Positions 1-64,000 of a DNA stretch of 64,000 nt are shown here, in pieces (positions within the stretch are counted from its first letter, which is position 1; each line of letters starts with the position of its first letter). The stretch is from an uncultured Desulfobulbaceae bacterium. GTDB taxonomy: Bacteria; Desulfobacterota; Desulfobulbia; Desulfobulbales; Desulfobulbaceae. The translations under genes were made by a program, and so were the position numbers. The notes beneath the pieces are model-generated. The model saw only the letters and a program-made list of their open reading frames with translations. It was not told the DNA's origin and searched no databases. Location: the NCBI GenBank assembly GCA_947259225.1, contig CAMYLK010000005.1:62001-126000 (forward strand), in the 5' to 3' direction.

Positions 1-784
1 AACGATCCTGGTGGCTAACACCTCCAATATGCCTGTGGCAGCGAGGGAAGCATCAATTTATACTGCCGTAAGTATGGCCGAGTATTACCGTGATATGGGG
101 TACCATGTTCTTCTGCTGGCCGACAGCATTTCCCGTTGGGCGGAAGCGCTTCGGGAAATTTCATCGGCCCTGGAGGAAATGCCCGGTGAAGAAGGGTATC
201 CGACGTACCTCGCCTCAAGACTCTCGGGTTTCATGTCCCGGGCGGGAGTGGTGGAAACACTGAACGGCAAAATCGGCTCCCTCAGTATGGTGCTGTCCGT
301 ATCACCCCCCGGTGGTGATTTTACCGAGCCCACCACTCAAGCCTGTTTGAGAAATACAGGCACCTTTCTTATGCTCGATACCGATCTTGCGTATAGACGC
401 CATTTTCCGGCAATCAACTGGTCGCAGAGCTTTTCCCTGTATGATGCAGAGATGGCTGAGTTTTTCAGCAGGGAGATATCTCCGACCTGGTCGGACTTGA
501 AAAAACGTTGTCAGGCTCTGCTCAACAAGGAGGAGAAGCTCAGGGAAGTAGCGGAAATTGTCGGAGCGGAGGGCTTGCAGGATACGGATCGTTTGCTGAT
601 GTTTGTCGCTGAACAGATTCGCAGCACATTTTTATGCCAGAATTCATTTACCGAGGACGCATTTTCCCCTCCGGAATATACTTTTGAGCTCATTGAGAAA
701 TTAATCAACATATATGATTCTGGCATTGCCAGACTTGAAAAAAGTGAACCCCTTCCCGAAATTTTACAGGATATTGAGACATGA
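1..784 (+). CDS. atpA/ntpA: V/A-type ATP synthase subunit A, C-terminal part (truncated by window start)
   Basis: Translated sequence has the catalytic-subunit segment SMAEYYRDMGYHVLLLADSISRWAEALREIS...EEGYPTYLASRL; followed by subunits B and D. Confidence 0.93.
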   Translation, partial: TILVANTSNMPVAAREASIYTAVSMAEYYRDMGYHVLLLADSISRWAEALREISSALEEMPGEEGYPTYLASRLSGFMSRAGVVETLNGKIGSLSMVLSVSPPGGDFTEPTTQACLRNTGTFLMLDTDLAYRRHFPAINWSQSFSLYDAEMAEFFSREISPTWSDLKKRCQALLNKEEKLREVAEIVGAEGLQDTDRLLMFVAEQIRSTFLCQNSFTEDAFSPPEYTFELIEKLINIYDSGIARLEKSEPLPEILQDIET

Positions 785-2115
785 GGCTGGCTGATCATTT
801 ATATTCGACCATCGGCAGTGTGAGAAGCCAGCTTTTTTTTGTTGAAAAAGTTCAGCAGGCCAGGATGGGAGAGATTGTACGGGTAGTGTTTCCTGATGGC
901 CGGGAACTGGAAGGGGAGGTCCTGAAAATAGATCACGAGACGGTCCTGGTCCAGATTTTCGGTGACTGCAGCGGAATGGACAGGAAAAGCTCGACCATAA
1001 TTTTCAGTGACAATCTCAAGCAGACACCTCTCTCCCCCAGGATGCTCAATCGGATTTACAATGGTTCCTTTCGTCCCATGGACGATAAGCCTCTTTTTGT
1101 GCCTGACAAATGGCAGCCGGCAACAGGTTATCCCATGAATCCGACGAAGAGAGGTCGGCCGCAGGAATTTATTGAAACCGGACTGTCATCGATCGACGGT
1201 CTGAATACCTTGGTCAAGGGACAGAAACTCCCGGTTTTTTCCTGCGCAGGTCTCCCGGCCAAGGAGATTGTTGGCCGGATTCTCCGTAATTCGAGGATGA
1301 GTGGTAATCAGGCTGATTTTGCCGTCATTTTTATCGCCCTTGGGCTTACCCACCATGAATACTCGTTTTACATGCGTACCCTGGAGCAGATGAGCTCCAA
1401 TTTTGTGGCCTTTATTAACCTGGCCGAAGACTCGGTAGTGGAACGATTGCTTGCCCCGCGTTTCGGCTTAACCACGGCTGAATATCTGGCGTATGAAAAA
1501 GGGATGGATACCCTGGTAATTATCGCCGATATCACCAATTATTGCGACGCCCTCAGGGAACTGTCCATGGCACGGGAAGAGCTGCCCGGCAGAAGAGGAT
1601 ATCCCGGTTATATGTACTCCGACCTGGCTTCTCTTTTTGAAAGGGCCGGCCGTGTAACAGGTCTTCCCGGCTCCGTGACCATGCTTCCCGTCATAACCAT
1701 GCCCGAAGATGACATAACCCATCCTATACCTGACTTAACAGGTTATATTACAGAAGGGCAGATCGTATTAAGCAGGGAGCTCCACCAGCAGGGCATTTTT
1801 CCTCCTGTTGACATTCTTCCCAGCCTTTCGAGACTCATGCAGAAGGGGATCGGCAAGGGTGTAACCAGGGCAGACCATCGTGAAGTGGCTAACAGGCTCT
1901 ATGCGTATTATGCCCGGGGAATTGATCTCCGTGGCCTGGAGGCTATTGTCGGCCGTGAAGGGTTGTCGGAAGGTGATAGGATTGTTCTTGACTTTGCCGA
2001 TGCCTTTGAGGGTGAATTCGTGCATCAGGACCAACGCCGTTGTATTGATGAAACACTCGACTGCGGCCTGGAGCTGTTGTCCCGTTTTACCCACACTTCA
2101 GAGAACATTGTTTAA
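781..2115 (+). CDS. atpB/ntpB: V/A-type ATP synthase subunit B
   Basis: Full-length B-subunit-like sequence (RELPGRRGYPGYMYSDLASLFERAGR); ATGA overlap with subunit A. Confidence 0.95.
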   Translation: MRLADHLYSTIGSVRSQLFFVEKVQQARMGEIVRVVFPDGRELEGEVLKIDHETVLVQIFGDCSGMDRKSSTIIFSDNLKQTPLSPRMLNRIYNGSFRPMDDKPLFVPDKWQPATGYPMNPTKRGRPQEFIETGLSSIDGLNTLVKGQKLPVFSCAGLPAKEIVGRILRNSRMSGNQADFAVIFIALGLTHHEYSFYMRTLEQMSSNFVAFINLAEDSVVERLLAPRFGLTTAEYLAYEKGMDTLVIIADITNYCDALRELSMAREELPGRRGYPGYMYSDLASLFERAGRVTGLPGSVTMLPVITMPEDDITHPIPDLTGYITEGQIVLSRELHQQGIFPPVDILPSLSRLMQKGIGKGVTRADHREVANRLYAYYARGIDLRGLEAIVGREGLSEGDRIVLDFADAFEGEFVHQDQRRCIDETLDCGLELLSRFTHTSENIV

Positions 2116-2155
2116 CTGGGGAATATTTTGCTGGATTAAATAAATAGAGCCGGTC

Positions 2156-2803
2156 ATGATCCATCCTAATCGAACCTATCTGCTGCAGCTGAAACAGAAA
2201 CAGTCTGCTGTCAGCGGCAGCCTGAAAATCCTCAAGGCCCGTCGCCAGGCTCTGCTGCTCGAATTTCTCGCCTCGGTCCGCCCTTTTCTCAAGTCACGAC
2301 AGCAGATCAAAGGTTTGTATTCCCGTGCCCTTCGGCAGTTGCATTTCACACTTGGCAATGAAGGAGAACTGACTGTGGCCTCCATTGCGATGATCAACAA
2401 ACGAGACGGGTCGCTTGGTATTAAGGAGAAAAATATTCTGGGGGTCAGGTATTACGATGTTGATCAGCCAACAGGAATCCGGAGGCAGGTGGATGAAAGG
2501 AACTATGATTTTACTGCTGTCAACAGTCATATGGAAGAGGGAATGTATCTTTTCGAGTCTCTGGTTGAGGCGATGCTCAGCCTTGCTGCCTTTGAAACCA
2601 AAGTCAGGAGACTGGGAGAGGAGATTCTCAGAGTTTCACGCCGGGCAAGGGTTCTTGAGGAACGGGTTCTTCCCGATCTGTTTCGGAAAATAAGGGCAAC
2701 GGGCCAGTACATTGGTGAAAGGGAACGCGAAGAATATTTCCGGCTCAAAAAATTCAAGAATATTCAGGATGAAACAAGATCTGGAAGACAGGTCGGGAGT
2801 TAA
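2156..2803 (+). CDS. atpD/ntpD: V/A-type ATP synthase subunit D
   Basis: Coiled-coil subunit D-like protein (RRARVLEERVLPDLFRKIR), after subunit B. Confidence 0.9.
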   Translation: MIHPNRTYLLQLKQKQSAVSGSLKILKARRQALLLEFLASVRPFLKSRQQIKGLYSRALRQLHFTLGNEGELTVASIAMINKRDGSLGIKEKNILGVRYYDVDQPTGIRRQVDERNYDFTAVNSHMEEGMYLFESLVEAMLSLAAFETKVRRLGEEILRVSRRARVLEERVLPDLFRKIRATGQYIGEREREEYFRLKKFKNIQDETRSGRQVGS

Positions 2804-2821
2804 CATGTGTTAATGGGGAGG

Positions 2822-2863
2822 GAGAAGCGCGGTTTATATGAAGGAGGGGAAACCGCGCTTCTC
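2822..2863 (+). terminator. 14-bp stem-loop after V-ATPase subunit D
   Basis: GAGAAGCGCGGTTT (2822-2835) pairs perfectly with AAACCGCGCTTCTC (2850-2863); no long T-run. Confidence 0.6.
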
Positions 2864-2980
2864 TGTATGGAGATTGAAAATCTTGATCTCTGTAATCAAG
2901 ATACAATTTTGTAACTAGGTTGTCAACCAAAAGAAGAAATATTTTCTAAAAAAATACAGCTGAAAAAAACAGGAACAAAC

Positions 2981-3010
2981 TAAAGCCGACCGGCACACCA
3001 GCCGGCTTTA
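2981..3010 (-). terminator. Putative terminator hairpin downstream of the DUF2892 gene
   Basis: TAAAGCCG...CGGCTTTA inverted repeat, then T-rich sequence on the minus strand. Confidence 0.45.
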
Positions 3011-3027
3011 TGGAGGAGATAACGAAT

Positions 3028-3267
3028 TTAATTCTGCAGCTGTCTGGTTTCAGGTACTCCGAATTTTTTCAGTATTACGCCCATTGGGCAGAATTTTGAA
3101 AAACCGTACTGCAAAAGGTTAGCCCCTACAAAGGCGGTGAACCAGAGCCAGTATTTACTCATGAAGATGGGACTGGCTTCCACGCCAAGTGCAAGGCTGA
3201 GCAGGATAAATGATCCTGCGAAAACGTGAATGAGGTCATTAACTGTCATTATTTTTTCTCCGTGCAA
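3028..3267 (-). CDS. DUF2892-like (YgaP-type) small membrane protein
   Basis: 79 aa, two hydrophobic segments, FSKFCPMGVILKKFGV ending typical of the family. Confidence 0.65.
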   Translation of the reverse strand: MHGEKIMTVNDLIHVFAGSFILLSLALGVEASPIFMSKYWLWFTAFVGANLLQYGFSKFCPMGVILKKFGVPETRQLQN

Positions 3268-3300
3268 GATATTTTTGTAGACTTGTTGTTTTTTAAAAAT

Positions 3301-3594
3301 TTATTCTTCCTCGGGAAGACAGAAAAGGTCACGCAGGGACTTAATCAGTTCTGTCACCCTCTCGTCGGCGATTCGGTTATAAATGAAGTTTGAATCCTTG
3401 TGGAAATCAATTATTCCCTGGTTCCTCAGTATGCTTAAATGCTGGGAAACATTGGCGTGGGTGGTCTGGACTTCGTCCCTTATATCTCCCACGCTCATCT
3501 CTTTTTCCTGGAGCAGGCAGAGAATTTTCAGCCTGATGGGATGAGAGATTGATTTCAGCAGGTTTGATATGTTTTCTATTTCCTGATACTGCAT
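3301..3594 (-). CDS. ArsR-family winged-helix transcriptional regulator
   Basis: SHPIRLKILCLLQEKEMSVGDIRDEVQTTHANVSQHLSILRNQGII. Confidence 0.88.
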   Translation of the reverse strand: MQYQEIENISNLLKSISHPIRLKILCLLQEKEMSVGDIRDEVQTTHANVSQHLSILRNQGIIDFHKDSNFIYNRIADERVTELIKSLRDLFCLPEEE

Positions 3595-3726
3595 GTGAAA
3601 TTAATTGTATCCGATTAATGTACAAACATTTATCGATTCTGTTTTTCCGATGTGTAAGTTTTTCATTATTTAATTTAATTCTAAAATAGATTTCGTCAAG
3701 TATTCTTTGACGGTAACTGTAAATAA

Positions 3727-4218
3727 TTATTCCTTAGGGAACTTGATGATCTCGTTTTTGGGAAAGAGCTTCAAGTAAAGATAAACACCCAGACCGATCA
3801 TGCCCAAGTTGATCAGAATATCCGGCATTATTCTGTTATGCGGGTAAACGATGAGTGCAAGTCCTGTTAAAACGACGAGAAACTGGTACCCGGTCCGATG
3901 AAACAGGAAAAGTTCTCTGAGGATATAAAAATTAATTGTTGGAACGATAAACAACGCCAACAGATACAAGCCGACACCTCCCACAGAGATGGTGTCCGCA
4001 ACGCCCAATAGTAGTTTGATTGTCATCGCCAGGAGGACAATGCCGAGGAAAAGATTTATCCACATGTATTTACGGCGTCGGCTAAGAGTGGATTTGTTAT
4101 TGAGAAAAAAAATGAGCCTAGCACGGGAGGTCGGATTGTCGAATTTGGTAAAGATCGATGGTTTGCTCTCGCCGTTTTGCAGCATTGCATCGATCTGCTT
4201 CTCAAGGGAGTCTGCCAT
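3727..4218 (-). CDS. Hypothetical multi-pass membrane protein
   Basis: 163 aa ORF with four hydrophobic segments; no family recognised. Confidence 0.6.
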   Translation of the reverse strand: MADSLEKQIDAMLQNGESKPSIFTKFDNPTSRARLIFFLNNKSTLSRRRKYMWINLFLGIVLLAMTIKLLLGVADTISVGGVGLYLLALFIVPTINFYILRELFLFHRTGYQFLVVLTGLALIVYPHNRIMPDILINLGMIGLGVYLYLKLFPKNEIIKFPKE

Positions 4219-4481
4219 GCTTTATCCTTTTATTAGTGGTTCGGTATTAAATTATGAGCATTAAATAGAAATATTATTTATATTTTCAGATACTCTATCT
4301 TGACATGAACTTCAACAAAGGTACACTGTATTTTGTACGTGTGGTTGACTCATGACAGTTGATAACACTTGACAAAACTTTACGACAATATTAGGGCAAT
4401 CGTGTGGCATATTTTTATGTCACATTGTGGGAGTCGATGGCAGGGCCATGATGAAACTTTTAATAAGAGAAGGAGAGAGTT

Positions 4482-6476
4482 ATGGGCGGGACTGAAGAAA
4501 AAATCACAAGTTTGTCAACGGAAGGACGGGTATTTCAGCCACCATCTGAGGGCAAAGAACATGCATATGTGAAGAGCATGGAGGAGTACGAAGCCCATTA
4601 TAAACGCTCCATGGAAGACCCTGAAGGTTATTGGGGAGACCGGGCCGAAGAGCTTCTGACCTGGGATAAAAAATGGGACAAGGTCCTCGATGCCGATCTC
4701 CACAAACCAGAAATAAACTGGTTTGTTAACGGCAAGCTCAATATCTCCGCCAATTGCCTGGATCGTCATCTGACCAATGGCCGGCGTAACAAGGCCGCGA
4801 TTATCTGGCAGGGCGAGCCAAATGAGGATGTCAGGGTCTACACCTATCAAATGTTGCATACCGAAGTATGCCGGGCTGCCAATATGCTCAAAAAAATGGG
4901 TGTAAAAAAAGGAGACAGGGTTTCTGTCTATCTGCCGATGATCCCGGAGCTAGCTATTACTCTGCTGGCCTGTACCAGGATTGGTGCCGCTCATAGTGTT
5001 GTCTTTGCAGGCTTCTCTGCCCAGGCCCTGATGAGCCGTATTCAGGACTGCGAGGCCAAGGTGCTTGTTACTGCCGACGCAGTTATCAGGGCTGGCAAAA
5101 CTATACCCTTGAAACCAAACGCCGACGTCGCTCTAGCCGAAGCCCCCAGTGTTGAAAAATGTATCGTGGTTAAACGCGGCGGCAATGATGTTCCTATGGA
5201 TGACAGCCGCGATCTCTGGTGGCACGATGCTATCAATGCCGAAGGCATAACCGACAAGTGTGAGCCGGAGAGCATGGATGCCGAGGATCTGAGTTTTATC
5301 CTCTACACCAGCGGCAGCACCGGCACACCCAAGGGTGTTGTCCACACCACCGGCGGCTACCTGACCTATGCCGCCCACACCTGCCAGATGGTCTTCGACA
5401 TGAAGGACGACGATGTCTTCTGGTGTACGGCCGACATCGGTTGGATAACCGGTCATACTTATATTCTCTATGGTCCGCTGGCCCTGGGTGCAACCTCGCT
5501 GATGTTCGAAGGCGTGCCCTCTTATCCGGACACTGCCCGTTTCTGGCAGATCTGCGAAAAATTCAAAGTAAACACATTCTATACCGCTCCCACTGTTATC
5601 CGGGCTCTCATGCGTGATGGTGTTGAACCAACCCAGAGATACGACCTCTCCAGCCTGCGCTTACTCGGCTCAGTCGGCGAACCTATCAACCCTGAAGCGT
5701 GGATGTGGTACAACGACAATATTGGCAAGGGCAAACTGCCGATCGTCGATACCTGGTGGCAGACTGAGACCGGCGGGATTATGATCTCCGCCCTTCCCTA
5801 CGCCACTCCGACCAAACCAGGCTCAGCCACCCGGCCTCTACCCGGTATTGACGCCGCTATCGTTAACGATGAAGGCAAACCGGCCGCCGAGAACGAAGGC
5901 GGTCGCCTGATCATCAAAAAACCATGGCCGGGCATGCTGCGCGGAGTCTATAAGAATCCGGCACGCTTCAAGAAAACCTATTTTGAGAAATTCCCTGGCA
6001 TATACGATCCGGAAGATGGAGCCCGTTGCGATGAAGACGGTTATTTCTGGATTATGGGCAGGCTTGATGACGTTATCAACGTTTCCGGCCATCGCCTCGG
6101 CACCGCCGAGATCGAATCGGCCCTGGTCGCCCATCCGGACGTGGCCGAAGCATCCGTAGTCGGTGCTCCACACGAGATCAAGGGACAGACGATCTATGCC
6201 TATGTCACACCTATGGGTGGTGTTGAAGGTTCTCCTGAACTGCGAGCCGCTCTGGTCAAACATGTCCGGGCAGAGATCGGCCCCATCGCCACCCCGGAAT
6301 TTATCCAGTGGGCCGAAGGTCTGCCCAAGACCAGAAGCGGCAAGATCATGCGCCGTATCCTTCGCAAGATCGCCGCCGGTATGACCGAAGAGCACGATTT
6401 CGGCGACACCTCAACACTGGCTGATCCATCTGTCGTTGTCAGCCTGGTTGAAGGTTCGAAGGAGTTCGTTAAGTAA
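4482..6476 (+). CDS. acs: Acetyl-CoA synthetase (acetate-CoA ligase)
   Basis: [25 protein letters not shown]-binding motif; [25 protein letters not shown]-terminus; GGAG RBS upstream. Confidence 0.97.
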
Positions 6477-6566
6477 GAGCTATGACGATAGGGCCGGAAT
6501 ATGAGAATGGTCCTGAAATTATTGAAAACTGTAAAATGTCGCTCCAAGCAGTGACGTAAATCGAAC

Positions 6567-6600
6567 AGGCAGGGCTCCATCAGGTGTCCTGCCTTTTTTG
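6567..6600 (+). terminator. Rho-independent terminator after acs
   Basis: AGGCAGG (6567-6573)/CCTGCCT (6588-6594) followed by TTTTTT. Confidence 0.75.
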
Positions 6601-6616
6601 TCTTGCGGAGAAAGAA

Positions 6617-8545
6617 ATGGCTGCTAATAATGGTGTTCATAGTGTCGCGCCGGAAGTAGTTGTGGATTTTTTAAAGGAGGTCATGCCGTTTAACGGGCTT
6701 GATGCCGATACCTTAAATAACCTGGCCCGCCACTGTACCATCGATTTTTTCCCAAAAGGAGTCCATCTTTTAAAAGCAGGTGAAACAGAAATCACCCATC
6801 TTTACCTTATCCAGCGGGGAGGGGTGAAAACGTTTATCACCGACGAAGAAGGCGTGATCACCCTCAAGGACTATCGCGGCGAAGGTTCTGTTTTCGGGGC
6901 GCTGGGGATCATCCGGGGGACTCCGGCAAATCTGGATGTTGAAACCGTAGAGGACACCTTTTGTTTTCTGTTGCCGCGAGATGTCTTTCTCAAACTGATA
7001 AATGATCAGCCCGGTTTTGCTCAGTATTACCTGAAAACTTTTTCAGACAAGGTTGTGGCTACAGCCTACACAGAACTTCGCCGGCACAAATGGACGAGTC
7101 GCGGTGAAGAGAGCATGTATCTGTTTTCCTGTCGGGCGGGTGACCTGGTAAAGACCATACGCATGGTCGACGCCAACCTTCCCGTTCAGAAGTGTGCTCA
7201 GGAAATGGCAAAATACAAGGTGGGGTCCCTGCTCATTCACGAGCATAATAATCCGGAGAAGATTGTCGGCATCATCACTGACAGGGACCTGCGCATAAAA
7301 GTGCTGGCCCGGGGACTCGATTATACTGTACCCGTGAAGGAGATAATGTCTTCCCCTGTTCAGAAGGTTCTTTCCGGTACTATCTGTTTTGATCTTCTCC
7401 TTAAAATGATGTCATCCGGCACCCACCATCTTGCTGTGGAGCGGGGTGACAAAATAATAGGGGTCATTACATCGCATGATATCATGCTCCACCAGGGGCA
7501 TTCTCCATATTATCTGTTTAAAGAGATCGTCTCCCAGGATACATTTCAGGGATTATATCCGTTATCCCAGAAAATTCCGGAGATGATCCGCAGTCTTATA
7601 AGGGAGGGTGGTAAGGCTGGGAACATTACGCAGATGATAGCTGTTCTCAACGATCATATTCTGGAAAAGCTTCTGGAGATGCTGCATGAGGAGATGGGCC
7701 CTCCGCCGGTCGACTACTGCTGGCTACTGTTGGGAAGTGAGGGCCGCAGGGAACAGACATTCAGGACTGACCAGGATAATGCCATTATCTATGAAGATCC
7801 TGTCAATGAAAAACAGAAAAAGGAGGTGGAATCCTATTTTTCTGAATTTGCCCGTCGGGCAATTGACCACCTTGTGAATTGTGGTTATCCGCTGTGCCCG
7901 GGGGAAATAATGGCCAGGAATCCAAAATGGTGTCAGCCGTTTTCCACCTGGTGCAGTTATTTTGAAAGATGGATATCTGCTCCTGATCCTGAAGAATTGC
8001 TGAATGTCATGATTTTTTTTGATTTTCGGGCAGGCTATGGAACCATGTCTCTGGCGGAAAAATTACGGGACCACCTGATCAGTTATTCCAAAAGGCAGGA
8101 AATATATCTCATGCATCTTGCTAAGGAGTGTATGATGAGTCGTCCTCCTCTTTCTTTTTTCAAGACATTTATTGTCGAGAGGGACGGAGAGCACAAAAAC
8201 ACCCTTGATATTAAGCGCCAGGGGTTAACTCCTTTTGTAAACTACGCCAGGGTTATGGGGTTGAAACACGGTGTAAAGGAAACCAATACTCTTGCCAGGA
8301 TGGATGTGCTGAAGGAAGATGGTCATATTTCTACAGATCTCTGGGCTGCAGCCCAAGAAGGATATGAGCTGCAGATGCAGATTCGCCTTGTCCATCAACT
8401 TTATCAGCTTGAAAAGGGTTTGATCCCGGATAATTACATAAATCCTGCCCATCTTACAGAAGTGGAAAAACGGATGCTCAAAGACGCGTTCTCGATTATC
8501 GAGAGATTGCAGGCAAACCTGAAAACCCTGTTTCCGGTAGTGTGA
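6617..8545 (+). CDS. cNMP-binding/CBS-domain protein with DUF294-type putative nucleotidyltransferase domain
   Basis: N-terminal cNMP-binding domain, two CBS repeats (GIITDRDLRIKVLA; GVITSHDIMLHQ), LLLGSEGRREQTFRTDQDNAIIYED. Start set at internal ATG 6617, because the longer ORF start lies inside the terminator. Confidence 0.88.
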   Translation: MAANNGVHSVAPEVVVDFLKEVMPFNGLDADTLNNLARHCTIDFFPKGVHLLKAGETEITHLYLIQRGGVKTFITDEEGVITLKDYRGEGSVFGALGIIRGTPANLDVETVEDTFCFLLPRDVFLKLINDQPGFAQYYLKTFSDKVVATAYTELRRHKWTSRGEESMYLFSCRAGDLVKTIRMVDANLPVQKCAQEMAKYKVGSLLIHEHNNPEKIVGIITDRDLRIKVLARGLDYTVPVKEIMSSPVQKVLSGTICFDLLLKMMSSGTHHLAVERGDKIIGVITSHDIMLHQGHSPYYLFKEIVSQDTFQGLYPLSQKIPEMIRSLIREGGKAGNITQMIAVLNDHILEKLLEMLHEEMGPPPVDYCWLLLGSEGRREQTFRTDQDNAIIYEDPVNEKQKKEVESYFSEFARRAIDHLVNCGYPLCPGEIMARNPKWCQPFSTWCSYFERWISAPDPEELLNVMIFFDFRAGYGTMSLAEKLRDHLISYSKRQEIYLMHLAKECMMSRPPLSFFKTFIVERDGEHKNTLDIKRQGLTPFVNYARVMGLKHGVKETNTLARMDVLKEDGHISTDLWAAAQEGYELQMQIRLVHQLYQLEKGLIPDNYINPAHLTEVEKRMLKDAFSIIERLQANLKTLFPVV

Positions 8546-9261
8546 CGATGCCGAGCTGGCTGAAACCGCAGGACTGGTTTAGAAAACCGCATCCCATCCT
8601 CAGGCAGAACAAAGAATTTTTTGAAAATTTCGACCAGTCAAGACCTCTTTCAGAATATACTTTTGTCGTCTGTGATACAGAACTTACTGGATTGAATAAA
8701 CGGCAGGATGAAATTATTTCGATCGGTGCCGTGAAAATAATCAATCTTCGCCTTGAACTAAGCGAAACCTATCACCAGTATATCCGTCCACAGAATCTCG
8801 AACATACGGAATCTACCCTGGTGCACCGGATAACGCCGGAGCAGCTCCGTAAAATGCCATCAATCGAAGACGTTTTGCCTGGATTTATACAATATTGTGG
8901 AGATGCTCTTTTGGTTGGGCATTATGTATCTCTGGATATAACTTTTTTGAACAGGTTTGCCCTTGAGACCCTGGGCGGTGCTCTTTCCAATCCGAGCGTA
9001 GATACAATGCGCCTCGCCAAAGGGTACAAGGAGGCAAAATTCATGGAAAGTCATGGTCACACCAACCTGTCGACTTCATACAATCTTAATGATTTGACCC
9101 GGGAGTTCAACCTGCCGGAATTTAAGCCCCATGATGCGCTGGAGGATGCGATACAGACAGCCTATCTCTTTCTTTTTCTTGTAAAAAAAATGAAAAGCGG
9201 GAAAATAAGGACCCTGAAGGATTTGTATCAGGCCGGGAGGATAGTCGGATTAATGTATTAA
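8542..9261 (+). CDS. DnaQ-like 3'-5' exonuclease
   Basis: FVVCDTELTGLNKRQDEIISIGAV (ExoI), HDALEDAIQTAYLF (ExoIII); overlaps the upstream gene. Confidence 0.85.
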   Translation: MTMPSWLKPQDWFRKPHPILRQNKEFFENFDQSRPLSEYTFVVCDTELTGLNKRQDEIISIGAVKIINLRLELSETYHQYIRPQNLEHTESTLVHRITPEQLRKMPSIEDVLPGFIQYCGDALLVGHYVSLDITFLNRFALETLGGALSNPSVDTMRLAKGYKEAKFMESHGHTNLSTSYNLNDLTREFNLPEFKPHDALEDAIQTAYLFLFLVKKMKSGKIRTLKDLYQAGRIVGLMY

Positions 9262-9456
9262 AGTATGTGAAAATCAGTCAATTTCTGGTATTATTGCTAA
9301 CTCTTTAATAACTATATGGATAACTGAATGTTGTTTGGTAACCTGCATTATAATCCTTGACAGTTTTTCTGGCAAATTGCATAATTCATTAATTTGCAGC
9401 TTGCAATTTAGCATCCATATGTGCTACAGAGTGGTAGGGCCAGAAGGAGTTCACCC

Positions 9457-9484
9457 AAAAAAACCTTAAGGTTGAGGTTTTTTT
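9457..9484 (+). promoter_or_regulatory. Possible leader terminator/attenuator upstream of the symporter operon
   Basis: AAAAAAACCT (9457-9466) and AGGTTTTTTT (9475-9484) form a 10-bp stem ending in a U-run; the overlapping palindrome ACCTTAAGGT could compete. Confidence 0.4.
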
Positions 9485-9546
9485 CTTTGTTTCACTTGGG
9501 AAAAGAAGGAGGTTCTTTCCCGCCAAACAATGAGGAGGAGGAGATT

Positions 9547-9798
9547 ATGAGTGATCTTAGTGGGTACTGGGCAGAAAACGTCCGATTGATTATCGGTTGT
9601 CTTATTGTCTGGTTCGTTGTTTCATACGGGTTCGGCATTTTGCTGGTTCATCCGTTGAACAGCATTTCAATCGCCGGTTATGACCTCGGCTTCTGGTTCG
9701 CCCAGCAGGGTTCCATGTACATTTTTGTTGCCCTGATTTTCTTCTACGCGGCTAAAATGAATACGCTTGACAAAAAATACAACGTCCAAGAAGACTAA
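9547..9798 (+). CDS. DUF4212 small subunit of Na+/solute symporter
   Basis: YWAENVRLIIGCLIVWFVVSYGFGILLVHPLN...GFWFAQQGSMYIFVALIFFYA; start taken at the ATG after GAGGAGGAG. Confidence 0.9.
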   Translation: MSDLSGYWAENVRLIIGCLIVWFVVSYGFGILLVHPLNSISIAGYDLGFWFAQQGSMYIFVALIFFYAAKMNTLDKKYNVQED

Positions 9799-9809
9799 GG
9801 GGGAAAAGA

Positions 9810-11579
9810 ATGAGTCTCAAAGCTATGACATTTCTTGTAGTTGGCGCCACTTTTGCCCTCTACATATTTATTGCGATCAGATCGCGAGTTTCCAGTACCG
9901 GTGAGTTCTATGTAGCAGGCAAGGGTGTGCATCCCGTTTTAAACGGAATGGCAACAGGGGCTGACTGGATGTCAGCAGCCTCCTTTATTTCCATGGCAGG
10001 CCTTATTGCCTTTAAAGGCTATGATGCCTCTGTTTTTCTCATGGGCTGGACCGGCGGTTATGTTTTGCTCGCCATGCTCCTGGCCCCTTATCTCCGTAAG
10101 TACGGGAAGTATACGGTACCAGCTTTTATCGGCGATCGTTTTTATTCGAGAACCGCCAGAGTTACTGCGGTTCTTTGCTTGATTATTGCCTCCCTGACCT
10201 ATGTTATCGGTCAGATGAAGGGTATCGGCGTTGCCTTTTCACGCTTCCTGGAAGTTCCTTTTGATGTAGGCGTCTTTATCGGTATGGGTATCGTCTTTAT
10301 TTACGCTGTTCTCGGCGGTATGAAAGGTGTTACCAATACCCAGATCGCACAGTATTGTGTTTTGATTTTTGCCTATACCGTACCGGCAATATTTATTTCC
10401 ATGCAGTTGACCGGAATGCCTATTCCGCAGCTTGGCCTTGGAAGCTCACTGACTGAAGGCGGTATGCACGTTCTTGATAAACTGGATCTGGTTCTAACCG
10501 ATCTCGGCTTTAAGGAATATACGGCCCAGAAAGGGGGAACGTTAAATATTTTCCTCTACACAATGTCGTTGATGATCGGTACCGCTGGTCTGCCGCATGT
10601 TATTATTCGGTTCTTTACCGTGCCCCGTGTGCGTGATGCCCGTTCATCCGCTGGCTGGGCCCTGGTTTTCATCGCCATTCTCTACACCACTGCTCCTGCA
10701 GTTGGTGCCATGGCACGCCTCAACCTGATGAACACCATCCAGACCGGTGAAGTAGGAAGTCCGACTGGTAACCTCGAGTATGAAAAGCGTCCCCAATGGT
10801 TCAAGAACTGGGAATTAACAGGACTGCTGAAATTTGAGGACAAGAATGGTGACGGCCGGATCCAATATTACGGTCCGGGCCTGAAAGACAAGGAAGCTGA
10901 ATTCGGTTGGGCCGGCAATGAGATGATCAAGGTTGACCGTGATATCATGGTTCTTGCCAATCCTGAGATTGCCAACCTGCCCAACTGGGTCATTGCCCTG
11001 GTTGCTGCCGGTGGTATAGCAGCAGCGCTGTCCACAGCGGCCGGTTTGCTGCTCGCTATTTCGTCATCTATCTCCCATGACGTCCTGAAAGGTATCTTTA
11101 TGCCTGACCTGACTGACAAGGGAGAACTGATGGCTGGACGTATCGCCATGGCAGGTGCTATCTGTGTTGCCGGTTACTTTGGTCTCAACCCTCCGGGCTT
11201 TGCTGCCCAGGTTGTTGCCCTGGCATTCGGTCTGGCAGCTTCTTCGATCTTCCCGGCTATTATGATGGGGATCTTTTCGAAGAAGGTCAACCGTACAGGT
11301 GCTACCTCCGGTATGCTTTGCGGTATCGGATCGACACTTCTGTATATCTTCTGGTACAAAGGATGGTTCTTCTTTCCGGGAACCAACATGCTGCCTAACA
11401 CCCCCGACAACTGGTTTCTGGGTATTGCACCCGAGGCTTTCGGTTCTGTCGGTGCAGCAATTAACTTTGCGGTTGCATTTATTGTATCCAGCATGACACC
11501 GCCTCCGCCAGAGCACATTCAGCACCTGGTAGAGGATATTCGTATCCCGTCTGGTGCGGGATCTGCTCAGGATCACTGA
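9810..11579 (+). CDS. Sodium:solute symporter (VC_2705-like, putative acetate/short-chain acid transporter)
   Basis: SSS-family sequence (GATFALYIFIAIRSRVSSTGEFYVAGKGV...NGMATGADWMSAASFISMAG), next to a DUF4212 gene. Confidence 0.93.
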   Translation: MSLKAMTFLVVGATFALYIFIAIRSRVSSTGEFYVAGKGVHPVLNGMATGADWMSAASFISMAGLIAFKGYDASVFLMGWTGGYVLLAMLLAPYLRKYGKYTVPAFIGDRFYSRTARVTAVLCLIIASLTYVIGQMKGIGVAFSRFLEVPFDVGVFIGMGIVFIYAVLGGMKGVTNTQIAQYCVLIFAYTVPAIFISMQLTGMPIPQLGLGSSLTEGGMHVLDKLDLVLTDLGFKEYTAQKGGTLNIFLYTMSLMIGTAGLPHVIIRFFTVPRVRDARSSAGWALVFIAILYTTAPAVGAMARLNLMNTIQTGEVGSPTGNLEYEKRPQWFKNWELTGLLKFEDKNGDGRIQYYGPGLKDKEAEFGWAGNEMIKVDRDIMVLANPEIANLPNWVIALVAAGGIAAALSTAAGLLLAISSSISHDVLKGIFMPDLTDKGELMAGRIAMAGAICVAGYFGLNPPGFAAQVVALAFGLAASSIFPAIMMGIFSKKVNRTGATSGMLCGIGSTLLYIFWYKGWFFFPGTNMLPNTPDNWFLGIAPEAFGSVGAAINFAVAFIVSSMTPPPPEHIQHLVEDIRIPSGAGSAQDH

Positions 11580-11602
11580 TTCGAGTATATTTATCGACCA
11601 AC

Positions 11603-11637
11603 ACGGCGTGCCTGTTTTAAACAGGCACGCCGTTTTT
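11603..11637 (+). terminator. Rho-independent terminator after the symporter
   Basis: ACGGCGTGCCTGTTT/AAACAGGCACGCCGT near-perfect palindrome followed by TTTTT. Confidence 0.85.
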
Positions 11638-11711
11638 ATTTGAAATTCTAAACCCCGGTCCTTCGGTTTCGGATTTTTGCTTGAGTGCACATATAAATAG
11701 AGAAGAGTAAA

Positions 11712-12269
11712 ATGAAACCTGAATTTCTCCGTTCCGATCAATGCTGTCTCTATGTGGTGGACCCGCAGGAAAAGCTGATGGCCCATATTCATGAAGCCGG
11801 GCGTGTCACCCGAAATATATCCCTGATGATTCACCTTGCCCGGACCTTTGAATTTCCTGTCTTTGCCAATACCCAGTATAAAAAAGGTATAGGCCCGATT
11901 GTCCCTGAGTTGGCTGAACTGCTTGAGGGTGTGCCATGTCCGGATAAGATCTGTTTTAACGGCCTTGGTAGTGATGAAGTGCTCAATGAGTTAAAAGAAC
12001 TGCCGCACGGAGTTGACACGCTGCTGCTCTGCGGCGTGGAAACACATATCTGTGTTTACCAGACCGCGATCGGCGCTCTCCAGGCGGGATATAATGTGTG
12101 GGTTGTTGCCGATGCTGTATCGTCCCGTTCGGCAGTGAATGATCATCTGGGTCAGGAACGGCTTCGTGAACTCGGGGCAATCCTGGCTCCGTCAGAAATG
12201 ATTATTTATGAACTCCTGCAGCAGGCCGGAACCGATAAATTCAAGGCAATGCTTCCCCACCTGAAGTAA
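11712..12269 (+). CDS. Isochorismatase-family cysteine hydrolase
   Basis: CLYVVDPQEKLM...LLLCGVETHICVYQTAIGALQAGYNVWVVADAVSSRS. Confidence 0.92.
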   Translation: MKPEFLRSDQCCLYVVDPQEKLMAHIHEAGRVTRNISLMIHLARTFEFPVFANTQYKKGIGPIVPELAELLEGVPCPDKICFNGLGSDEVLNELKELPHGVDTLLLCGVETHICVYQTAIGALQAGYNVWVVADAVSSRSAVNDHLGQERLRELGAILAPSEMIIYELLQQAGTDKFKAMLPHLK

Positions 12270-12471
12270 GCTTACAGGTTCAGAAATACAAGTTCTTTCA
12301 ACTATCTATTTCCTGCTCAATCAACACTGCCAGGCAGAGGCGTGAAAAATTATTTGCCCACAGGAGCGAAAATGGCGTTTTTGTGTTGAAATTTCCGTAT
12401 AAAATCGATAAAAAAGAAAGTTTGTTGCTTTACTTGCTGGAACCTGAAACCAAAAGGTTTTTACAGATACA

Positions 12472-15123
12472 ATGATGACCGGAAACGAAATACGCGCACG
12501 ATTTTTACACTACTTTGAGAACAGCGGACATGCTGTAATCGAGAGTTCTTCCCTTGTTCCGCTTGATGACCCTACCCTGTTATTCACCAATGCGGGTATG
12601 GTGCAGTTTAAACGCGTTTTCATGGGTGAAGAGCAGCGTGACTATGTCCGGGCTGCTACAAGTCAATGCTGCGTCCGTGCCGGGGGCAAGCATAATGATC
12701 TGGAGAACGTCGGGCATACCGCCCGTCACCACACCTTTTTTGAAATGCTCGGCAATTTTTCTTTTGGGGACTATTTCAAGAAGGAAGCCATCGATTTTGC
12801 ATGGGAATTCCTGACCAGAGAACTCGGCCTTGATTCAAGTCAGTTATGGGTATCTGTCTTCCGTGAAGACGATGAGGCCTATGAATTATGGGAGCAGATT
12901 GAAGACCTGCCGGAAGGCAGGGTCGTCCGCCTTGGAGAAGAAGACAACTTCTGGGCCATGGGTGATACCGGGCCCTGTGGTCCCTGTTCGGAAATCCATA
13001 TCGACCAGGGCATTGAGGCGGGCTGCGGTCGGCCAGAATGTGCAGTCGGGTGCGACTGTGACCGTTTTCTTGAGCTGTGGAATCTTGTTTTCATGCAGTT
13101 TTACCGGGACGAGACCGGCAAGATGACGCCGCTGCCAAAACCTTCCATCGATACGGGTATGGGACTTGAACGTATTGCGGCGGTCTTGCAGGGTAAGCTC
13201 AATAATTTTGATTCAGACCTTTTTACACCCCTGATTGAAAGAATTTCTTCCCTTGCCGGCAAAAAATACGGCAGCAGCAATAAGGATGATGTCGCGATGC
13301 GGGTAATAGCCGACCATTCTCGTGCTGCGACATTCCTCATCGCTGACGGAGTACTTCCCTCTAACGAAGGACGTGGATATGTCCTGCGGCGTATCATGCG
13401 AAGGGCTGTACGGTTCGGCCGATTCCTTGGCCTGACCGGCCAGTTTTTTACAGAGATATGTGCTCTTGTTTCCGAGATGATGCTTGAGAGCTATCCCCAT
13501 CTTGCCGGTGCAAGAAATTTGCAGGACAAAGTAGTCAGTAACGAGGAAAGCCGCTTTGGTGAAACCCTTGACCACGGGCTGGCAATCCTGTCTGAAGAAA
13601 TTAACCGTCTGCAAGAGCAGGGCACTGGTCAAGAGATGATTGCCGGGGACTTTATTTTTAAACTCTATGATACCTATGGTTTTCCTGTCGATATTATCAG
13701 GGACGTTGCCATTGAACAGGGCATGACCATTGATGAAGCCGGTTACCATGCTGCCATGGAAGTACAGCGGGAGCAATCCAAGCGTTCCTGGAAGGGAAGT
13801 GATGTCGAGCATCTGCCGGAAGGTGTCATCGAACTGTTGAAGCAAAGTTGTGAGACCGAGTTTGTGGGTTATACCCTGAAACAGGCTGAATCAGTTGTTG
13901 AAGGCCTCATCGGTGGTGCCGGTCAGCTAGTGGAACAGGCTAATGAAGGGGATGAAATAAGAGTTTTTTGTCCCCGCACCCCGTTTTATGCCGAGGCAGG
14001 CGGTCAGGTTGGTGATACCGGACAGATAACAGGCCCGGATGGATCTGTTGAAGTGATCACTACGACAACTGTTGCCGAGAACCTTGTATTGCATGAAGGG
14101 AGGGTTGTTAAAGGTATTGTCTCCAAGGGAGATACGGTTAATCTTCAGGTAACATCGATCAGACGTAACGATATTGCCGTGAACCACACTGCAACCCATC
14201 TCCTGCACGCGGCCATGAAAGAACTTCTTGGTGATCATATCAGTCAGGCCGGTTCCCTGGTTGAAGAGGACAGACTCCGATTTGACTTTACCCACTTTTC
14301 ACCTTTGACCCCTGATGAGGTGAATGCGATTGAACAGAAGGTCAACAGGGAAATTCGGAAAAATATCCCGGTGGCGACTGATCTGAAGTCACGGGACCAA
14401 GCTGTTTCTGAAGGGGCAACTGCTCTTTTCGGTGAAAAATATGGAGATGAGGTGCGGGTTGTTTCTGTAGGTGAATTCAGTAAGGAGCTCTGCGGCGGAA
14501 CCCATGTGGGTGCAACCGGTGAGATAGGTTTTTTTAAAATACTCTCTGAAACCGGTATCGCCGCAGGTGTCAGAAGGGTTGAGGCTGTAACAGGTGCCCA
14601 GGCTGTTGAATGGATGCAGAACCTAGTCCGGCAGGTTGGTGATGTGGAAAATTGCATTGCCGCTCCCCTGGATACAGCTCCGGACAAGATCACAGTACTG
14701 ATGCGCCAGCAGAAAGAACTGGAGAAGAAAGTCGCCGCCCTGACATCCAACCTGGCCCTGTCTGATATGGACCAGTTATTGGATAAAGCAATTGACGTTA
14801 ACGGCATAAAAGTTCTGGCGGCCGAAGTAACTCTCGATTCTGCAAAAACACTCCGTGAAATCGGTGATAAGGTTCGTGATAAACTTGGTACCGGTGTGGC
14901 TGTGCTGGGGGGTGTGCTCAATGGCAAGGCCGCATTGCTTGCCCTTGTCAGCAAGGACCTGACCGGGAAGATCAAGGCAGGAGATCTTGTCAAATCAACG
15001 GCTGAATTTGTCGGCGGCAAAGGAGGAGGGCGTCCTGATATGGCACAGGCCGGTGGACCCATGGCCGATAAGTTGCCGGAGGCCATCAGGAATGTACCGC
15101 AGGTCGTGCGGGACCTGATCTAG
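12472..15123 (+). CDS. alaS: Alanyl-tRNA synthetase
   Basis: RARFLHYFENSGHAVIESSSLVPLDDPTLLFTNAGMVQFK; GGKGGGRPDMAQAGG; 883 aa. Confidence 0.98.
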   Translation: MMTGNEIRARFLHYFENSGHAVIESSSLVPLDDPTLLFTNAGMVQFKRVFMGEEQRDYVRAATSQCCVRAGGKHNDLENVGHTARHHTFFEMLGNFSFGDYFKKEAIDFAWEFLTRELGLDSSQLWVSVFREDDEAYELWEQIEDLPEGRVVRLGEEDNFWAMGDTGPCGPCSEIHIDQGIEAGCGRPECAVGCDCDRFLELWNLVFMQFYRDETGKMTPLPKPSIDTGMGLERIAAVLQGKLNNFDSDLFTPLIERISSLAGKKYGSSNKDDVAMRVIADHSRAATFLIADGVLPSNEGRGYVLRRIMRRAVRFGRFLGLTGQFFTEICALVSEMMLESYPHLAGARNLQDKVVSNEESRFGETLDHGLAILSEEINRLQEQGTGQEMIAGDFIFKLYDTYGFPVDIIRDVAIEQGMTIDEAGYHAAMEVQREQSKRSWKGSDVEHLPEGVIELLKQSCETEFVGYTLKQAESVVEGLIGGAGQLVEQANEGDEIRVFCPRTPFYAEAGGQVGDTGQITGPDGSVEVITTTTVAENLVLHEGRVVKGIVSKGDTVNLQVTSIRRNDIAVNHTATHLLHAAMKELLGDHISQAGSLVEEDRLRFDFTHFSPLTPDEVNAIEQKVNREIRKNIPVATDLKSRDQAVSEGATALFGEKYGDEVRVVSVGEFSKELCGGTHVGATGEIGFFKILSETGIAAGVRRVEAVTGAQAVEWMQNLVRQVGDVENCIAAPLDTAPDKITVLMRQQKELEKKVAALTSNLALSDMDQLLDKAIDVNGIKVLAAEVTLDSAKTLREIGDKVRDKLGTGVAVLGGVLNGKAALLALVSKDLTGKIKAGDLVKSTAEFVGGKGGGRPDMAQAGGPMADKLPEAIRNVPQVVRDLI

Positions 15124-15157
15124 GCAGTATGTTTTATTTAAACAGGCAAGGAAGTTA

Positions 15158-16414
15158 ATGCTGAACCGTCCGGATAATGAACGAATAGTTATTACAGGTG
15201 TGGGGCTTGCCGCCCCTAACGCCTCGAATCTGGCAGAGTTCAGGGAGAAACTGCTGGCCGGTGAAAGTGAAATCACAACGATTGATCTGAGGTATATGGA
15301 CAGGGCTCCGGCCGGGATATGTACATTTGCCGAGACCAGGTACCGGAAAAAAAAGGAAAACAAGAGAGGTACCCGGGCCGGGTGTATCGGTGTGTATTGT
15401 GCCAACGAAGCACTGGAAGATGCCGGCATTGATTTCACCTTGTATGACAGGGCGAGAACCGGTGTGTATATAGGTTTGACAGAACACGGTACGGTGGAAA
15501 CCGAAAACGAGGTCTACAATATCAGCAAGTATGACTACAATGTTGATTATTGGACACATCACCACAATCCGCGTACAGTCCTTAACAACCCTGCCGGTGA
15601 AATTACCATGAACCTGGGAATTACCGGTCCGCATTATTCTGTTGGTGCTGCCTGCGCGGCCGGGAATGCGGCCCTGATTCAGGGAACCCAGATGCTGCGC
15701 CTTGGAGAAGTTGATTTAGCTCTATGTGGAGGAATATCAGAGTGTGTTGATTCCTTTGGCATATTTGCAAGTTTTCGTGCCCAGGGAGCTCTTGCCGAAC
15801 ATACTGATCCGACAAAGGCGAGTCGGCCGTTCGATGCAGCAAGAAACGGTATAGTAATTTCTGAAGGGGGCTGTATTTTCACCCTTGAACGGCTGGATAA
15901 GGCCCGGGAGAGAGGAGTAGCGATTTACGGTGAGATTACCGGTTATGCCATGAATTCGGATGCACGTGATTTTGTCCTCCCTTATGGTGAAAGGCAGGCC
16001 GAGTGCATGGAACTCGCCTTACAACGGGCCGGATTGTCTCCCGCAGACATTACCATTATCAATACGCACGCGACCGGGACCAAGCAGGGAGATATTGAAG
16101 AATGCAAAGCAATCCGCAAGGTCTTTGCAGGGTGCCCAAGCACCTGGATTAACAATACAAAATCGAATATTGGCCACGCCATGGGAGCTGCCGGAGTCCT
16201 GGAGCTAGCCGGAAACCTTCCTTCCTTTGTTGACAATCAGGTGCATCCGACTATAAACTTGGAAGAGTTGGATGAGGATTGCAATTTAGATGGCATCGTT
16301 GCAAATAAACCGAAACAACTTGACAAGGTCGATACAATTTTGAATAACTCCTTCGGCATGGTCGGTATTAATTCTGCCGTTATCGTCGAGCGTTTTGATG
16401 ACAATCGGCGCTGA
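15158..16414 (+). CDS. Beta-ketoacyl-ACP synthase (KAS II/FabF-like)
   Basis: Cys in VGAACAAGNAAL, His in NTHATGTKQGD, His in NTKSNIGHAMGAAG. Confidence 0.93.
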   Translation: MLNRPDNERIVITGVGLAAPNASNLAEFREKLLAGESEITTIDLRYMDRAPAGICTFAETRYRKKKENKRGTRAGCIGVYCANEALEDAGIDFTLYDRARTGVYIGLTEHGTVETENEVYNISKYDYNVDYWTHHHNPRTVLNNPAGEITMNLGITGPHYSVGAACAAGNAALIQGTQMLRLGEVDLALCGGISECVDSFGIFASFRAQGALAEHTDPTKASRPFDAARNGIVISEGGCIFTLERLDKARERGVAIYGEITGYAMNSDARDFVLPYGERQAECMELALQRAGLSPADITIINTHATGTKQGDIEECKAIRKVFAGCPSTWINNTKSNIGHAMGAAGVLELAGNLPSFVDNQVHPTINLEELDEDCNLDGIVANKPKQLDKVDTILNNSFGMVGINSAVIVERFDDNRR

Positions 16415-16536
16415 AAGGGCTATTTTTATACGATAGATGAAAAATGATGAAAGAAATAACTACGAATTTGCAAAAAATTATTAGTGTTATATATATCATT
16501 AAATAAATTTAATTGAGTAGAATACAGAGGACAGGT

Positions 16537-16788
16537 ATGACCCGGGATGAAATTAAAAACGTGATTTTAGAAATCATTGAAGATATTGATGAGGATGCTG
16601 ATTTTGACAGTTTAAACCCTGATGAACCTCTTCGAGACCAACTCGATCTGGACTCCATGGACTTCCTGGATATTGTTATGGAACTTCGTAAACGCTACAA
16701 GCTCCAGATTCCTGAAGAGGAATATCCTGAACTGTCAACCCTGAACAGCTGCGTCAACTACCTAGACCCAAAACTGCAGGATTTCTAA
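16537..16788 (+). CDS. Acyl carrier protein
   Basis: 83 aa acidic protein with LRDQLDLDSMDFLDIVMEL (DSM in place of DSL at the phosphopantetheine site). Confidence 0.88.
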   Translation: MTRDEIKNVILEIIEDIDEDADFDSLNPDEPLRDQLDLDSMDFLDIVMELRKRYKLQIPEEEYPELSTLNSCVNYLDPKLQDF

Positions 16789-16898
16789 TCTTTCACGTAT
16801 ACGAGTTTACAAAGAATTCTTTCAACAAAGAAAAATCGTTTCATCCTGTCATATCATCCACAGCCAACCTTATATCAACCAACGGATAACTTCAGCCA

Positions 16899-18275
16899 AT
16901 GGCTGATTATCAAATCATAATTATCGGCGGAGGCCTGTCAGGGCTCGCAGCAGGTATCCGTGCTGCACGGTTTGGCCTGAAAGTGCTTATTCTGGAACAG
17001 CACTGGCAGCCGGGAGGCCTCAATTCCTATTATTACCGTCAGGGCTACCTGCTTGAAACAGGGTTGCATGCAATGACGAATTATGCACCTCCTGAAGTTA
17101 AGCATGCGCCGTTAAATCGTCTTTTCCGGCAACTGAAACTTTCCCGGAAACGTTTTGTTACACGCCAACAGTTCTGTTCCGAGGTTGTCTTTCCTGACCA
17201 TTCCCTATGTTTCTCCAACGAACTGTCTCAACTGACCGATGAAATTGCTCGGGAATTCCCGAACTCAGTGGACGATTTTGTCCGCCTGGTGGGAGAAGTG
17301 AAAAAGTATGATCCGTTTGCAGGCAGCCCATGGCGTTCGACCCGGGAATTTCTTTCCGGGATGCTGAACAACAGGAAGCTGGAGGATATGCTTTTGCTGC
17401 CTCTCATGGTCTACGGCAACAGCGAAGAGCATGATATGGACCTGGGGCAGTTTGTCATCATGTTCCAGGCTATTTTTCTGGAAGGTTTTTTCAGGCCCCG
17501 GGATACTATCAAGGAATTGCTTGATATACTTGTCAACCACTATAAAGAATTCGGCGGGGAGTTACGCTTTCGGTCCAGGGTAAAAAAATTGGGAAAAGAC
17601 GGAAACAGTTTTAACAGGGTGATTCTTGAAGATGGGGGGGAACTGTCCTGTGGTGCTGTTCTCTCAACAATCGGCATTCCGGGCACAGCAGAAATTTCTG
17701 GATGGCAGTTGGATACGGCGGGCTATTCGGGTCGAATGAGCTTCATGGAGACCATAAATCTTGTTCCATTAAAAAATAAACACAGGATAGTCAATGACCG
17801 GACCATCATATTCTACAGCCATAGTCCTGAATTTTCCTATTGCCGGCCACAGGCAGCCATCGATCCGGACTGGGGAGTGATATGCTTTCCGGACAACTTT
17901 GAGGGCATACCGGAAACAGACCCTTTCCAGATACGGGTAACCAATGCCGCCAACTATGATACCTGGAATTCACTTGATAAAGAGGAATACGATAAGGTGA
18001 AACAGCAATGCGTTGCCAGCTCAGCGGAACAGGTCTGTAAAATTGTTGGGAATTATCAGGAAGACATTGTATATACTGATAGTTTTACACCGTTAACCAT
18101 TGAGAGATTTACATCCAAGGTTGGTGGCGCCGTATACGGCAGCCCGGTGAAGTTGAAAGATGGCCATACTCCCTATGAAAATCTGTTTATCGCCGGCACA
18201 GACCAGGGATACCTTGGAATAGTAGGTTCCATGCTTTCCGGAGTGACAATTGTCAACCAGCATCTCCTGGCATAA
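16899..18275 (+). CDS. FAD-dependent oxidoreductase, phytoene desaturase/CrtI-like
   Basis: IIIIGGGLSGLAAGIRAARFGLKVLILEQHWQPGGLNSYYYRQGYLLETGLHAM; C-terminal LFIAGTDQGYLGIVGSMLSG. Confidence 0.88.
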   Translation: MADYQIIIIGGGLSGLAAGIRAARFGLKVLILEQHWQPGGLNSYYYRQGYLLETGLHAMTNYAPPEVKHAPLNRLFRQLKLSRKRFVTRQQFCSEVVFPDHSLCFSNELSQLTDEIAREFPNSVDDFVRLVGEVKKYDPFAGSPWRSTREFLSGMLNNRKLEDMLLLPLMVYGNSEEHDMDLGQFVIMFQAIFLEGFFRPRDTIKELLDILVNHYKEFGGELRFRSRVKKLGKDGNSFNRVILEDGGELSCGAVLSTIGIPGTAEISGWQLDTAGYSGRMSFMETINLVPLKNKHRIVNDRTIIFYSHSPEFSYCRPQAAIDPDWGVICFPDNFEGIPETDPFQIRVTNAANYDTWNSLDKEEYDKVKQQCVASSAEQVCKIVGNYQEDIVYTDSFTPLTIERFTSKVGGAVYGSPVKLKDGHTPYENLFIAGTDQGYLGIVGSMLSGVTIVNQHLLA

Positions 18276-18340
18276 TGTAAGGAAAATGGAATCCGGACAA
18301 CGTATATACTTGTTTTATAATTCATTGAACACATTGTATT

Positions 18341-19747
18341 ATGGCATTTAATTCAATAGACAAGGTCAAGGACAGGTACGACGTTATAGTTGTCGGTTCC
18401 GGCCTCGGTGGTTTGACATGTGCCAACCGATTGGCCACAGCCGGACACACCGTTCTCCTGCTTGAACACCACACCCAGCTTGGGGGGCTGGCTACCTGGT
18501 TTAAGAGAAAGGGACATATCTTTGATGTCTCTTTGCACGGGTTTCCTCACGGCATGGTTAAAACATGCCGCAAATACTGGAACAGGGCAATTCGTGATTC
18601 TATTGTCCAGTTGAAAAGCATTGTGTTTGACAACCCGCAGTTTTCCCTGACAACAACCTTCAGCCGGGAGGACTTTACCAGAATTCTTCAGGAGAAGTTC
18701 GGTATTGCCCGTTCCGTTGTAGAGGATTTTTTTGTCACTGTCGGGAAAATGAATTTTTACGATGACCAGACAATGACAACCAGGGAGCTTTTTGACAAGT
18801 TTTTCCCGGGACGCACAGATGTCCACCGTTTACTCATGGAGCCGATTACCTATGCAAACGGCTCAACCCTTGACGAACCGGCCATAACCTACGGAATTGT
18901 CTTTTCAAATTTTATGAACAAAGGCGTCTTTACCTTTCAGGGTGGCACTGACAGGCTGATAGGCATGATGGCCGACGAGCTGGAAAAGAACGGGGTCACC
19001 ATCTGTACCAGGGCCCGGGTGGACCGTATTGTTGTCGAAAATGGTAAAGTCCGGGGAGTGGCAGTTGGTGACAGGGTAATTTCAGCACCAAGCGTTGTGT
19101 CAAACAGCGGCATTACCAACACCGTTACCAATCTTGCAGGCAGGGAGGCCTTCCCAGTCGATTTTCTCGGTCAGTTTGACAGGGTCAAGGTCAACAATTC
19201 CAGTTGCCAGGTGTACTTCGGGGTCCGTCCAGGTGAATCCTTTAGAGATGTCGGCGACCTCCTTTTTACCTCCACTTCCAAGGAGTTCTCATCTGATGAA
19301 ATGCTGGATATGGAGACCAAAAGCAGAACTTTTTCCGTTTATTATCCGAGGACCCGTCCGGATCATCCCGACTATACAGTTGTTGCATCAATGAACGGTA
19401 ATTACGACGATTGGGCAGGGCTTGGAAAGGAGGCCTATAAAAAAGCCAAACAGGCCATGATTGAACGCTGCTACGTAGATCTTGAACGCTATATTCCGGG
19501 TATCAGGGAAAAGGTTGACTGGGTGGAGGCTGCAACTCCAAAAACGTTTAACCGCTATACCCTGCATACCAGGGGGACATCCTTTGGCACCAAGTTTGAA
19601 GGCCTGGAAATTTCCCGTTCGATTTTCAAAGCGGTGCCCGGTCTTTTTCACGTTGGTTCCGTGGGGATTATCATGAGCGGTTGGCTGGGTGCAATAAACT
19701 ACGGCGTCATAGTAGCCAACGATGTTGACGGTTTTCTTCGCAGTTGA
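18341..19747 (+). CDS. FAD-dependent oxidoreductase, phytoene desaturase/CrtI-like (second copy)
   Basis: YDVIVVGSGLGGLTCANRLATAGHTVLLLEHHTQLGGLATWFKRKGHIFDVSLHGF. Confidence 0.88.
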   Translation: MAFNSIDKVKDRYDVIVVGSGLGGLTCANRLATAGHTVLLLEHHTQLGGLATWFKRKGHIFDVSLHGFPHGMVKTCRKYWNRAIRDSIVQLKSIVFDNPQFSLTTTFSREDFTRILQEKFGIARSVVEDFFVTVGKMNFYDDQTMTTRELFDKFFPGRTDVHRLLMEPITYANGSTLDEPAITYGIVFSNFMNKGVFTFQGGTDRLIGMMADELEKNGVTICTRARVDRIVVENGKVRGVAVGDRVISAPSVVSNSGITNTVTNLAGREAFPVDFLGQFDRVKVNNSSCQVYFGVRPGESFRDVGDLLFTSTSKEFSSDEMLDMETKSRTFSVYYPRTRPDHPDYTVVASMNGNYDDWAGLGKEAYKKAKQAMIERCYVDLERYIPGIREKVDWVEAATPKTFNRYTLHTRGTSFGTKFEGLEISRSIFKAVPGLFHVGSVGIIMSGWLGAINYGVIVANDVDGFLRS

Positions 19748-19786
19748 GACCTGGTTTATGACAAGGTAAGGCTAAATAGAGATATT

Positions 19787-20527
19787 ATGACAGATTTTAA
19801 CGGACAAAAAGCCATCATAACCGGCGCGACAAAGGGGATAGGCAGGGCAATTGCATGGGCACTGCTTGAGCGTGGAGCAACCGTTATGGGTCTCTATGGG
19901 TCAGATGCCGAGGCCGCCAAACGTTTGCATGAGGAGTGTGGTCAACTTTCCGGAACTCTGCATTTGTATCAGTGTGACGTCAGTAGTTACGAGGATGTAG
20001 AAGCCCTGTATGGGAGGATCGAAAAGGAATTTGATACTATCGACATCCTTGTCAATAATGCAGGGATAAGACGGGACGGTGTTATGGCAATGATGTCCGA
20101 GCATGATTGGCGAAGGGTAATTGATGTCAACCTGACCGGCGGATACAATATGTCCAAATTTGCCATCCAGCTCATGATGAAGCAGAAGTACGGCCGTATC
20201 ATTTTTATTACCTCTCCCATGGCGCACATGGGTTTCACAGGGCAGGCCAACTATGCGGCTTCAAAGGCAGGCCAGATTGGCATGATGAAATCCCTGGCCA
20301 AGGAAACGGCAAAAAGAAAAATCACGGTCAACTGTGTTTCACCGGGCTTTATTGATACGGAACTGCTCAGTGATCTTCCGGAATCACAGGTCAAGGAATA
20401 CAAGAATATGGTCCCGGTCAAGCGCTTCGGTAAAGTAGAGGAGGTGGCTGAGGCCATTCTATTTCTTGCCGGGCCCGGGGCATCGTATATCAGCGGCTCG
20501 GTCCTTGAAGTTACCGGCGGATTGTAA
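19787..20527 (+). CDS. fabG: 3-oxoacyl-ACP reductase (FabG-like SDR)
   Basis: ITGATKGIGRAIA, NNAG, YAASKAGQIGMMKSLAKE. Confidence 0.92.
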   Translation: MTDFNGQKAIITGATKGIGRAIAWALLERGATVMGLYGSDAEAAKRLHEECGQLSGTLHLYQCDVSSYEDVEALYGRIEKEFDTIDILVNNAGIRRDGVMAMMSEHDWRRVIDVNLTGGYNMSKFAIQLMMKQKYGRIIFITSPMAHMGFTGQANYAASKAGQIGMMKSLAKETAKRKITVNCVSPGFIDTELLSDLPESQVKEYKNMVPVKRFGKVEEVAEAILFLAGPGASYISGSVLEVTGGL

Positions 20528-20988
20528 TGGATTTGAACGCAGAAAATTTCATAACCGAGCGTATTCCTCACCGTCCTCCTTTCCTCTGGCTGGATCGTGT
20601 TCTTGAAATTTCAGAAGAAGCAATTTCTGTGGAAAAAAAAATACCGGAGGACCTGGAACTCTTTCTCGGGCATTATCCTGATTACCCGCTTATGCCCGGA
20701 GTTCTCCTCTGTGAAGCGGTCTTTCAGGCTGGTGCCCTTCTCATCGGCGAAGTTCACAAAAAGGAGCAGGGCAGCCCGACCGGAACTGTGCAAAAAGGTA
20801 TGCCTGTGCTGACCCGGATACTGGGGGCCAGATTCAAGAGGGAGGTTCGGCCCGGTGACACGGTGACTGTCAATGTAAAGCTCCAGGAAAAGGTGGGGCC
20901 GGCATGGTTCATGAAAGGATCCGTCCGTGTTCTTGACAAGGTGGCAGTTCAGGTAGAATTTGCCTGTGCGATAAAAAGTGACAAGTAA
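20527..20988 (+). CDS. fabZ: 3-hydroxyacyl-ACP dehydratase (FabZ/FabA-like hotdog)
   Basis: IPHRPPFLWLDRVLE...FLGHYPDYPLMPGVLLCEAVFQAG; TAATG overlap with fabG. Confidence 0.9.
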   Translation: MDLNAENFITERIPHRPPFLWLDRVLEISEEAISVEKKIPEDLELFLGHYPDYPLMPGVLLCEAVFQAGALLIGEVHKKEQGSPTGTVQKGMPVLTRILGARFKREVRPGDTVTVNVKLQEKVGPAWFMKGSVRVLDKVAVQVEFACAIKSDK

Positions 20989-21026
20989 TGAGCTGCAAGG
21001 CTGAACTTCGTTAGGAAACTGTTTGT

Positions 21027-21827
21027 ATGAGCTTCTTGGGACTTGAAAAAAAGAATATAGTCGTTTTCGGACTTGCTAATAAGAAGTCTGTAGCCTGTGC
21101 TATAGGAAGAGTGCTGACCGCAGCAGGAGCAGAAGTCATTCATGTAGTCCGCTCCGAGCAGCGGGCAGAAACCGCCTTAAAACTTTTCCCTGAGTCCCCC
21201 GTTTTTGTCTGTGATGTGGAGGATGAAAAGAATATCATCAGGGTGCGTGATGAGATTGGTGAAATCCAGACCGGAAAAATAGACGGTATCGTACATTCAA
21301 TAGCCTTTGCGAATTATACAGAGGGGATGAAGCCGTTCCATGAAACTGTGAAAAAAGATTTTTTACAGGCCGTTGATATCTCCTGTTTTTCATTTATTGC
21401 CATTTCTAACCATTTCAAGGAACTGCTGTCTGAAGATGGTTCTGTAGTAACCATCTCGATTTCCACAACACGAATGGCCGCTGAAAATTACGGATACATG
21501 GCCCCGGTTAAGGCCGCTCTTGAATCTTCGCTCTGTTTTCTCGCAAAAAGTTTTTCCGGTTTTTCCCATGTCAGGTTTAACGCGGTTTGTCCAAGCCTTC
21601 TGAAAACATCAGCATCAGCAGGGATACCAGGATATGTGGACAGTTACCTCTTTGCAGAAAAGGCCATATTGAGAAAGAAAGCGCTGAAAACAGACGAGGC
21701 TGCCAATGTAGCAGCATTCCTTTTGTCAGATCGTTCTTCGGGTATCAATGGCCAATGTCTTGTCGTGGATGCGGGAATGGGATTCAACTATTTTGATAAA
21801 GAGATAATTGCAGGTTCTGTTGATTAG
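21027..21827 (+). CDS. fabI: Enoyl-ACP reductase (FabI-like SDR)
   Basis: [21 protein letters not shown]...HSIAFANY...[15 protein letters not shown] (FabI-type Tyr-X6-Lys). Confidence 0.82.
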
Positions 21828-21892
21828 TTTTTCCCAGCCTGAAGAAAAATTCTCCTGACTGTACGATAAGAGTAATTTAACTACAAGGCCCC

Positions 21893-22126
21893 ATGGGAAT
21901 GCAAGGCAACATTTTCAGCTCTATCCTGGGGACGATTCAGCGTGCCGTTGCTGTTTTTCTGTCCCGTGAAACGCCATGGTATGTCAAGTTGCTTCTCGGC
22001 GCGGGTTTGTTGTATGTTATCTCCCCATATGATCTTATTCCCGAATGGACACCAATTATAGGTATTATGGATGATCTCGCCCTCGCGGCATTGCTGATCA
22101 CCTGGGCAGCAGGTTTCCGGAAATAG
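21893..22126 (+). CDS. DUF1232 (YkvA-like) small membrane protein
   Basis: TPWYVKLLLGAGLLYVISPYDLIPEWTPIIGIMDDLALAALLI. Confidence 0.85.
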   Translation: MGMQGNIFSSILGTIQRAVAVFLSRETPWYVKLLLGAGLLYVISPYDLIPEWTPIIGIMDDLALAALLITWAAGFRK

Positions 22127-22279
22127 GACGTGGATATTGTAATAATGAAGAATCTGCAATAAAATTTAAAAAGTTAAATGACAAAACGGCAAATATCCTG
22201 ATTACAACGTTTAACCGCTGGTTTTCGTGATTAATTGCATAGCCAACATGAATTCGTATCAAATTTGCTATTATAAATA

Positions 22280-23314
22280 ATGCTGTATACCAACGTCTGT
22301 CTCAATAATTTTGGCTATGAACTGCCTACTAACGAGGTGACCTCTGAAGAACTTGAAGGGCGCCTCTCTACAGTATATGAACGTCTGAAGCTGCCGCTGG
22401 GAAGGCTTGAGCTCATGAGCGGTATACAAGCAAGGCGTTTCTGGAACACCGGGACCCGCCCGAGTGAAGGTGCAGCTCTCGCTGGGCGAAAAGCCCTTGA
22501 GGCATCAAAAGTATCGCCAGGTGAAATCGACTGCCTCATCTTTACTTCCGTCTGCCGGGATATGATGGAACCGGCCACCGCTTCTTTTGTTCACCGTAGT
22601 CTGGGTATCTCACCGCACTGTCATATTTTTGACATTTCCAATGCCTGTTTGGGTTTCCTGAACGGAATGATTGTTATGGCCAATATGATTGAACTGGGCC
22701 AGGTTCGCCGCGGATTGATAGTGGCCGGTGAGACAGCAGAAGACCTTGTTGAATCAACGGTAAGGCATCTTCTAACGGATACCTCTCTTACCAGGAAAAA
22801 AATCAAACCTCTCTTTGCATCGCTGACTATCGGCTCCGGAGCAGTCGCCCTGGTCATGGAAGACCGTCGTCTGAACGACACCGGACATTACCTCCTTGGC
22901 AGCGCCTACCAGGCCAGTACTTCCCACAATGATCTTTGCCAGGGGGGACAGAATGCGGAACAGGGGACATTGATGTCCACCGACTCGGAACTGCTCCTGG
23001 AAAAAGGTGTCGAGACGGCATCCCTTTGCTGGGATCAATTTCTCCGGCAACTGAACTGGACAAAAGAAAAAATTGACAAATTTTTCTGTCACCAGGTCGG
23101 CAAGGCTCATGCCCAGCTTCTTTTTAACACCCTGTCGTTAGATGCGACCCGTAATTTTGAAACACTTTCATTCCTCGGTAATGTCGGTTCAGTTTCAGCA
23201 CCCATCACGATGGCAATTGGTATTGAACAGGGAGTCCTCAATTCGGGGGAAAACGCTGCTTTGCTGGGGATTGGCAGTGGCATCAATTCTCTTATGCTGG
23301 GGATAAAGTGGTGA
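22280..23314 (+). CDS. oleA: OleA-like thiolase-fold acyl-CoA condensing enzyme (KAS III family)
   Basis: Cys in FDISNACLGFLNGM, His in FFCHQVGKAHAQ, Asn in FLGNVGSVSAP; followed by oleB/C/D homologues. Confidence 0.9.
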   Translation: MLYTNVCLNNFGYELPTNEVTSEELEGRLSTVYERLKLPLGRLELMSGIQARRFWNTGTRPSEGAALAGRKALEASKVSPGEIDCLIFTSVCRDMMEPATASFVHRSLGISPHCHIFDISNACLGFLNGMIVMANMIELGQVRRGLIVAGETAEDLVESTVRHLLTDTSLTRKKIKPLFASLTIGSGAVALVMEDRRLNDTGHYLLGSAYQASTSHNDLCQGGQNAEQGTLMSTDSELLLEKGVETASLCWDQFLRQLNWTKEKIDKFFCHQVGKAHAQLLFNTLSLDATRNFETLSFLGNVGSVSAPITMAIGIEQGVLNSGENAALLGIGSGINSLMLGIKW

Positions 23315-24198
23315 TAGCGGCAGGAAACATGCCTGTCCAGTTCCCGTTTTCTCCCAGGGGCATCAAGGCTGCCGGTCAGTACCGGATTTCCTTTATAGAT
23401 GAAGGACAGGGAAGGATTGTTGTCTTTCTGCACGGCAACCCGAGCTGGTCTTACCTGTATCGCAACATGATCGCCGATCTCAGGAATGACTGCCGTTGTA
23501 TAGCTCCTGACCATATCGGTTGCGGTTTTTCTGAGAAGCCGCAGGATTACCCCTATCGTTTAAATGATCATATTACCAACCTGGAAAACCTGCTCGATGA
23601 GCTGCAGGTAGAGAAATGTGTCCTTGTTATGCATGACTGGGGTGGGGCCATCGGAATGGGGTGGGCGGTCAGGCACCCGGAAAAGATCGAAAAACTTGTG
23701 GTGATGAATACGGCAGCTTTCAGGTCTTCAAGGATTCCGCTGCGTATCTCTGTTTGCCGATGGCCTGTTATAGGGCCTTTATTGGTCAGAGGCCTCAATG
23801 TCTTTGCCGGTTCGGCAATTCATATGGCGGTTGCGGGTAAAATGGACCGCGAGGTTGCAGCAGGGTTTCTCCAGCCTTATAACTCCTGGGCAAATCGTAT
23901 CGCCATTCTCCGTTTTGTGCAGGATATTCCGCTGAACGCAAACCATCCTTCCTGGCAGGATCTGCTCACCATTGAAAAAGGGCTCACATCGCTCAGCGAT
24001 AAGCCTATGCTAATCTGCTGGGGAGGCAGGGACTTCTGCTTTACAAAACATTATTATAATGAATGGCAGCAACGGTTTCCCGGGGCAGAAAGCCACTATT
24101 TCCCCAAAGCAGGTCACTATCTGCTTGAAGATGCCTACGAGGAAATTTTTCCGATTGTCAGGCAGTTTATTTCTTCAGAGAGCAGAAACCGGGTATGA
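23308..24198 (+). CDS. oleB: OleB-like alpha/beta hydrolase (haloalkane dehalogenase-like; beta-lactone decarboxylase)
   Basis: FLHGNPSWSYLYRNMI, VMHDWGGAIGMGWA (Asp nucleophile elbow); overlaps oleA. Confidence 0.9.
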   Translation: MVIAAGNMPVQFPFSPRGIKAAGQYRISFIDEGQGRIVVFLHGNPSWSYLYRNMIADLRNDCRCIAPDHIGCGFSEKPQDYPYRLNDHITNLENLLDELQVEKCVLVMHDWGGAIGMGWAVRHPEKIEKLVVMNTAAFRSSRIPLRISVCRWPVIGPLLVRGLNVFAGSAIHMAVAGKMDREVAAGFLQPYNSWANRIAILRFVQDIPLNANHPSWQDLLTIEKGLTSLSDKPMLICWGGRDFCFTKHYYNEWQQRFPGAESHYFPKAGHYLLEDAYEEIFPIVRQFISSESRNRV

Positions 24199-25844
24199 GA
24201 GTGCCACAGGACGGAACGGACTTTAATATTGCCGGGTCGCTCGCCAGGGTTGCAGAAGCATACTCCGGGGAGACAGGCCTGGTCAGTAGAAAAAAAGGGA
24301 GCTATCAGCACTGGACTTTCAGGGAACTGTATGAAAACAGTGAACTCTATGCTGCGGCCCTTAGCGGTGAAGGTATCCGGCCCGGGCAAAGGGTCATCCT
24401 CATGGTTCCCCCTTCCATGGAGTTTGTCTGTTTGACCTTTGCCCTCTTTAAGCTTGGCGCTGTTGTCATCCTTATTGATCCCGGTATGGGATACAAAAAC
24501 CTGCTTCGATGTATCGGCGGGGTACGCCCGGATGTCCTGGTAGGCATTCCGAAGGCACAGCTTTTCAGTCGGATATTTCCCGGTCCGTTTAAAACTATCC
24601 ATACCAGGGTATGTGTCGGGCACTCTTTTGGTTTCCTGGGTCGTTCGCTGCAGCAAATCTGTCTCAAAATCAATAATCATGCAGACCATTTCGTTGCCAG
24701 TAGTAGAAATGACCTTGCAGCAATCATTTTTACAACCGGATCGACAGGTCCACCCAAAGGAGTCCAGTATACTCACGGTATATTTCATGCTCAGCTGCAG
24801 ATCATCAGGGAATATTATAAAATTATGCCGGGTGATGTAGACCAGCCTGCTTTTCCCCTGTTTGCCCTGTTTTCAACAGCACTTGGGGCGAAGGCGGTGA
24901 TTCCCGAGATGAACCCGGCCAGGCCGGCCAAAGTGGATCCTGTAAAATTTATCCGGACCATTCTCGATAATGAGGTTACCTATTCCTTCGGGTCCCCTGC
25001 AATCTGGGATGTCGTGAGTCGTTATTGCCTTACTCATAATATTGTCTTGCCGGTCAAGAAGATTCTCATGGCCGGGGCCCCGGTACCCGGTGATCTGATA
25101 GAGCGGGTAAGCATGGTAATACCAGAGGATGGTGAAATCCATACTCCCTATGGCGCAACTGAAAGCCTTCCCGTGTCCTCTGTATCCGGCAAAGAAATTC
25201 TGAAAGAGACCTGGGGGCAGACAAAGCGGGGCAAAGGAACCTGCGTTGGCCGTCCAGTTCCAGGAGTTACTATTGATATTATCAAATCAGTAGAAGGGCC
25301 TGTTTCATCATGGGACAAGGTTGAAGTCCTGCCTCCAGGTGAGATTGGCGAGATAGTAGTTCATGGACCGGTTGTCACTCTTTCGTATGAAAACAACGAT
25401 GCTGAAAATGAATTAGCTAAAATTGTCAACGGTGATACGGTCCGCCACAGGATGGGTGATATGGGTTATTATGACGAATTCGGTCGCCTGTGGTTTTGCG
25501 GACGCAAAGCGCATCGTGTTTTAACCGGGCATGGTGTGATGTACACTATCCCCTGTGAAGCGATATTTAACGAACATCCCCAGGTTTTTCGCTCGGCATT
25601 GGTCGGGTTGGGGGATCCCGGCGCCCAGACCCCGGTAATTATTGTCGAGCTTGCTGAAGGTGCCGTGCATTCCGATAAGCTGATGGATGAATTGTGTGCA
25701 TTGGCAAGGAATAATCCCCTGACAGAAAAAATTGAAAATTACCTTGTGCACCCGGCCTTTCCTGTCGATATCCGGCATAACGCGAAAATTTTTCGGGAAA
25801 AGCTCGCTGTCTGGGCTGAGGGCCAGATGGATGAAGGCGGGTGA
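24195..25844 (+). CDS. oleC: OleC-like AMP-dependent ligase (beta-lactone synthetase)
   Basis: AAIIFTTGSTGPPKGVQYTHGIFHAQ, HTPYGATESLPVSSVSG; ATGA overlap with oleB. Confidence 0.9.
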   Translation: MRVPQDGTDFNIAGSLARVAEAYSGETGLVSRKKGSYQHWTFRELYENSELYAAALSGEGIRPGQRVILMVPPSMEFVCLTFALFKLGAVVILIDPGMGYKNLLRCIGGVRPDVLVGIPKAQLFSRIFPGPFKTIHTRVCVGHSFGFLGRSLQQICLKINNHADHFVASSRNDLAAIIFTTGSTGPPKGVQYTHGIFHAQLQIIREYYKIMPGDVDQPAFPLFALFSTALGAKAVIPEMNPARPAKVDPVKFIRTILDNEVTYSFGSPAIWDVVSRYCLTHNIVLPVKKILMAGAPVPGDLIERVSMVIPEDGEIHTPYGATESLPVSSVSGKEILKETWGQTKRGKGTCVGRPVPGVTIDIIKSVEGPVSSWDKVEVLPPGEIGEIVVHGPVVTLSYENNDAENELAKIVNGDTVRHRMGDMGYYDEFGRLWFCGRKAHRVLTGHGVMYTIPCEAIFNEHPQVFRSALVGLGDPGAQTPVIIVELAEGAVHSDKLMDELCALARNNPLTEKIENYLVHPAFPVDIRHNAKIFREKLAVWAEGQMDEGG

Positions 25845-25948
25845 GGACCTGCTGGTTGCTGCCGGGTCGGCACAAAAAAAGAGTAAAATGATAAACTGTC
25901 AAATCACCCAATCAGGGTCAGCGGAAGGGACCGCGGAGTAAGCTAACC

Positions 25949-26941
25949 ATGCAGAAAGCGTTGGTTACTGGCGGCGGCGGTTTTGTCGGGTTGGCTATTG
26001 TCCGTAAACTGGTCAGCATGGGAATAGCGACCTCGGTTGTTGGAAGACATCAATACCCTGAGGTCGAAAGGCTGGGAGCCCGCTGCCTCGTTGGCGACAT
26101 TCGCAACAGGGAATTTATGGCCCAGTCAGTTGTTGGGCATGATACCGTGTTCCATGTGGCCGCAAAGGCAGGTATCTGGGGAGACCGGGAAACATATTTT
26201 TCCATTAACGTGACAGGCACTGAAAATGTAATAGCTGCCAGCCGGGAGAACGGGGTGCGCTACCTGGTGCATACCAGCACACCAAGTGTCGTTTTTGACG
26301 GCAGGGATATACAGGGTGGTGATGAAACCCTCCCATACAGTGAAAGTCCGCTCTGTCATTATGCAGAAAGCAAGATCCAGGCAGAAAGATTGGTGTTGGC
26401 TGCAAATTCAGAGAAGCTGAGCACCGCATCTATCCGCCCCCATCTTGTCTGGGGGCCGGGAGATACACAGATCATCCCCCGGCTGTTGGAAAGAGGGCGG
26501 GAAGGAAGCTTGAAAATAATTGGCAGAGGGGAAAATCTGGTCGATATTTCATATATTGACAATGTGGCCCATGCCCATGTCCTGGCAGCGAATAATCTGG
26601 CGACTTCCGGGCAAGCAGCCGGAGAGGCCTTTTTTATATCACAGGGAGAGCCTGTTGTTCTTTGGGACTGGATAAATGCTCTGTTTGCTGATATTGGAAT
26701 TCATCCTGTAACAAGGAAGGTGTCGTTTCGGGCTGCATACCGGGCCGGCTGGATCCTTGAAAGAATCCACACGATTTTGCGGCTGCGGAATGAGCCCAAA
26801 ATGACCAGGTTTCTTGCCGAACAGTTGGCAAAATCCCACTGGTTTTCAATAAACAAGGCAAAATCAATTTTATCCTACTCACCTCTCGTCTCAACTCAAG
26901 AAGGAATGGAAAATCTTCTCGGGTGGTTACGTCAAAAATAG
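25949..26941 (+). CDS. oleD: OleD-like NAD-dependent 2-alkyl-3-oxoalkanoate reductase (extended SDR)
   Basis: ALVTGGGGFVGLAIVRKLV...HYAESKIQAERLVLAAN; follows oleC. Confidence 0.9.
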   Translation: MQKALVTGGGGFVGLAIVRKLVSMGIATSVVGRHQYPEVERLGARCLVGDIRNREFMAQSVVGHDTVFHVAAKAGIWGDRETYFSINVTGTENVIAASRENGVRYLVHTSTPSVVFDGRDIQGGDETLPYSESPLCHYAESKIQAERLVLAANSEKLSTASIRPHLVWGPGDTQIIPRLLERGREGSLKIIGRGENLVDISYIDNVAHAHVLAANNLATSGQAAGEAFFISQGEPVVLWDWINALFADIGIHPVTRKVSFRAAYRAGWILERIHTILRLRNEPKMTRFLAEQLAKSHWFSINKAKSILSYSPLVSTQEGMENLLGWLRQK

Positions 26942-27181
26942 AATTTGAAATTCAAAAAGTAATTTTGCTAGTCATTTGAATTTTCCTGCCTCACACTTCT
27001 GTGATCCTGTTTATGATTGGAATACAGCTTGCCTCATCAGTGGAAACGACGTAATTTTTTAGAAAAAAATCATTTGACAGGTCGCCGTTTTTTCAGTAGT
27101 TATGCCTGAGCATGAGCTGAACCATCATTCACTTTCTTGGTCGGAAAGATATCATTTTTTAAGTAATCAGAGGTACTTGGC

Positions 27182-27613
27182 ATGATTACAATAGACATCA
27201 CGATGTTCATCCATATCGTCAACATGATAGTGTTGATGATTGTCCTGAACGCAATTCTGTACAAACCGGTCCAGACAATTCTGCAGAAACGCAGGGACAG
27301 GATTGATTCACTGAATAATGATGTGGAACAGTTTGAACAGAATGCCCGTCACCGTCAGAAGGAAGTTGACCGGAAAATGCGCGAAGCAAGCTCAAAAGCC
27401 AAGGCAGCCCTTGATGGTGCCCGTGCCGAGGCACAGGCTGCTGGTGGAGAGAAGCTTGCTGCAATTCGCTCGGAGGCTGACGCCGATAAGGAGAAGCAAC
27501 TGGCAGAAATCCATTCCCAGATCGATGCTGCCGCAAAAGAGCTTCAGGATGGCGTCTCTGATTTCGCCAATGATATGGCAGGGAAGATTCTTGGAAGGAG
27601 CCTTGAAGCATGA
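27182..27613 (+). CDS. atpF': F-type ATP synthase subunit b'
   Basis: Single TM plus long coiled coil; first gene of the F1F0 operon. Confidence 0.85.
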   Translation: MITIDITMFIHIVNMIVLMIVLNAILYKPVQTILQKRRDRIDSLNNDVEQFEQNARHRQKEVDRKMREASSKAKAALDGARAEAQAAGGEKLAAIRSEADADKEKQLAEIHSQIDAAAKELQDGVSDFANDMAGKILGRSLEA

Positions 27614-28311
27614 GAGCTAAAGTCACAAAGATAATTCTGCCGTTCATACTGGTTCTTATTCTCGTCAGTGCACCTCTTGCGGCATTTGCATCCGGAGGGG
27701 GAACAGCTCCTCATGGCGATGAGCAGGCCATAACCGATGTCACCTCTGAACATGCTGTCTCGGCAGACCCTCATGGCCAGCCCATAGAAGCCCATGGCGC
27801 TGAAGGGGAGCATGGGAGCAAGAGTATTACTTCCGACAAGCTATGGGACCTTTTCTGGCGGACCGTAAATTTTATTGCGCTGCTTATCATCCTGATGAAA
27901 TTTCTTGCCAAACCTATCGGCAATGCAGTTTCAGGGCGTCAGCAGCAGGTGATCGACGAACTCAAAGATCTGGAGGCAAAGCGTGATACTGCCGAACGTT
28001 CTTACAAAGAGTTTGAATCCCGCCTTGCCGGAATGGAAAAAGAAATGGAGGTTGTGGTCGAGCGTGCCATAGCCCAGGCGGAAACCGAAAAGGCTAAAAT
28101 ACTTGATGACGCCGAGAAGGCGGCCGAGGACATCAAGCGCCAGGCAGAAGCTGCAATCCAGGCGGAAATTGTTGAAGCGAAGCGTTCGCTGCGGGATGAT
28201 ATTGCCGACCAGGCTGCTGTCATGGCCGAAGAATTAATTGTAAAAAACCTGACACCGGAAGATCAGGTAAAGATAACGGAACAGTATCTTGACAGGGTAG
28301 GAGTACTATAG
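27610..28311 (+). CDS. atpF: F-type ATP synthase subunit b with long N-terminal signal/His-rich extension
   Basis: LWDLFWRTVNFIALLIILMKFLAKPIGNAVSGRQQQVIDELKDLEAKRD; ATGA overlap with b'. Confidence 0.9.
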   Translation: MRAKVTKIILPFILVLILVSAPLAAFASGGGTAPHGDEQAITDVTSEHAVSADPHGQPIEAHGAEGEHGSKSITSDKLWDLFWRTVNFIALLIILMKFLAKPIGNAVSGRQQQVIDELKDLEAKRDTAERSYKEFESRLAGMEKEMEVVVERAIAQAETEKAKILDDAEKAAEDIKRQAEAAIQAEIVEAKRSLRDDIADQAAVMAEELIVKNLTPEDQVKITEQYLDRVGVL

Positions 28312-28856
28312 TGAGACAGACAATCCTAGCACGAAGATATGCCAAAGCTCTCTTTTCTCTGGGAAAAGAGAAGGATAGTTTAGAAAACTACAATGAAGCG
28401 CTTGCAGCGATCGCGGCATTGTATGAGGAAAGCCCCGAGGTAGGCGAATCTTTGACAAATCCACTCTATCCATTGGAAGCCCGCCAGAAGGTCATGGTCA
28501 AGATAGCGGAAGCTGTAAAGGCAGACCAGATCCTGACTGCATTCCTCGACCTTGTTGTTGAGAAACAAAGAGCTGGTGCCCTTCCTGATATAGCCCATGA
28601 AATGCAGGTTATGGTCGACAAAGATCAGAATATCAGTCATGGCGAAGTAATTTCCGCCATTGAACTGGACAGTACCCTGCAGGAAAAAATACAAAGTACG
28701 CTTGAAAAGATCACCGGAAATAAGGTTATGCTTGAAACCAAGGTCGACCCATCAATAATCGGTGGGGTCATTGCCAAAGTCGGTGACCTTGTTTTTGATG
28801 GAAGTATTAAAACGCAACTTAATGGATTAAAAGAATCTATCAAGGGGAGAGATTAG
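28311..28856 (+). CDS. atpH: F-type ATP synthase subunit delta (GTG start)
   Basis: [14 protein letters not shown]...[28 protein letters not shown]. Confidence 0.95.
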
Positions 28857-28860
28857 TCAA

Positions 28861-30384
28861 ATGCAGATCAAAGCCTCAGAAATCAGTCAGGTCATAAAAG
28901 ATCAAATAGCTGGCTACGAAAGTGATATCGACCTGAAGGAAACAGGAACGGTTCTTTCCGTAGGTGATGGTATAGCTCGTGTATACGGCGTTGAAAACTG
29001 CCAGGCCATGGAGCTTCTTGAGTTCCCGGGCGGCATTATGGGATTGGCGCTGAACCTCGAGGAAGATAACGTAGGTTGCGCTGTTCTCGGTGATGTTCGT
29101 GGAATCAAAGAGGGCGACATTGTCAAACGGACCGGTAAAATTGCCGAGGTCCCGGTTGGTCCTGAAATGGACGGCCGGGTTGTTGACGGTATCGGTCAGC
29201 CCATTGACGGCAAGGGCCCGATCAATGCCAGTGAATCGCGCAAGATGGAAGTTCTGGCACCTGGTGTTATCGCCAGAAAAGGTGTTCATGAGCCCTGTTA
29301 TACCGGTTTGAAAGCAATTGATTCCATGACACCGGTTGGCCGCGGACAGCGAGAGCTGATCATCGGTGACCGTCAGATCGGTAAAACAGCCGTTTGCGTT
29401 GATGCAATCATCGCTCAGAAAGAAACCGATGTACATTGTATCTATGTTGCCATTGGTCAGAAAAAATCAACTGTTGCTCTTGTTGTTGAGGCTCTGCGTA
29501 AAAACGGTGCCATGGATTATACAACAGTTGTTGCCGCCTGTGCTTCAGATCCGGCACCGATGCAATATGTCTCAGCATTCGCCGGTTGCGCCATGGGTGA
29601 GTACTTCCGCGATAACGGACAGCATGCCCTGATTATTTATGACGATCTTTCCAAGCAGGCTGTTTCCTATCGTGAGCTTTCTCTGCTTCTGAGGCGTCCT
29701 CCAGGACGTGAGGCGTTCCCCGGTGATATTTTCTTCAACCACTCCCGCCTTCTCGAACGTGCCTCTAAAGTAAATGACGAACTCGGGGCCGGTTCTCTGA
29801 CCGCATTGCCTATCATTGAAACCCAGGCTGGTGACGTTTCTGCTTATATTCCGACCAACGTTATTTCTATTACAGACGGCCAGGTTTACCTGGAACCAAG
29901 CCTGTTTTTCGCTGGTGTTCGGCCGGCCATTAACGTTGGTCTGTCAGTTTCCCGTGTAGGTGGTGCTGCCCAGGTGAAAGCCATGAAACAGGTGGCTGGA
30001 ACATTGCGACTTGATCTGGCACAGTATCGTGAGCTTGCAGCGTTTGCCGGATTTGGTTCCGATCTTGATGCTGCAACCCAGGCGCAGCTGACAAGGGGTG
30101 AGCGCCTTGTTGAAATTCTTAAGCAGCCGCAGTATCAACCTTTGTCAATGGAAAAGCAGGTAACCATTCTCTTTGCTGGTGCCAAAGGCTTTCTCGACGA
30201 GCTGCCGATTGATACGCTCGCCGATTATGAGAAAGAACTCTATACATACATTGAGGCCAATGAGCCTGCAATTTTCTCTGAAATGAAAGAGAAGGAAGAA
30301 ATTTCATCCTCCCTTGAAGAAAAAATGAAGAAGGCATTGACAACCTTTGGTGAGACTTTCAAAGCAACTAAGGGACTCAACTAG
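28861..30384 (+). CDS. atpA: F-type ATP synthase subunit alpha
   Basis: [24 protein letters not shown]; full-length 507 aa. Confidence 0.98.
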
Positions 30385-30402
30385 AGATAAGGAGAGTATC
30401 CC

Positions 30403-31281
30403 ATGCCCGGATTAAAGGATGTCAAAAACAAAATAGAGGGTGTCACCAAGACCTCGCAGATTACCAAGGCAATGAATATGGTTGCCTCGGCCAAGCTACG
30501 CGGTGCCCAGGAAAAAATGGAGCGTTTTCGCCCCTATAACGAGAAGTTTGCCGCTGCCATGAGCAACCTGTCCGGCGGAATGGAAGCCGGCAATCTTCCG
30601 CTCATGGAAGTCCGTGACGTACAGTCTGTGGAAATAGTGGTAGTAACCTCTGACCGTGGATTATGCGGTAGCTTTAACTCTAACATAATTTCCAAGGCTG
30701 AAAAGCTGATGAAGGAGTTTGAGGGACAGGGGAAGAAGGTCAGCATTGTCTGCGTAGGCAAGAAAGCCTATCAGTATTTTCGGAAAACAGGCAAAGTCCG
30801 CTCATCCTATACTGATATCATGGGCACGTTCCAGATGTTCAATGCCCGTGAAATTTCCATGGACATTTCTGAAAATTTCATGGTTGGCGGCAGCGATGAC
30901 GTTCGTCTCGTTTACGGCAAATTTCATTCGGTTGCCGTCCAGAAACCGGAAGAGGAGGAATTGCTTCCGATAAAGCCTATTGATGACGATGGTGGCCAGG
31001 CTGAAAGCGCTGATATAACAGGAGCATACACCTATGAGCCCGAACCGGGTGAGATCATGGAAGTCCTGTTGCCGCTCTTCCTCAATGTCCAGATATTTCA
31101 TTCAATGCTTGAGGTTGGAGCGAGTGAACACGCGGCGCGGATGACAGCCATGGATAATGCTACAAATGCATGTAAGGACATTATTCATGACCTTACTCAG
31201 TTATATAATAAAGCGCGTCAGGCAGCAATAACCGGCGACCTGATGGATATTGTCGGTGGTGCTGAAGCGCTCAAGGGATAA
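30403..31281 (+). CDS. atpG: F-type ATP synthase subunit gamma
   Basis: KNKIEGVTKTSQITKAMNMVASAKLRGAQ; VVTSDRGLCGSFNSN. Confidence 0.97.
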   Translation: MPGLKDVKNKIEGVTKTSQITKAMNMVASAKLRGAQEKMERFRPYNEKFAAAMSNLSGGMEAGNLPLMEVRDVQSVEIVVVTSDRGLCGSFNSNIISKAEKLMKEFEGQGKKVSIVCVGKKAYQYFRKTGKVRSSYTDIMGTFQMFNAREISMDISENFMVGGSDDVRLVYGKFHSVAVQKPEEEELLPIKPIDDDGGQAESADITGAYTYEPEPGEIMEVLLPLFLNVQIFHSMLEVGASEHAARMTAMDNATNACKDIIHDLTQLYNKARQAAITGDLMDIVGGAEALKG

Positions 31282-31315
31282 AATAAAACAATACTACGTG
31301 TATTTAATTCGATAG

Positions 31316-32752
<1,437 letters not shown>

Positions 32753-32784
32753 GAGGTGTGAACTTCTAACAGAGGTATGATCTA

Positions 32785-33201
32785 ATGGCGCAGATTCATC
32801 TTGAAGTTGTAACACCGACCGGACCGGTCATAAGTGACGATGTCGACATCGTCACCGCTCCAGGTTTCGGTGGCGAATTCGGTGTCCTGGCAAACCATGC
32901 TCCGTTTTTGAGCACAATCAAAACCGGTACCCTGAGTTTCAAGAAAGATAAAGAGACCAGGTATCTCATGGTTAGCGGAGGTTTTTCAGAGGTGTCGAAC
33001 AACAAGGTTACTTTTCTTGTTGAAAGTGCCGAGTACGGACATGATATTGATGTTGACCGTGCAATCCAGGCGAAAGAACGGGCTGAGAAAAGACTGGCCC
33101 AGGCAATCCAGCAATCTGAGAAACTTAACCGGACCCGGGCTGAGGCTGCCTTGCAGAGGGCATTGGCCAGGTTGACCGCTGCCGAAAAAGCACGCCAGTA
33201 A
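32785..33201 (+). CDS. atpC: F-type ATP synthase subunit epsilon
   Basis: [42 protein letters not shown]. Confidence 0.96.
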
Positions 33202-33223
33202 GTATTCTATATAACATATGTTC

Positions 33224-33251
33224 AAAGGCCGCCCATGGGCGGCCTTTTTTT
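33224..33251 (+). terminator. Rho-independent terminator after the atp operon
   Basis: AAAGGCCGCCC-AT-GGGCGGCCTTTTTTT. Confidence 0.9.
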
Positions 33252-33463
33252 GTCCGGTCTGCAGGATTTTATTAGAGTCATGCTTGCCATCAGGCGGATG
33301 TTCTGATAAATTCATACAATTTGAATCCTGGTTGTGAATCAAGCACGTTATCAAATGAGCTTGTAGGCAAGCACAAGACTGATTTAGGATGATATACGGC
33401 TGAGCAAATGGATTCGTTACTAATACGAATTTTAAGAATATTTGTTTTGAATGAGGAAGCACA

Positions 33464-34876
33464 ATGAAACCAAAAGAGAGAATGGCAATACCCCGTCAGA
33501 AACCGAAAGAACTTGACCCCCAGGAAAGGATCAAAAATTTCAAGGAAGTGACATTCGGCTATGATGAGGAAACCGCAATTCTTGAAGCCAACCGGTGCCT
33601 GTCATGTAAAAAACCAACCTGTATTGATGGGTGCCCTATCAACAATGATATACCAGCTTTTATAGAGCTTCTGCGTAATAAAAAATATGAAGAGGGGTAC
33701 TGGAAGGTTCGTGAGACGAGCACCATGCCTGCAGTCTGTTCACGGGTCTGTCCTCATGAGTTTCAGTGTGAGGGGTCTTGTGTCCGGGCGAAAAAAGGTG
33801 ATGCTGTAGCCATCGGCATGCTGGAACGATACCTGGTCGACTGGATGGTTCTCAACAAGAAAAATCTTTTTAAACCGTGCCAGCTCGATAAAGGGAAAAA
33901 AGTTGCGATAGTCGGTTCAGGACCGGCGGGGATATCTGTTGGATTTTACCTCGCACATGAAGGATATCACTGTACTATCTTTGAAAGCCTGCCCGTTTTC
34001 GGAGGTATGCTCGCCGTCGGCATTCCGCATTACCGTCTGCCCCGTGATATTATTGGAGCGGAGTTGTATTCTCTGAAAGGTTGTGGTGTGGACGTTGTCA
34101 CAGGCGTAACAATCGGGCGTGATAAGACCCTCCAGGACCTCAAAGATGAGGGCTACGATGCAGTTTTCATGGGAGTCGGTGCCCACACCAGCAGAAAGCT
34201 TGGTATTGATGGAGAAGAAGGAACAGATGGGGTAACGCACGGCGTGGATTATCTGCGCAGAGTGTTGACCGGAGAGGATGTTGATATTGGTAGAAATGTA
34301 GTTGTCGTCGGGGGTGGTAATGTGGCAATTGATGTCGCCAGGACCGCTCTCCGTACCGGCTCTGACAAGGTATTTATCCTGTATCGCAGGACCAAGGAGG
34401 AGATGCCTGCCTCCCAGGCTGAGATTCACCATCTTGAAGAAGAGGGTGTCCGCATAGAAATGCTTGCCGCTCCGGTAAAGATTCATTCGGAAAACGGCAA
34501 GTTGACCGGCGTGGAGTGCATTCGTATGGAACTTGGCGAGCCGGATGATTCCGGACGACGCAGGCCGGTTCCCAAGGAAGGATCGAATTTCATCATTGAA
34601 GCGGATTCCATTATACCGGCGATAAGTCAGAACGTAGACCATACAGCTGATAAAGGTGTAGAGTTTAAATTGACCGGTTGGGGAACGTATGATGTTGATC
34701 CCCTCACTTTGCAGACCAGCGTGGAATGGATTTTTGCCGGAGGAGATAATGTTCTCGGGCCCCAGACAGCTGCAAAGGCGGTTTACCAGGGAAAAGTCGC
34801 TGCGGAATCAATCCAGCGTTACATGGAAGGAAAAGATCTGATCCAAGACAGAAAGTTTCCCTGTAAATATATGTAA
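33464..34876 (+). CDS. gltA: NADPH-dependent glutamate synthase small subunit/NfnB-like flavoprotein
   Basis: N-terminal Cys clusters (CLSCKKPTCIDGCP; CSRVCPHEFQCEGSC), FAD site VAIVGSGPAGI, NAD(P) site VVVVGGGNVAIDVA. Confidence 0.92.
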   Translation: MKPKERMAIPRQKPKELDPQERIKNFKEVTFGYDEETAILEANRCLSCKKPTCIDGCPINNDIPAFIELLRNKKYEEGYWKVRETSTMPAVCSRVCPHEFQCEGSCVRAKKGDAVAIGMLERYLVDWMVLNKKNLFKPCQLDKGKKVAIVGSGPAGISVGFYLAHEGYHCTIFESLPVFGGMLAVGIPHYRLPRDIIGAELYSLKGCGVDVVTGVTIGRDKTLQDLKDEGYDAVFMGVGAHTSRKLGIDGEEGTDGVTHGVDYLRRVLTGEDVDIGRNVVVVGGGNVAIDVARTALRTGSDKVFILYRRTKEEMPASQAEIHHLEEEGVRIEMLAAPVKIHSENGKLTGVECIRMELGEPDDSGRRRPVPKEGSNFIIEADSIIPAISQNVDHTADKGVEFKLTGWGTYDVDPLTLQTSVEWIFAGGDNVLGPQTAAKAVYQGKVAAESIQRYMEGKDLIQDRKFPCKYM

Positions 34877-34898
34877 AGAAGAATTTGCCGGGCTAGAG

Positions 34899-36794
34899 CT
34901 ACAGAGCAGCTCTAGCCTGGTGATCAACATAACCGGCAACACCTGCCGCGATCTGGTCTGCTATTTCGTCAAGATAATTTTCATCACGAAGTCTCAAGGC
35001 TTCCTCCTTGTTGCTCAAGAAAGAAATTTCAGCAAGCACCGCTGGCATTTCCGCACCGAGCAGTACATAAAAAGGAGCCTGTTTCACACCAAGGTCTTCC
35101 GTTTCATATCGGTTTTCACGTAACCCTGTTACAATGCTGTTCTGAACATAATCAGCCAGAACTGATGATTCCTGGATCTTTGAATTCTGCATGAGGTCAG
35201 AAAGTATATCCTGCAGATCACTTATGTTATGGGTAGTGGTGGCATTCTCTCTCGCCGCCACCCTCATTGCCTCAGTGTTGGTGGCCAGGTTTAGATAGAA
35301 AGTCTCGATACCTTTTATAGATGATGAAGGATGCGCATTGACATGGATAGACACAAAGAGGTCAGCCTTTTTTGTGTTGGCAATGGCAGTGCGCTCCTCT
35401 AGCTGCAGGGAAGTGTCATTTTTTCTGGTCAATATGACATCATACTCGTATTTGCTTTTGAGCCTCTCAGCAGTTTTGCGGGCAACCATTAAAGTAATAT
35501 CCTTTTCCTTCAGGCCATGGGCCATAGCTCCGGGATCCTTTCCGCCATGACCAGGATCTATAACAATTCGGCGTACTCCCAGGCCAAGCTGTTGGGCCAG
35601 TGTCAGTCCCGTCTGTTTTGACTCAGCCCGTTTTTTGGCAGCTGAACCCGGTTTATTCTTTTTATATCCTTCAAGAATAATGAAAGAATCTGAGGTTTCA
35701 ACTTTTGTCATCTTGAGCTGTTTGTCCCTTACTCCTCTCTTTTTTGCTGGCTTGAGTACAGTTGTCGTTTCTGACTCAGCAGACAATGACTGGTTGTCAA
35801 TTTTTTCCTGCCGTACCTGCGGAAGTGTTTTTGAAGCTGATATAATTTTCTGTTGTCCATGTACGTCAACAATGACTCGAAAAGGGTCGTTGAGGCTGAA
35901 TATTTTATACGTTGAAATTGATTCGATATCCAGGGCGACGCGAACGGTTGTTGGATCCACCTGACCGGACTTCACTTTTTTCAAAAGTCCGTCTTCAACG
36001 CGAACAGGTGCTGTAAATTTATCATCTATCTTGCTTTGCGCAAAGTCCACAAAAAGCTGACGTGGCTTGCTCCCATTTTTTTCGAGAAGACGTGACTTAT
36101 ATCTGACCGGTCCTGATGACCGGATAACTATTCTGGTGTAGTCATCGGAAGACCAATATTGAACAGGCAGGACTTTCAGGAGTTTTTTCCTTTCATGGGA
36201 TACTGAATATTTTTCCGGGAGGTCAATATTATATTTTTTCTTGATGTCCTGGAGGCGGCTGGCAGCTTGCCCGTACTTGTCTCCCTGTGGATACAGCTTG
36301 ATCTGCTTTGCGTACAGTTTTGCTGCCTGGCGGGGATTCTTCTTGTCCTTCAAGTAAATTTCTGCAGACCAGAACAGGGAATCGTCAGACAGAGTGCTCT
36401 CAGGAAACAGTGAAGAGACATCATTGTAATAGGCAATTGATTCGTCAAGATTAATCCCCTGATGAAATCGCATATACATCCGGTAATGCATTTTGGCGAT
36501 CATGAAAAGACAATTAGGGGCAAGCTCACCTTTGGGATTGTCGAGGTAGATTTGCCGAAAATCCCGGATGCCTTTCAGCCAGTTTTTGCGATCATTCTGT
36601 TCAATTTTGTCACGAACGAGCAGGTAATAGTAATCTTTGGCCTTGTTGTATTTAATTTCAGCGTGTTCTGCCGCAGAGGATGGAGTGGAATACCCGGCAA
36701 ATGCTGAAACGCTGAGTTCCTGGGAAAAAGGGAAAAGCATCAGCGTGAGGGCAAGAAAAGTGAGGTAAAACAGTTGTTTGTTCGATTGTATCAT
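34899..36794 (-). CDS. amiC: N-acetylmuramoyl-L-alanine amidase with TPR-like and AMIN domains
   Basis: RRIVIDPGHGGKDPGAMAHGLKEKDITLMVA...VSIHVNAHPSSSIKGIETFYLN. Confidence 0.93.
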   Translation of the reverse strand: MIQSNKQLFYLTFLALTLMLFPFSQELSVSAFAGYSTPSSAAEHAEIKYNKAKDYYYLLVRDKIEQNDRKNWLKGIRDFRQIYLDNPKGELAPNCLFMIAKMHYRMYMRFHQGINLDESIAYYNDVSSLFPESTLSDDSLFWSAEIYLKDKKNPRQAAKLYAKQIKLYPQGDKYGQAASRLQDIKKKYNIDLPEKYSVSHERKKLLKVLPVQYWSSDDYTRIVIRSSGPVRYKSRLLEKNGSKPRQLFVDFAQSKIDDKFTAPVRVEDGLLKKVKSGQVDPTTVRVALDIESISTYKIFSLNDPFRVIVDVHGQQKIISASKTLPQVRQEKIDNQSLSAESETTTVLKPAKKRGVRDKQLKMTKVETSDSFIILEGYKKNKPGSAAKKRAESKQTGLTLAQQLGLGVRRIVIDPGHGGKDPGAMAHGLKEKDITLMVARKTAERLKSKYEYDVILTRKNDTSLQLEERTAIANTKKADLFVSIHVNAHPSSSIKGIETFYLNLATNTEAMRVAARENATTTHNISDLQDILSDLMQNSKIQESSVLADYVQNSIVTGLRENRYETEDLGVKQAPFYVLLGAEMPAVLAEISFLSNKEEALRLRDENYLDEIADQIAAGVAGYVDHQARAAL

Positions 36795-37035
36795 TGAATA
36801 TGCGGGAATTTCTTTTCCTGTTCATTTATTGGCAACGAAATCGTTGTCGACCCTTGAAAGATTATTCCGCTGACGGTTCCCGCGTTGCAGTTCATAGAAT
36901 TGCTCTGTTGTCCGTTCAACCTCGACGAATTGCGGATAAATTTATTTTTCCTTTCACAACTCATTATCAATGAAAAAATATATTAAATTCAAGAAAAATC
37001 GTAATAATTTTACGTGAATCTGACAGGTTGAACAG

Positions 37036-39708
37036 TTAATCCCCATTTTTTAAGAGCGAACAGGCTTCATAAAGCAGTTGTAATGCTTCAAGCGGGGTAG
37101 TCGTTTCCGGGTTTACTCTTTTAAACAGTTTTCTGACAGGGTCTTCCTGGGGACGGAAAAGAGTGAGTTGGCTTGGGAGGTGATTTTGTGCTTTTTTATT
37201 TTTAGAGGGAGCAATAGTTGGCTCACCGTCCTGATTAAATTCGCCCTGTTCAATATTTTTCAGGATTTCATGTGCACGGTTTACAACATGGTCGGGCACT
37301 CCCGCAAGTGAGGCTACCTGGATACCATAACTTCTGTTTGTGGCACCTTTGACCAGATGGTGGAGAAAAATGATAGTATCATTCCACTCCCGCACCGCTA
37401 TGGAATAATTCTGGATATTTTCGTTGGTCGCAGCTAAATCTGTCAATTCATGATAGTGAGTGGCAAAGAGGGTTTTGACTCCCCGGCCGTTTTTTTCGGC
37501 AAGCTCCTCGGTAACTGCCCAGGCAATTGCCAGTCCGTCATAGGTAGAAGTTCCCCGGCCGATTTCGTCAAGAATGACAAGACTCCGGTCTGTCGCGTTG
37601 TTCAGAATATTTGCCGTCTCGTTCATCTCTACCATAAAGGTCGACTGCCCTCTTCGGAGATCATCCATGGCACCGACCCTGGTGAATATACGATCAACGA
37701 TACATGTCTCAGCTTTGTCAGCAGGCACGAAACTCCCGATATGGGCCATAAGTACAATAAGGGCGGTTTGACGAAGGACGGTTGATTTACCGGCCATATT
37801 GGGTCCGGTGATGATAAGCAGCTCATTCTGTTCCTGGTCAAGATGCACATCGTTTGGTACGAAACGTCCAGGTTCAAGGGCACGTTCTATCACCGGATGA
37901 CGTCCGGCGGTGATGGAAATACTATCATTATCTGAAATTGCCGGTTTGGTATAATGATACCTGTTTGCCGCCTCACTGAGACAGGCGAGAAAATCAATCC
38001 GGGCGATCTGGAAGGCCGTGTTGAGGATTCTTTCACTCTGACTGCCAATCCGGGTTCTAATATTTGCAAACAGGGTGTATTCGAGCTCCAGCCTCTTTTC
38101 CTGGGCAGAAGAGATTTTATCTTCCAGTTCTTTCAGTTCAGGAGTGATGAAGCGTTCGGCATTGACCAGTGTCTGTTTGCGAATGAAGTCTTCCGGAATA
38201 TCAGCTGACTGGGCACGGCTTACCTCAAAATAATATCCGAAAACGCGATTGTAGCCTACTTTGAGTTTGGCAATTCCTGTACGGTCCTTTTCCTTTTGTT
38301 CAAGCCCGAGGATCATCTGCTTCCCGTCTCGCAGCAGCACGATGAGTTCGTCAAGCTCTCCATTATATCCTTCCCGGATAAGGTTACCCTCCCTGATTGT
38401 CACGGGGGCATCATCCCTGATAGCAGTGTCAATCAGTTCATGGAGGTCTGAAAGCACATCAAGTTCCTTGCCAATGGAAGACAGCAGATCCGAATCCATA
38501 TCCCTGACAAGTGATTTCAGCTCAGGCAGCTGGCCGATCGACATCTTCATGCTGCTCATATCCCTGGCATTGCCGTGACCCAGGACAAGACGGCTGCAGA
38601 GACGTTCAAGGTCGTATATTCCATCAAGGGCCATGCGCAGATCCTGACGGCGGTTTGCATCCTTCAGCAACTGCCCGACCGCATCAAGGCGAGATTTGAT
38701 TTTGTTACCGTCCTGCAGCGGAAACAGCAGCCTGTTTCGCAGGAGGCGGGCACCCATGGGAGTACAGCTCAGGTCCAGGATCGACAGCAGTGACCCGTCT
38801 CTTTTTCCGCCGATAATCGTTTCGGTCAGTTCCAGGTTGCGGCGTGAGGAGTCATCAATGATCAGGTAACCGCTCCGATTGAGGGGACTGATACTTCTGA
38901 TGTAGGAGAGGTCAGTTTTCTGGGTCTCCTGTATATAGGCGAGTAATGATCCGGCAGCACATATGCCGACAGTCATGGCCTCACAGCCAAATCCCGCCAG
39001 GCTGGTTGTTTTGAAATGATCCGTCAGGGTCAATGCAGCCGTTTCCGGTTCAAAAAACATCTCCTGTCGTGTTGTAATGCAGAGACCGGGAAGAAGTGCC
39101 TGCAGGGTTGTAATATGTCCGGCAAGGTCTTCGCTCTCTTTTTCTGTAAGGATCAGCTCGGCCGGCTGCAGGCGGGTAATCTCTTCGAGGACAGGTTCAA
39201 AATTGTCCGGGGTTGTATGCAGTTCAGTCACCTGGAAATCGCCGGTCGAGATATCAAGAAAACTTAAACCTGTATTACTGTTTTTCCGGGGATCTTGGTG
39301 GGTTGCCAGGGCGCAGACATAGCGGTTACTTTTTTCGTCAAGCAGTTGTTCTTCAGTAGTAACACCTGGAGTGACAATGCGAATGACTTCACGTTTTACT
39401 ATACCCTTGGCCTCTTTGGGGTCTTCCGTCTGCTCACAGATAGCCACCCTGTACCCGGCCTTGACCATCTTCGCGAGATAATTGGAAACAGCATGATAGG
39501 GTACCCCGGCCATGGGAACTTTGTTTTCATCGTTTTTGTTGCTCCTGGAGGTGAGGGTAATACCAAGAATTCGTGATGCGGTAACCGCATCGTCAAAGAA
39601 CATCTCGTAAAAATCGCCCATGCGGTAGAAAAGAATTGTGTCCTGGTGTTGCTCCTTGATCTCCAGGTATTGCCGGAGCATGGGGGTCATTTTAACAGGT
39701 TTACTCAC
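37036..39708 (-). CDS. mutS: DNA mismatch repair protein MutS
   Basis: [39 protein letters not shown]. Start set at GTG 39708-39706 (AGGGGG RBS), overlapping the HIT-gene stop, rather than the longer ORF start at 39759. Confidence 0.96.
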
Positions 39709-40213
39709 TGGTATCCCCCTGGAGATGAAGTTTCTGAAAGTCTGGCAGCAGCATGTCATAAGTAGCGTTTATATGCTGGGGGATAGTCCTGATTTCAGCC
39801 GTAACTGTCATGAAGTTATGGTCCCCTTCCCAACGGGGAACAATGTGGAAATGCAGGTGGTCAGCTATTCCAGCCCCTGCAGTTTTTCCCAGGTTGAGGC
39901 CAATATTCAAACCGTCCGGTTGAAGGTGTTTCCGGAGAATTCCGCAGCACTTCTGCAGAAGGATCATTAGACCCAGATTTTCTTTTGCATCAAGGTCGGT
40001 TATGTCACCGACATGACGTACAGGGGCCGCAAGCAGGTGGCCGTTGGCATAAGGGAAGCGGTTCATGATCACAACACAATGACGACCGCGGTAAAGCAGC
40101 AGATGATTTTTGCTGTATGGCTCCTGCCCGGGGGGTTCAAATATACAACCTACAGGTTGTCCGGCCTCATCGTTTACATGTTCCATCCGCCAGGGACTCC
40201 ACAGCGTTTTCAT
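39701..40213 (-). CDS. HIT-family hydrolase/Ap4A phosphorylase-like
   Basis: Histidine triad [12 protein letters not shown]. Confidence 0.92.
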
Positions 40214-40710
40214 ATAAAGACCGGAACCTCGTGAATGGATCCTTGCAGATAATCTCCTGCCTCAAGAATAGCATATGTACCCGGGGATCCATATCTGCTT
40301 GTACACTTAAAGCTGCCGGGATTTATGATGAGAACACCTCCCTGATAATGACATACCGGCCTATGGGTGTGCCCGTAGACCATGCAGTCAACTTCGGGAA
40401 AAAGGTTCCAGAGGCTGAGTTCAATATCATGCCCAAGATGAGCACCATGAGTGAGGCCGATGGTAAAATGCTGGAGCTTGATTGTTTTTTCTCTGGGCAG
40501 GGAGCAGTATGAACTTGCACCACACATGTTGCCGTGCACGGCATGGACTTCAAAATCTGAAAAAGCTTCCAGAACTTTGATGGAGGTGAGGTCACCGGCG
40601 TGAATAATAACATCGCAGTCCCCAAAACATCTGACAACCAGCTCATTGAAATCATTGTCTGGACTTGAAATATGCGTGTCTGAGAGGATACCAATTTTCA
40701 TTGTCATAGC
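40210..40710 (-). CDS. YfcE/MJ0936-type metallophosphoesterase
   Basis: MKIGILSDTHIS...DVIIHAGDLTS...VHGNMCG...YGHTHRP. ORF extends to 40836; start inferred near MTMKIGILSDTH. Confidence 0.88.
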   Translation of the reverse strand, partial: AMTMKIGILSDTHISSPDNDFNELVVRCFGDCDVIIHAGDLTSIKVLEAFSDFEVHAVHGNMCGASSYCSLPREKTIKLQHFTIGLTHGAHLGHDIELSLWNLFPEVDCMVYGHTHRPVCHYQGGVLIINPGSFKCTSRYGSPGTYAILEAGDYLQGSIHEVPVFI

Positions 40711-40831
40711 AGATTCTTTACTCTTTAAAACCGGTAAAATAATAACCAGTCCTGACTGTATAAAAGTTCGTCGTGAATGACAAGAAAAGATAAGGAACGG
40801 GTTGCAAAAACAGAGGTCATCCCGTACATTA

Positions 40832-40852
40832 CTCATTCTTTGGAAGAATGAG
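40832..40852 (+). repeat. Small hairpin upstream of efp
   Basis: CTCATTCTT-TGG-AAGAATGAG perfect 9-bp stem. Confidence 0.4.
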
Positions 40853-40878
40853 CAAAATTCACGGATAAAGGTGGAAAT

Positions 40879-41442
40879 ATGTATAGTGCATCCGATTTAC
40901 GCAAAGGCCTGAAGATTGAAATTGAGGGAGAACCCTATATTGTTACGGAGTTCGAATTTTCAAAACCGGGGAAGGGGCAGGCTCTCTACAGGACCAAGAT
41001 GCGGAATATGATCACCGGCAATCAGTTCACCCAGACATACCGTTCCAATGATAAATTTGAGAAGGCAGACCTGGAAGAGAAAACCATGCAGTATCTCTAC
41101 TCTCAGGATGATGAGTTCCATTTCATGGATACGTCGACATATGAACAGATTTTCCTGACCAGGGAGCAGCTTGCCGATCATATTCACTTTATGGTGGATA
41201 ATATGGAAGTTCAAGTCCTTTTTTTCGGGGACAAGGCAATCGATGTCACTCTGCCGACATTTGTCAACCTGGAGGTGACCAAGGCAGATCCATGGGTAAA
41301 AGGAGACACCTCCGGAACAGACACAAAACCGGTTACCGTAGCGACCGGGTATGTTCTCCAGGTTCCCCCTTTTGTCGAGGAGGGGGACCGCATTCAGATT
41401 GATACCCGCACCGGTGAATACATGACCCGGGTAAAAGACTGA
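40879..41442 (+). CDS. efp: Elongation factor P
   Basis: MYSASDLRKGLKIEIEGEPYIVTEFEFSKPGKGQALYRTKMRNM (modifiable Lys loop KPGKGQA). Confidence 0.97.
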   Translation: MYSASDLRKGLKIEIEGEPYIVTEFEFSKPGKGQALYRTKMRNMITGNQFTQTYRSNDKFEKADLEEKTMQYLYSQDDEFHFMDTSTYEQIFLTREQLADHIHFMVDNMEVQVLFFGDKAIDVTLPTFVNLEVTKADPWVKGDTSGTDTKPVTVATGYVLQVPPFVEEGDRIQIDTRTGEYMTRVKD

Positions 41443-41445
41443 GCA

Positions 41446-42363
41446 GTGTTGTCTCCCCGCCTCCTGCATCAGCGTTCACTCCTGATGCAGGCTGTCCGTT
41501 CTTTTTTCTATTCCAGGGATTATGTCGAAGTTGATACCCCGCTTCGGCTTCCCGTCCTTATCCCTGAATCCCATATAGTCCCGTTTGCATCGGAAGCACA
41601 GTTTCTGCATGCCTCTCCGGAGATGTGCATGAAAAGGGTGCTGGCACAGGGGAGCACGAATATTTTTCAGATCTGTCACTGTTTCCGTAAAGGGGAAGTG
41701 GGCCGGTACCATCAGGAGGAATTTACCATGCTGGAATGGTATCAAACGGGCGGGACTTACTTTGACCTGATGGATGAGTGCGAGGCTTTGGTCTGCGGAC
41801 TTGCCGGCTTCGGCCATTACCTTGAAGGGGTTGATGGTGAAACGATACAAAGGGACGGCCGGAAAATTTCTCTTGCCAGACCATGGGACCGGCTGACAGT
41901 TGACGTAGCCTTTCAGAAATATGCGGAAACGACTGCCAGGGAAGCAGTGAAGCAGGGTATGTTTGATGAACTCCTCGTGACACGTATTGAACCTCACCTT
42001 GGCCTGGAAAGGCCTGTCTTTTTGTATGATTATCCAGTTGAGCTTGGTTCCCTTGCCCGTTCCAAGAAAGGTGATGATTCTCTTGCCGAGCGATTTGAAC
42101 TCTATATCAGCGGCATTGAGCTGGTTAACGGCTTCTCGGAACTTGTTGATCCTGTTGAGCAGAGGGAACGCTTTGTCCAGGAAATATCAGTGGCCCGAAA
42201 CCTGGGCCGGGGAGAATCTGCAATGCCTGAAAAGCTTCTTGATGATCTTGAATTACTTGACGAGACAGCCGGAGCTGCACTGGGGCTTGACCGTTTGTAC
42301 ATGATTTTACTTGGGCTTGACTCTGTGTCAGAGGCCGTTTGCCTGAACGAAGAGGACCTATAA
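41446..42363 (+). CDS. epmA: EF-P--(R)-beta-lysine ligase (EpmA/PoxA/GenX)
   Basis: LysRS-like catalytic core without anticodon domain (HASPEMCMKRVLAQG...FRKGEVGRYHQEEFTMLEWY; GAALGLDRLYMILLG), adjacent to efp. Confidence 0.93.
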   Translation: MLSPRLLHQRSLLMQAVRSFFYSRDYVEVDTPLRLPVLIPESHIVPFASEAQFLHASPEMCMKRVLAQGSTNIFQICHCFRKGEVGRYHQEEFTMLEWYQTGGTYFDLMDECEALVCGLAGFGHYLEGVDGETIQRDGRKISLARPWDRLTVDVAFQKYAETTAREAVKQGMFDELLVTRIEPHLGLERPVFLYDYPVELGSLARSKKGDDSLAERFELYISGIELVNGFSELVDPVEQRERFVQEISVARNLGRGESAMPEKLLDDLELLDETAGAALGLDRLYMILLGLDSVSEAVCLNEEDL

Positions 42364-42366
42364 ACC

Positions 42367-43818
42367 ATGAGTTTTCCGATTGACAAGGCAGTTTCCATAC
42401 TCGAAACAGAGGTGAAGGAGTACGAGGTTCCGGTTGTTGACCTTATTGCGGCGCAGAGCAAGGATCCTTTTAAAGTTCTTGTGGCGACGATCCTGTCGGC
42501 CAGGACAAAAGATGAGGTGACGGCGGCGGCATGCAGGCGATTGTTCAAAAAAATAGAGACGCACGATGATCTCGAAGAACTGACCATACCTGAACTGGAG
42601 AAAATTATCTATCCGGTCGGCTTTTTTCGAAACAAGGCAAAACACCTCGCTATGCTGCCTGGAGTTCTTAGGGAAAAGTTTAACTCACAGGTGCCGGATG
42701 ATGTGGATTCCCTGGTCAAACTTCCTGGGGTAGGACGCAAGACAGCCAACCTGGTTGTGGCAGTAGCCTTCAATAAACAGGCCATCTGTGTAGATACTCA
42801 TGTACATCGGATCATGAATATCTGGGGTTATGTCAACACGACGAGCCCTTTGGAGACAGAGATGGTACTGCGGGAGACACTGCCTTCCCAATACTGGATC
42901 AGGATCAACTCCATTCTTGTCGCCTTCGGACAGGGGACATGCAAGCCTGTGCGTCCTCACTGTGACCGATGTGTTCTGCTGGATATCTGTCCCCAGATAA
43001 ACGTTACCCCAAGGAAGGTACCGGGTATCAAAGAGGCAAAAACAGTATCCGGCGGTCTGAAAAAATTTGTTTCCTGGAATGTCAATGGGCTGCGTGCAGC
43101 CTTAAAAAAAGGATTTATCGACAGTTTTCATGAATTTGATGCCGATGTAATCGCCCTGCAGGAGATAAAGGTCCTTCCGGACCAGCTGCCGGTCGATATT
43201 CTCAACATTGACGGATATGCTTCATACTGGTATCCGGCCCAGAAGAAGGGATATTCAGGTACGGCTATCTTTTCACGATCCGTCCCGCTGCAGGTCATAT
43301 ACGGGCTGGATAACCATGAATTTGATAATGAGGGAAGAGTGCTGACCCTCGAGTTTGAAGACTATTTTTTCATTAATATTTATTTCCCTAATGCCCAGCA
43401 CGGTCTGAAAAGGCTCGATTTTAAGATCGCATTCAACAATGCTGTTCTCCATTATATGGACCGTCTTTCAGAAAAAAAATCCGTTGTTGTCTGCGGTGAC
43501 CTGAATGTAGCACATAAACCCATCGACCTGGCCAACCCCAAATCGAACGAGAAGAATCCCGGGTACTCTCCGGAAGAGCGTGCCTGGATGGATGTAGTAA
43601 CCCAGGCAGGTTATGTGGATACCTTCCGTAAATTCAACCAGGACCCGGACCAGTACACCTGGTGGAGTTATCGTTTTAATGCACGCGCGAAAAATATCGG
43701 CTGGCGCATTGATTATTTTCTGGTCGATCCCGGGAGCGAGGAAAGGGTAAAAGGTGCTCGGATTCACGATGATATTCTCGGTTCAGACCACTGCCCCGTG
43801 AGCCTGGAGTTCAAGTAA
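42367..43818 (+). CDS. Fused endonuclease III (Nth) - exonuclease III (XthA) protein
   Basis: N-half: LPGVGRKTANLVVAVAF...VDTHVHRI and C-X6-C-X2-C-X5-C Fe-S loop; C-half from ~43060: KFVSWNVNGLRAALKKGF, ALQEIK, GDLNVAH, GWRIDYFLVD, GSDHCPVSL; one uninterrupted 483-aa ORF. Confidence 0.93.
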   Translation: MSFPIDKAVSILETEVKEYEVPVVDLIAAQSKDPFKVLVATILSARTKDEVTAAACRRLFKKIETHDDLEELTIPELEKIIYPVGFFRNKAKHLAMLPGVLREKFNSQVPDDVDSLVKLPGVGRKTANLVVAVAFNKQAICVDTHVHRIMNIWGYVNTTSPLETEMVLRETLPSQYWIRINSILVAFGQGTCKPVRPHCDRCVLLDICPQINVTPRKVPGIKEAKTVSGGLKKFVSWNVNGLRAALKKGFIDSFHEFDADVIALQEIKVLPDQLPVDILNIDGYASYWYPAQKKGYSGTAIFSRSVPLQVIYGLDNHEFDNEGRVLTLEFEDYFFINIYFPNAQHGLKRLDFKIAFNNAVLHYMDRLSEKKSVVVCGDLNVAHKPIDLANPKSNEKNPGYSPEERAWMDVVTQAGYVDTFRKFNQDPDQYTWWSYRFNARAKNIGWRIDYFLVDPGSEERVKGARIHDDILGSDHCPVSLEFK

Positions 43819-43857
43819 GATGTCTCCACGATAATGACCGGGTAGCTCTGTGGTATA

Positions 43858-44598
43858 ATGAAGAAAATTGACCACGCAAAAGGAGTAAAGGTGAAGACAA
43901 GCCGAGAAAAACCTGTGTTGATTGTAGAAGACGATAGAAAAACAGCCGCCCTGGTTGCCACCTACCTTGAAAAAGAGGGTTATTCCACAGTTATTGCCTA
44001 TGACGGTCAGCAGGCCCTGGAAATGGAACGGCTGCACGACCCGGTTTTTATAGTACTGGATGTAATGCTGCCGAAAGTTGACGGGTGGGAAATCTGCCGG
44101 AGGCTGCGCAAACACTCCGATGTTCCAATTCTCATGTTAACAGCCCGGGAGGATGAAATTGATCGTGTTATGGGTTTGTCTCTGGGAGCGGATGACTATG
44201 TGGTAAAGCCTTTCAGTCCCAGGGAACTGGTGGAAAGGGTAAAAGCCATTTTGCGGCGAACCCGCAATGCCCATGCTGCAGAGCCTGCTGTTCTCTCCCA
44301 TGGCAGCCTTGTCCTTGACCCGGAGAAACATAAAGTTACACTTGATGATCAACTGGTTACCCTGACATCCCTTGAATATAAACTCCTGTACGCCCTTATG
44401 AGGTCTCCGGGTCGAGTATTTTCACGAAATGAACTCCTCGATCATTTTTACGAACAGGGAGAAGTTGTAGTAGACCGGGTTATTGATGTCCACATCGGCA
44501 AACTGCGGCAGAAGATTGAACAGGATCCTGCAAATCCACGTTTTATCCACACTGTTCGCGGATTCGGTTACCGGTTTGCCGATGTGGACGAGGAGTGA
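43858..44598 (+). CDS. OmpR/CpxR-family response regulator
   Basis: VLIVEDDRKTAALVATYL...LDVMLPKVDGWEICRRLR...KPFSPRELVERVKAILRR; winged-helix HIGKLRQKIEQDPANPRFIHTVRGFGYRF. Confidence 0.94.
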   Translation: MKKIDHAKGVKVKTSREKPVLIVEDDRKTAALVATYLEKEGYSTVIAYDGQQALEMERLHDPVFIVLDVMLPKVDGWEICRRLRKHSDVPILMLTAREDEIDRVMGLSLGADDYVVKPFSPRELVERVKAILRRTRNAHAAEPAVLSHGSLVLDPEKHKVTLDDQLVTLTSLEYKLLYALMRSPGRVFSRNELLDHFYEQGEVVVDRVIDVHIGKLRQKIEQDPANPRFIHTVRGFGYRFADVDEE

Positions 44599-45668
44599 TG
44601 ATAGTGAAAAACCGCTTGATCTGGAAGCTGCTGACCAATATCATCCCGGTGATCGGAATAATTATTCTGGTGATCTGGCTGGCCATCGATAAACTGGCTG
44701 CCAACTATTTCATGGCCCTCATGAACAAGTACGATGTCTCTCCAACAGACATTCATCAGATGTTTCTAACGGCAGTTCATCATTATCTTATCTGGGCCAC
44801 AGTCGCAGCTCTCTGTCTTGCCTTTGTTCTCAGTTACCTGCTTACCAGACGTGTCTTGCGGCCTCTTTCTCAAATGACATCTATCACCAGGCAGATTGCC
44901 GCCGGTGATTATTCAGCCAGGGTGGATGTTGTCACCCAGGATGAAGTAGGTGAACTGGGCATGGCCTTTAATCGCATGGCGGATAGCCTTGAGCAGATCG
45001 AGAGTTTACGTAAATCCATGGTGGCAGATGTTGCCCATGACTTGCGGACTCCCCTGACAAATCTGCGGGGGTATCTTGAAGCGTTGAACGATGAAGTGCT
45101 TCCCCCTTCCCAGGAGACATTGCAAATACTGCAGGAGGAGATACTGCACCTTGTCCATCTGGTGGAAAATCTTCAGCAATTGGCCAAGGCAGACGTGGCA
45201 AAAGCATACCTTAACAAAAAACCATTTAATCTTTCCCAGACAATAAATCAGATGTTGGAGCTGTATCGGCCAAATTTTCAGGATAAGAACATAAAAGTTC
45301 AAACATTATTTTCTGATCACATTGACCTGGTCAATGCGGACAGGGAAAAGGTGCTGCAGGTACTGCGAAATCTTATTGAGAATGGTTTGAAATTTACTCA
45401 ATGGGAAGGAACGGTACAAATTGTGACAGAACCTGTTCCAGAAGGTGTAAAAGTGCTTGTCACTAACAGCGGCAAGGAAATCTCCCGGGAAGATCTTCCC
45501 TATATTTTTGAGCGTTTTTACAAAGCAGATCCTTCACGCTCAGTTGAGCGGGGCGGAGCCGGTATTGGCCTCTCAATTGTCAAGGAATTGATTGAAGCCC
45601 ACGGCGGCCGGGTCGGGGCTGAAAGTTCGGACGGCGCAACAAGGGTCTGGTTCACGCTGCCTGCCTGA
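44595..45668 (+). CDS. Sensor histidine kinase (HAMP-HisKA-HATPase)
   Basis: VADVAHDLRTPLTNLRGYLEAL; FERFYKADPSRSVERGGAGIGLSIVKELIEAHGG; overlaps the RR gene. Confidence 0.94.
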   Translation: MMIVKNRLIWKLLTNIIPVIGIIILVIWLAIDKLAANYFMALMNKYDVSPTDIHQMFLTAVHHYLIWATVAALCLAFVLSYLLTRRVLRPLSQMTSITRQIAAGDYSARVDVVTQDEVGELGMAFNRMADSLEQIESLRKSMVADVAHDLRTPLTNLRGYLEALNDEVLPPSQETLQILQEEILHLVHLVENLQQLAKADVAKAYLNKKPFNLSQTINQMLELYRPNFQDKNIKVQTLFSDHIDLVNADREKVLQVLRNLIENGLKFTQWEGTVQIVTEPVPEGVKVLVTNSGKEISREDLPYIFERFYKADPSRSVERGGAGIGLSIVKELIEAHGGRVGAESSDGATRVWFTLPA

Positions 45669-45941
45669 ACCTGCACTCAATGGATTTTGCCCCCATCACT
45701 CTTTTTTTTTGATTACCACTAATCCCCAGCATAGATCTTACCCATACCCCGAAGTGCCCGTCATTTAGATCAAAGGGAGAAATTTTATTGCACAGGTAAA
45801 CAAGATTTCACACATACTTTCGATGTAAGCACCCCTCAAGGGGGCATAAACTTCGACTCCGAATGACAGCAAAAGCATATGTGTCAGCATGATTCCCACA
45901 CTTTTTATCGGTCAGCTGAGCTTTGAATGTAATCAGTTTTT

Positions 45942-45980
45942 CTTTACCATATCTTTACATTTCCTTTATCCGGCCTTTAC
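45942..45980 (+). promoter_or_regulatory. Array of four CTTTAC/CTTTAT half-sites at exactly 11-bp phasing (putative response-regulator operator)
   Basis: CTTTACCATAT-CTTTACATTTC-CTTTATCCGGC-CTTTACATCCC starting at 45942, 45953, 45964, 45975; reverse complement gives GTAAA-N6-GTAAA. Confidence 0.6.
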
Positions 45981-46064
45981 ATCCCCTGGTTATTCTTTGA
46001 GCTAAAGGAACGGGCCTGGACCCGCACTACATGTAAAACAGAAATCTTCTGTAGAATTGGAGGA

Positions 46065-46343
46065 GTGACCATGAAAAAAAATTATCTAAAAATATTGGCA
46101 ACCTGTCTTTCCCTCCTGATCTCCCTGTTGATATTCGGATGTGCACAAAACAACCCCTCAGGGAGTATGGGCAATACCATGGAAAATACTATGGATGAAA
46201 TGAAACAACAGGACACGGAAAAATCCATGGGAACAATGAAGGTTCAAAAGATGGAAGATCCAATGGAAAAAATGGACAGCACCGCGGATAAAATGAAGAG
46301 TGATGGTATGAAAGACAACATGAGCGGCATGGAAGACAAATAG
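46065..46343 (+). CDS. Met-rich small lipoprotein
   Basis: Signal peptide with lipobox LLIFGC; mature part has 13 Met in about 67 residues. Confidence 0.8.
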   Translation: MTMKKNYLKILATCLSLLISLLIFGCAQNNPSGSMGNTMENTMDEMKQQDTEKSMGTMKVQKMEDPMEKMDSTADKMKSDGMKDNMSGMEDK

Positions 46344-46417
46344 ATGTAGTCTGTAGAGGAATAATTGATGAAATGAATTAATGTGAAAGAGAGGATCAGA
46401 ATAATAAGGAGTTTATA

Positions 46418-46747
46418 ATGAAACAATTGGTTTACATTTTAAGTGCGATCCTGATGGCCTCTTTATTACTTTCGAGTGGTTATGGAGAAGTTACAGTTGG
46501 AACCAGAGCTACCGCTACATTTGCTGTGCAGTGATATGACGTAGGTGTTGCCGCCCTGGAAGGGCGTCCAGGAGTTATAACAGTCGATAAAGGATGGTAT
46601 GGATTGAGCGAGGTTAACCATGTTGTCTATGAACAGGATAAAGTAACAGTTGAACAATTGATTGAATGGCTGAAGGAAACCGGTAACTATATCCGAACAA
46701 TTTCCTCAACAATAGAGGAGAACGATCGGCAGGATACCGGGAAATGA
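46418..46747 (+). CDS. Candidate exported selenoprotein (in-frame TGA = Sec39), MsrA-like/HMA-like ferredoxin-fold domain; alternatively a pseudogene
   Basis: AAGGAG RBS, ATG 46418, signal peptide, TGA at 46532-46534, then 70 further open codons to TGA 46745-46747: [109 protein letters not shown]. Confidence 0.7.
46535..46572 (+). promoter_or_regulatory. Putative bacterial SECIS hairpin downstream of the in-frame TGA
   Basis: CGCCCT-GGA-AGGGCG (46552-46566), loop ~23 nt after the TGA with G at its start; the alternative CCTGGA-AGGGCG-TCCAGG (46555-46572) also fits. Confidence 0.6.
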
Positions 46748-46781
46748 AACTGTTAGTCAGTTGTATAGTGGAGGCAGGATT

Positions 46782-47861
46782 ATGAAGATCTTATGGCTCA
46801 TACCGGTGGTAATGCTTGCGTTTGTGGCAGCAGGTATTTTTTTGCACGGCAGATTTGACACAAAACAGGCCATGTCCATGGAAGCGAATGTAAGCCAGGC
46901 GGTTACGCAAAAAGCGATGTTTGCCGGCGGCTGTTTCTGGTGCATGGAAAAACCTTTTGAGAAATTGGATGGGGTTCTTTCAGTTACTTCCGGTTATGCG
47001 GGAGGGAAAACGAAAAATCCTACCTATAAGAATTATATGTCAGGTGGACATATTGAGGTTGTAGAAATTATTTTTGACCCTGCCAGGGTATCATTTGAGA
47101 AACTTTTGGATGTTTACTGGCAGCAGGTTGATCCGACAGATGCGGGCGGCCAGTTCGTTGACCGTGGACATGGGTATACCACTGCCATTTTTTACATCGA
47201 TGATGAGCAGCGTCGTCAGGCAGAAAAATCCAAAAATGACCTGGACCAGAGAGGGATTTTTGACAAACCGATTGTGACTCCGATAGTCCCGGCGGTGACT
47301 TTTTATGCCGCAGAGAAATATCATCAGGATTATTATAAAAAGAATCCTGTACGGTACCGTTTTTACAGAGCAGGATCAGGCCGGGACACTTTTCTGAATA
47401 AAGTATGGAAAGATGAAAAGAAGGTGGAGAAAAACAGCAAGATTGATCTTGAAAAGAAGTTGACCCCCCTTCAGTACAAGGTGACCCAGAAGGATGGAAC
47501 TGAACCACCATTTGATAACGAATACTGGGATAATAAAAAGCCTGGAATCTATGTAGATATTGTTTCCGGCGAACCGTTATTCAGTTCTTCGGATAAGTAT
47601 GACTCAAAGACGGGCTGGCCCAGCTTCACACGACCCCTGGTTGAAGGGAATATCGTGGAACGAGCAGACAGAGGTTTATTCATGACCAGAACTGAGGTCC
47701 GGAGCGCAAAGGGTGATTCCCACCTGGGACATGTGTTCAATGACGGACCACGGCCAACCGGTTTGCGCTATTGTATAAACTCTGCAGCCTTGAGGTTTAT
47801 ACCGGCTGAAGACCTTGCCCAAGAAGGGTATGGTGAATTTGCCGGACCATTCAAAGAGTAA
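46782..47861 (+). CDS. msrAB: Membrane-anchored/periplasmic peptide methionine sulfoxide reductase MsrA-MsrB fusion
   Basis: N-terminal hydrophobic anchor; MsrA motif [20 protein letters not shown]; MsrB motif [10 protein letters not shown]...[24 protein letters not shown]. Start at ATG after GGAGG. Confidence 0.94.
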
Positions 47862-47879
47862 ATATTTCCTTTCCTCTAA

Positions 47880-47922
47880 CCGCACAAAAGGATCCAGAAC
47901 TTGTTGGGTTCCTTTTGTGCGG
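47880..47922 (+). terminator. Terminator hairpin after msrAB
   Basis: CCGCACAAAAGGA (47880-47892)/TCCTTTTGTGCGG (47910-47922). Confidence 0.7.
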
Positions 47923-48009
47923 CAAATTCTGTTTTTCTTTTTATATTAAGCAGTAAACCTGTATCAGGTTTCGCCTTTGTTCGCCGTCAAGTCAAGGTCT
48001 TACCTGGAA

Positions 48010-48343
48010 ATCCGTCAAGGATTAACCCATGATGGTCGGGCCGAACATGACCATGTTATGGTCCGACATTATTCTTTCCACTGTTTGCCAATAATCGTTC
48101 CGGGCCTTCAGGTTAGACAGCCTGCTGACCCGCATGGTCGTCTCGATCTATTGTGTGGCCAGGAAGTTTCTGGATGCTCACCAGGTCCGCTCCAGCGGCA
48201 TCGTAGCTGATACGGGTTGTTCTGACTTTCGTCCCTTTGCTGTTCAGCAAGATAATTTTGAGACGTCGGTAATCGATGAAACCAGTCGTTAACTCGGAAA
48301 CTTCCATAACTTGAAGACTGCAACGCAACATCACCATGAACAA
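48010..48343 (-). pseudogene. Degraded tyrosine recombinase/integrase remnant
   Basis: Minus strand: MVMLRCSLQVMEVSELTTGFIDYRRLKIILLNSKGTKVRTTRISYDAAGADLVSIQKLPGHT, then frame-shifted RVSRLSNLKARNDYWQTVERIM, resembling phage-integrase catalytic domain and tail with internal loss. Confidence 0.6.
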
Positions 48344-48457
48344 GGTACTATGATGTAGTTTTTTGCTTGATTCAACTTCCCAATTGATGATATTTTTAAT
48401 AAGGAATATTTATTTTGTCTTTCTAGCGGTACTTTTGGCATGTATAGGGGAGAGGGA

Positions 48458-48850
48458 ATGTCTGAACAGGAAAAGAGACGTTTTGGTCGTATTCATTTCG
48501 AGCGCCAGGTGCAATTGGATTTTTTCAATCAGTTTTATGATAACTGCCAGATACAGAATCTTTCTTTTGGAGGAATGTTTGTTAATGGAAAATTTCCACA
48601 CAAAGCAAACGACCAGTGTTATGTGAATCTTGCTCAAACAAGCAAAACAACATATTTGACATTAAAGGCACTCTCTAAGGTTGTACGCCAAAATGATGAG
48701 GGAATTGCTCTGGAATTCATTTCAATGTCTTTTGAAAGCCTATTGTCACTGGAAATGATCCTACTCTATCAGGAAAGAGAAAAATCAGTAGATACTGATA
48801 TACAATTGCCCGAAAATATGCCCTTTAAAATCTGTGAGGATGCATTGTAA
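48458..48850 (+). CDS. PilZ-domain protein
   Basis: RRFGRIHFERQVQLDF...CQIQNLSFGGMFVNG. Confidence 0.75.
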   Translation: MSEQEKRRFGRIHFERQVQLDFFNQFYDNCQIQNLSFGGMFVNGKFPHKANDQCYVNLAQTSKTTYLTLKALSKVVRQNDEGIALEFISMSFESLLSLEMILLYQEREKSVDTDIQLPENMPFKICEDAL

Positions 48851-49182
48851 TACCAGAAAAGTACAATCCGTTTTCAGAGCAAACTGAGTAATTTCTATTC
48901 AAGCTATTTGTGTGAAAATAACGTAATAATAAAGATAAAATCAAGCCTGTTGTGAGGCAGAACCTGGAAGTCTTGAGGATTTTATTATGACCGAATTGCC
49001 TCAACACATGAACAGTTGAGCGATTGTAATGGCGTTTCAATGTTCTTGATGGGATCTCCTCCTTCCACGTTATACGGCCAAAAGCATGTGGATGCTTTGT
49101 GTATTATAATTTTCTGGCAACCTGATGACAGAGCTGTGAAAAATACCATTTAGGGGTATGCATTGAGCAACGTGGATACATT

Positions 49183-50319
49183 ATGAAGAAAAAGGATGAT
49201 AAGTTTCGTGATGCAATATTCGTCATTGTTAACGAAGAGTCATGTCCCCTGTATAGCGTTGGCGAGGAAATAACTGTTGAAAGCTACGGGCTTTCAATGT
49301 CAAACTATAAACCTAGCTGCCTCTATCTTGCCCGGCAAGTTACATCCGTTGTTGCTTCAAAGGATACCTTCGGAGGAATTTCAGGATTATCCACCCAGAA
49401 AACCAGATACGATTGCGGCGGGTGTGAAGGGTTGATCCATTTCGAGTACAAAAAGGATAGAGATTTTGCCACCCTGCAGATGAAGCTGCTCGAAGAAGCG
49501 GAAGAAAAACGTCGGAAGAAGCATCTTGAAAGGTACTTTGGGGTTCTGCGCAAGATTAAATTATTTGATCCGCTGGAAGATGATGCCTTGGCAGACTTTA
49601 CCGTGCTCCTCGAATTTAAAACCATTCCTTTTGGCAAGATGGTCGTCAAGAAAGGATCACCCGGCACCAATTTTTTTATCATATTACAAGGCCAGGTAGA
49701 GGTAAGAGCGGACGATGGCACCAAACTGGTAGACCTTGGGGAAGGAGAAATGTTTGGTGAAATGAGCCTGCTTTCGGCAGAGCCTTTTTTGCACTCAGTT
49801 GCTTCCCTTAATACTTCGCAGCTGGCGATACTCAGTGTAAAGAATTTTAAAGAAATACTGAAGAAACACCCGGTGCTTCAGATGTTCTTATTCAAACTGC
49901 TGGTGGACCGGGCCCAGGCAATGACGCTTAAATCTGGAAATATTGCATCAGGAATGACCGGGGAACTTTCCGAGATAGCGCCAGTTGATCTCTTTCAGCT
50001 GATTAATGCTGCCCGGAAAACAGGGACAGTAAACTTTACTCTCGATAAAGGACGTGGAATGGTCTTTTTCAGAGAAGGTGAAATCGTCTACGCCGGTTAC
50101 CGGAAGCTCCGTAAAAAAGAAGCAGTTTACGCGCTTCTGGGGATAACGAGCGGTCATTTCAGTTATACCAAGGGGATCCCCGATGTACTTAACAACGCTC
50201 CTCCCATTAGCGGTTTTATGGGAATGATGATGGAGGGGGTTCAGAGTCTTGACGAAAGCCGGGATTTAAATACCCAGGGAGATGATGACAAGGGTTTGCC
50301 TCCTCAGCCCCAAATTTAG
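49183..50319 (+). CDS. Cyclic-nucleotide-binding protein with N-terminal TIGR04076-like and C-terminal DUF4388 (PATAN-like) domains
   Basis: KKGSPGTNFFIILQGQVEVRADDGTKLVDLGEGEMFGEMSLL; GELSEIAPVDLFQLINAARKTGTVNFTLDKGRGMVFFREGEIVYAGY. Confidence 0.82.
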   Translation: MKKKDDKFRDAIFVIVNEESCPLYSVGEEITVESYGLSMSNYKPSCLYLARQVTSVVASKDTFGGISGLSTQKTRYDCGGCEGLIHFEYKKDRDFATLQMKLLEEAEEKRRKKHLERYFGVLRKIKLFDPLEDDALADFTVLLEFKTIPFGKMVVKKGSPGTNFFIILQGQVEVRADDGTKLVDLGEGEMFGEMSLLSAEPFLHSVASLNTSQLAILSVKNFKEILKKHPVLQMFLFKLLVDRAQAMTLKSGNIASGMTGELSEIAPVDLFQLINAARKTGTVNFTLDKGRGMVFFREGEIVYAGYRKLRKKEAVYALLGITSGHFSYTKGIPDVLNNAPPISGFMGMMMEGVQSLDESRDLNTQGDDDKGLPPQPQI

Positions 50320-50468
50320 AATTACCTGTATCAAGCTCAACAAATAACATTTTTTCATAATGTTGAGATTATCTTATAGTTTTTCCAATCAAGGGAATAA
50401 TGATAGATGTAAGATGAAGTTGAGTTTTCTTCACTTACATTGTCAGGATGATGTTGAGAGGTTGTGAT

Positions 50469-52055
50469 TTAGTTGTATTCCCTGGTTTTTTGAAAAGAGA
50501 TTTCCGGGAAGTTTTCCATGGTCCGCTCAAGCCACCAATCGTTGGAGGCAAGAAAGGTCAGGTGCCCCTCGGCGTCCACTGCGATGTTGGCCTGGTTTTT
50601 ATTTTTAAACTCGTCCAGTTTACTGGTGTCATTATAGTAAATCCAACGTGCGGTGGCATATTCCACCGGCTCGGTGGTCGCGTCAACCCCATATTCAGCT
50701 TTCAGCCGGGCCATGATGACATCAAACTGCAGAACCCCCACAGCACCAAGAATATAATTGCTGTCCATAAGCGGTTTGAATAGCTGGACAGCTCCTTCTT
50801 CTGCCATCTGTTCCAGCCCTTTATTGAGTTGTTTGGCCTTTAACGGATTTTTGAGCAGTATCCTGCGAAAATGTTCCGGTGCAAAGTTAGGGATACCGGT
50901 AAATTTGAGCGGTTCCTTTTCGGTGAATGTATCGCCTATTTTAATTGTGCCGTGATTGTGGATGCCGATGATGTCGCCGGGGTAGGCTTCTTCAACATTG
51001 CTCCGATCCTGGGCCATAAAGATTGTAGCATTGGACAGGGTTACTTCCTTGCCGAGACGGTGATGGGCTATTTTCATGCCTCGGGTAAACTTTCCAGAGC
51101 AGATACGAAAAAAAGCTATCCTGTCGCGATGGGCAGGGTTCATGTTGGCCTGGATTTTAAAAGTGAAGCCGGAAAAGGATTCTTCGTCCGGTAAGACAAA
51201 CCGGTCGGTTGTCGGCCGGGGACCCGGTGGAGGGGCAAGCTCAATAAAGGCATCGAGCATTTCCTTAACGCCGAAGTTGTTGACAGCACTGCCAAAGAAA
51301 ACCGGTGTCTGGCTGGCCTTCATGTATTCCTCATGCTCAAAAGGGTTGGCAGCACCCTCTAACAGTTCAAGATCTTCCCGCAGGGTATCTGCCTGGCTGC
51401 CGAGCAGTTCCTCAAGAACAGGATCGTTTATATCTTTGACCAGGAGCCCGTCCTGCAGACTGGTTGCCTGACTGGGAGTAAAGAGATGCAGCTGCCGTTG
51501 GTGGATGTTGTAAACACCCTTAAAGTTCTTGCCCATACCGATGGGCCATGAAAGAGGCGTGCATTCAATTTGAAGCTTGTCTTCTATTTCGGCAAGAATG
51601 TCCAGAGGGTCCAGACCCTCCCGGTCAAGTTTATTGATAAAGGTTATGATGGGGGTGTTTCGCATCCGGCAGACCTCCATCAGTTTCATGGTCTGGGTCT
51701 CAACCCCCTTGGCACTGTCGATAACCATCAGGGCACTGTCCACTGCTGTGAGGACCCGGTAGGTATCCTCGGAGAAATCCTTATGGCCCGGGGTGTCCAG
51801 CAGGTTGATTTCGCAATCACGGTAGTTGAACTTCATTACTGATGAGGTGACCGAGATGCCGCGCTCCTGTTCAATTGACATCCAGTCGCTTACTGCGTGA
51901 TTATCAGTTTTTCTCGATTTTACAGCACCTGCCATCTGGATGGCCCCCCCGAAAAGCAGGAGCTTTTCCGTCAGGGTTGTTTTGCCGGCATCCGGATGAC
52001 TGATGATACCGAAAGTGCGTCTTCGCTGTATTTCCCTTTTTATTGTACTGCTCAA
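50469..52055 (-). CDS. prfC: Peptide chain release factor 3
   Basis: [38 protein letters not shown]...[18 protein letters not shown]. Confidence 0.97.
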
Positions 52056-52196
52056 TAGACTGCCTGTTATCCTGTTATCGTTATTCGTTTGAAACGGTAA
52101 TATAAAAAACGGGCCGCAACGATGCGACCCGTCAAGGTGGGGTTATATACCCTGAAAAAGAAGGTTTGTCAGCAATTACTTGATGACTGCTGACCC

Positions 52197-53483
52197 TTAC
52201 CCGTTCTGGAAGTACTCTTTGGTGCCTTTTTCGGTAATGGCCCCGGCTATTCGCTGGACACCTATCAGGTATGCAGCAGTGCGGAGGCTTATCTGTTTTT
52301 CTTCCGCCAGGTCAAAGATAGCTTTGGCCTCTCGGTCTATCTTGTTCTTCAGACGGTCGTTCACCTCACTCTCTTCCCAGTACAGGCCGCCCCGGTTCTG
52401 TACCCATTCAAAATAGCTGACCGTTACCCCACCGGCGTTGACCAGGACGTCGGGCAGCACAGTAACATAGTTTTTTTTCAGGATGGCGTCAGCCTCGGAG
52501 GTAACCGGGCCGTTTGCAATCTCTAAGACCAGTTTTGCCTTTATTCTATCCGCATTCTCTTTATGAACCTGATTTTCAAGGGCAGCTAACACCAGTACAT
52601 CAACATCCAGCCCCAGAAGTTCCTCCATGCTTATTTTTTGATATCGCTGAAAGTCACACACAGAACCGTCGCAGTACATCATGGTTTTTATGTCTTTGTG
52701 CTCTTCCTTGTGTTCCATGACTTTTTCAGGTTCCAGGCCTTCTTCGCTGTAAATTGCTCCCTTGGAATCAGCAATGGCAACAAACTTGAAACCTGCTTCC
52801 CTTGCCAGCCGCGCGAAGTGATAGCCTGCATTGCCGAACCCCTGCACTGCAAGTGTCATTTCAGCGGGTTGCAGGTTGTTTCGTTTTACCCATTGCTGCA
52901 GGACATACAGGGCACCCCGCCCGGTTGCGGCAACCCTTCCCAGTGAACCGTTAAGGTAGACTGGCTTGCCGGTGATAACCCCGGGCAGCTGCTCCCGTTT
53001 TATCTGGGCATATTCATCAGCCATCCAACCCATTATAGTTGAGTTGGTGTACACATCCGGTGCCGGAATGTCCCGTTTGGGCCCGACTATATCGGCTATT
53101 TCCCTGATATATCCACGGGAAAGCCTTTCCAGTTCCAATCGGGACAGGTCTTTCGGATTGACAATGATTCCTCCCTTGGCTCCTCCAAAAGGAAGGTCCA
53201 TAACCGCGCACTTGATGGTCATCCAGAAGCTGAGTGAGGTAACCTCATCAAGCGACACATCCGGGTGGTAGCGGATTCCACCCTTGGTGGGTCCCCGGGT
53301 ATCATCAAACTGTACCCGGTAACCAGTAAAGACCTTGAGGCTGCCATCATCCATTCGCATGGGAATACTGACTGAGAGAGATAATTTGGGATGTTTTAGT
53401 TTTTCCTCCACGTCATCAGTCAGGTCAACATGTTTGAAGACTTCGTTCAGTCGTGTCTGGGCATCAGCAAAAATAGTTTTCAT
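52197..53483 (-). CDS. gdhA: Glu/Leu/Phe/Val-type glutamate dehydrogenase
   Basis: FTGYRVQFDDTRGPTKGGIRYHPDVSLDEVTSLSFWMTIKCAVMDLPFGGAKGGI. Start inferred at MKTIFADAQ; ORF extends to 53549. Confidence 0.94.
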   Translation of the reverse strand: MKTIFADAQTRLNEVFKHVDLTDDVEEKLKHPKLSLSVSIPMRMDDGSLKVFTGYRVQFDDTRGPTKGGIRYHPDVSLDEVTSLSFWMTIKCAVMDLPFGGAKGGIIVNPKDLSRLELERLSRGYIREIADIVGPKRDIPAPDVYTNSTIMGWMADEYAQIKREQLPGVITGKPVYLNGSLGRVAATGRGALYVLQQWVKRNNLQPAEMTLAVQGFGNAGYHFARLAREAGFKFVAIADSKGAIYSEEGLEPEKVMEHKEEHKDIKTMMYCDGSVCDFQRYQKISMEELLGLDVDVLVLAALENQVHKENADRIKAKLVLEIANGPVTSEADAILKKNYVTVLPDVLVNAGGVTVSYFEWVQNRGGLYWEESEVNDRLKNKIDREAKAIFDLAEEKQISLRTAAYLIGVQRIAGAITEKGTKEYFQNG

Positions 53484-53917
53484 GTTTTTATTTTTTTCCG
53501 GATTGTTTTGCGGGTTTATTGACATTCCGGGCTTTCTTGTCAAGCCCATCCATCATCTGGACAATATTTGACACACCAAGGACCGCTGCTGACACTTCAT
53601 ATCCGGAGCCGGACCCATTGACCTGGACCACCGGTACTTTAACAATATCCGGGTTGGCCCGGGACGCATCCAGTGATTTTTCCAGGAGGCAGGGAAGGGG
53701 CCAGGTGGATGCGTTTCAGCAGGCCGACTTCGCTGGCATCAACAGTCAGAAAAGTGCGGGACAGCAAGCCGATCAGGCCAAGAAAGATGAACAGGAATGG
53801 TATGAAGCGTTCCGCATTCTTGAACCTTTTAGTCCTGTCCGGGTCACTGGAAAATCCTCTTTTTATCAGCAGGAGGCCGAAGATTATCACTGCGAGTGAT
53901 GCAAAAGCTACGTACAT
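53483..53917 (-). pseudogene. Remnant of an SPFH/prohibitin-like membrane protein gene (probable internal deletion/frameshift)
   Basis: 92-aa ORF with TM and LTVDASEVGLLKRIHLA; in the next frame EKSLDASRANPDIVKVPVVQVNGSGSGYEVSAAVLGVSNIVQMMDGLDKK continues downstream. Confidence 0.4.
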
Positions 53918-54098
53918 GATTTCCCTCTTTTAATGAACTTTCGGCCTGCGGGCAGGTCGATGTGTTGCATAAAACATTACAGAAGTAATGTTAAAATTAT
54001 ATGGAAATCAGGGGGTAATAGCAAGAAAGGAGTTGTATAAGGGGGAAGGTCTTCTGCTCAACCTGCCCCCGCAACGATGTGAAAGAGTTTTCTGGGTA

Positions 54099-54662
54099 CT
54101 AAGCTGTGAAAATCGTCTTGCCGGCAACTGCAATCGCAGCCCTGGCAATATTTGCCCCATGCTGTCTGGCGACTGAGAGTGCCTCTTCGCTGACGCCGAC
54201 ATGTTCCATGTCTTCGTCAGCGGACCTGCCGTACGGGCCCCAGTGCAAACCGCCTTTTTTGTAATTCGGGGTGTTTTTCGGCAGGGGAACAATGAGCATG
54301 CCGAGCTCAGCAATGTTATTGAGCATTGACAGCATGGCCACTTCGGTTCCGCCTCCGGCACCACCGAAGCCGCCGCCGGACGTAAATACTCCTGCCACTC
54401 TGCCGTTCATCAGGTTCTTCATCCAGAGTCCTGAACAGACCGTATCGATGAATTTTTTAACACGCCAATCAACCGCACCCATGTGAACAGGACTGCCAAA
54501 AATGACACCATCACTGGTGGTCATGTCATCGGCAGAGACCTCCTCAGCCTTTTTGAGTACCGCAGTGACACCTTCTACCGAGTTAACACCATCTGTAACA
54601 GCATTTGCCATCTTCTCTGTGTTGCCGTAATCACTTGCATATAAGATAAGTACCTGTGCCAT
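54099..54662 (-). CDS. WrbA-like flavodoxin-fold protein
   Basis: QVLILYASDYGNTEKMANAV...DGVIFGSPVHMGAVDWRVKKFID...GVFTSGGGFGGAGGGTE. Confidence 0.9.
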   Translation of the reverse strand: MAQVLILYASDYGNTEKMANAVTDGVNSVEGVTAVLKKAEEVSADDMTTSDGVIFGSPVHMGAVDWRVKKFIDTVCSGLWMKNLMNGRVAGVFTSGGGFGGAGGGTEVAMLSMLNNIAELGMLIVPLPKNTPNYKKGGLHWGPYGRSADEDMEHVGVSEEALSVARQHGANIARAAIAVAGKTIFTA

Positions 54663-54725
54663 AACCTGTCCTCCTGCTTTCAAAGATGTTTCAGGGATAA
54701 AAGTTTAGTCCAATCAGGTATTCTT

Positions 54726-55343
54726 TCATTTTTTCAGAATACCTTCTCCCTCCAGGTGGATCTTGACTTCTTTGCCGATCAACAGGCCGCCGGTTTCCAG
54801 CACCTTGTTGTAGGTCATCCCAAATTCACTGCGGTCTATCTGTCCATTGAGTAAGATTCCCATCCGCTGGTTGCCCCATGGATCCTTGACCGGTCCGTTC
54901 AGTTCACCTTCCAATTTGATCTCTTTGACCACATCCCTGATCTGCAGAACACCTGTGACAGCGTATGTGTTGCTACCGGTGGGATCAACGGACGTGGTTT
55001 TGAAAGTAATGGCTGGAAATTTAGTTATATCAAAAAAATCAGGACTCCTGAGATGGTCGTCCCTTTTTTGGATTCTGGTATCGATACTCTCAACCTTGAT
55101 ATCTGCAGTGAGAGATTTCAATTTGTTGTCGGCATCAAGTTCGAAACTGGCTGTATACTCCCTGAATGCTCCTTTAACATTGGTGATGACCATATGCTTG
55201 ACGGAAAAGCCGATTTCCGTGTGGTCGGAATCAACAACATACACGTCTGCGATGGCCGGACCGCCAATAAAAAGGAGGAGGGCAGTTATAAGGATGATAA
55301 GTTTTTTCATAATAGGCCTCCTTAAATTAAAAGTAATAAGCAA
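54726..55343 (-). CDS. YceI-family periplasmic protein
   Basis: Signal peptide; YVVDSDHTEIGFSVKHMVITNVKGAFREYTASFELD. Confidence 0.93.
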   Translation of the reverse strand: MLITFNLRRPIMKKLIILITALLLFIGGPAIADVYVVDSDHTEIGFSVKHMVITNVKGAFREYTASFELDADNKLKSLTADIKVESIDTRIQKRDDHLRSPDFFDITKFPAITFKTTSVDPTGSNTYAVTGVLQIRDVVKEIKLEGELNGPVKDPWGNQRMGILLNGQIDRSEFGMTYNKVLETGGLLIGKEVKIHLEGEGILKK

Positions 55344-55414
55344 GAGTGATTACAAGGAAGAGAGAATTTCTCTTACCAGTCAATCAAAGGCCAATTCTGT
55401 CAATGCAGCTTACA

Positions 55415-55867
55415 TCATTCACCGGTACCAAGCTTCTTGCACAATCTTCCAAGATCCTTCTGTTCGGTCATGTTCAGCCTGCCGATGGACTTCATTATCT
55501 GAGCTGCATGGTCAGGAAAAATCTTTTTGGTCAGTCGTTTACCGGAAGGTGTGAGGACAACCTTAAAGTAGCGGCGGTCTTTCATTTCCCGCTGGCGCTC
55601 TACAAGGTTTCTTTTTTCCAGGTTGTCGATGACCGTAGTGATGTTTCCCGTGGTTTTCAGAATTTTTTCGGCAAGGTCACGCTGGTACATTGGCCCCAGG
55701 TGGTACAACGCCTCAAGCACTCCGAACTGGCTCATGGTTAACTTGTTCCTGGACAGGTGATTGCTTACTTCAGCGGTGACGGTATTCGAACACCGCATAA
55801 GTTTCACAAAAGTTTCCAGGGCCAGTGCTTCCTTTTTTACTCCTTTGTACTTTACCATTTTTTTCAC
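55415..55867 (-). CDS. MarR-family transcriptional regulator
   Basis: LTMSQFGVLEALYHLGPMYQRDLAEKILKTTGNITTVIDNLEKRNLVERQREMKDRRYFKVVLTPSG. Confidence 0.93.
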   Translation of the reverse strand: MKKMVKYKGVKKEALALETFVKLMRCSNTVTAEVSNHLSRNKLTMSQFGVLEALYHLGPMYQRDLAEKILKTTGNITTVIDNLEKRNLVERQREMKDRRYFKVVLTPSGKRLTKKIFPDHAAQIMKSIGRLNMTEQKDLGRLCKKLGTGE

Positions 55868-56024
55868 CCACTATTTTTTTTTAACTTAATATTAAGTTGG
55901 ATAGTTTTTGCTAATTGTCAAGCTATTCATGCTAATTTTTATTGCCAAATGTTGTTTTTTATTAATTATGAGGTACCTTTTCAGGTAAAAGATAAGTCGG
56001 AATAGTTTAATGTAAGGTATTATT

Positions 56025-56912
56025 ATGAGTCTGAGTGAACAAGATCCAGGCCGATGGATTGTTGAAATAATTGAGAAATACGTTACCGAGGCGCCGGAAA
56101 ACTCACTTGGCCTGCCAACAGGGGAGAAGGCATTCGACAGTCCGTTGGTTGGTTTCTCAAGTGGTGCAGACAAATTATTCGATGAATTTAAAAATCATAT
56201 CGGCAGTTTTTATTTTACACCGATGGAACTGTTTCAGAAAACATTCCCAGGGATTGAAACTCAGCCGTCGGAACTGGTGATATTAAGTTGGATCATTCCA
56301 TCGACAAACAGGACTCGAACCGAACAGGCAGTTCAGAAAAAATATCCGTCCGAGAGATGGGCAAGAACAAGAGCCCTTGGTGAGGATTTTAACAATTCGT
56401 TGCGGCATTGGTTAATAGATACATTGACAGAAAAAAACATTCCGGCTCTGGCCCCTCTTCTTTCTCCATTCTGGAGCCGTTATAACGAAGGTCCTTATGC
56501 ACCCTGTTCGAATTGGTCGGAACGTCATGCTGCCTATACGGCAGGGCTCGGAACCTTTGGTCTGTGTGATGGCCTGATCACTCCGGTCGGTAAGGCTGTC
56601 CGGGTTGGCTCAGTCATTGCAAGGCTTGATGTGCCTGCAAGCCCCAGACCGTACAGCGATCACCATGCCTATTGCCTTCATTTTACCCATGACACCTGCA
56701 GGGAATGCATCCCCAGATGTCCTGTCAATGCGCTGAGTGAAAGAGGGCATGATAAACAGCGCTGCATGCAGTACACAGAAAAGACGATGAATAAATATAT
56801 TAAAGAGAATTATGGCCTGGATACCTATGCATGTGGGCTGTGTCAGGCTGGAGTAGCGTGTACGTTCGGTATTCCCGAAGCCGGGCAGCTGGTGAAGAAA
56901 AAAGAATCATGA
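56025..56912 (+). CDS. Epoxyqueuosine reductase-like 4Fe-4S protein
   Basis: CRECIPRCPVNAL ... CGLCQAGVACTFGIP Cys clusters; HAAYTAGLGTFGLCDGLITPVGKAVRVGSVI. Confidence 0.75.
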   Translation: MSLSEQDPGRWIVEIIEKYVTEAPENSLGLPTGEKAFDSPLVGFSSGADKLFDEFKNHIGSFYFTPMELFQKTFPGIETQPSELVILSWIIPSTNRTRTEQAVQKKYPSERWARTRALGEDFNNSLRHWLIDTLTEKNIPALAPLLSPFWSRYNEGPYAPCSNWSERHAAYTAGLGTFGLCDGLITPVGKAVRVGSVIARLDVPASPRPYSDHHAYCLHFTHDTCRECIPRCPVNALSERGHDKQRCMQYTEKTMNKYIKENYGLDTYACGLCQAGVACTFGIPEAGQLVKKKES

Positions 56913-57454
56913 TGGAGCTGTTTGCTATGGATGAGAGAATAGAGGTCATAGTTGGAGATATAACAGTGATGGACGTCGATGCTATTGTGAATGCTGCTAA
57001 CAATACCTTGATGGGTGGGGGCGGGGTTGACGGAGCGATCCACAGAGCTGCCGGCCCGAAGCTGGTTGAAGAATGTCTGCTGCTCAAGGGGTGCCCCACC
57101 GGTGAGGCCAAAATATCCGGGGGGCATCAACTTCCGGCCCGTCATATCATACATACTGTCGGGCCGGTCTGGCATGGTGGAGGCAAGAATGAGGAAAAGC
57201 TTCTTGCAAGCTGTTATCAGAAAAGCCTGGGGTTGGCCAGGGAGAACAATATAAAAACAATAGCCTTCCCCGCAATCAGCACAGGTGCTTACCGGTTTCC
57301 TATCGACCTGGCGGCAAATATCGCTATCAGGGAAACGCGAGATTTTCTCAATGTAAACATACTTCCGGAGAAGGTGATTTTTGTCTGCTTTGATCCAGCT
57401 GTCCGAACGGTTTACGAAGAGGTCTCGCGACCGGTTAATTTACAGAATTTTTGA
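56909..57454 (+). CDS. Macro-domain protein (YmdB-like ADP-ribose/O-acetyl-ADP-ribose hydrolase)
   Basis: VGDITVMDVDAIVNAANNTLMGGGGVDGAIHRAAG; AFPAISTGAYRFP. Confidence 0.93.
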   Translation: MMELFAMDERIEVIVGDITVMDVDAIVNAANNTLMGGGGVDGAIHRAAGPKLVEECLLLKGCPTGEAKISGGHQLPARHIIHTVGPVWHGGGKNEEKLLASCYQKSLGLARENNIKTIAFPAISTGAYRFPIDLAANIAIRETRDFLNVNILPEKVIFVCFDPAVRTVYEEVSRPVNLQNF

Positions 57455-57516
57455 GTATCAGCAGTTTGTTCCAGCAGTGCGGACATTTGAATGGGTAATA
57501 TTCTGACATTTTTCTG

Positions 57517-58524
57517 TTAAAAATTACCCTTTTGTTCATGGGCACTCCTGATCCGGTCAAGCTGGTCGGCAAGGTCATTAATCTCCTGCTGCCAATACTC
57601 ACGGGTTCCAAAATTCGGTACCACATGGGAAATTCCGTCTTCGGCAACCTGGTGGGCACACCAGGCCGTATAATGGATGAAGCGCATGGCCCTTAAAGGT
57701 TCTATAAGCCGCAGAGTACGTCTGTCAAAATCCCGGAAAGTCTCATATCCCTCCAGGAAAATTTCGATTTCAGCATACGAATCCTCCATGTAATCAGGGA
57801 GCAGCATCCAGAAATCCTGTACAGGCGGTCCCAGAGCCATGTCATCGAAGTCGATGATATAAAAGGATTCACCGGGGCGATAAATGAGGTTGGCAAAATG
57901 ACAATCGCCATGGATGCGGATCAACTCGACATCAGCAAACAAAGGGCTGATTTCGCTGATGAGGGTATCAGAAATTCTGCTGTATTGATCGGTCATGTCA
58001 GGAGGTATGAAATTGCCTTTCAGAATATAGTCGATATGTCCCCGTGTCGATTTATGAGGGACCATGGTGATTCTGTCTGTTGGCAGGTGACTTGCCCCAA
58101 CGGAATGGGTCCTTCCCAGCAGTCGTCCAAGCTCCAGCCACTGCTCGTCACTGTATTCGTCATAACTGCGGCCCCCGCATTTGGGAAATACGGCAAAAAG
58201 TATTTGTTCATGTCTGCCCAGTGTCTTGCCGTTTGTAAGAATCAGAGGGGCAATAACCGGAATTTCCTGGTTCTTGAGCTGGAGCAGAAAATCATGTTCA
58301 TCCTGCAGGGCATCATACGACCAGCGGCCCGGTCTGTAAAACTTGACAACAAGACCTGAGTGGTCCTCATGTTCAAGTTCATACACCCGGTTTATGTAAC
58401 TGGCCAGGGGGCGGCAGAGATTTGTACAGTGGATACCCAGTGCATTTTCCACCAGGGTGATGACTGTATCTGGATCAAGCGTATGGAAAAGACTCTGGTG
58501 TCTTTCTTCTTCATATCTATTCAT
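57517..58524 (-). CDS. srkA: SrkA/YihE-like stress response kinase (aminoglycoside phosphotransferase fold)
   Basis: IRIHGDCHFANLIYRPGESFYIIDFDDMALGPPVQDFW. Confidence 0.9.
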   Translation of the reverse strand: MNRYEEERHQSLFHTLDPDTVITLVENALGIHCTNLCRPLASYINRVYELEHEDHSGLVVKFYRPGRWSYDALQDEHDFLLQLKNQEIPVIAPLILTNGKTLGRHEQILFAVFPKCGGRSYDEYSDEQWLELGRLLGRTHSVGASHLPTDRITMVPHKSTRGHIDYILKGNFIPPDMTDQYSRISDTLISEISPLFADVELIRIHGDCHFANLIYRPGESFYIIDFDDMALGPPVQDFWMLLPDYMEDSYAEIEIFLEGYETFRDFDRRTLRLIEPLRAMRFIHYTAWCAHQVAEDGISHVVPNFGTREYWQQEINDLADQLDRIRSAHEQKGNF

Positions 58525-58777
58525 TATTTATGTTCAATCTGCAAAGGTGGAGGGGAACACAGTTCTTAATCTGAAGCTGGTACGAATAGACTTCGTAATC
58601 CAGATTAGACCTGACGGATGATAAAAAGAGGTTCAATTAATTTTGACATTAACCGCTAGAAGGGAAAGCAGCAAACAATAAGGTTGCAAATATTTAATGC
58701 AGATAAGTTTCAAAGTATCCTTGACATGGAATTCAGGAGATACGCACAGGTATGGTAATGTTTTGCAGGTCACATTT

Positions 58778-61138
58778 TCAACCGGTCGATTTTTCATCCA
58801 ATACCTGCCGGATTAATTTTGCTATCTCGTTTTTGTTAAGAGGTTTCGAGGCAAACTCCCGTATGCCAATCTGCCTGGCTTTCACCTTGTCAATTTTACT
58901 GCTGTAACCTGTACAGAGGATGATAGGCAGGCCTGGTCTTAACTTTAAAAGTTGTTCAGCAAATTCTGCACCAGTCATATTGGGCATGGTCTGGTCAGTA
59001 ATGACAAGATCAAATTGTGACGGATTATTTTTAAATAATTTCAGGGCTTCAAGGCTATCTGTCTTTGCCGTGACAGAATAACCCAGCCTTTCGGTCACAT
59101 CCTTGCCAATACTTGCCAGCATGTCTTCATCATCAACAAGAAGTATTCGTTCATTCCCGGTAGGAAGAGGGCCGGTTTCTTCAAATTTTACTTCCTGTTT
59201 TATTTCAGTAACAGGAAAATAAATATGAAAGGTTGTTCCTTTTTCCGGTTCACTCTCGATAAATATTTTCCCGTTATGGTTCTCAATAATACCATGCACC
59301 ACCGACAACCCCATGCCTGTTCCCTTGCCGACTTCCTTGGTAGTAAAAAAAGGGTTGAAAACCTGCTCGAGAATTTCCGGACTCATTCCCTGCCCTGTAT
59401 CGGAAACGGAAAGATATTCATACGTGCCTGGCTTTAATTCTAACCGTTTTGGCGGTCTATCATCTCCAAAAGTAACTTCATCAACACTGATTTCCAGAAC
59501 TCCTTCTTCGTTCATTGCCTGTACAGCGTTAACGCACAAATTCAGGAGAAGCTGGTGGATTTGAGTTGGGTCGGCAAGGATCAACTTGCAATCGGTAATA
59601 TTTTCCCGACACTTCAACGGAATATTGATTTTTAACTTTATCGATGTCGGAATTGTCGAACGGAGGGTTTTCATGCTTTCATCAATAAGGCGGCATAAAT
59701 AAAATGGTTCTTTTCTGCCTTTTTCCTGCCTGCTAAAAGAAAGTATGTGTTTTATGAGGTCTTTTGCCCGGTTGGATGCGCTGAGAACCTGCTCAATATT
59801 ATGCATGGCCGGATGCTCGGCCTGGAGATCAAATTTGGCAATTTCAACATTGCCAATGATTATTGCCAGGATATTGTTGAAGTCATGTGCTATGCCGCCG
59901 GCCATAGTACCTATGGCCTCCATTTTTTGAGATTGGCGGAGTTGGACTTCAAGGCTTGCTTTTTCCCCCTCAGCCTGTTTGCGTTCTGTAATATCTTCAA
60001 CTATGCCCTGATAATGCGTGATTTTTCCTGTTGCGTCTCTTCTTATATATGTTTTGTCGGAAACCCATTTAAGTTCGTTATCTTTTGTAATAATTCTGTA
60101 TGGTGCATGTTCAAAATAAGTGCTCCCCTCCTTTTCACTATTTTTGGTGACTTCACGGGTGATTCTCTCAAGATCTTCAGGATGAACTGTTTGTACATAG
60201 GACACTTTGCCTGAAGTAAACTCATCTGCCGAATAACCAAAAAGAATCTGCACATTTGCCGAGACAAATTCAACTGGCCATCCCTCATCATTTTGCCAGA
60301 GAAAGGCGACTGATTTGCTTTTGTTGATTATGTTGTATGCTTCTTTAAGATCTTCCGCAATTTTTTTACGTTCAGTATTTTCCTTCTTCAACTCCAGAAT
60401 TGTCTGATGGATGGAATCACGCATATGGTCGAAACTGCGAGCCAGTCTGCCAACTTCATCAACGCTTCCCAGCTCAACCTGCTGGTCGAGATCACCATCT
60501 GCCATCATAGTGGAAATATTTGTCAGTTCGGTAATAGGTTTGGTAATGCGGCGGCTGAAAAAAACAGCGAGAATAATGGCGGCAACGCATGCCAGAATGC
60601 AGATAAGAAGAATGCGTAGCCGGATGCTGCTTAGTTTCTGATCAATGTTTTGACGGGAAAGTCCAATATGGACATAACCCAGGGAGCCCTGCAGGATCGG
60701 GACAGCAATATCAAGTAAGTCTCCTTGTTCCGTTTCAATAAGTTGCGCGTTGTATGACTGATGATCCCGCCATTGATTCAATTCCTTCAAATCGCTGGGA
60801 AATCCTCCCGGAAATGTATGGGCAGGAACCTGTTTATTAACATCAACAATGAAAATATAGGCAGCATCCTGTTCATTTGATTGGGTATTCTTCAGGAGCA
60901 ACTGAATCTGGCTGGTTCTATCAACAAGAAGAAAATCGACGACGTTGGAGGCGAGGTTCGATGCTATTGATACACCTCTCTGCTTATGTTGTTCGTGAAG
61001 CGTGCTGGTTACAATCGAATTAATGACAAGATATATGATAATACCAAGGGCAGTTATTATGAGAAGGAAGGCAATAGAGAACTTGTATGCCAGTTTGGAT
61101 CTAACGAATCCGGCGATGCGAGTTATTACATTATTCAC
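58778..61138 (-). CDS. Hybrid sensor histidine kinase (TM-HAMP-PAS-HisKA-HATPase-REC)
   Basis: GGIAHDFNNILAIIIGNVEIA; GKGTGMGLSVVHGIIENHNG; ILLVDDEDMLASIGKDV...LVITDQTMPNMTG. Start inferred at GTG 61138, overlapping the upstream stop; ORF extends to 61198. Confidence 0.93.
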   Translation of the reverse strand: MNNVITRIAGFVRSKLAYKFSIAFLLIITALGIIIYLVINSIVTSTLHEQHKQRGVSIASNLASNVVDFLLVDRTSQIQLLLKNTQSNEQDAAYIFIVDVNKQVPAHTFPGGFPSDLKELNQWRDHQSYNAQLIETEQGDLLDIAVPILQGSLGYVHIGLSRQNIDQKLSSIRLRILLICILACVAAIILAVFFSRRITKPITELTNISTMMADGDLDQQVELGSVDEVGRLARSFDHMRDSIHQTILELKKENTERKKIAEDLKEAYNIINKSKSVAFLWQNDEGWPVEFVSANVQILFGYSADEFTSGKVSYVQTVHPEDLERITREVTKNSEKEGSTYFEHAPYRIITKDNELKWVSDKTYIRRDATGKITHYQGIVEDITERKQAEGEKASLEVQLRQSQKMEAIGTMAGGIAHDFNNILAIIIGNVEIAKFDLQAEHPAMHNIEQVLSASNRAKDLIKHILSFSRQEKGRKEPFYLCRLIDESMKTLRSTIPTSIKLKINIPLKCRENITDCKLILADPTQIHQLLLNLCVNAVQAMNEEGVLEISVDEVTFGDDRPPKRLELKPGTYEYLSVSDTGQGMSPEILEQVFNPFFTTKEVGKGTGMGLSVVHGIIENHNGKIFIESEPEKGTTFHIYFPVTEIKQEVKFEETGPLPTGNERILLVDDEDMLASIGKDVTERLGYSVTAKTDSLEALKLFKNNPSQFDLVITDQTMPNMTGAEFAEQLLKLRPGLPIILCTGYSSKIDKVKARQIGIREFASKPLNKNEIAKLIRQVLDEKSTG

Positions 61139-62249
61139 TGGTGACCCAGGCACGCATTTTTCGTATTGAATCATAAGCGTTATCATCCAGGACAACAAAC
61201 TTGTCTATATGGAGTTTTTGGAGAATTTCCTTGCCCTTTTCTTCTTTATGAATATTCAAAAACAAATTTCTCCACTTCTCTTTGAGGTCATTATCCAGTG
61301 CTGAAGGCACTACGATTGGCGGGATTCCATACGGCTCTGACTTATAGATAATTTTTGTTTGAGAAGTCAACGCAGGGTCCGAGCTGTTCATATACTCCCA
61401 TATAAGACCGTCAACAGAAGCGCCGTCAGTTAAGGCATGGGCAACCATTTCGATAGACCTGTCATGACTATACGTGTAGACAGAGTCACTGAAAAATGAT
61501 TCAACATCCTCGTTCATCTGGGCAAGCATATACGTAGGTGAAAGTTTCCCGGTATTTGACATTGGATCGGTAAAGGCAAAGCGTTTTCCCCGGAGATCTT
61601 CCAGTGAAGTTGCCTTGCTCGTTGCCGGAACAATGATGTAAGAGTGATAGAGTGGCTCACCATAGGCAACTGGTGCAACAAGCAGCTCCATCCCAAACTG
61701 ATCATGGCCGTCAACATATGCGCCGCTGCAGACAAAAGCCAGGTCAAGTTTATTGTCTCTGACCAGATTATTTACTTCCTCGTAGGTTTGTCGTTGAATG
61801 AGTTCGACCTGGATGCCAAGTTTTTGGGAGATATAGTTCAACAGGTCTTTATAGAGGACAAATGTTTCTTTTGGGGAAATGACAGCAGATATTGCAATAC
61901 GCAAAGTGTTGCCCTGTTCCTTTTCCTGGACTACCTCGCTATGCTCACCGGCGGACAGGGAAACTTTGACAGGTTTATTCTCCTGTCTCTCACAGCCTGC
62001 AGAGAAACAAAAAAGAAAAAGAATGGAAATCAACCATAAGGAAAAACGAGTTGTCTGTATTGCGGTCATATTTTTCTTGCCATGTGTCAATCGTATCAGT
62101 ATGCCCTGCGCATTTACGATATAAAAAATGTTATTATGTTTTGTCGAACAGGAAAAAATACTCCTTCCTTTGATGAAAATCAGGTAAGAGGCAAGAATTA
62201 CAGGGTGCAAAAGAGACCAATCCCAACCTCCCTGTAAATATAATCTCAT
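61131..62249 (-). CDS. PhnD-like phosphate/phosphonate-type periplasmic substrate-binding protein
   Basis: Lipobox-like FCFSAGC; LRIAISAVISPKETFVLYKDLLNYISQKLGIQVELIQRQTYEEVNNLVRDNKLDLAFVCSGAYVDGH. Confidence 0.88.
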   Translation of the reverse strand: MRLYLQGGWDWSLLHPVILASYLIFIKGRSIFSCSTKHNNIFYIVNAQGILIRLTHGKKNMTAIQTTRFSLWLISILFLFCFSAGCERQENKPVKVSLSAGEHSEVVQEKEQGNTLRIAISAVISPKETFVLYKDLLNYISQKLGIQVELIQRQTYEEVNNLVRDNKLDLAFVCSGAYVDGHDQFGMELLVAPVAYGEPLYHSYIIVPATSKATSLEDLRGKRFAFTDPMSNTGKLSPTYMLAQMNEDVESFFSDSVYTYSHDRSIEMVAHALTDGASVDGLIWEYMNSSDPALTSQTKIIYKSEPYGIPPIVVPSALDNDLKEKWRNLFLNIHKEEKGKEILQKLHIDKFVVLDDNAYDSIRKMRAWVTSE

Positions 62250-62392
62250 AATAGGCCGTAAAAATCAAACCGGGACAGGTGCTGAGGATTTTCTGCTTGA
62301 TTAAACATATGTACCGGCAGCCTTAAGCTGGAGGTGACTGAAGGAAGTTGAAATTTATAGTAGTACTTTTCCGGAGGCGGGAGGCGGTTGTT

Positions 62393-62983
62393 TTATTTTG
62401 ACTCCACTGGTTTTCCGTCCTTGAATTCCCCGGAATATCTTTCACCATCAGAGAGGATGAGCGTTCCTTGGCCGTGTGGCATTCCATTTTTGAATTCACC
62501 TTCATAGGCACTGCCATCAGTGGAGGAATAAGTGCCTTGCCCATTTTCAAGTCCATCCTTATATTCACCGACATATTTTGAACCGTCAGGGTAGGTGAGC
62601 GTTCCTTGGCCGTTGGGCAGGCCATTGCTGAAGGTGCCGATAAGTTTTTTGCCGCTGGGATAGGTCGCGGTTCCCTGTCCGTGCGGTTTTCCATCCTTGA
62701 ATGTTCCAATATATTTCATGCCATTGGGATAGGTTGAAACTCCTTGTCCGTTTTCTGAGCCATTCTTAAATTCACCTGCATATACAGTCCCATCAGGGAA
62801 GGTATGAGTTCCTTGTCCATGTCTTTTTCCATCCTTCCAGTCACCTTCGTATTTTGAACCGTTAAAAAAGATGTAACTTCCATGTCCGTTCAGACAATTC
62901 CCCTCAACGCATTCATTAGTTGAACATGATGAAATGAAGAATAATACAAGGAGAACTAAGGGAACAAATGGATGGTTTTTCAA
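62393..62983 (-). CDS. MORN-repeat lipoprotein
   Basis: Lipobox FISSC; about seven 23-aa repeats of the type G-x-YxGxFKdGxxHGQGTxTYPdG. Confidence 0.93.
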   Translation of the reverse strand: MKNHPFVPLVLLVLFFISSCSTNECVEGNCLNGHGSYIFFNGSKYEGDWKDGKRHGQGTHTFPDGTVYAGEFKNGSENGQGVSTYPNGMKYIGTFKDGKPHGQGTATYPSGKKLIGTFSNGLPNGQGTLTYPDGSKYVGEYKDGLENGQGTYSSTDGSAYEGEFKNGMPHGQGTLILSDGERYSGEFKDGKPVESK

Positions 62984-63239
62984 GGCGTTTCACCGAAAGT
63001 CATGAGTGATAAACAATTGTCGTTAGTTGATGGAGCAACATTAACTACCAGCTCACATTACTGCACCCTCTTATTTCTTTTTTATTAACTTGTTGAGATA
63101 AATCTTAAGCTGTGCTATGTTTTAGCCATTCCTAAAAATCAATCGGCCGCTTTCATCCCACCTTTCTGCCTTTTGTTTTTACACTCTAGTCAGGCTAAAA
63201 GAATATTGTTTAGCCGATTCACAAACAGGGGAGAACAAT

Positions 63240-63482
63240 ATGAGACTTTACGTTGGTAATTTTGTCTATACTACCACGGAATTGGAATTGAAGGAGCTTT
63301 TTGCCGCCCAGGGTTCAGTTGATAATGTCAGGATAATCCACGACCAATTCACCCGGCAATCCAAGTGTTTCGGATATGTAAAAATGCTGACAAAAAAGGG
63401 GGGGGAAAAAGCTGTCGATTCACTGCATGGCAAAATATTTAACGACAATCGTTTGGTAGTCAAAAAAGCCAGGCGGATCTGA
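63240..63482 (+). CDS. RRM-type RNA-binding protein
   Basis: RNP2 LYVGNF and RNP1-like KCFGYVKM; 80 aa. Confidence 0.93.
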   Translation: MRLYVGNFVYTTTELELKELFAAQGSVDNVRIIHDQFTRQSKCFGYVKMLTKKGGEKAVDSLHGKIFNDNRLVVKKARRI

Positions 63483-63654
63483 ATAACTGTTTCCGATCAT
63501 CGGAAAATTGATAGTCGCAGTGACAATATTCACTTTTCATATTTGAGGTACACGAGTTTGCGAGACCTTGAAGAGGAGAAGTCTCTTCTGCTTTGTGAAA
63601 AAGAGTTTATAACCCTCTAGATATAATCTGGAGCAATATATTTCGAAAAAGATC

Positions 63655-63702
63655 ATACAGGCAAGCCACGTGAGCGATGAAGCTCACGTGGCTTGCCTGT
63701 AT
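63655..63702. terminator. 21-bp perfect inverted repeat (bidirectional terminator candidate between convergent genes)
   Basis: ATACAGGCAAGCCACGTGAGC-GATGAA-GCTCACGTGGCTTGCCTGTAT. Confidence 0.7.
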
Positions 63703-63722
63703 CTGGTTTTAAGATAAGAATG

Positions 63723-64000
63723 TTATTCTATAATGGTCGCTTGTTTTGAAAATGAATCCGGGATGTTTATTTGAAGTTTATCCTGCAGCGCCTTGTTAAT
63801 AAAAATATTTGATTTCCGATTTTTTACAAGCTTGATCTTGGCAGGATCTGCCCCTTTCAATATAGCTACAGCTGTTTTTCCAGACCACATACCCTGTTCT
63901 TCCGGAACCTTGGTCATACCAAGAAGCGTCACCGGCATCATCCACTCACTTTCGGTCATTGATAACTTTTTGGAATTTTTCAAAGCAAATTGAGCTGCTT
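63723..64000 (-). CDS. ABC transporter substrate-binding protein, C-terminal part (truncated by window end)
   Basis: Open to the window edge: AAQFALKNSKKLSMTESEWMMPVTLLGMTKVPEEQGMWSGKTAVAILKGADPAKI. Confidence 0.6.
   Translation of the reverse strand, partial: AAQFALKNSKKLSMTESEWMMPVTLLGMTKVPEEQGMWSGKTAVAILKGADPAKIKLVKNRKSNIFINKALQDKLQINIPDSFSKQATIIE

Follow-up and report, generated by a model that had tools for sequence, protein, structure and literature searches.

The MsrA of C. oremlandii (CoMsrA), a point of comparison for the gene described here, has a single Sec, lacks Cys, and has glutaredoxin as its reductant; its active site comprises GCFWG, Tyr47, Glu55, Gln89, Tyr90, His137, and Tyr140, and the removal of its C-terminal helical domain almost abolishes the activity (PMC4333827). 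In the Brucella bcrXQP system, a methionine-rich peptide is encoded together with MsrPQ and is induced by HOCl (PMC8315932). The accessible part of a 2026 review on the selenoproteins of prokaryotes lists MsrA as the ordinary enzyme of PF01625 (PMC13188914). The accessible part of the deep-Sep paper reports unnamed selenoprotein families from Desulfobulbia. It also cautions that selenoproteins lacking Cys homologues may escape its method, and that every selenoprotein known so far seems to have such homologues (PMC12013277).

We analysed a stretch of 64,000 nucleotides (hereafter, the window) from an uncultured Desulfobulbaceae bacterium, in which an earlier note had proposed a hidden selenoprotein gene next to msrAB. 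The gene, referred to here as the mini gene, lies at 46418..46747 on the forward strand and was annotated as a mini-MsrA-like selenoprotein gene on the basis of the sequence, the alignment, a fold model, and its homologues. The reading frame was confirmed as proposed: an AAGGAG ribosome-binding site precedes the ATG at 46418, 38 codons lead to the TGA at 46532, and 70 open codons follow up to the stop TGA at 46745-46747. The residue strings quoted for this gene were exact, and the gene is indeed missing from the six-frame list of open reading frames (at least 60 aa, same frame). The product of 109 aa consists of a signal peptide (about residues 1-28) and a ferredoxin-like domain with Sec39 (TGA 46532-46534, codon 39) and Glu65. 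The neighbouring gene for an exported MsrAB, a fusion of methionine-S- and -R-sulfoxide reductases (46782..47861, forward strand; profile models and neighbour comparison), does adjoin the mini gene, starting 34 nt downstream.

A first search of 96 related genomes yielded four relatives with readable frames, that of the window included, and one broken copy. The profile A1 (4 sequences) was then run against 258 genomes from the class and against GTDB contigs, and the profile A2 (24 sequences) against 395 genomes of the phylum. The resulting family set comprises 32 genes, all from Desulfobacterota. The codon 39 is TGA in 31 of them, including the gene of the window, and TGC in the remaining one (L035, the Cys form), the two codon types that the earlier note had named as support for Sec. 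Judging by the alignment, the conservation of TGA at this codon is far beyond chance. The sole homologue with Ser (AGC) at this place, L086, is a distant paralogue without an msr neighbour.

The protein sequence is conserved on both sides of the TGA, and thus also in the downstream part, where a lack of conservation would have counted against the proposal according to the earlier note. The residues F35, V37, U/C39, Y40, G43, L47, G52, E65, and N67 are invariant in the alignment A2, and the family motif reads TFxVxUYDVGKxALxGxxGIxxVxkGWxxxxEiNxVxFDP...GTYixT. In nine pairs, dS exceeded dN about 2- to 8-fold downstream of the TGA (dN/dS about 0.1 to 0.5), which shows that this portion of the gene is translated and under selection. 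A single Cys or Sec is present in each mature mini-protein (32/32). As far as can be seen from the genomes searched, the mini gene is patchy in its distribution, because its copies in G019 and G007 have decayed and a profile search of the genus to which the window belongs gave no match in its six other genomes. No relatives on plasmids were found by tblastn.

No Rfam SECIS model matched the window at its gathering score, and our own structure scan was applied to the region behind the TGA, where the earlier note had suggested looking for such an element. The scan revealed a SECIS-like hairpin at a fixed distance from the TGA, with compensatory changes. Together with the Sec codon it occupies 46532..46568 of the window (forward strand; structure scan, synonymous control, and covariation); six of the seven pairs of the stem 46550-46556 / 46562-46568 are formed, and the loop is TGGAA (46557-46561). 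A hairpin of the type GCnGCCC-TGGAn-GGGCnGC is present in each of the 31 TGA forms; it starts 15 nt past the TGA and has G as the second position of the loop. The longest stem had a mean of 6.65 bp, compared with 3.77 bp in synonymous recodings (4.39 in the best of 500 random sets), and the covariation score was 0.281 versus 0.139 for shuffled data (0/500). In the hairpin register, 90.8% of the cells were paired, with far lower values in slid registers. Changes on both sides were seen in five of the seven pairs, amounting to 18 such cells versus 5.9 when shuffled, pair counts that are inflated by related rows. Several of the pairs coincide with conserved codons (ALEG), a coincidence that the synonymous control addresses. 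Folding energy alone gave a weaker signal (mean z of -1.37 over all 32 rows, +0.41 for the window itself). In the Cys form, the stem is down to 3 bp and the hairpin is lost, which is what one would expect of a hairpin that serves the TGA. Apart from this family, a sub-threshold match to Rfam SECIS_3 was seen at L022 17580-17638 (forward strand, E 0.015), where a further selenoprotein gene may be present.

The selenocysteine machinery, on which the earlier note had made its proposal depend, was recovered in part: selA, selB (over the cut-off), and selD are present in the genome of the window, and selC was not located in this draft of 288 contigs. The selD gene itself contains an in-frame TGA (L093, G000:C4:155001-175000, at about 8799). 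The same genome encodes an ordinary Sec-MsrA (GUFWG, in-frame TGA; L094 on G000:C2, from about 2460), which makes it the second MsrA-type selenoprotein of this genome. SelA was detected in 27 of the 31 genomes searched (28 with a family gene, two with decayed copies, and one with the Ser paralogue) and in 22/22 of the well-assembled ones; the 97%-complete, single-contig genome G152, which has a TGA form, gave no SelA hit. The selC gene was found neither by RF01852, by ARAGORN on the fetched stretches, nor by Rfam on the selA/selB contigs; hand-written patterns did not find it either (one not a sound tRNA-Sec model, one with a too-short variable arm). Since the draft is in 288 contigs and the tRNA scan scored 150 of 351 candidates, this is a weak negative.

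These observations bear on the possibility that the TGA is a real stop, with a signal-peptide fragment as the product and a decayed frame downstream. The two clearly decayed relatives within the same family and the missing selC would fit it, but the same TGA in 31 distinct genes, the purifying selection after it, the compensatory changes in the hairpin, the Cys homologue, and the presence of selA, selB, and selD all speak against it, and we regard this explanation as scarcely credible. The following three accounts were rejected. A reading of TGA as Trp was discarded because genes here, the mini gene included, use TGA as a stop; an assembly error at the TGA was dismissed, as 31 distinct genes have it; and gene decay is at odds with the purifying selection.

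The 32 mini-proteins and 25 MsrAs from these loci were compared by hhalign, which gave a probability of 96 and an E-value of 1.5e-9 (a rough value, coming from a single comparison). In this alignment Sec39 falls on the catalytic Cys of MsrA, as had been proposed from a gapless comparison with the neighbouring Msr, and Glu65 falls on the active-site Glu; a 15-residue insertion of MsrA is missing from the mini-protein. The two proteins share the beta1-(C/U)-helix start with the Gly-Val turn, which also applies to the GUFWG Sec-MsrA, a Glu on the next strand (GHxE in MsrA, xxE in the mini-protein), and adjacency to msr genes. Unlike MsrA (PF01625 / TIGR00401), the mini-protein is half as long and has no 15-residue pocket loop, Phe-Trp pair, C-terminal half, or resolving Cys. 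Of the MsrA active site it keeps only Sec and Glu, Phe-Trp being replaced with Tyr-Asp (UYDVG). The PF01625 model scored 12 bits, below its gathering score of 23.7, and the sequence searches of Pfam, NCBIfam, and PDB revealed no family above the cut-off.

The AlphaFold model built with 24 sequences had a mean pLDDT of 87 (about 97 in the core). It contains strands 30-37, 53-61, 64-72, and 91-99 and helices 40-47 and 78-87, and thus has a ferredoxin-like beta-alpha-beta-beta-alpha-beta fold according to both AlphaFold and Foldseek. Sec39 and Glu65 are placed where helix 1 and strand 3, respectively, begin and, from this topology, Glu65 should lie near Sec39. The closest folds in Foldseek were the eEF1B and HMA domains (the latter including MerP), and no match had an E-value below 0.001. 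As MsrA was not among the top 50 matches, the link to MsrA rests on the profile alignment and not on the fold. Taking the codon, the hairpin, selA/selB/selD, and the MsrA profile together, the interpretation of the earlier note largely holds, and the hidden gene very probably encodes Sec at the key position of a small, predicted exported protein.

A second relative is NF041383, Trx_VPGUxxT_two (OS_HP5). Its second domain (143-206) matches 24/24 members of the mini family (best 1.8e-11), and hhalign aligned the mini-proteins with this domain at a probability of 97 and an equally rough E-value of 1.3e-10. The domain also aligns with MsrA and, like the mini-protein, has no MsrA pocket loop. Positions 142-200 of NF041383 match Msr-type proteins across the class, and the profile A1 also retrieved MsrAB and NF041383-type proteins in the genome scans. 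NF041383 differs in its length of 287 positions, in the Trx-like VPGU domain at its N terminus, and in the Sec site, which reads C(Y/F)WTGE; the mini-protein reached 37.4 bits against the cut-off of 275 bits, through the second domain only, and is not a full-length match. As a separate observation, the VPGUxxT type 2 Trx-like proteins in L049, L050, L053, and L057 have an MsrA-like second domain (142-206) that is absent from the name of the family.

An Msr-type gene adjoins the mini gene in 25 of the 32 loci (22 without three cases of Moco proteins), while in the other seven no msr gene was present within the stretch seen. The commonest arrangement is an exported MsrAB directly downstream; it is upstream in L085, the MsrAB of which has a methionine-rich linker between its two domains. 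Separate msrA and msrB genes are found beside the mini gene in L033, L035, L079, and L084, and msrB alone in L058 and L060. The three Moco proteins, encoded directly upstream in L080, L081, and L082, are of the sulfite-oxidase/MsrP class (PF00174, 218-243 aa). In L083 (889-1729), MsrB is fused in frame to the mini domain, and the PRK05550 MsrB/A model spans residues 88-248 of the fusion.

The earlier note had mentioned neither the two-component system and the regulatory box nor the methionine-rich lipoprotein, and the breadth of the family had likewise escaped it. The window encodes an OmpR/BaeR-type response regulator (43858..44598, forward strand), also found directly upstream in relatives, and a BaeS/CusS-like sensor histidine kinase (44595..45668, forward strand), both assigned by profile models. 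The two-component system, 57-69% identical to that of the window, lies directly upstream in 19 of the 24 class loci, some of which end earlier. A repeat search across the loci showed TTTAC direct repeats with 11-bp spacing ahead of the transcription unit in most loci with the two-component system; the window has four copies (TTTAC/T, 45943..45982, forward strand), which on sequence grounds are a probable binding box of the response regulator, so that the two-component system would control the operon. A putative lipoprotein with 14% methionine is encoded upstream of the mini gene (46071..46343, forward strand; assigned by composition), and a methionine-rich exported or lipoprotein gene lies just upstream in 10 of the 24 loci. 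By the same methionine threshold, only the window's own gene passed among 324 short background ORFs from the window and the other fetched loci. The lipoprotein is probably a sacrificial oxidant sink or an Msr substrate. L070, an MsrA locus without a mini gene, has a methionine-rich gene as well. As far as gene order and sequence tell, the two-component system, the TTTAC box, often the methionine-rich lipoprotein, the mini-selenoprotein, and the exported MsrAB form a conserved module of the class. With MrpX/BcrX and MsrPQ (PMC8315932) it has in common a methionine-rich exported peptide, genes for periplasmic MetO repair, and stress-responsive control, but it combines MsrAB with a selenoprotein and a two-component system, whereas bcrXQP combines MsrPQ with an ECF sigma factor.

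The earlier note had left room for an HMA/MerP-like protein, and on this reading the product would be a metal-binding selenoprotein, a chaperone whose selenol captures Cu(I), Hg(II), or Ag(I). It would work alongside a copper-binding lipoprotein rich in methionine, with a Cus-like two-component system in control. HMA domains were the best compact Foldseek matches (MerP 1afi, TMt 0.74), MerP gave a weak profile match (E 0.035), and the model NF041115 of UxxU metal-binding selenoproteins gave weak matches in 17 of the 24 members. Methionine-rich proteins can bind Cu(I), and the kinase scored on Cu/Ag sensor models, though far below their cut-offs. With HMA/MerP and NF041115 the mini-protein shares the generic fold and the Cys-to-Gly spacing after helix 1, but all 32 mature sequences have a single Sec or Cys and no CxxC (or UxxU) pair, and the HMA domains have a longer loop between strand 1 and the Cys, a length at which the mini-protein fits MsrA better. 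Moreover, the linkage is with msr genes and includes one MsrB fusion, and a cation P-type ATPase in the vicinity of L078 was the sole neighbour noticed that resembles a metal transporter. Because the CxxC metal motif is absent, the comparison with HMA/MerP is, by these sequences, right for the general fold only, and we consider a metal-binding role improbable.

A narrower form of our preferred explanation makes the protein solely a selenol redox partner, which would feed electrons to MsrAB (or MsrP-like enzymes) or reduce periplasmic peroxides and would make no contact with MetO. The loss of the MetO pocket residues with the nucleophile and Glu kept agrees with it, as do the different Msr types adjoining the gene (MsrAB, MsrA with MsrB, MsrB, and MsrP/SorA-like) and the lack of a resolving Cys, owing to which the protein must react with a partner thiol. 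A single-Sec shuttle without a second thiol would be unusual, however, and in the L083 fusion the mini domain takes the place of MsrA, an arrangement that favours an MsrA-like role. We see the restriction to an electron-donating role as rather unlikely, but clearly less so than metal binding.

The conserved Sec codon, the constrained SECIS-like hairpin, the homology to MsrA, the msr linkage, and the conserved two-component system with its box lead us to favour, with reasonable confidence, a genuine and undescribed selenoprotein that is nearly Sec-only, derived from MsrA, exported, and engaged in the defence of the envelope against methionine oxidation. The msr linkage and the MsrB fusion place it, we infer, in the envelope repair of oxidised methionine; its export, redox reaction, substrate, and reductant are likewise those we infer for such a protein. 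It would be an exported MsrA-fold core of roughly 80 residues in which the nucleophile (now Sec) and the Glu of the active site survive, but which has no resolving Cys left and has lost both the loop of the substrate pocket and the C-terminal half. Methionines in envelope proteins and in the methionine-rich lipoprotein would take up the oxidants, the lipoprotein serving as the kind of sink suggested for BcrX/MrpX (PMC8315932), and MsrAB would then reduce the resulting sulfoxides. The mini selenol might act as a 1-Sec enzyme on a sulfoxide or peroxide and be regenerated by an external thiol, or it might exchange electrons with the Msr enzymes. By analogy, the 1-Sec cycle should be feasible, since CoMsrA is recycled by glutaredoxin with one Sec and no Cys, and the reduction of MetO by the mini core alone is doubtful because CoMsrA without its C-terminal helical domain is almost inactive. 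As the hydrophobic pocket is lost, another substrate or a role as a selenol partner of MsrAB is equally worth considering. It is a tentative proposal, which we hold at somewhat less than an even chance, that the minimal MsrA core, whether catalytic or an electron donor, the methionine-rich lipoprotein, and MsrAB make up a dedicated, selenium-based system of oxidant capture and repair in the envelopes of sulfur-cycling anaerobes.

Neither Pfam nor NCBIfam 20.0 contains a curated model for the mini family. The accessible part of the 2026 review (PMC13188914) mentions neither the family motif nor a short, exported form resembling MsrA. The 'hypothetical protein DG' of deep-Sep is, like the mini-protein, new, from Desulfobulbia, and without a known domain; in the accessible part of that paper it is described with a number of Cys homologues (PMC12013277), but it may nevertheless be identical with the mini family. 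The mini-protein seems to be a selenoprotein of oxidative-damage repair in the envelope that has not been described before, although it may have been predicted earlier under another name. With one Cys form among 32 genes, the family is close to the blind spot of deep-Sep and, being almost always Sec, may therefore be missed by finders that require Cys homologues. It shows the minimum of the MsrA fold that is kept with Sec, and it raises the question of whether such a two-residue (Sec and Glu) remnant of MsrA reduces sulfoxides or serves the full enzyme next door. The family would also tie selenium to the methionine-sink defence of anaerobes that meet oxygen.
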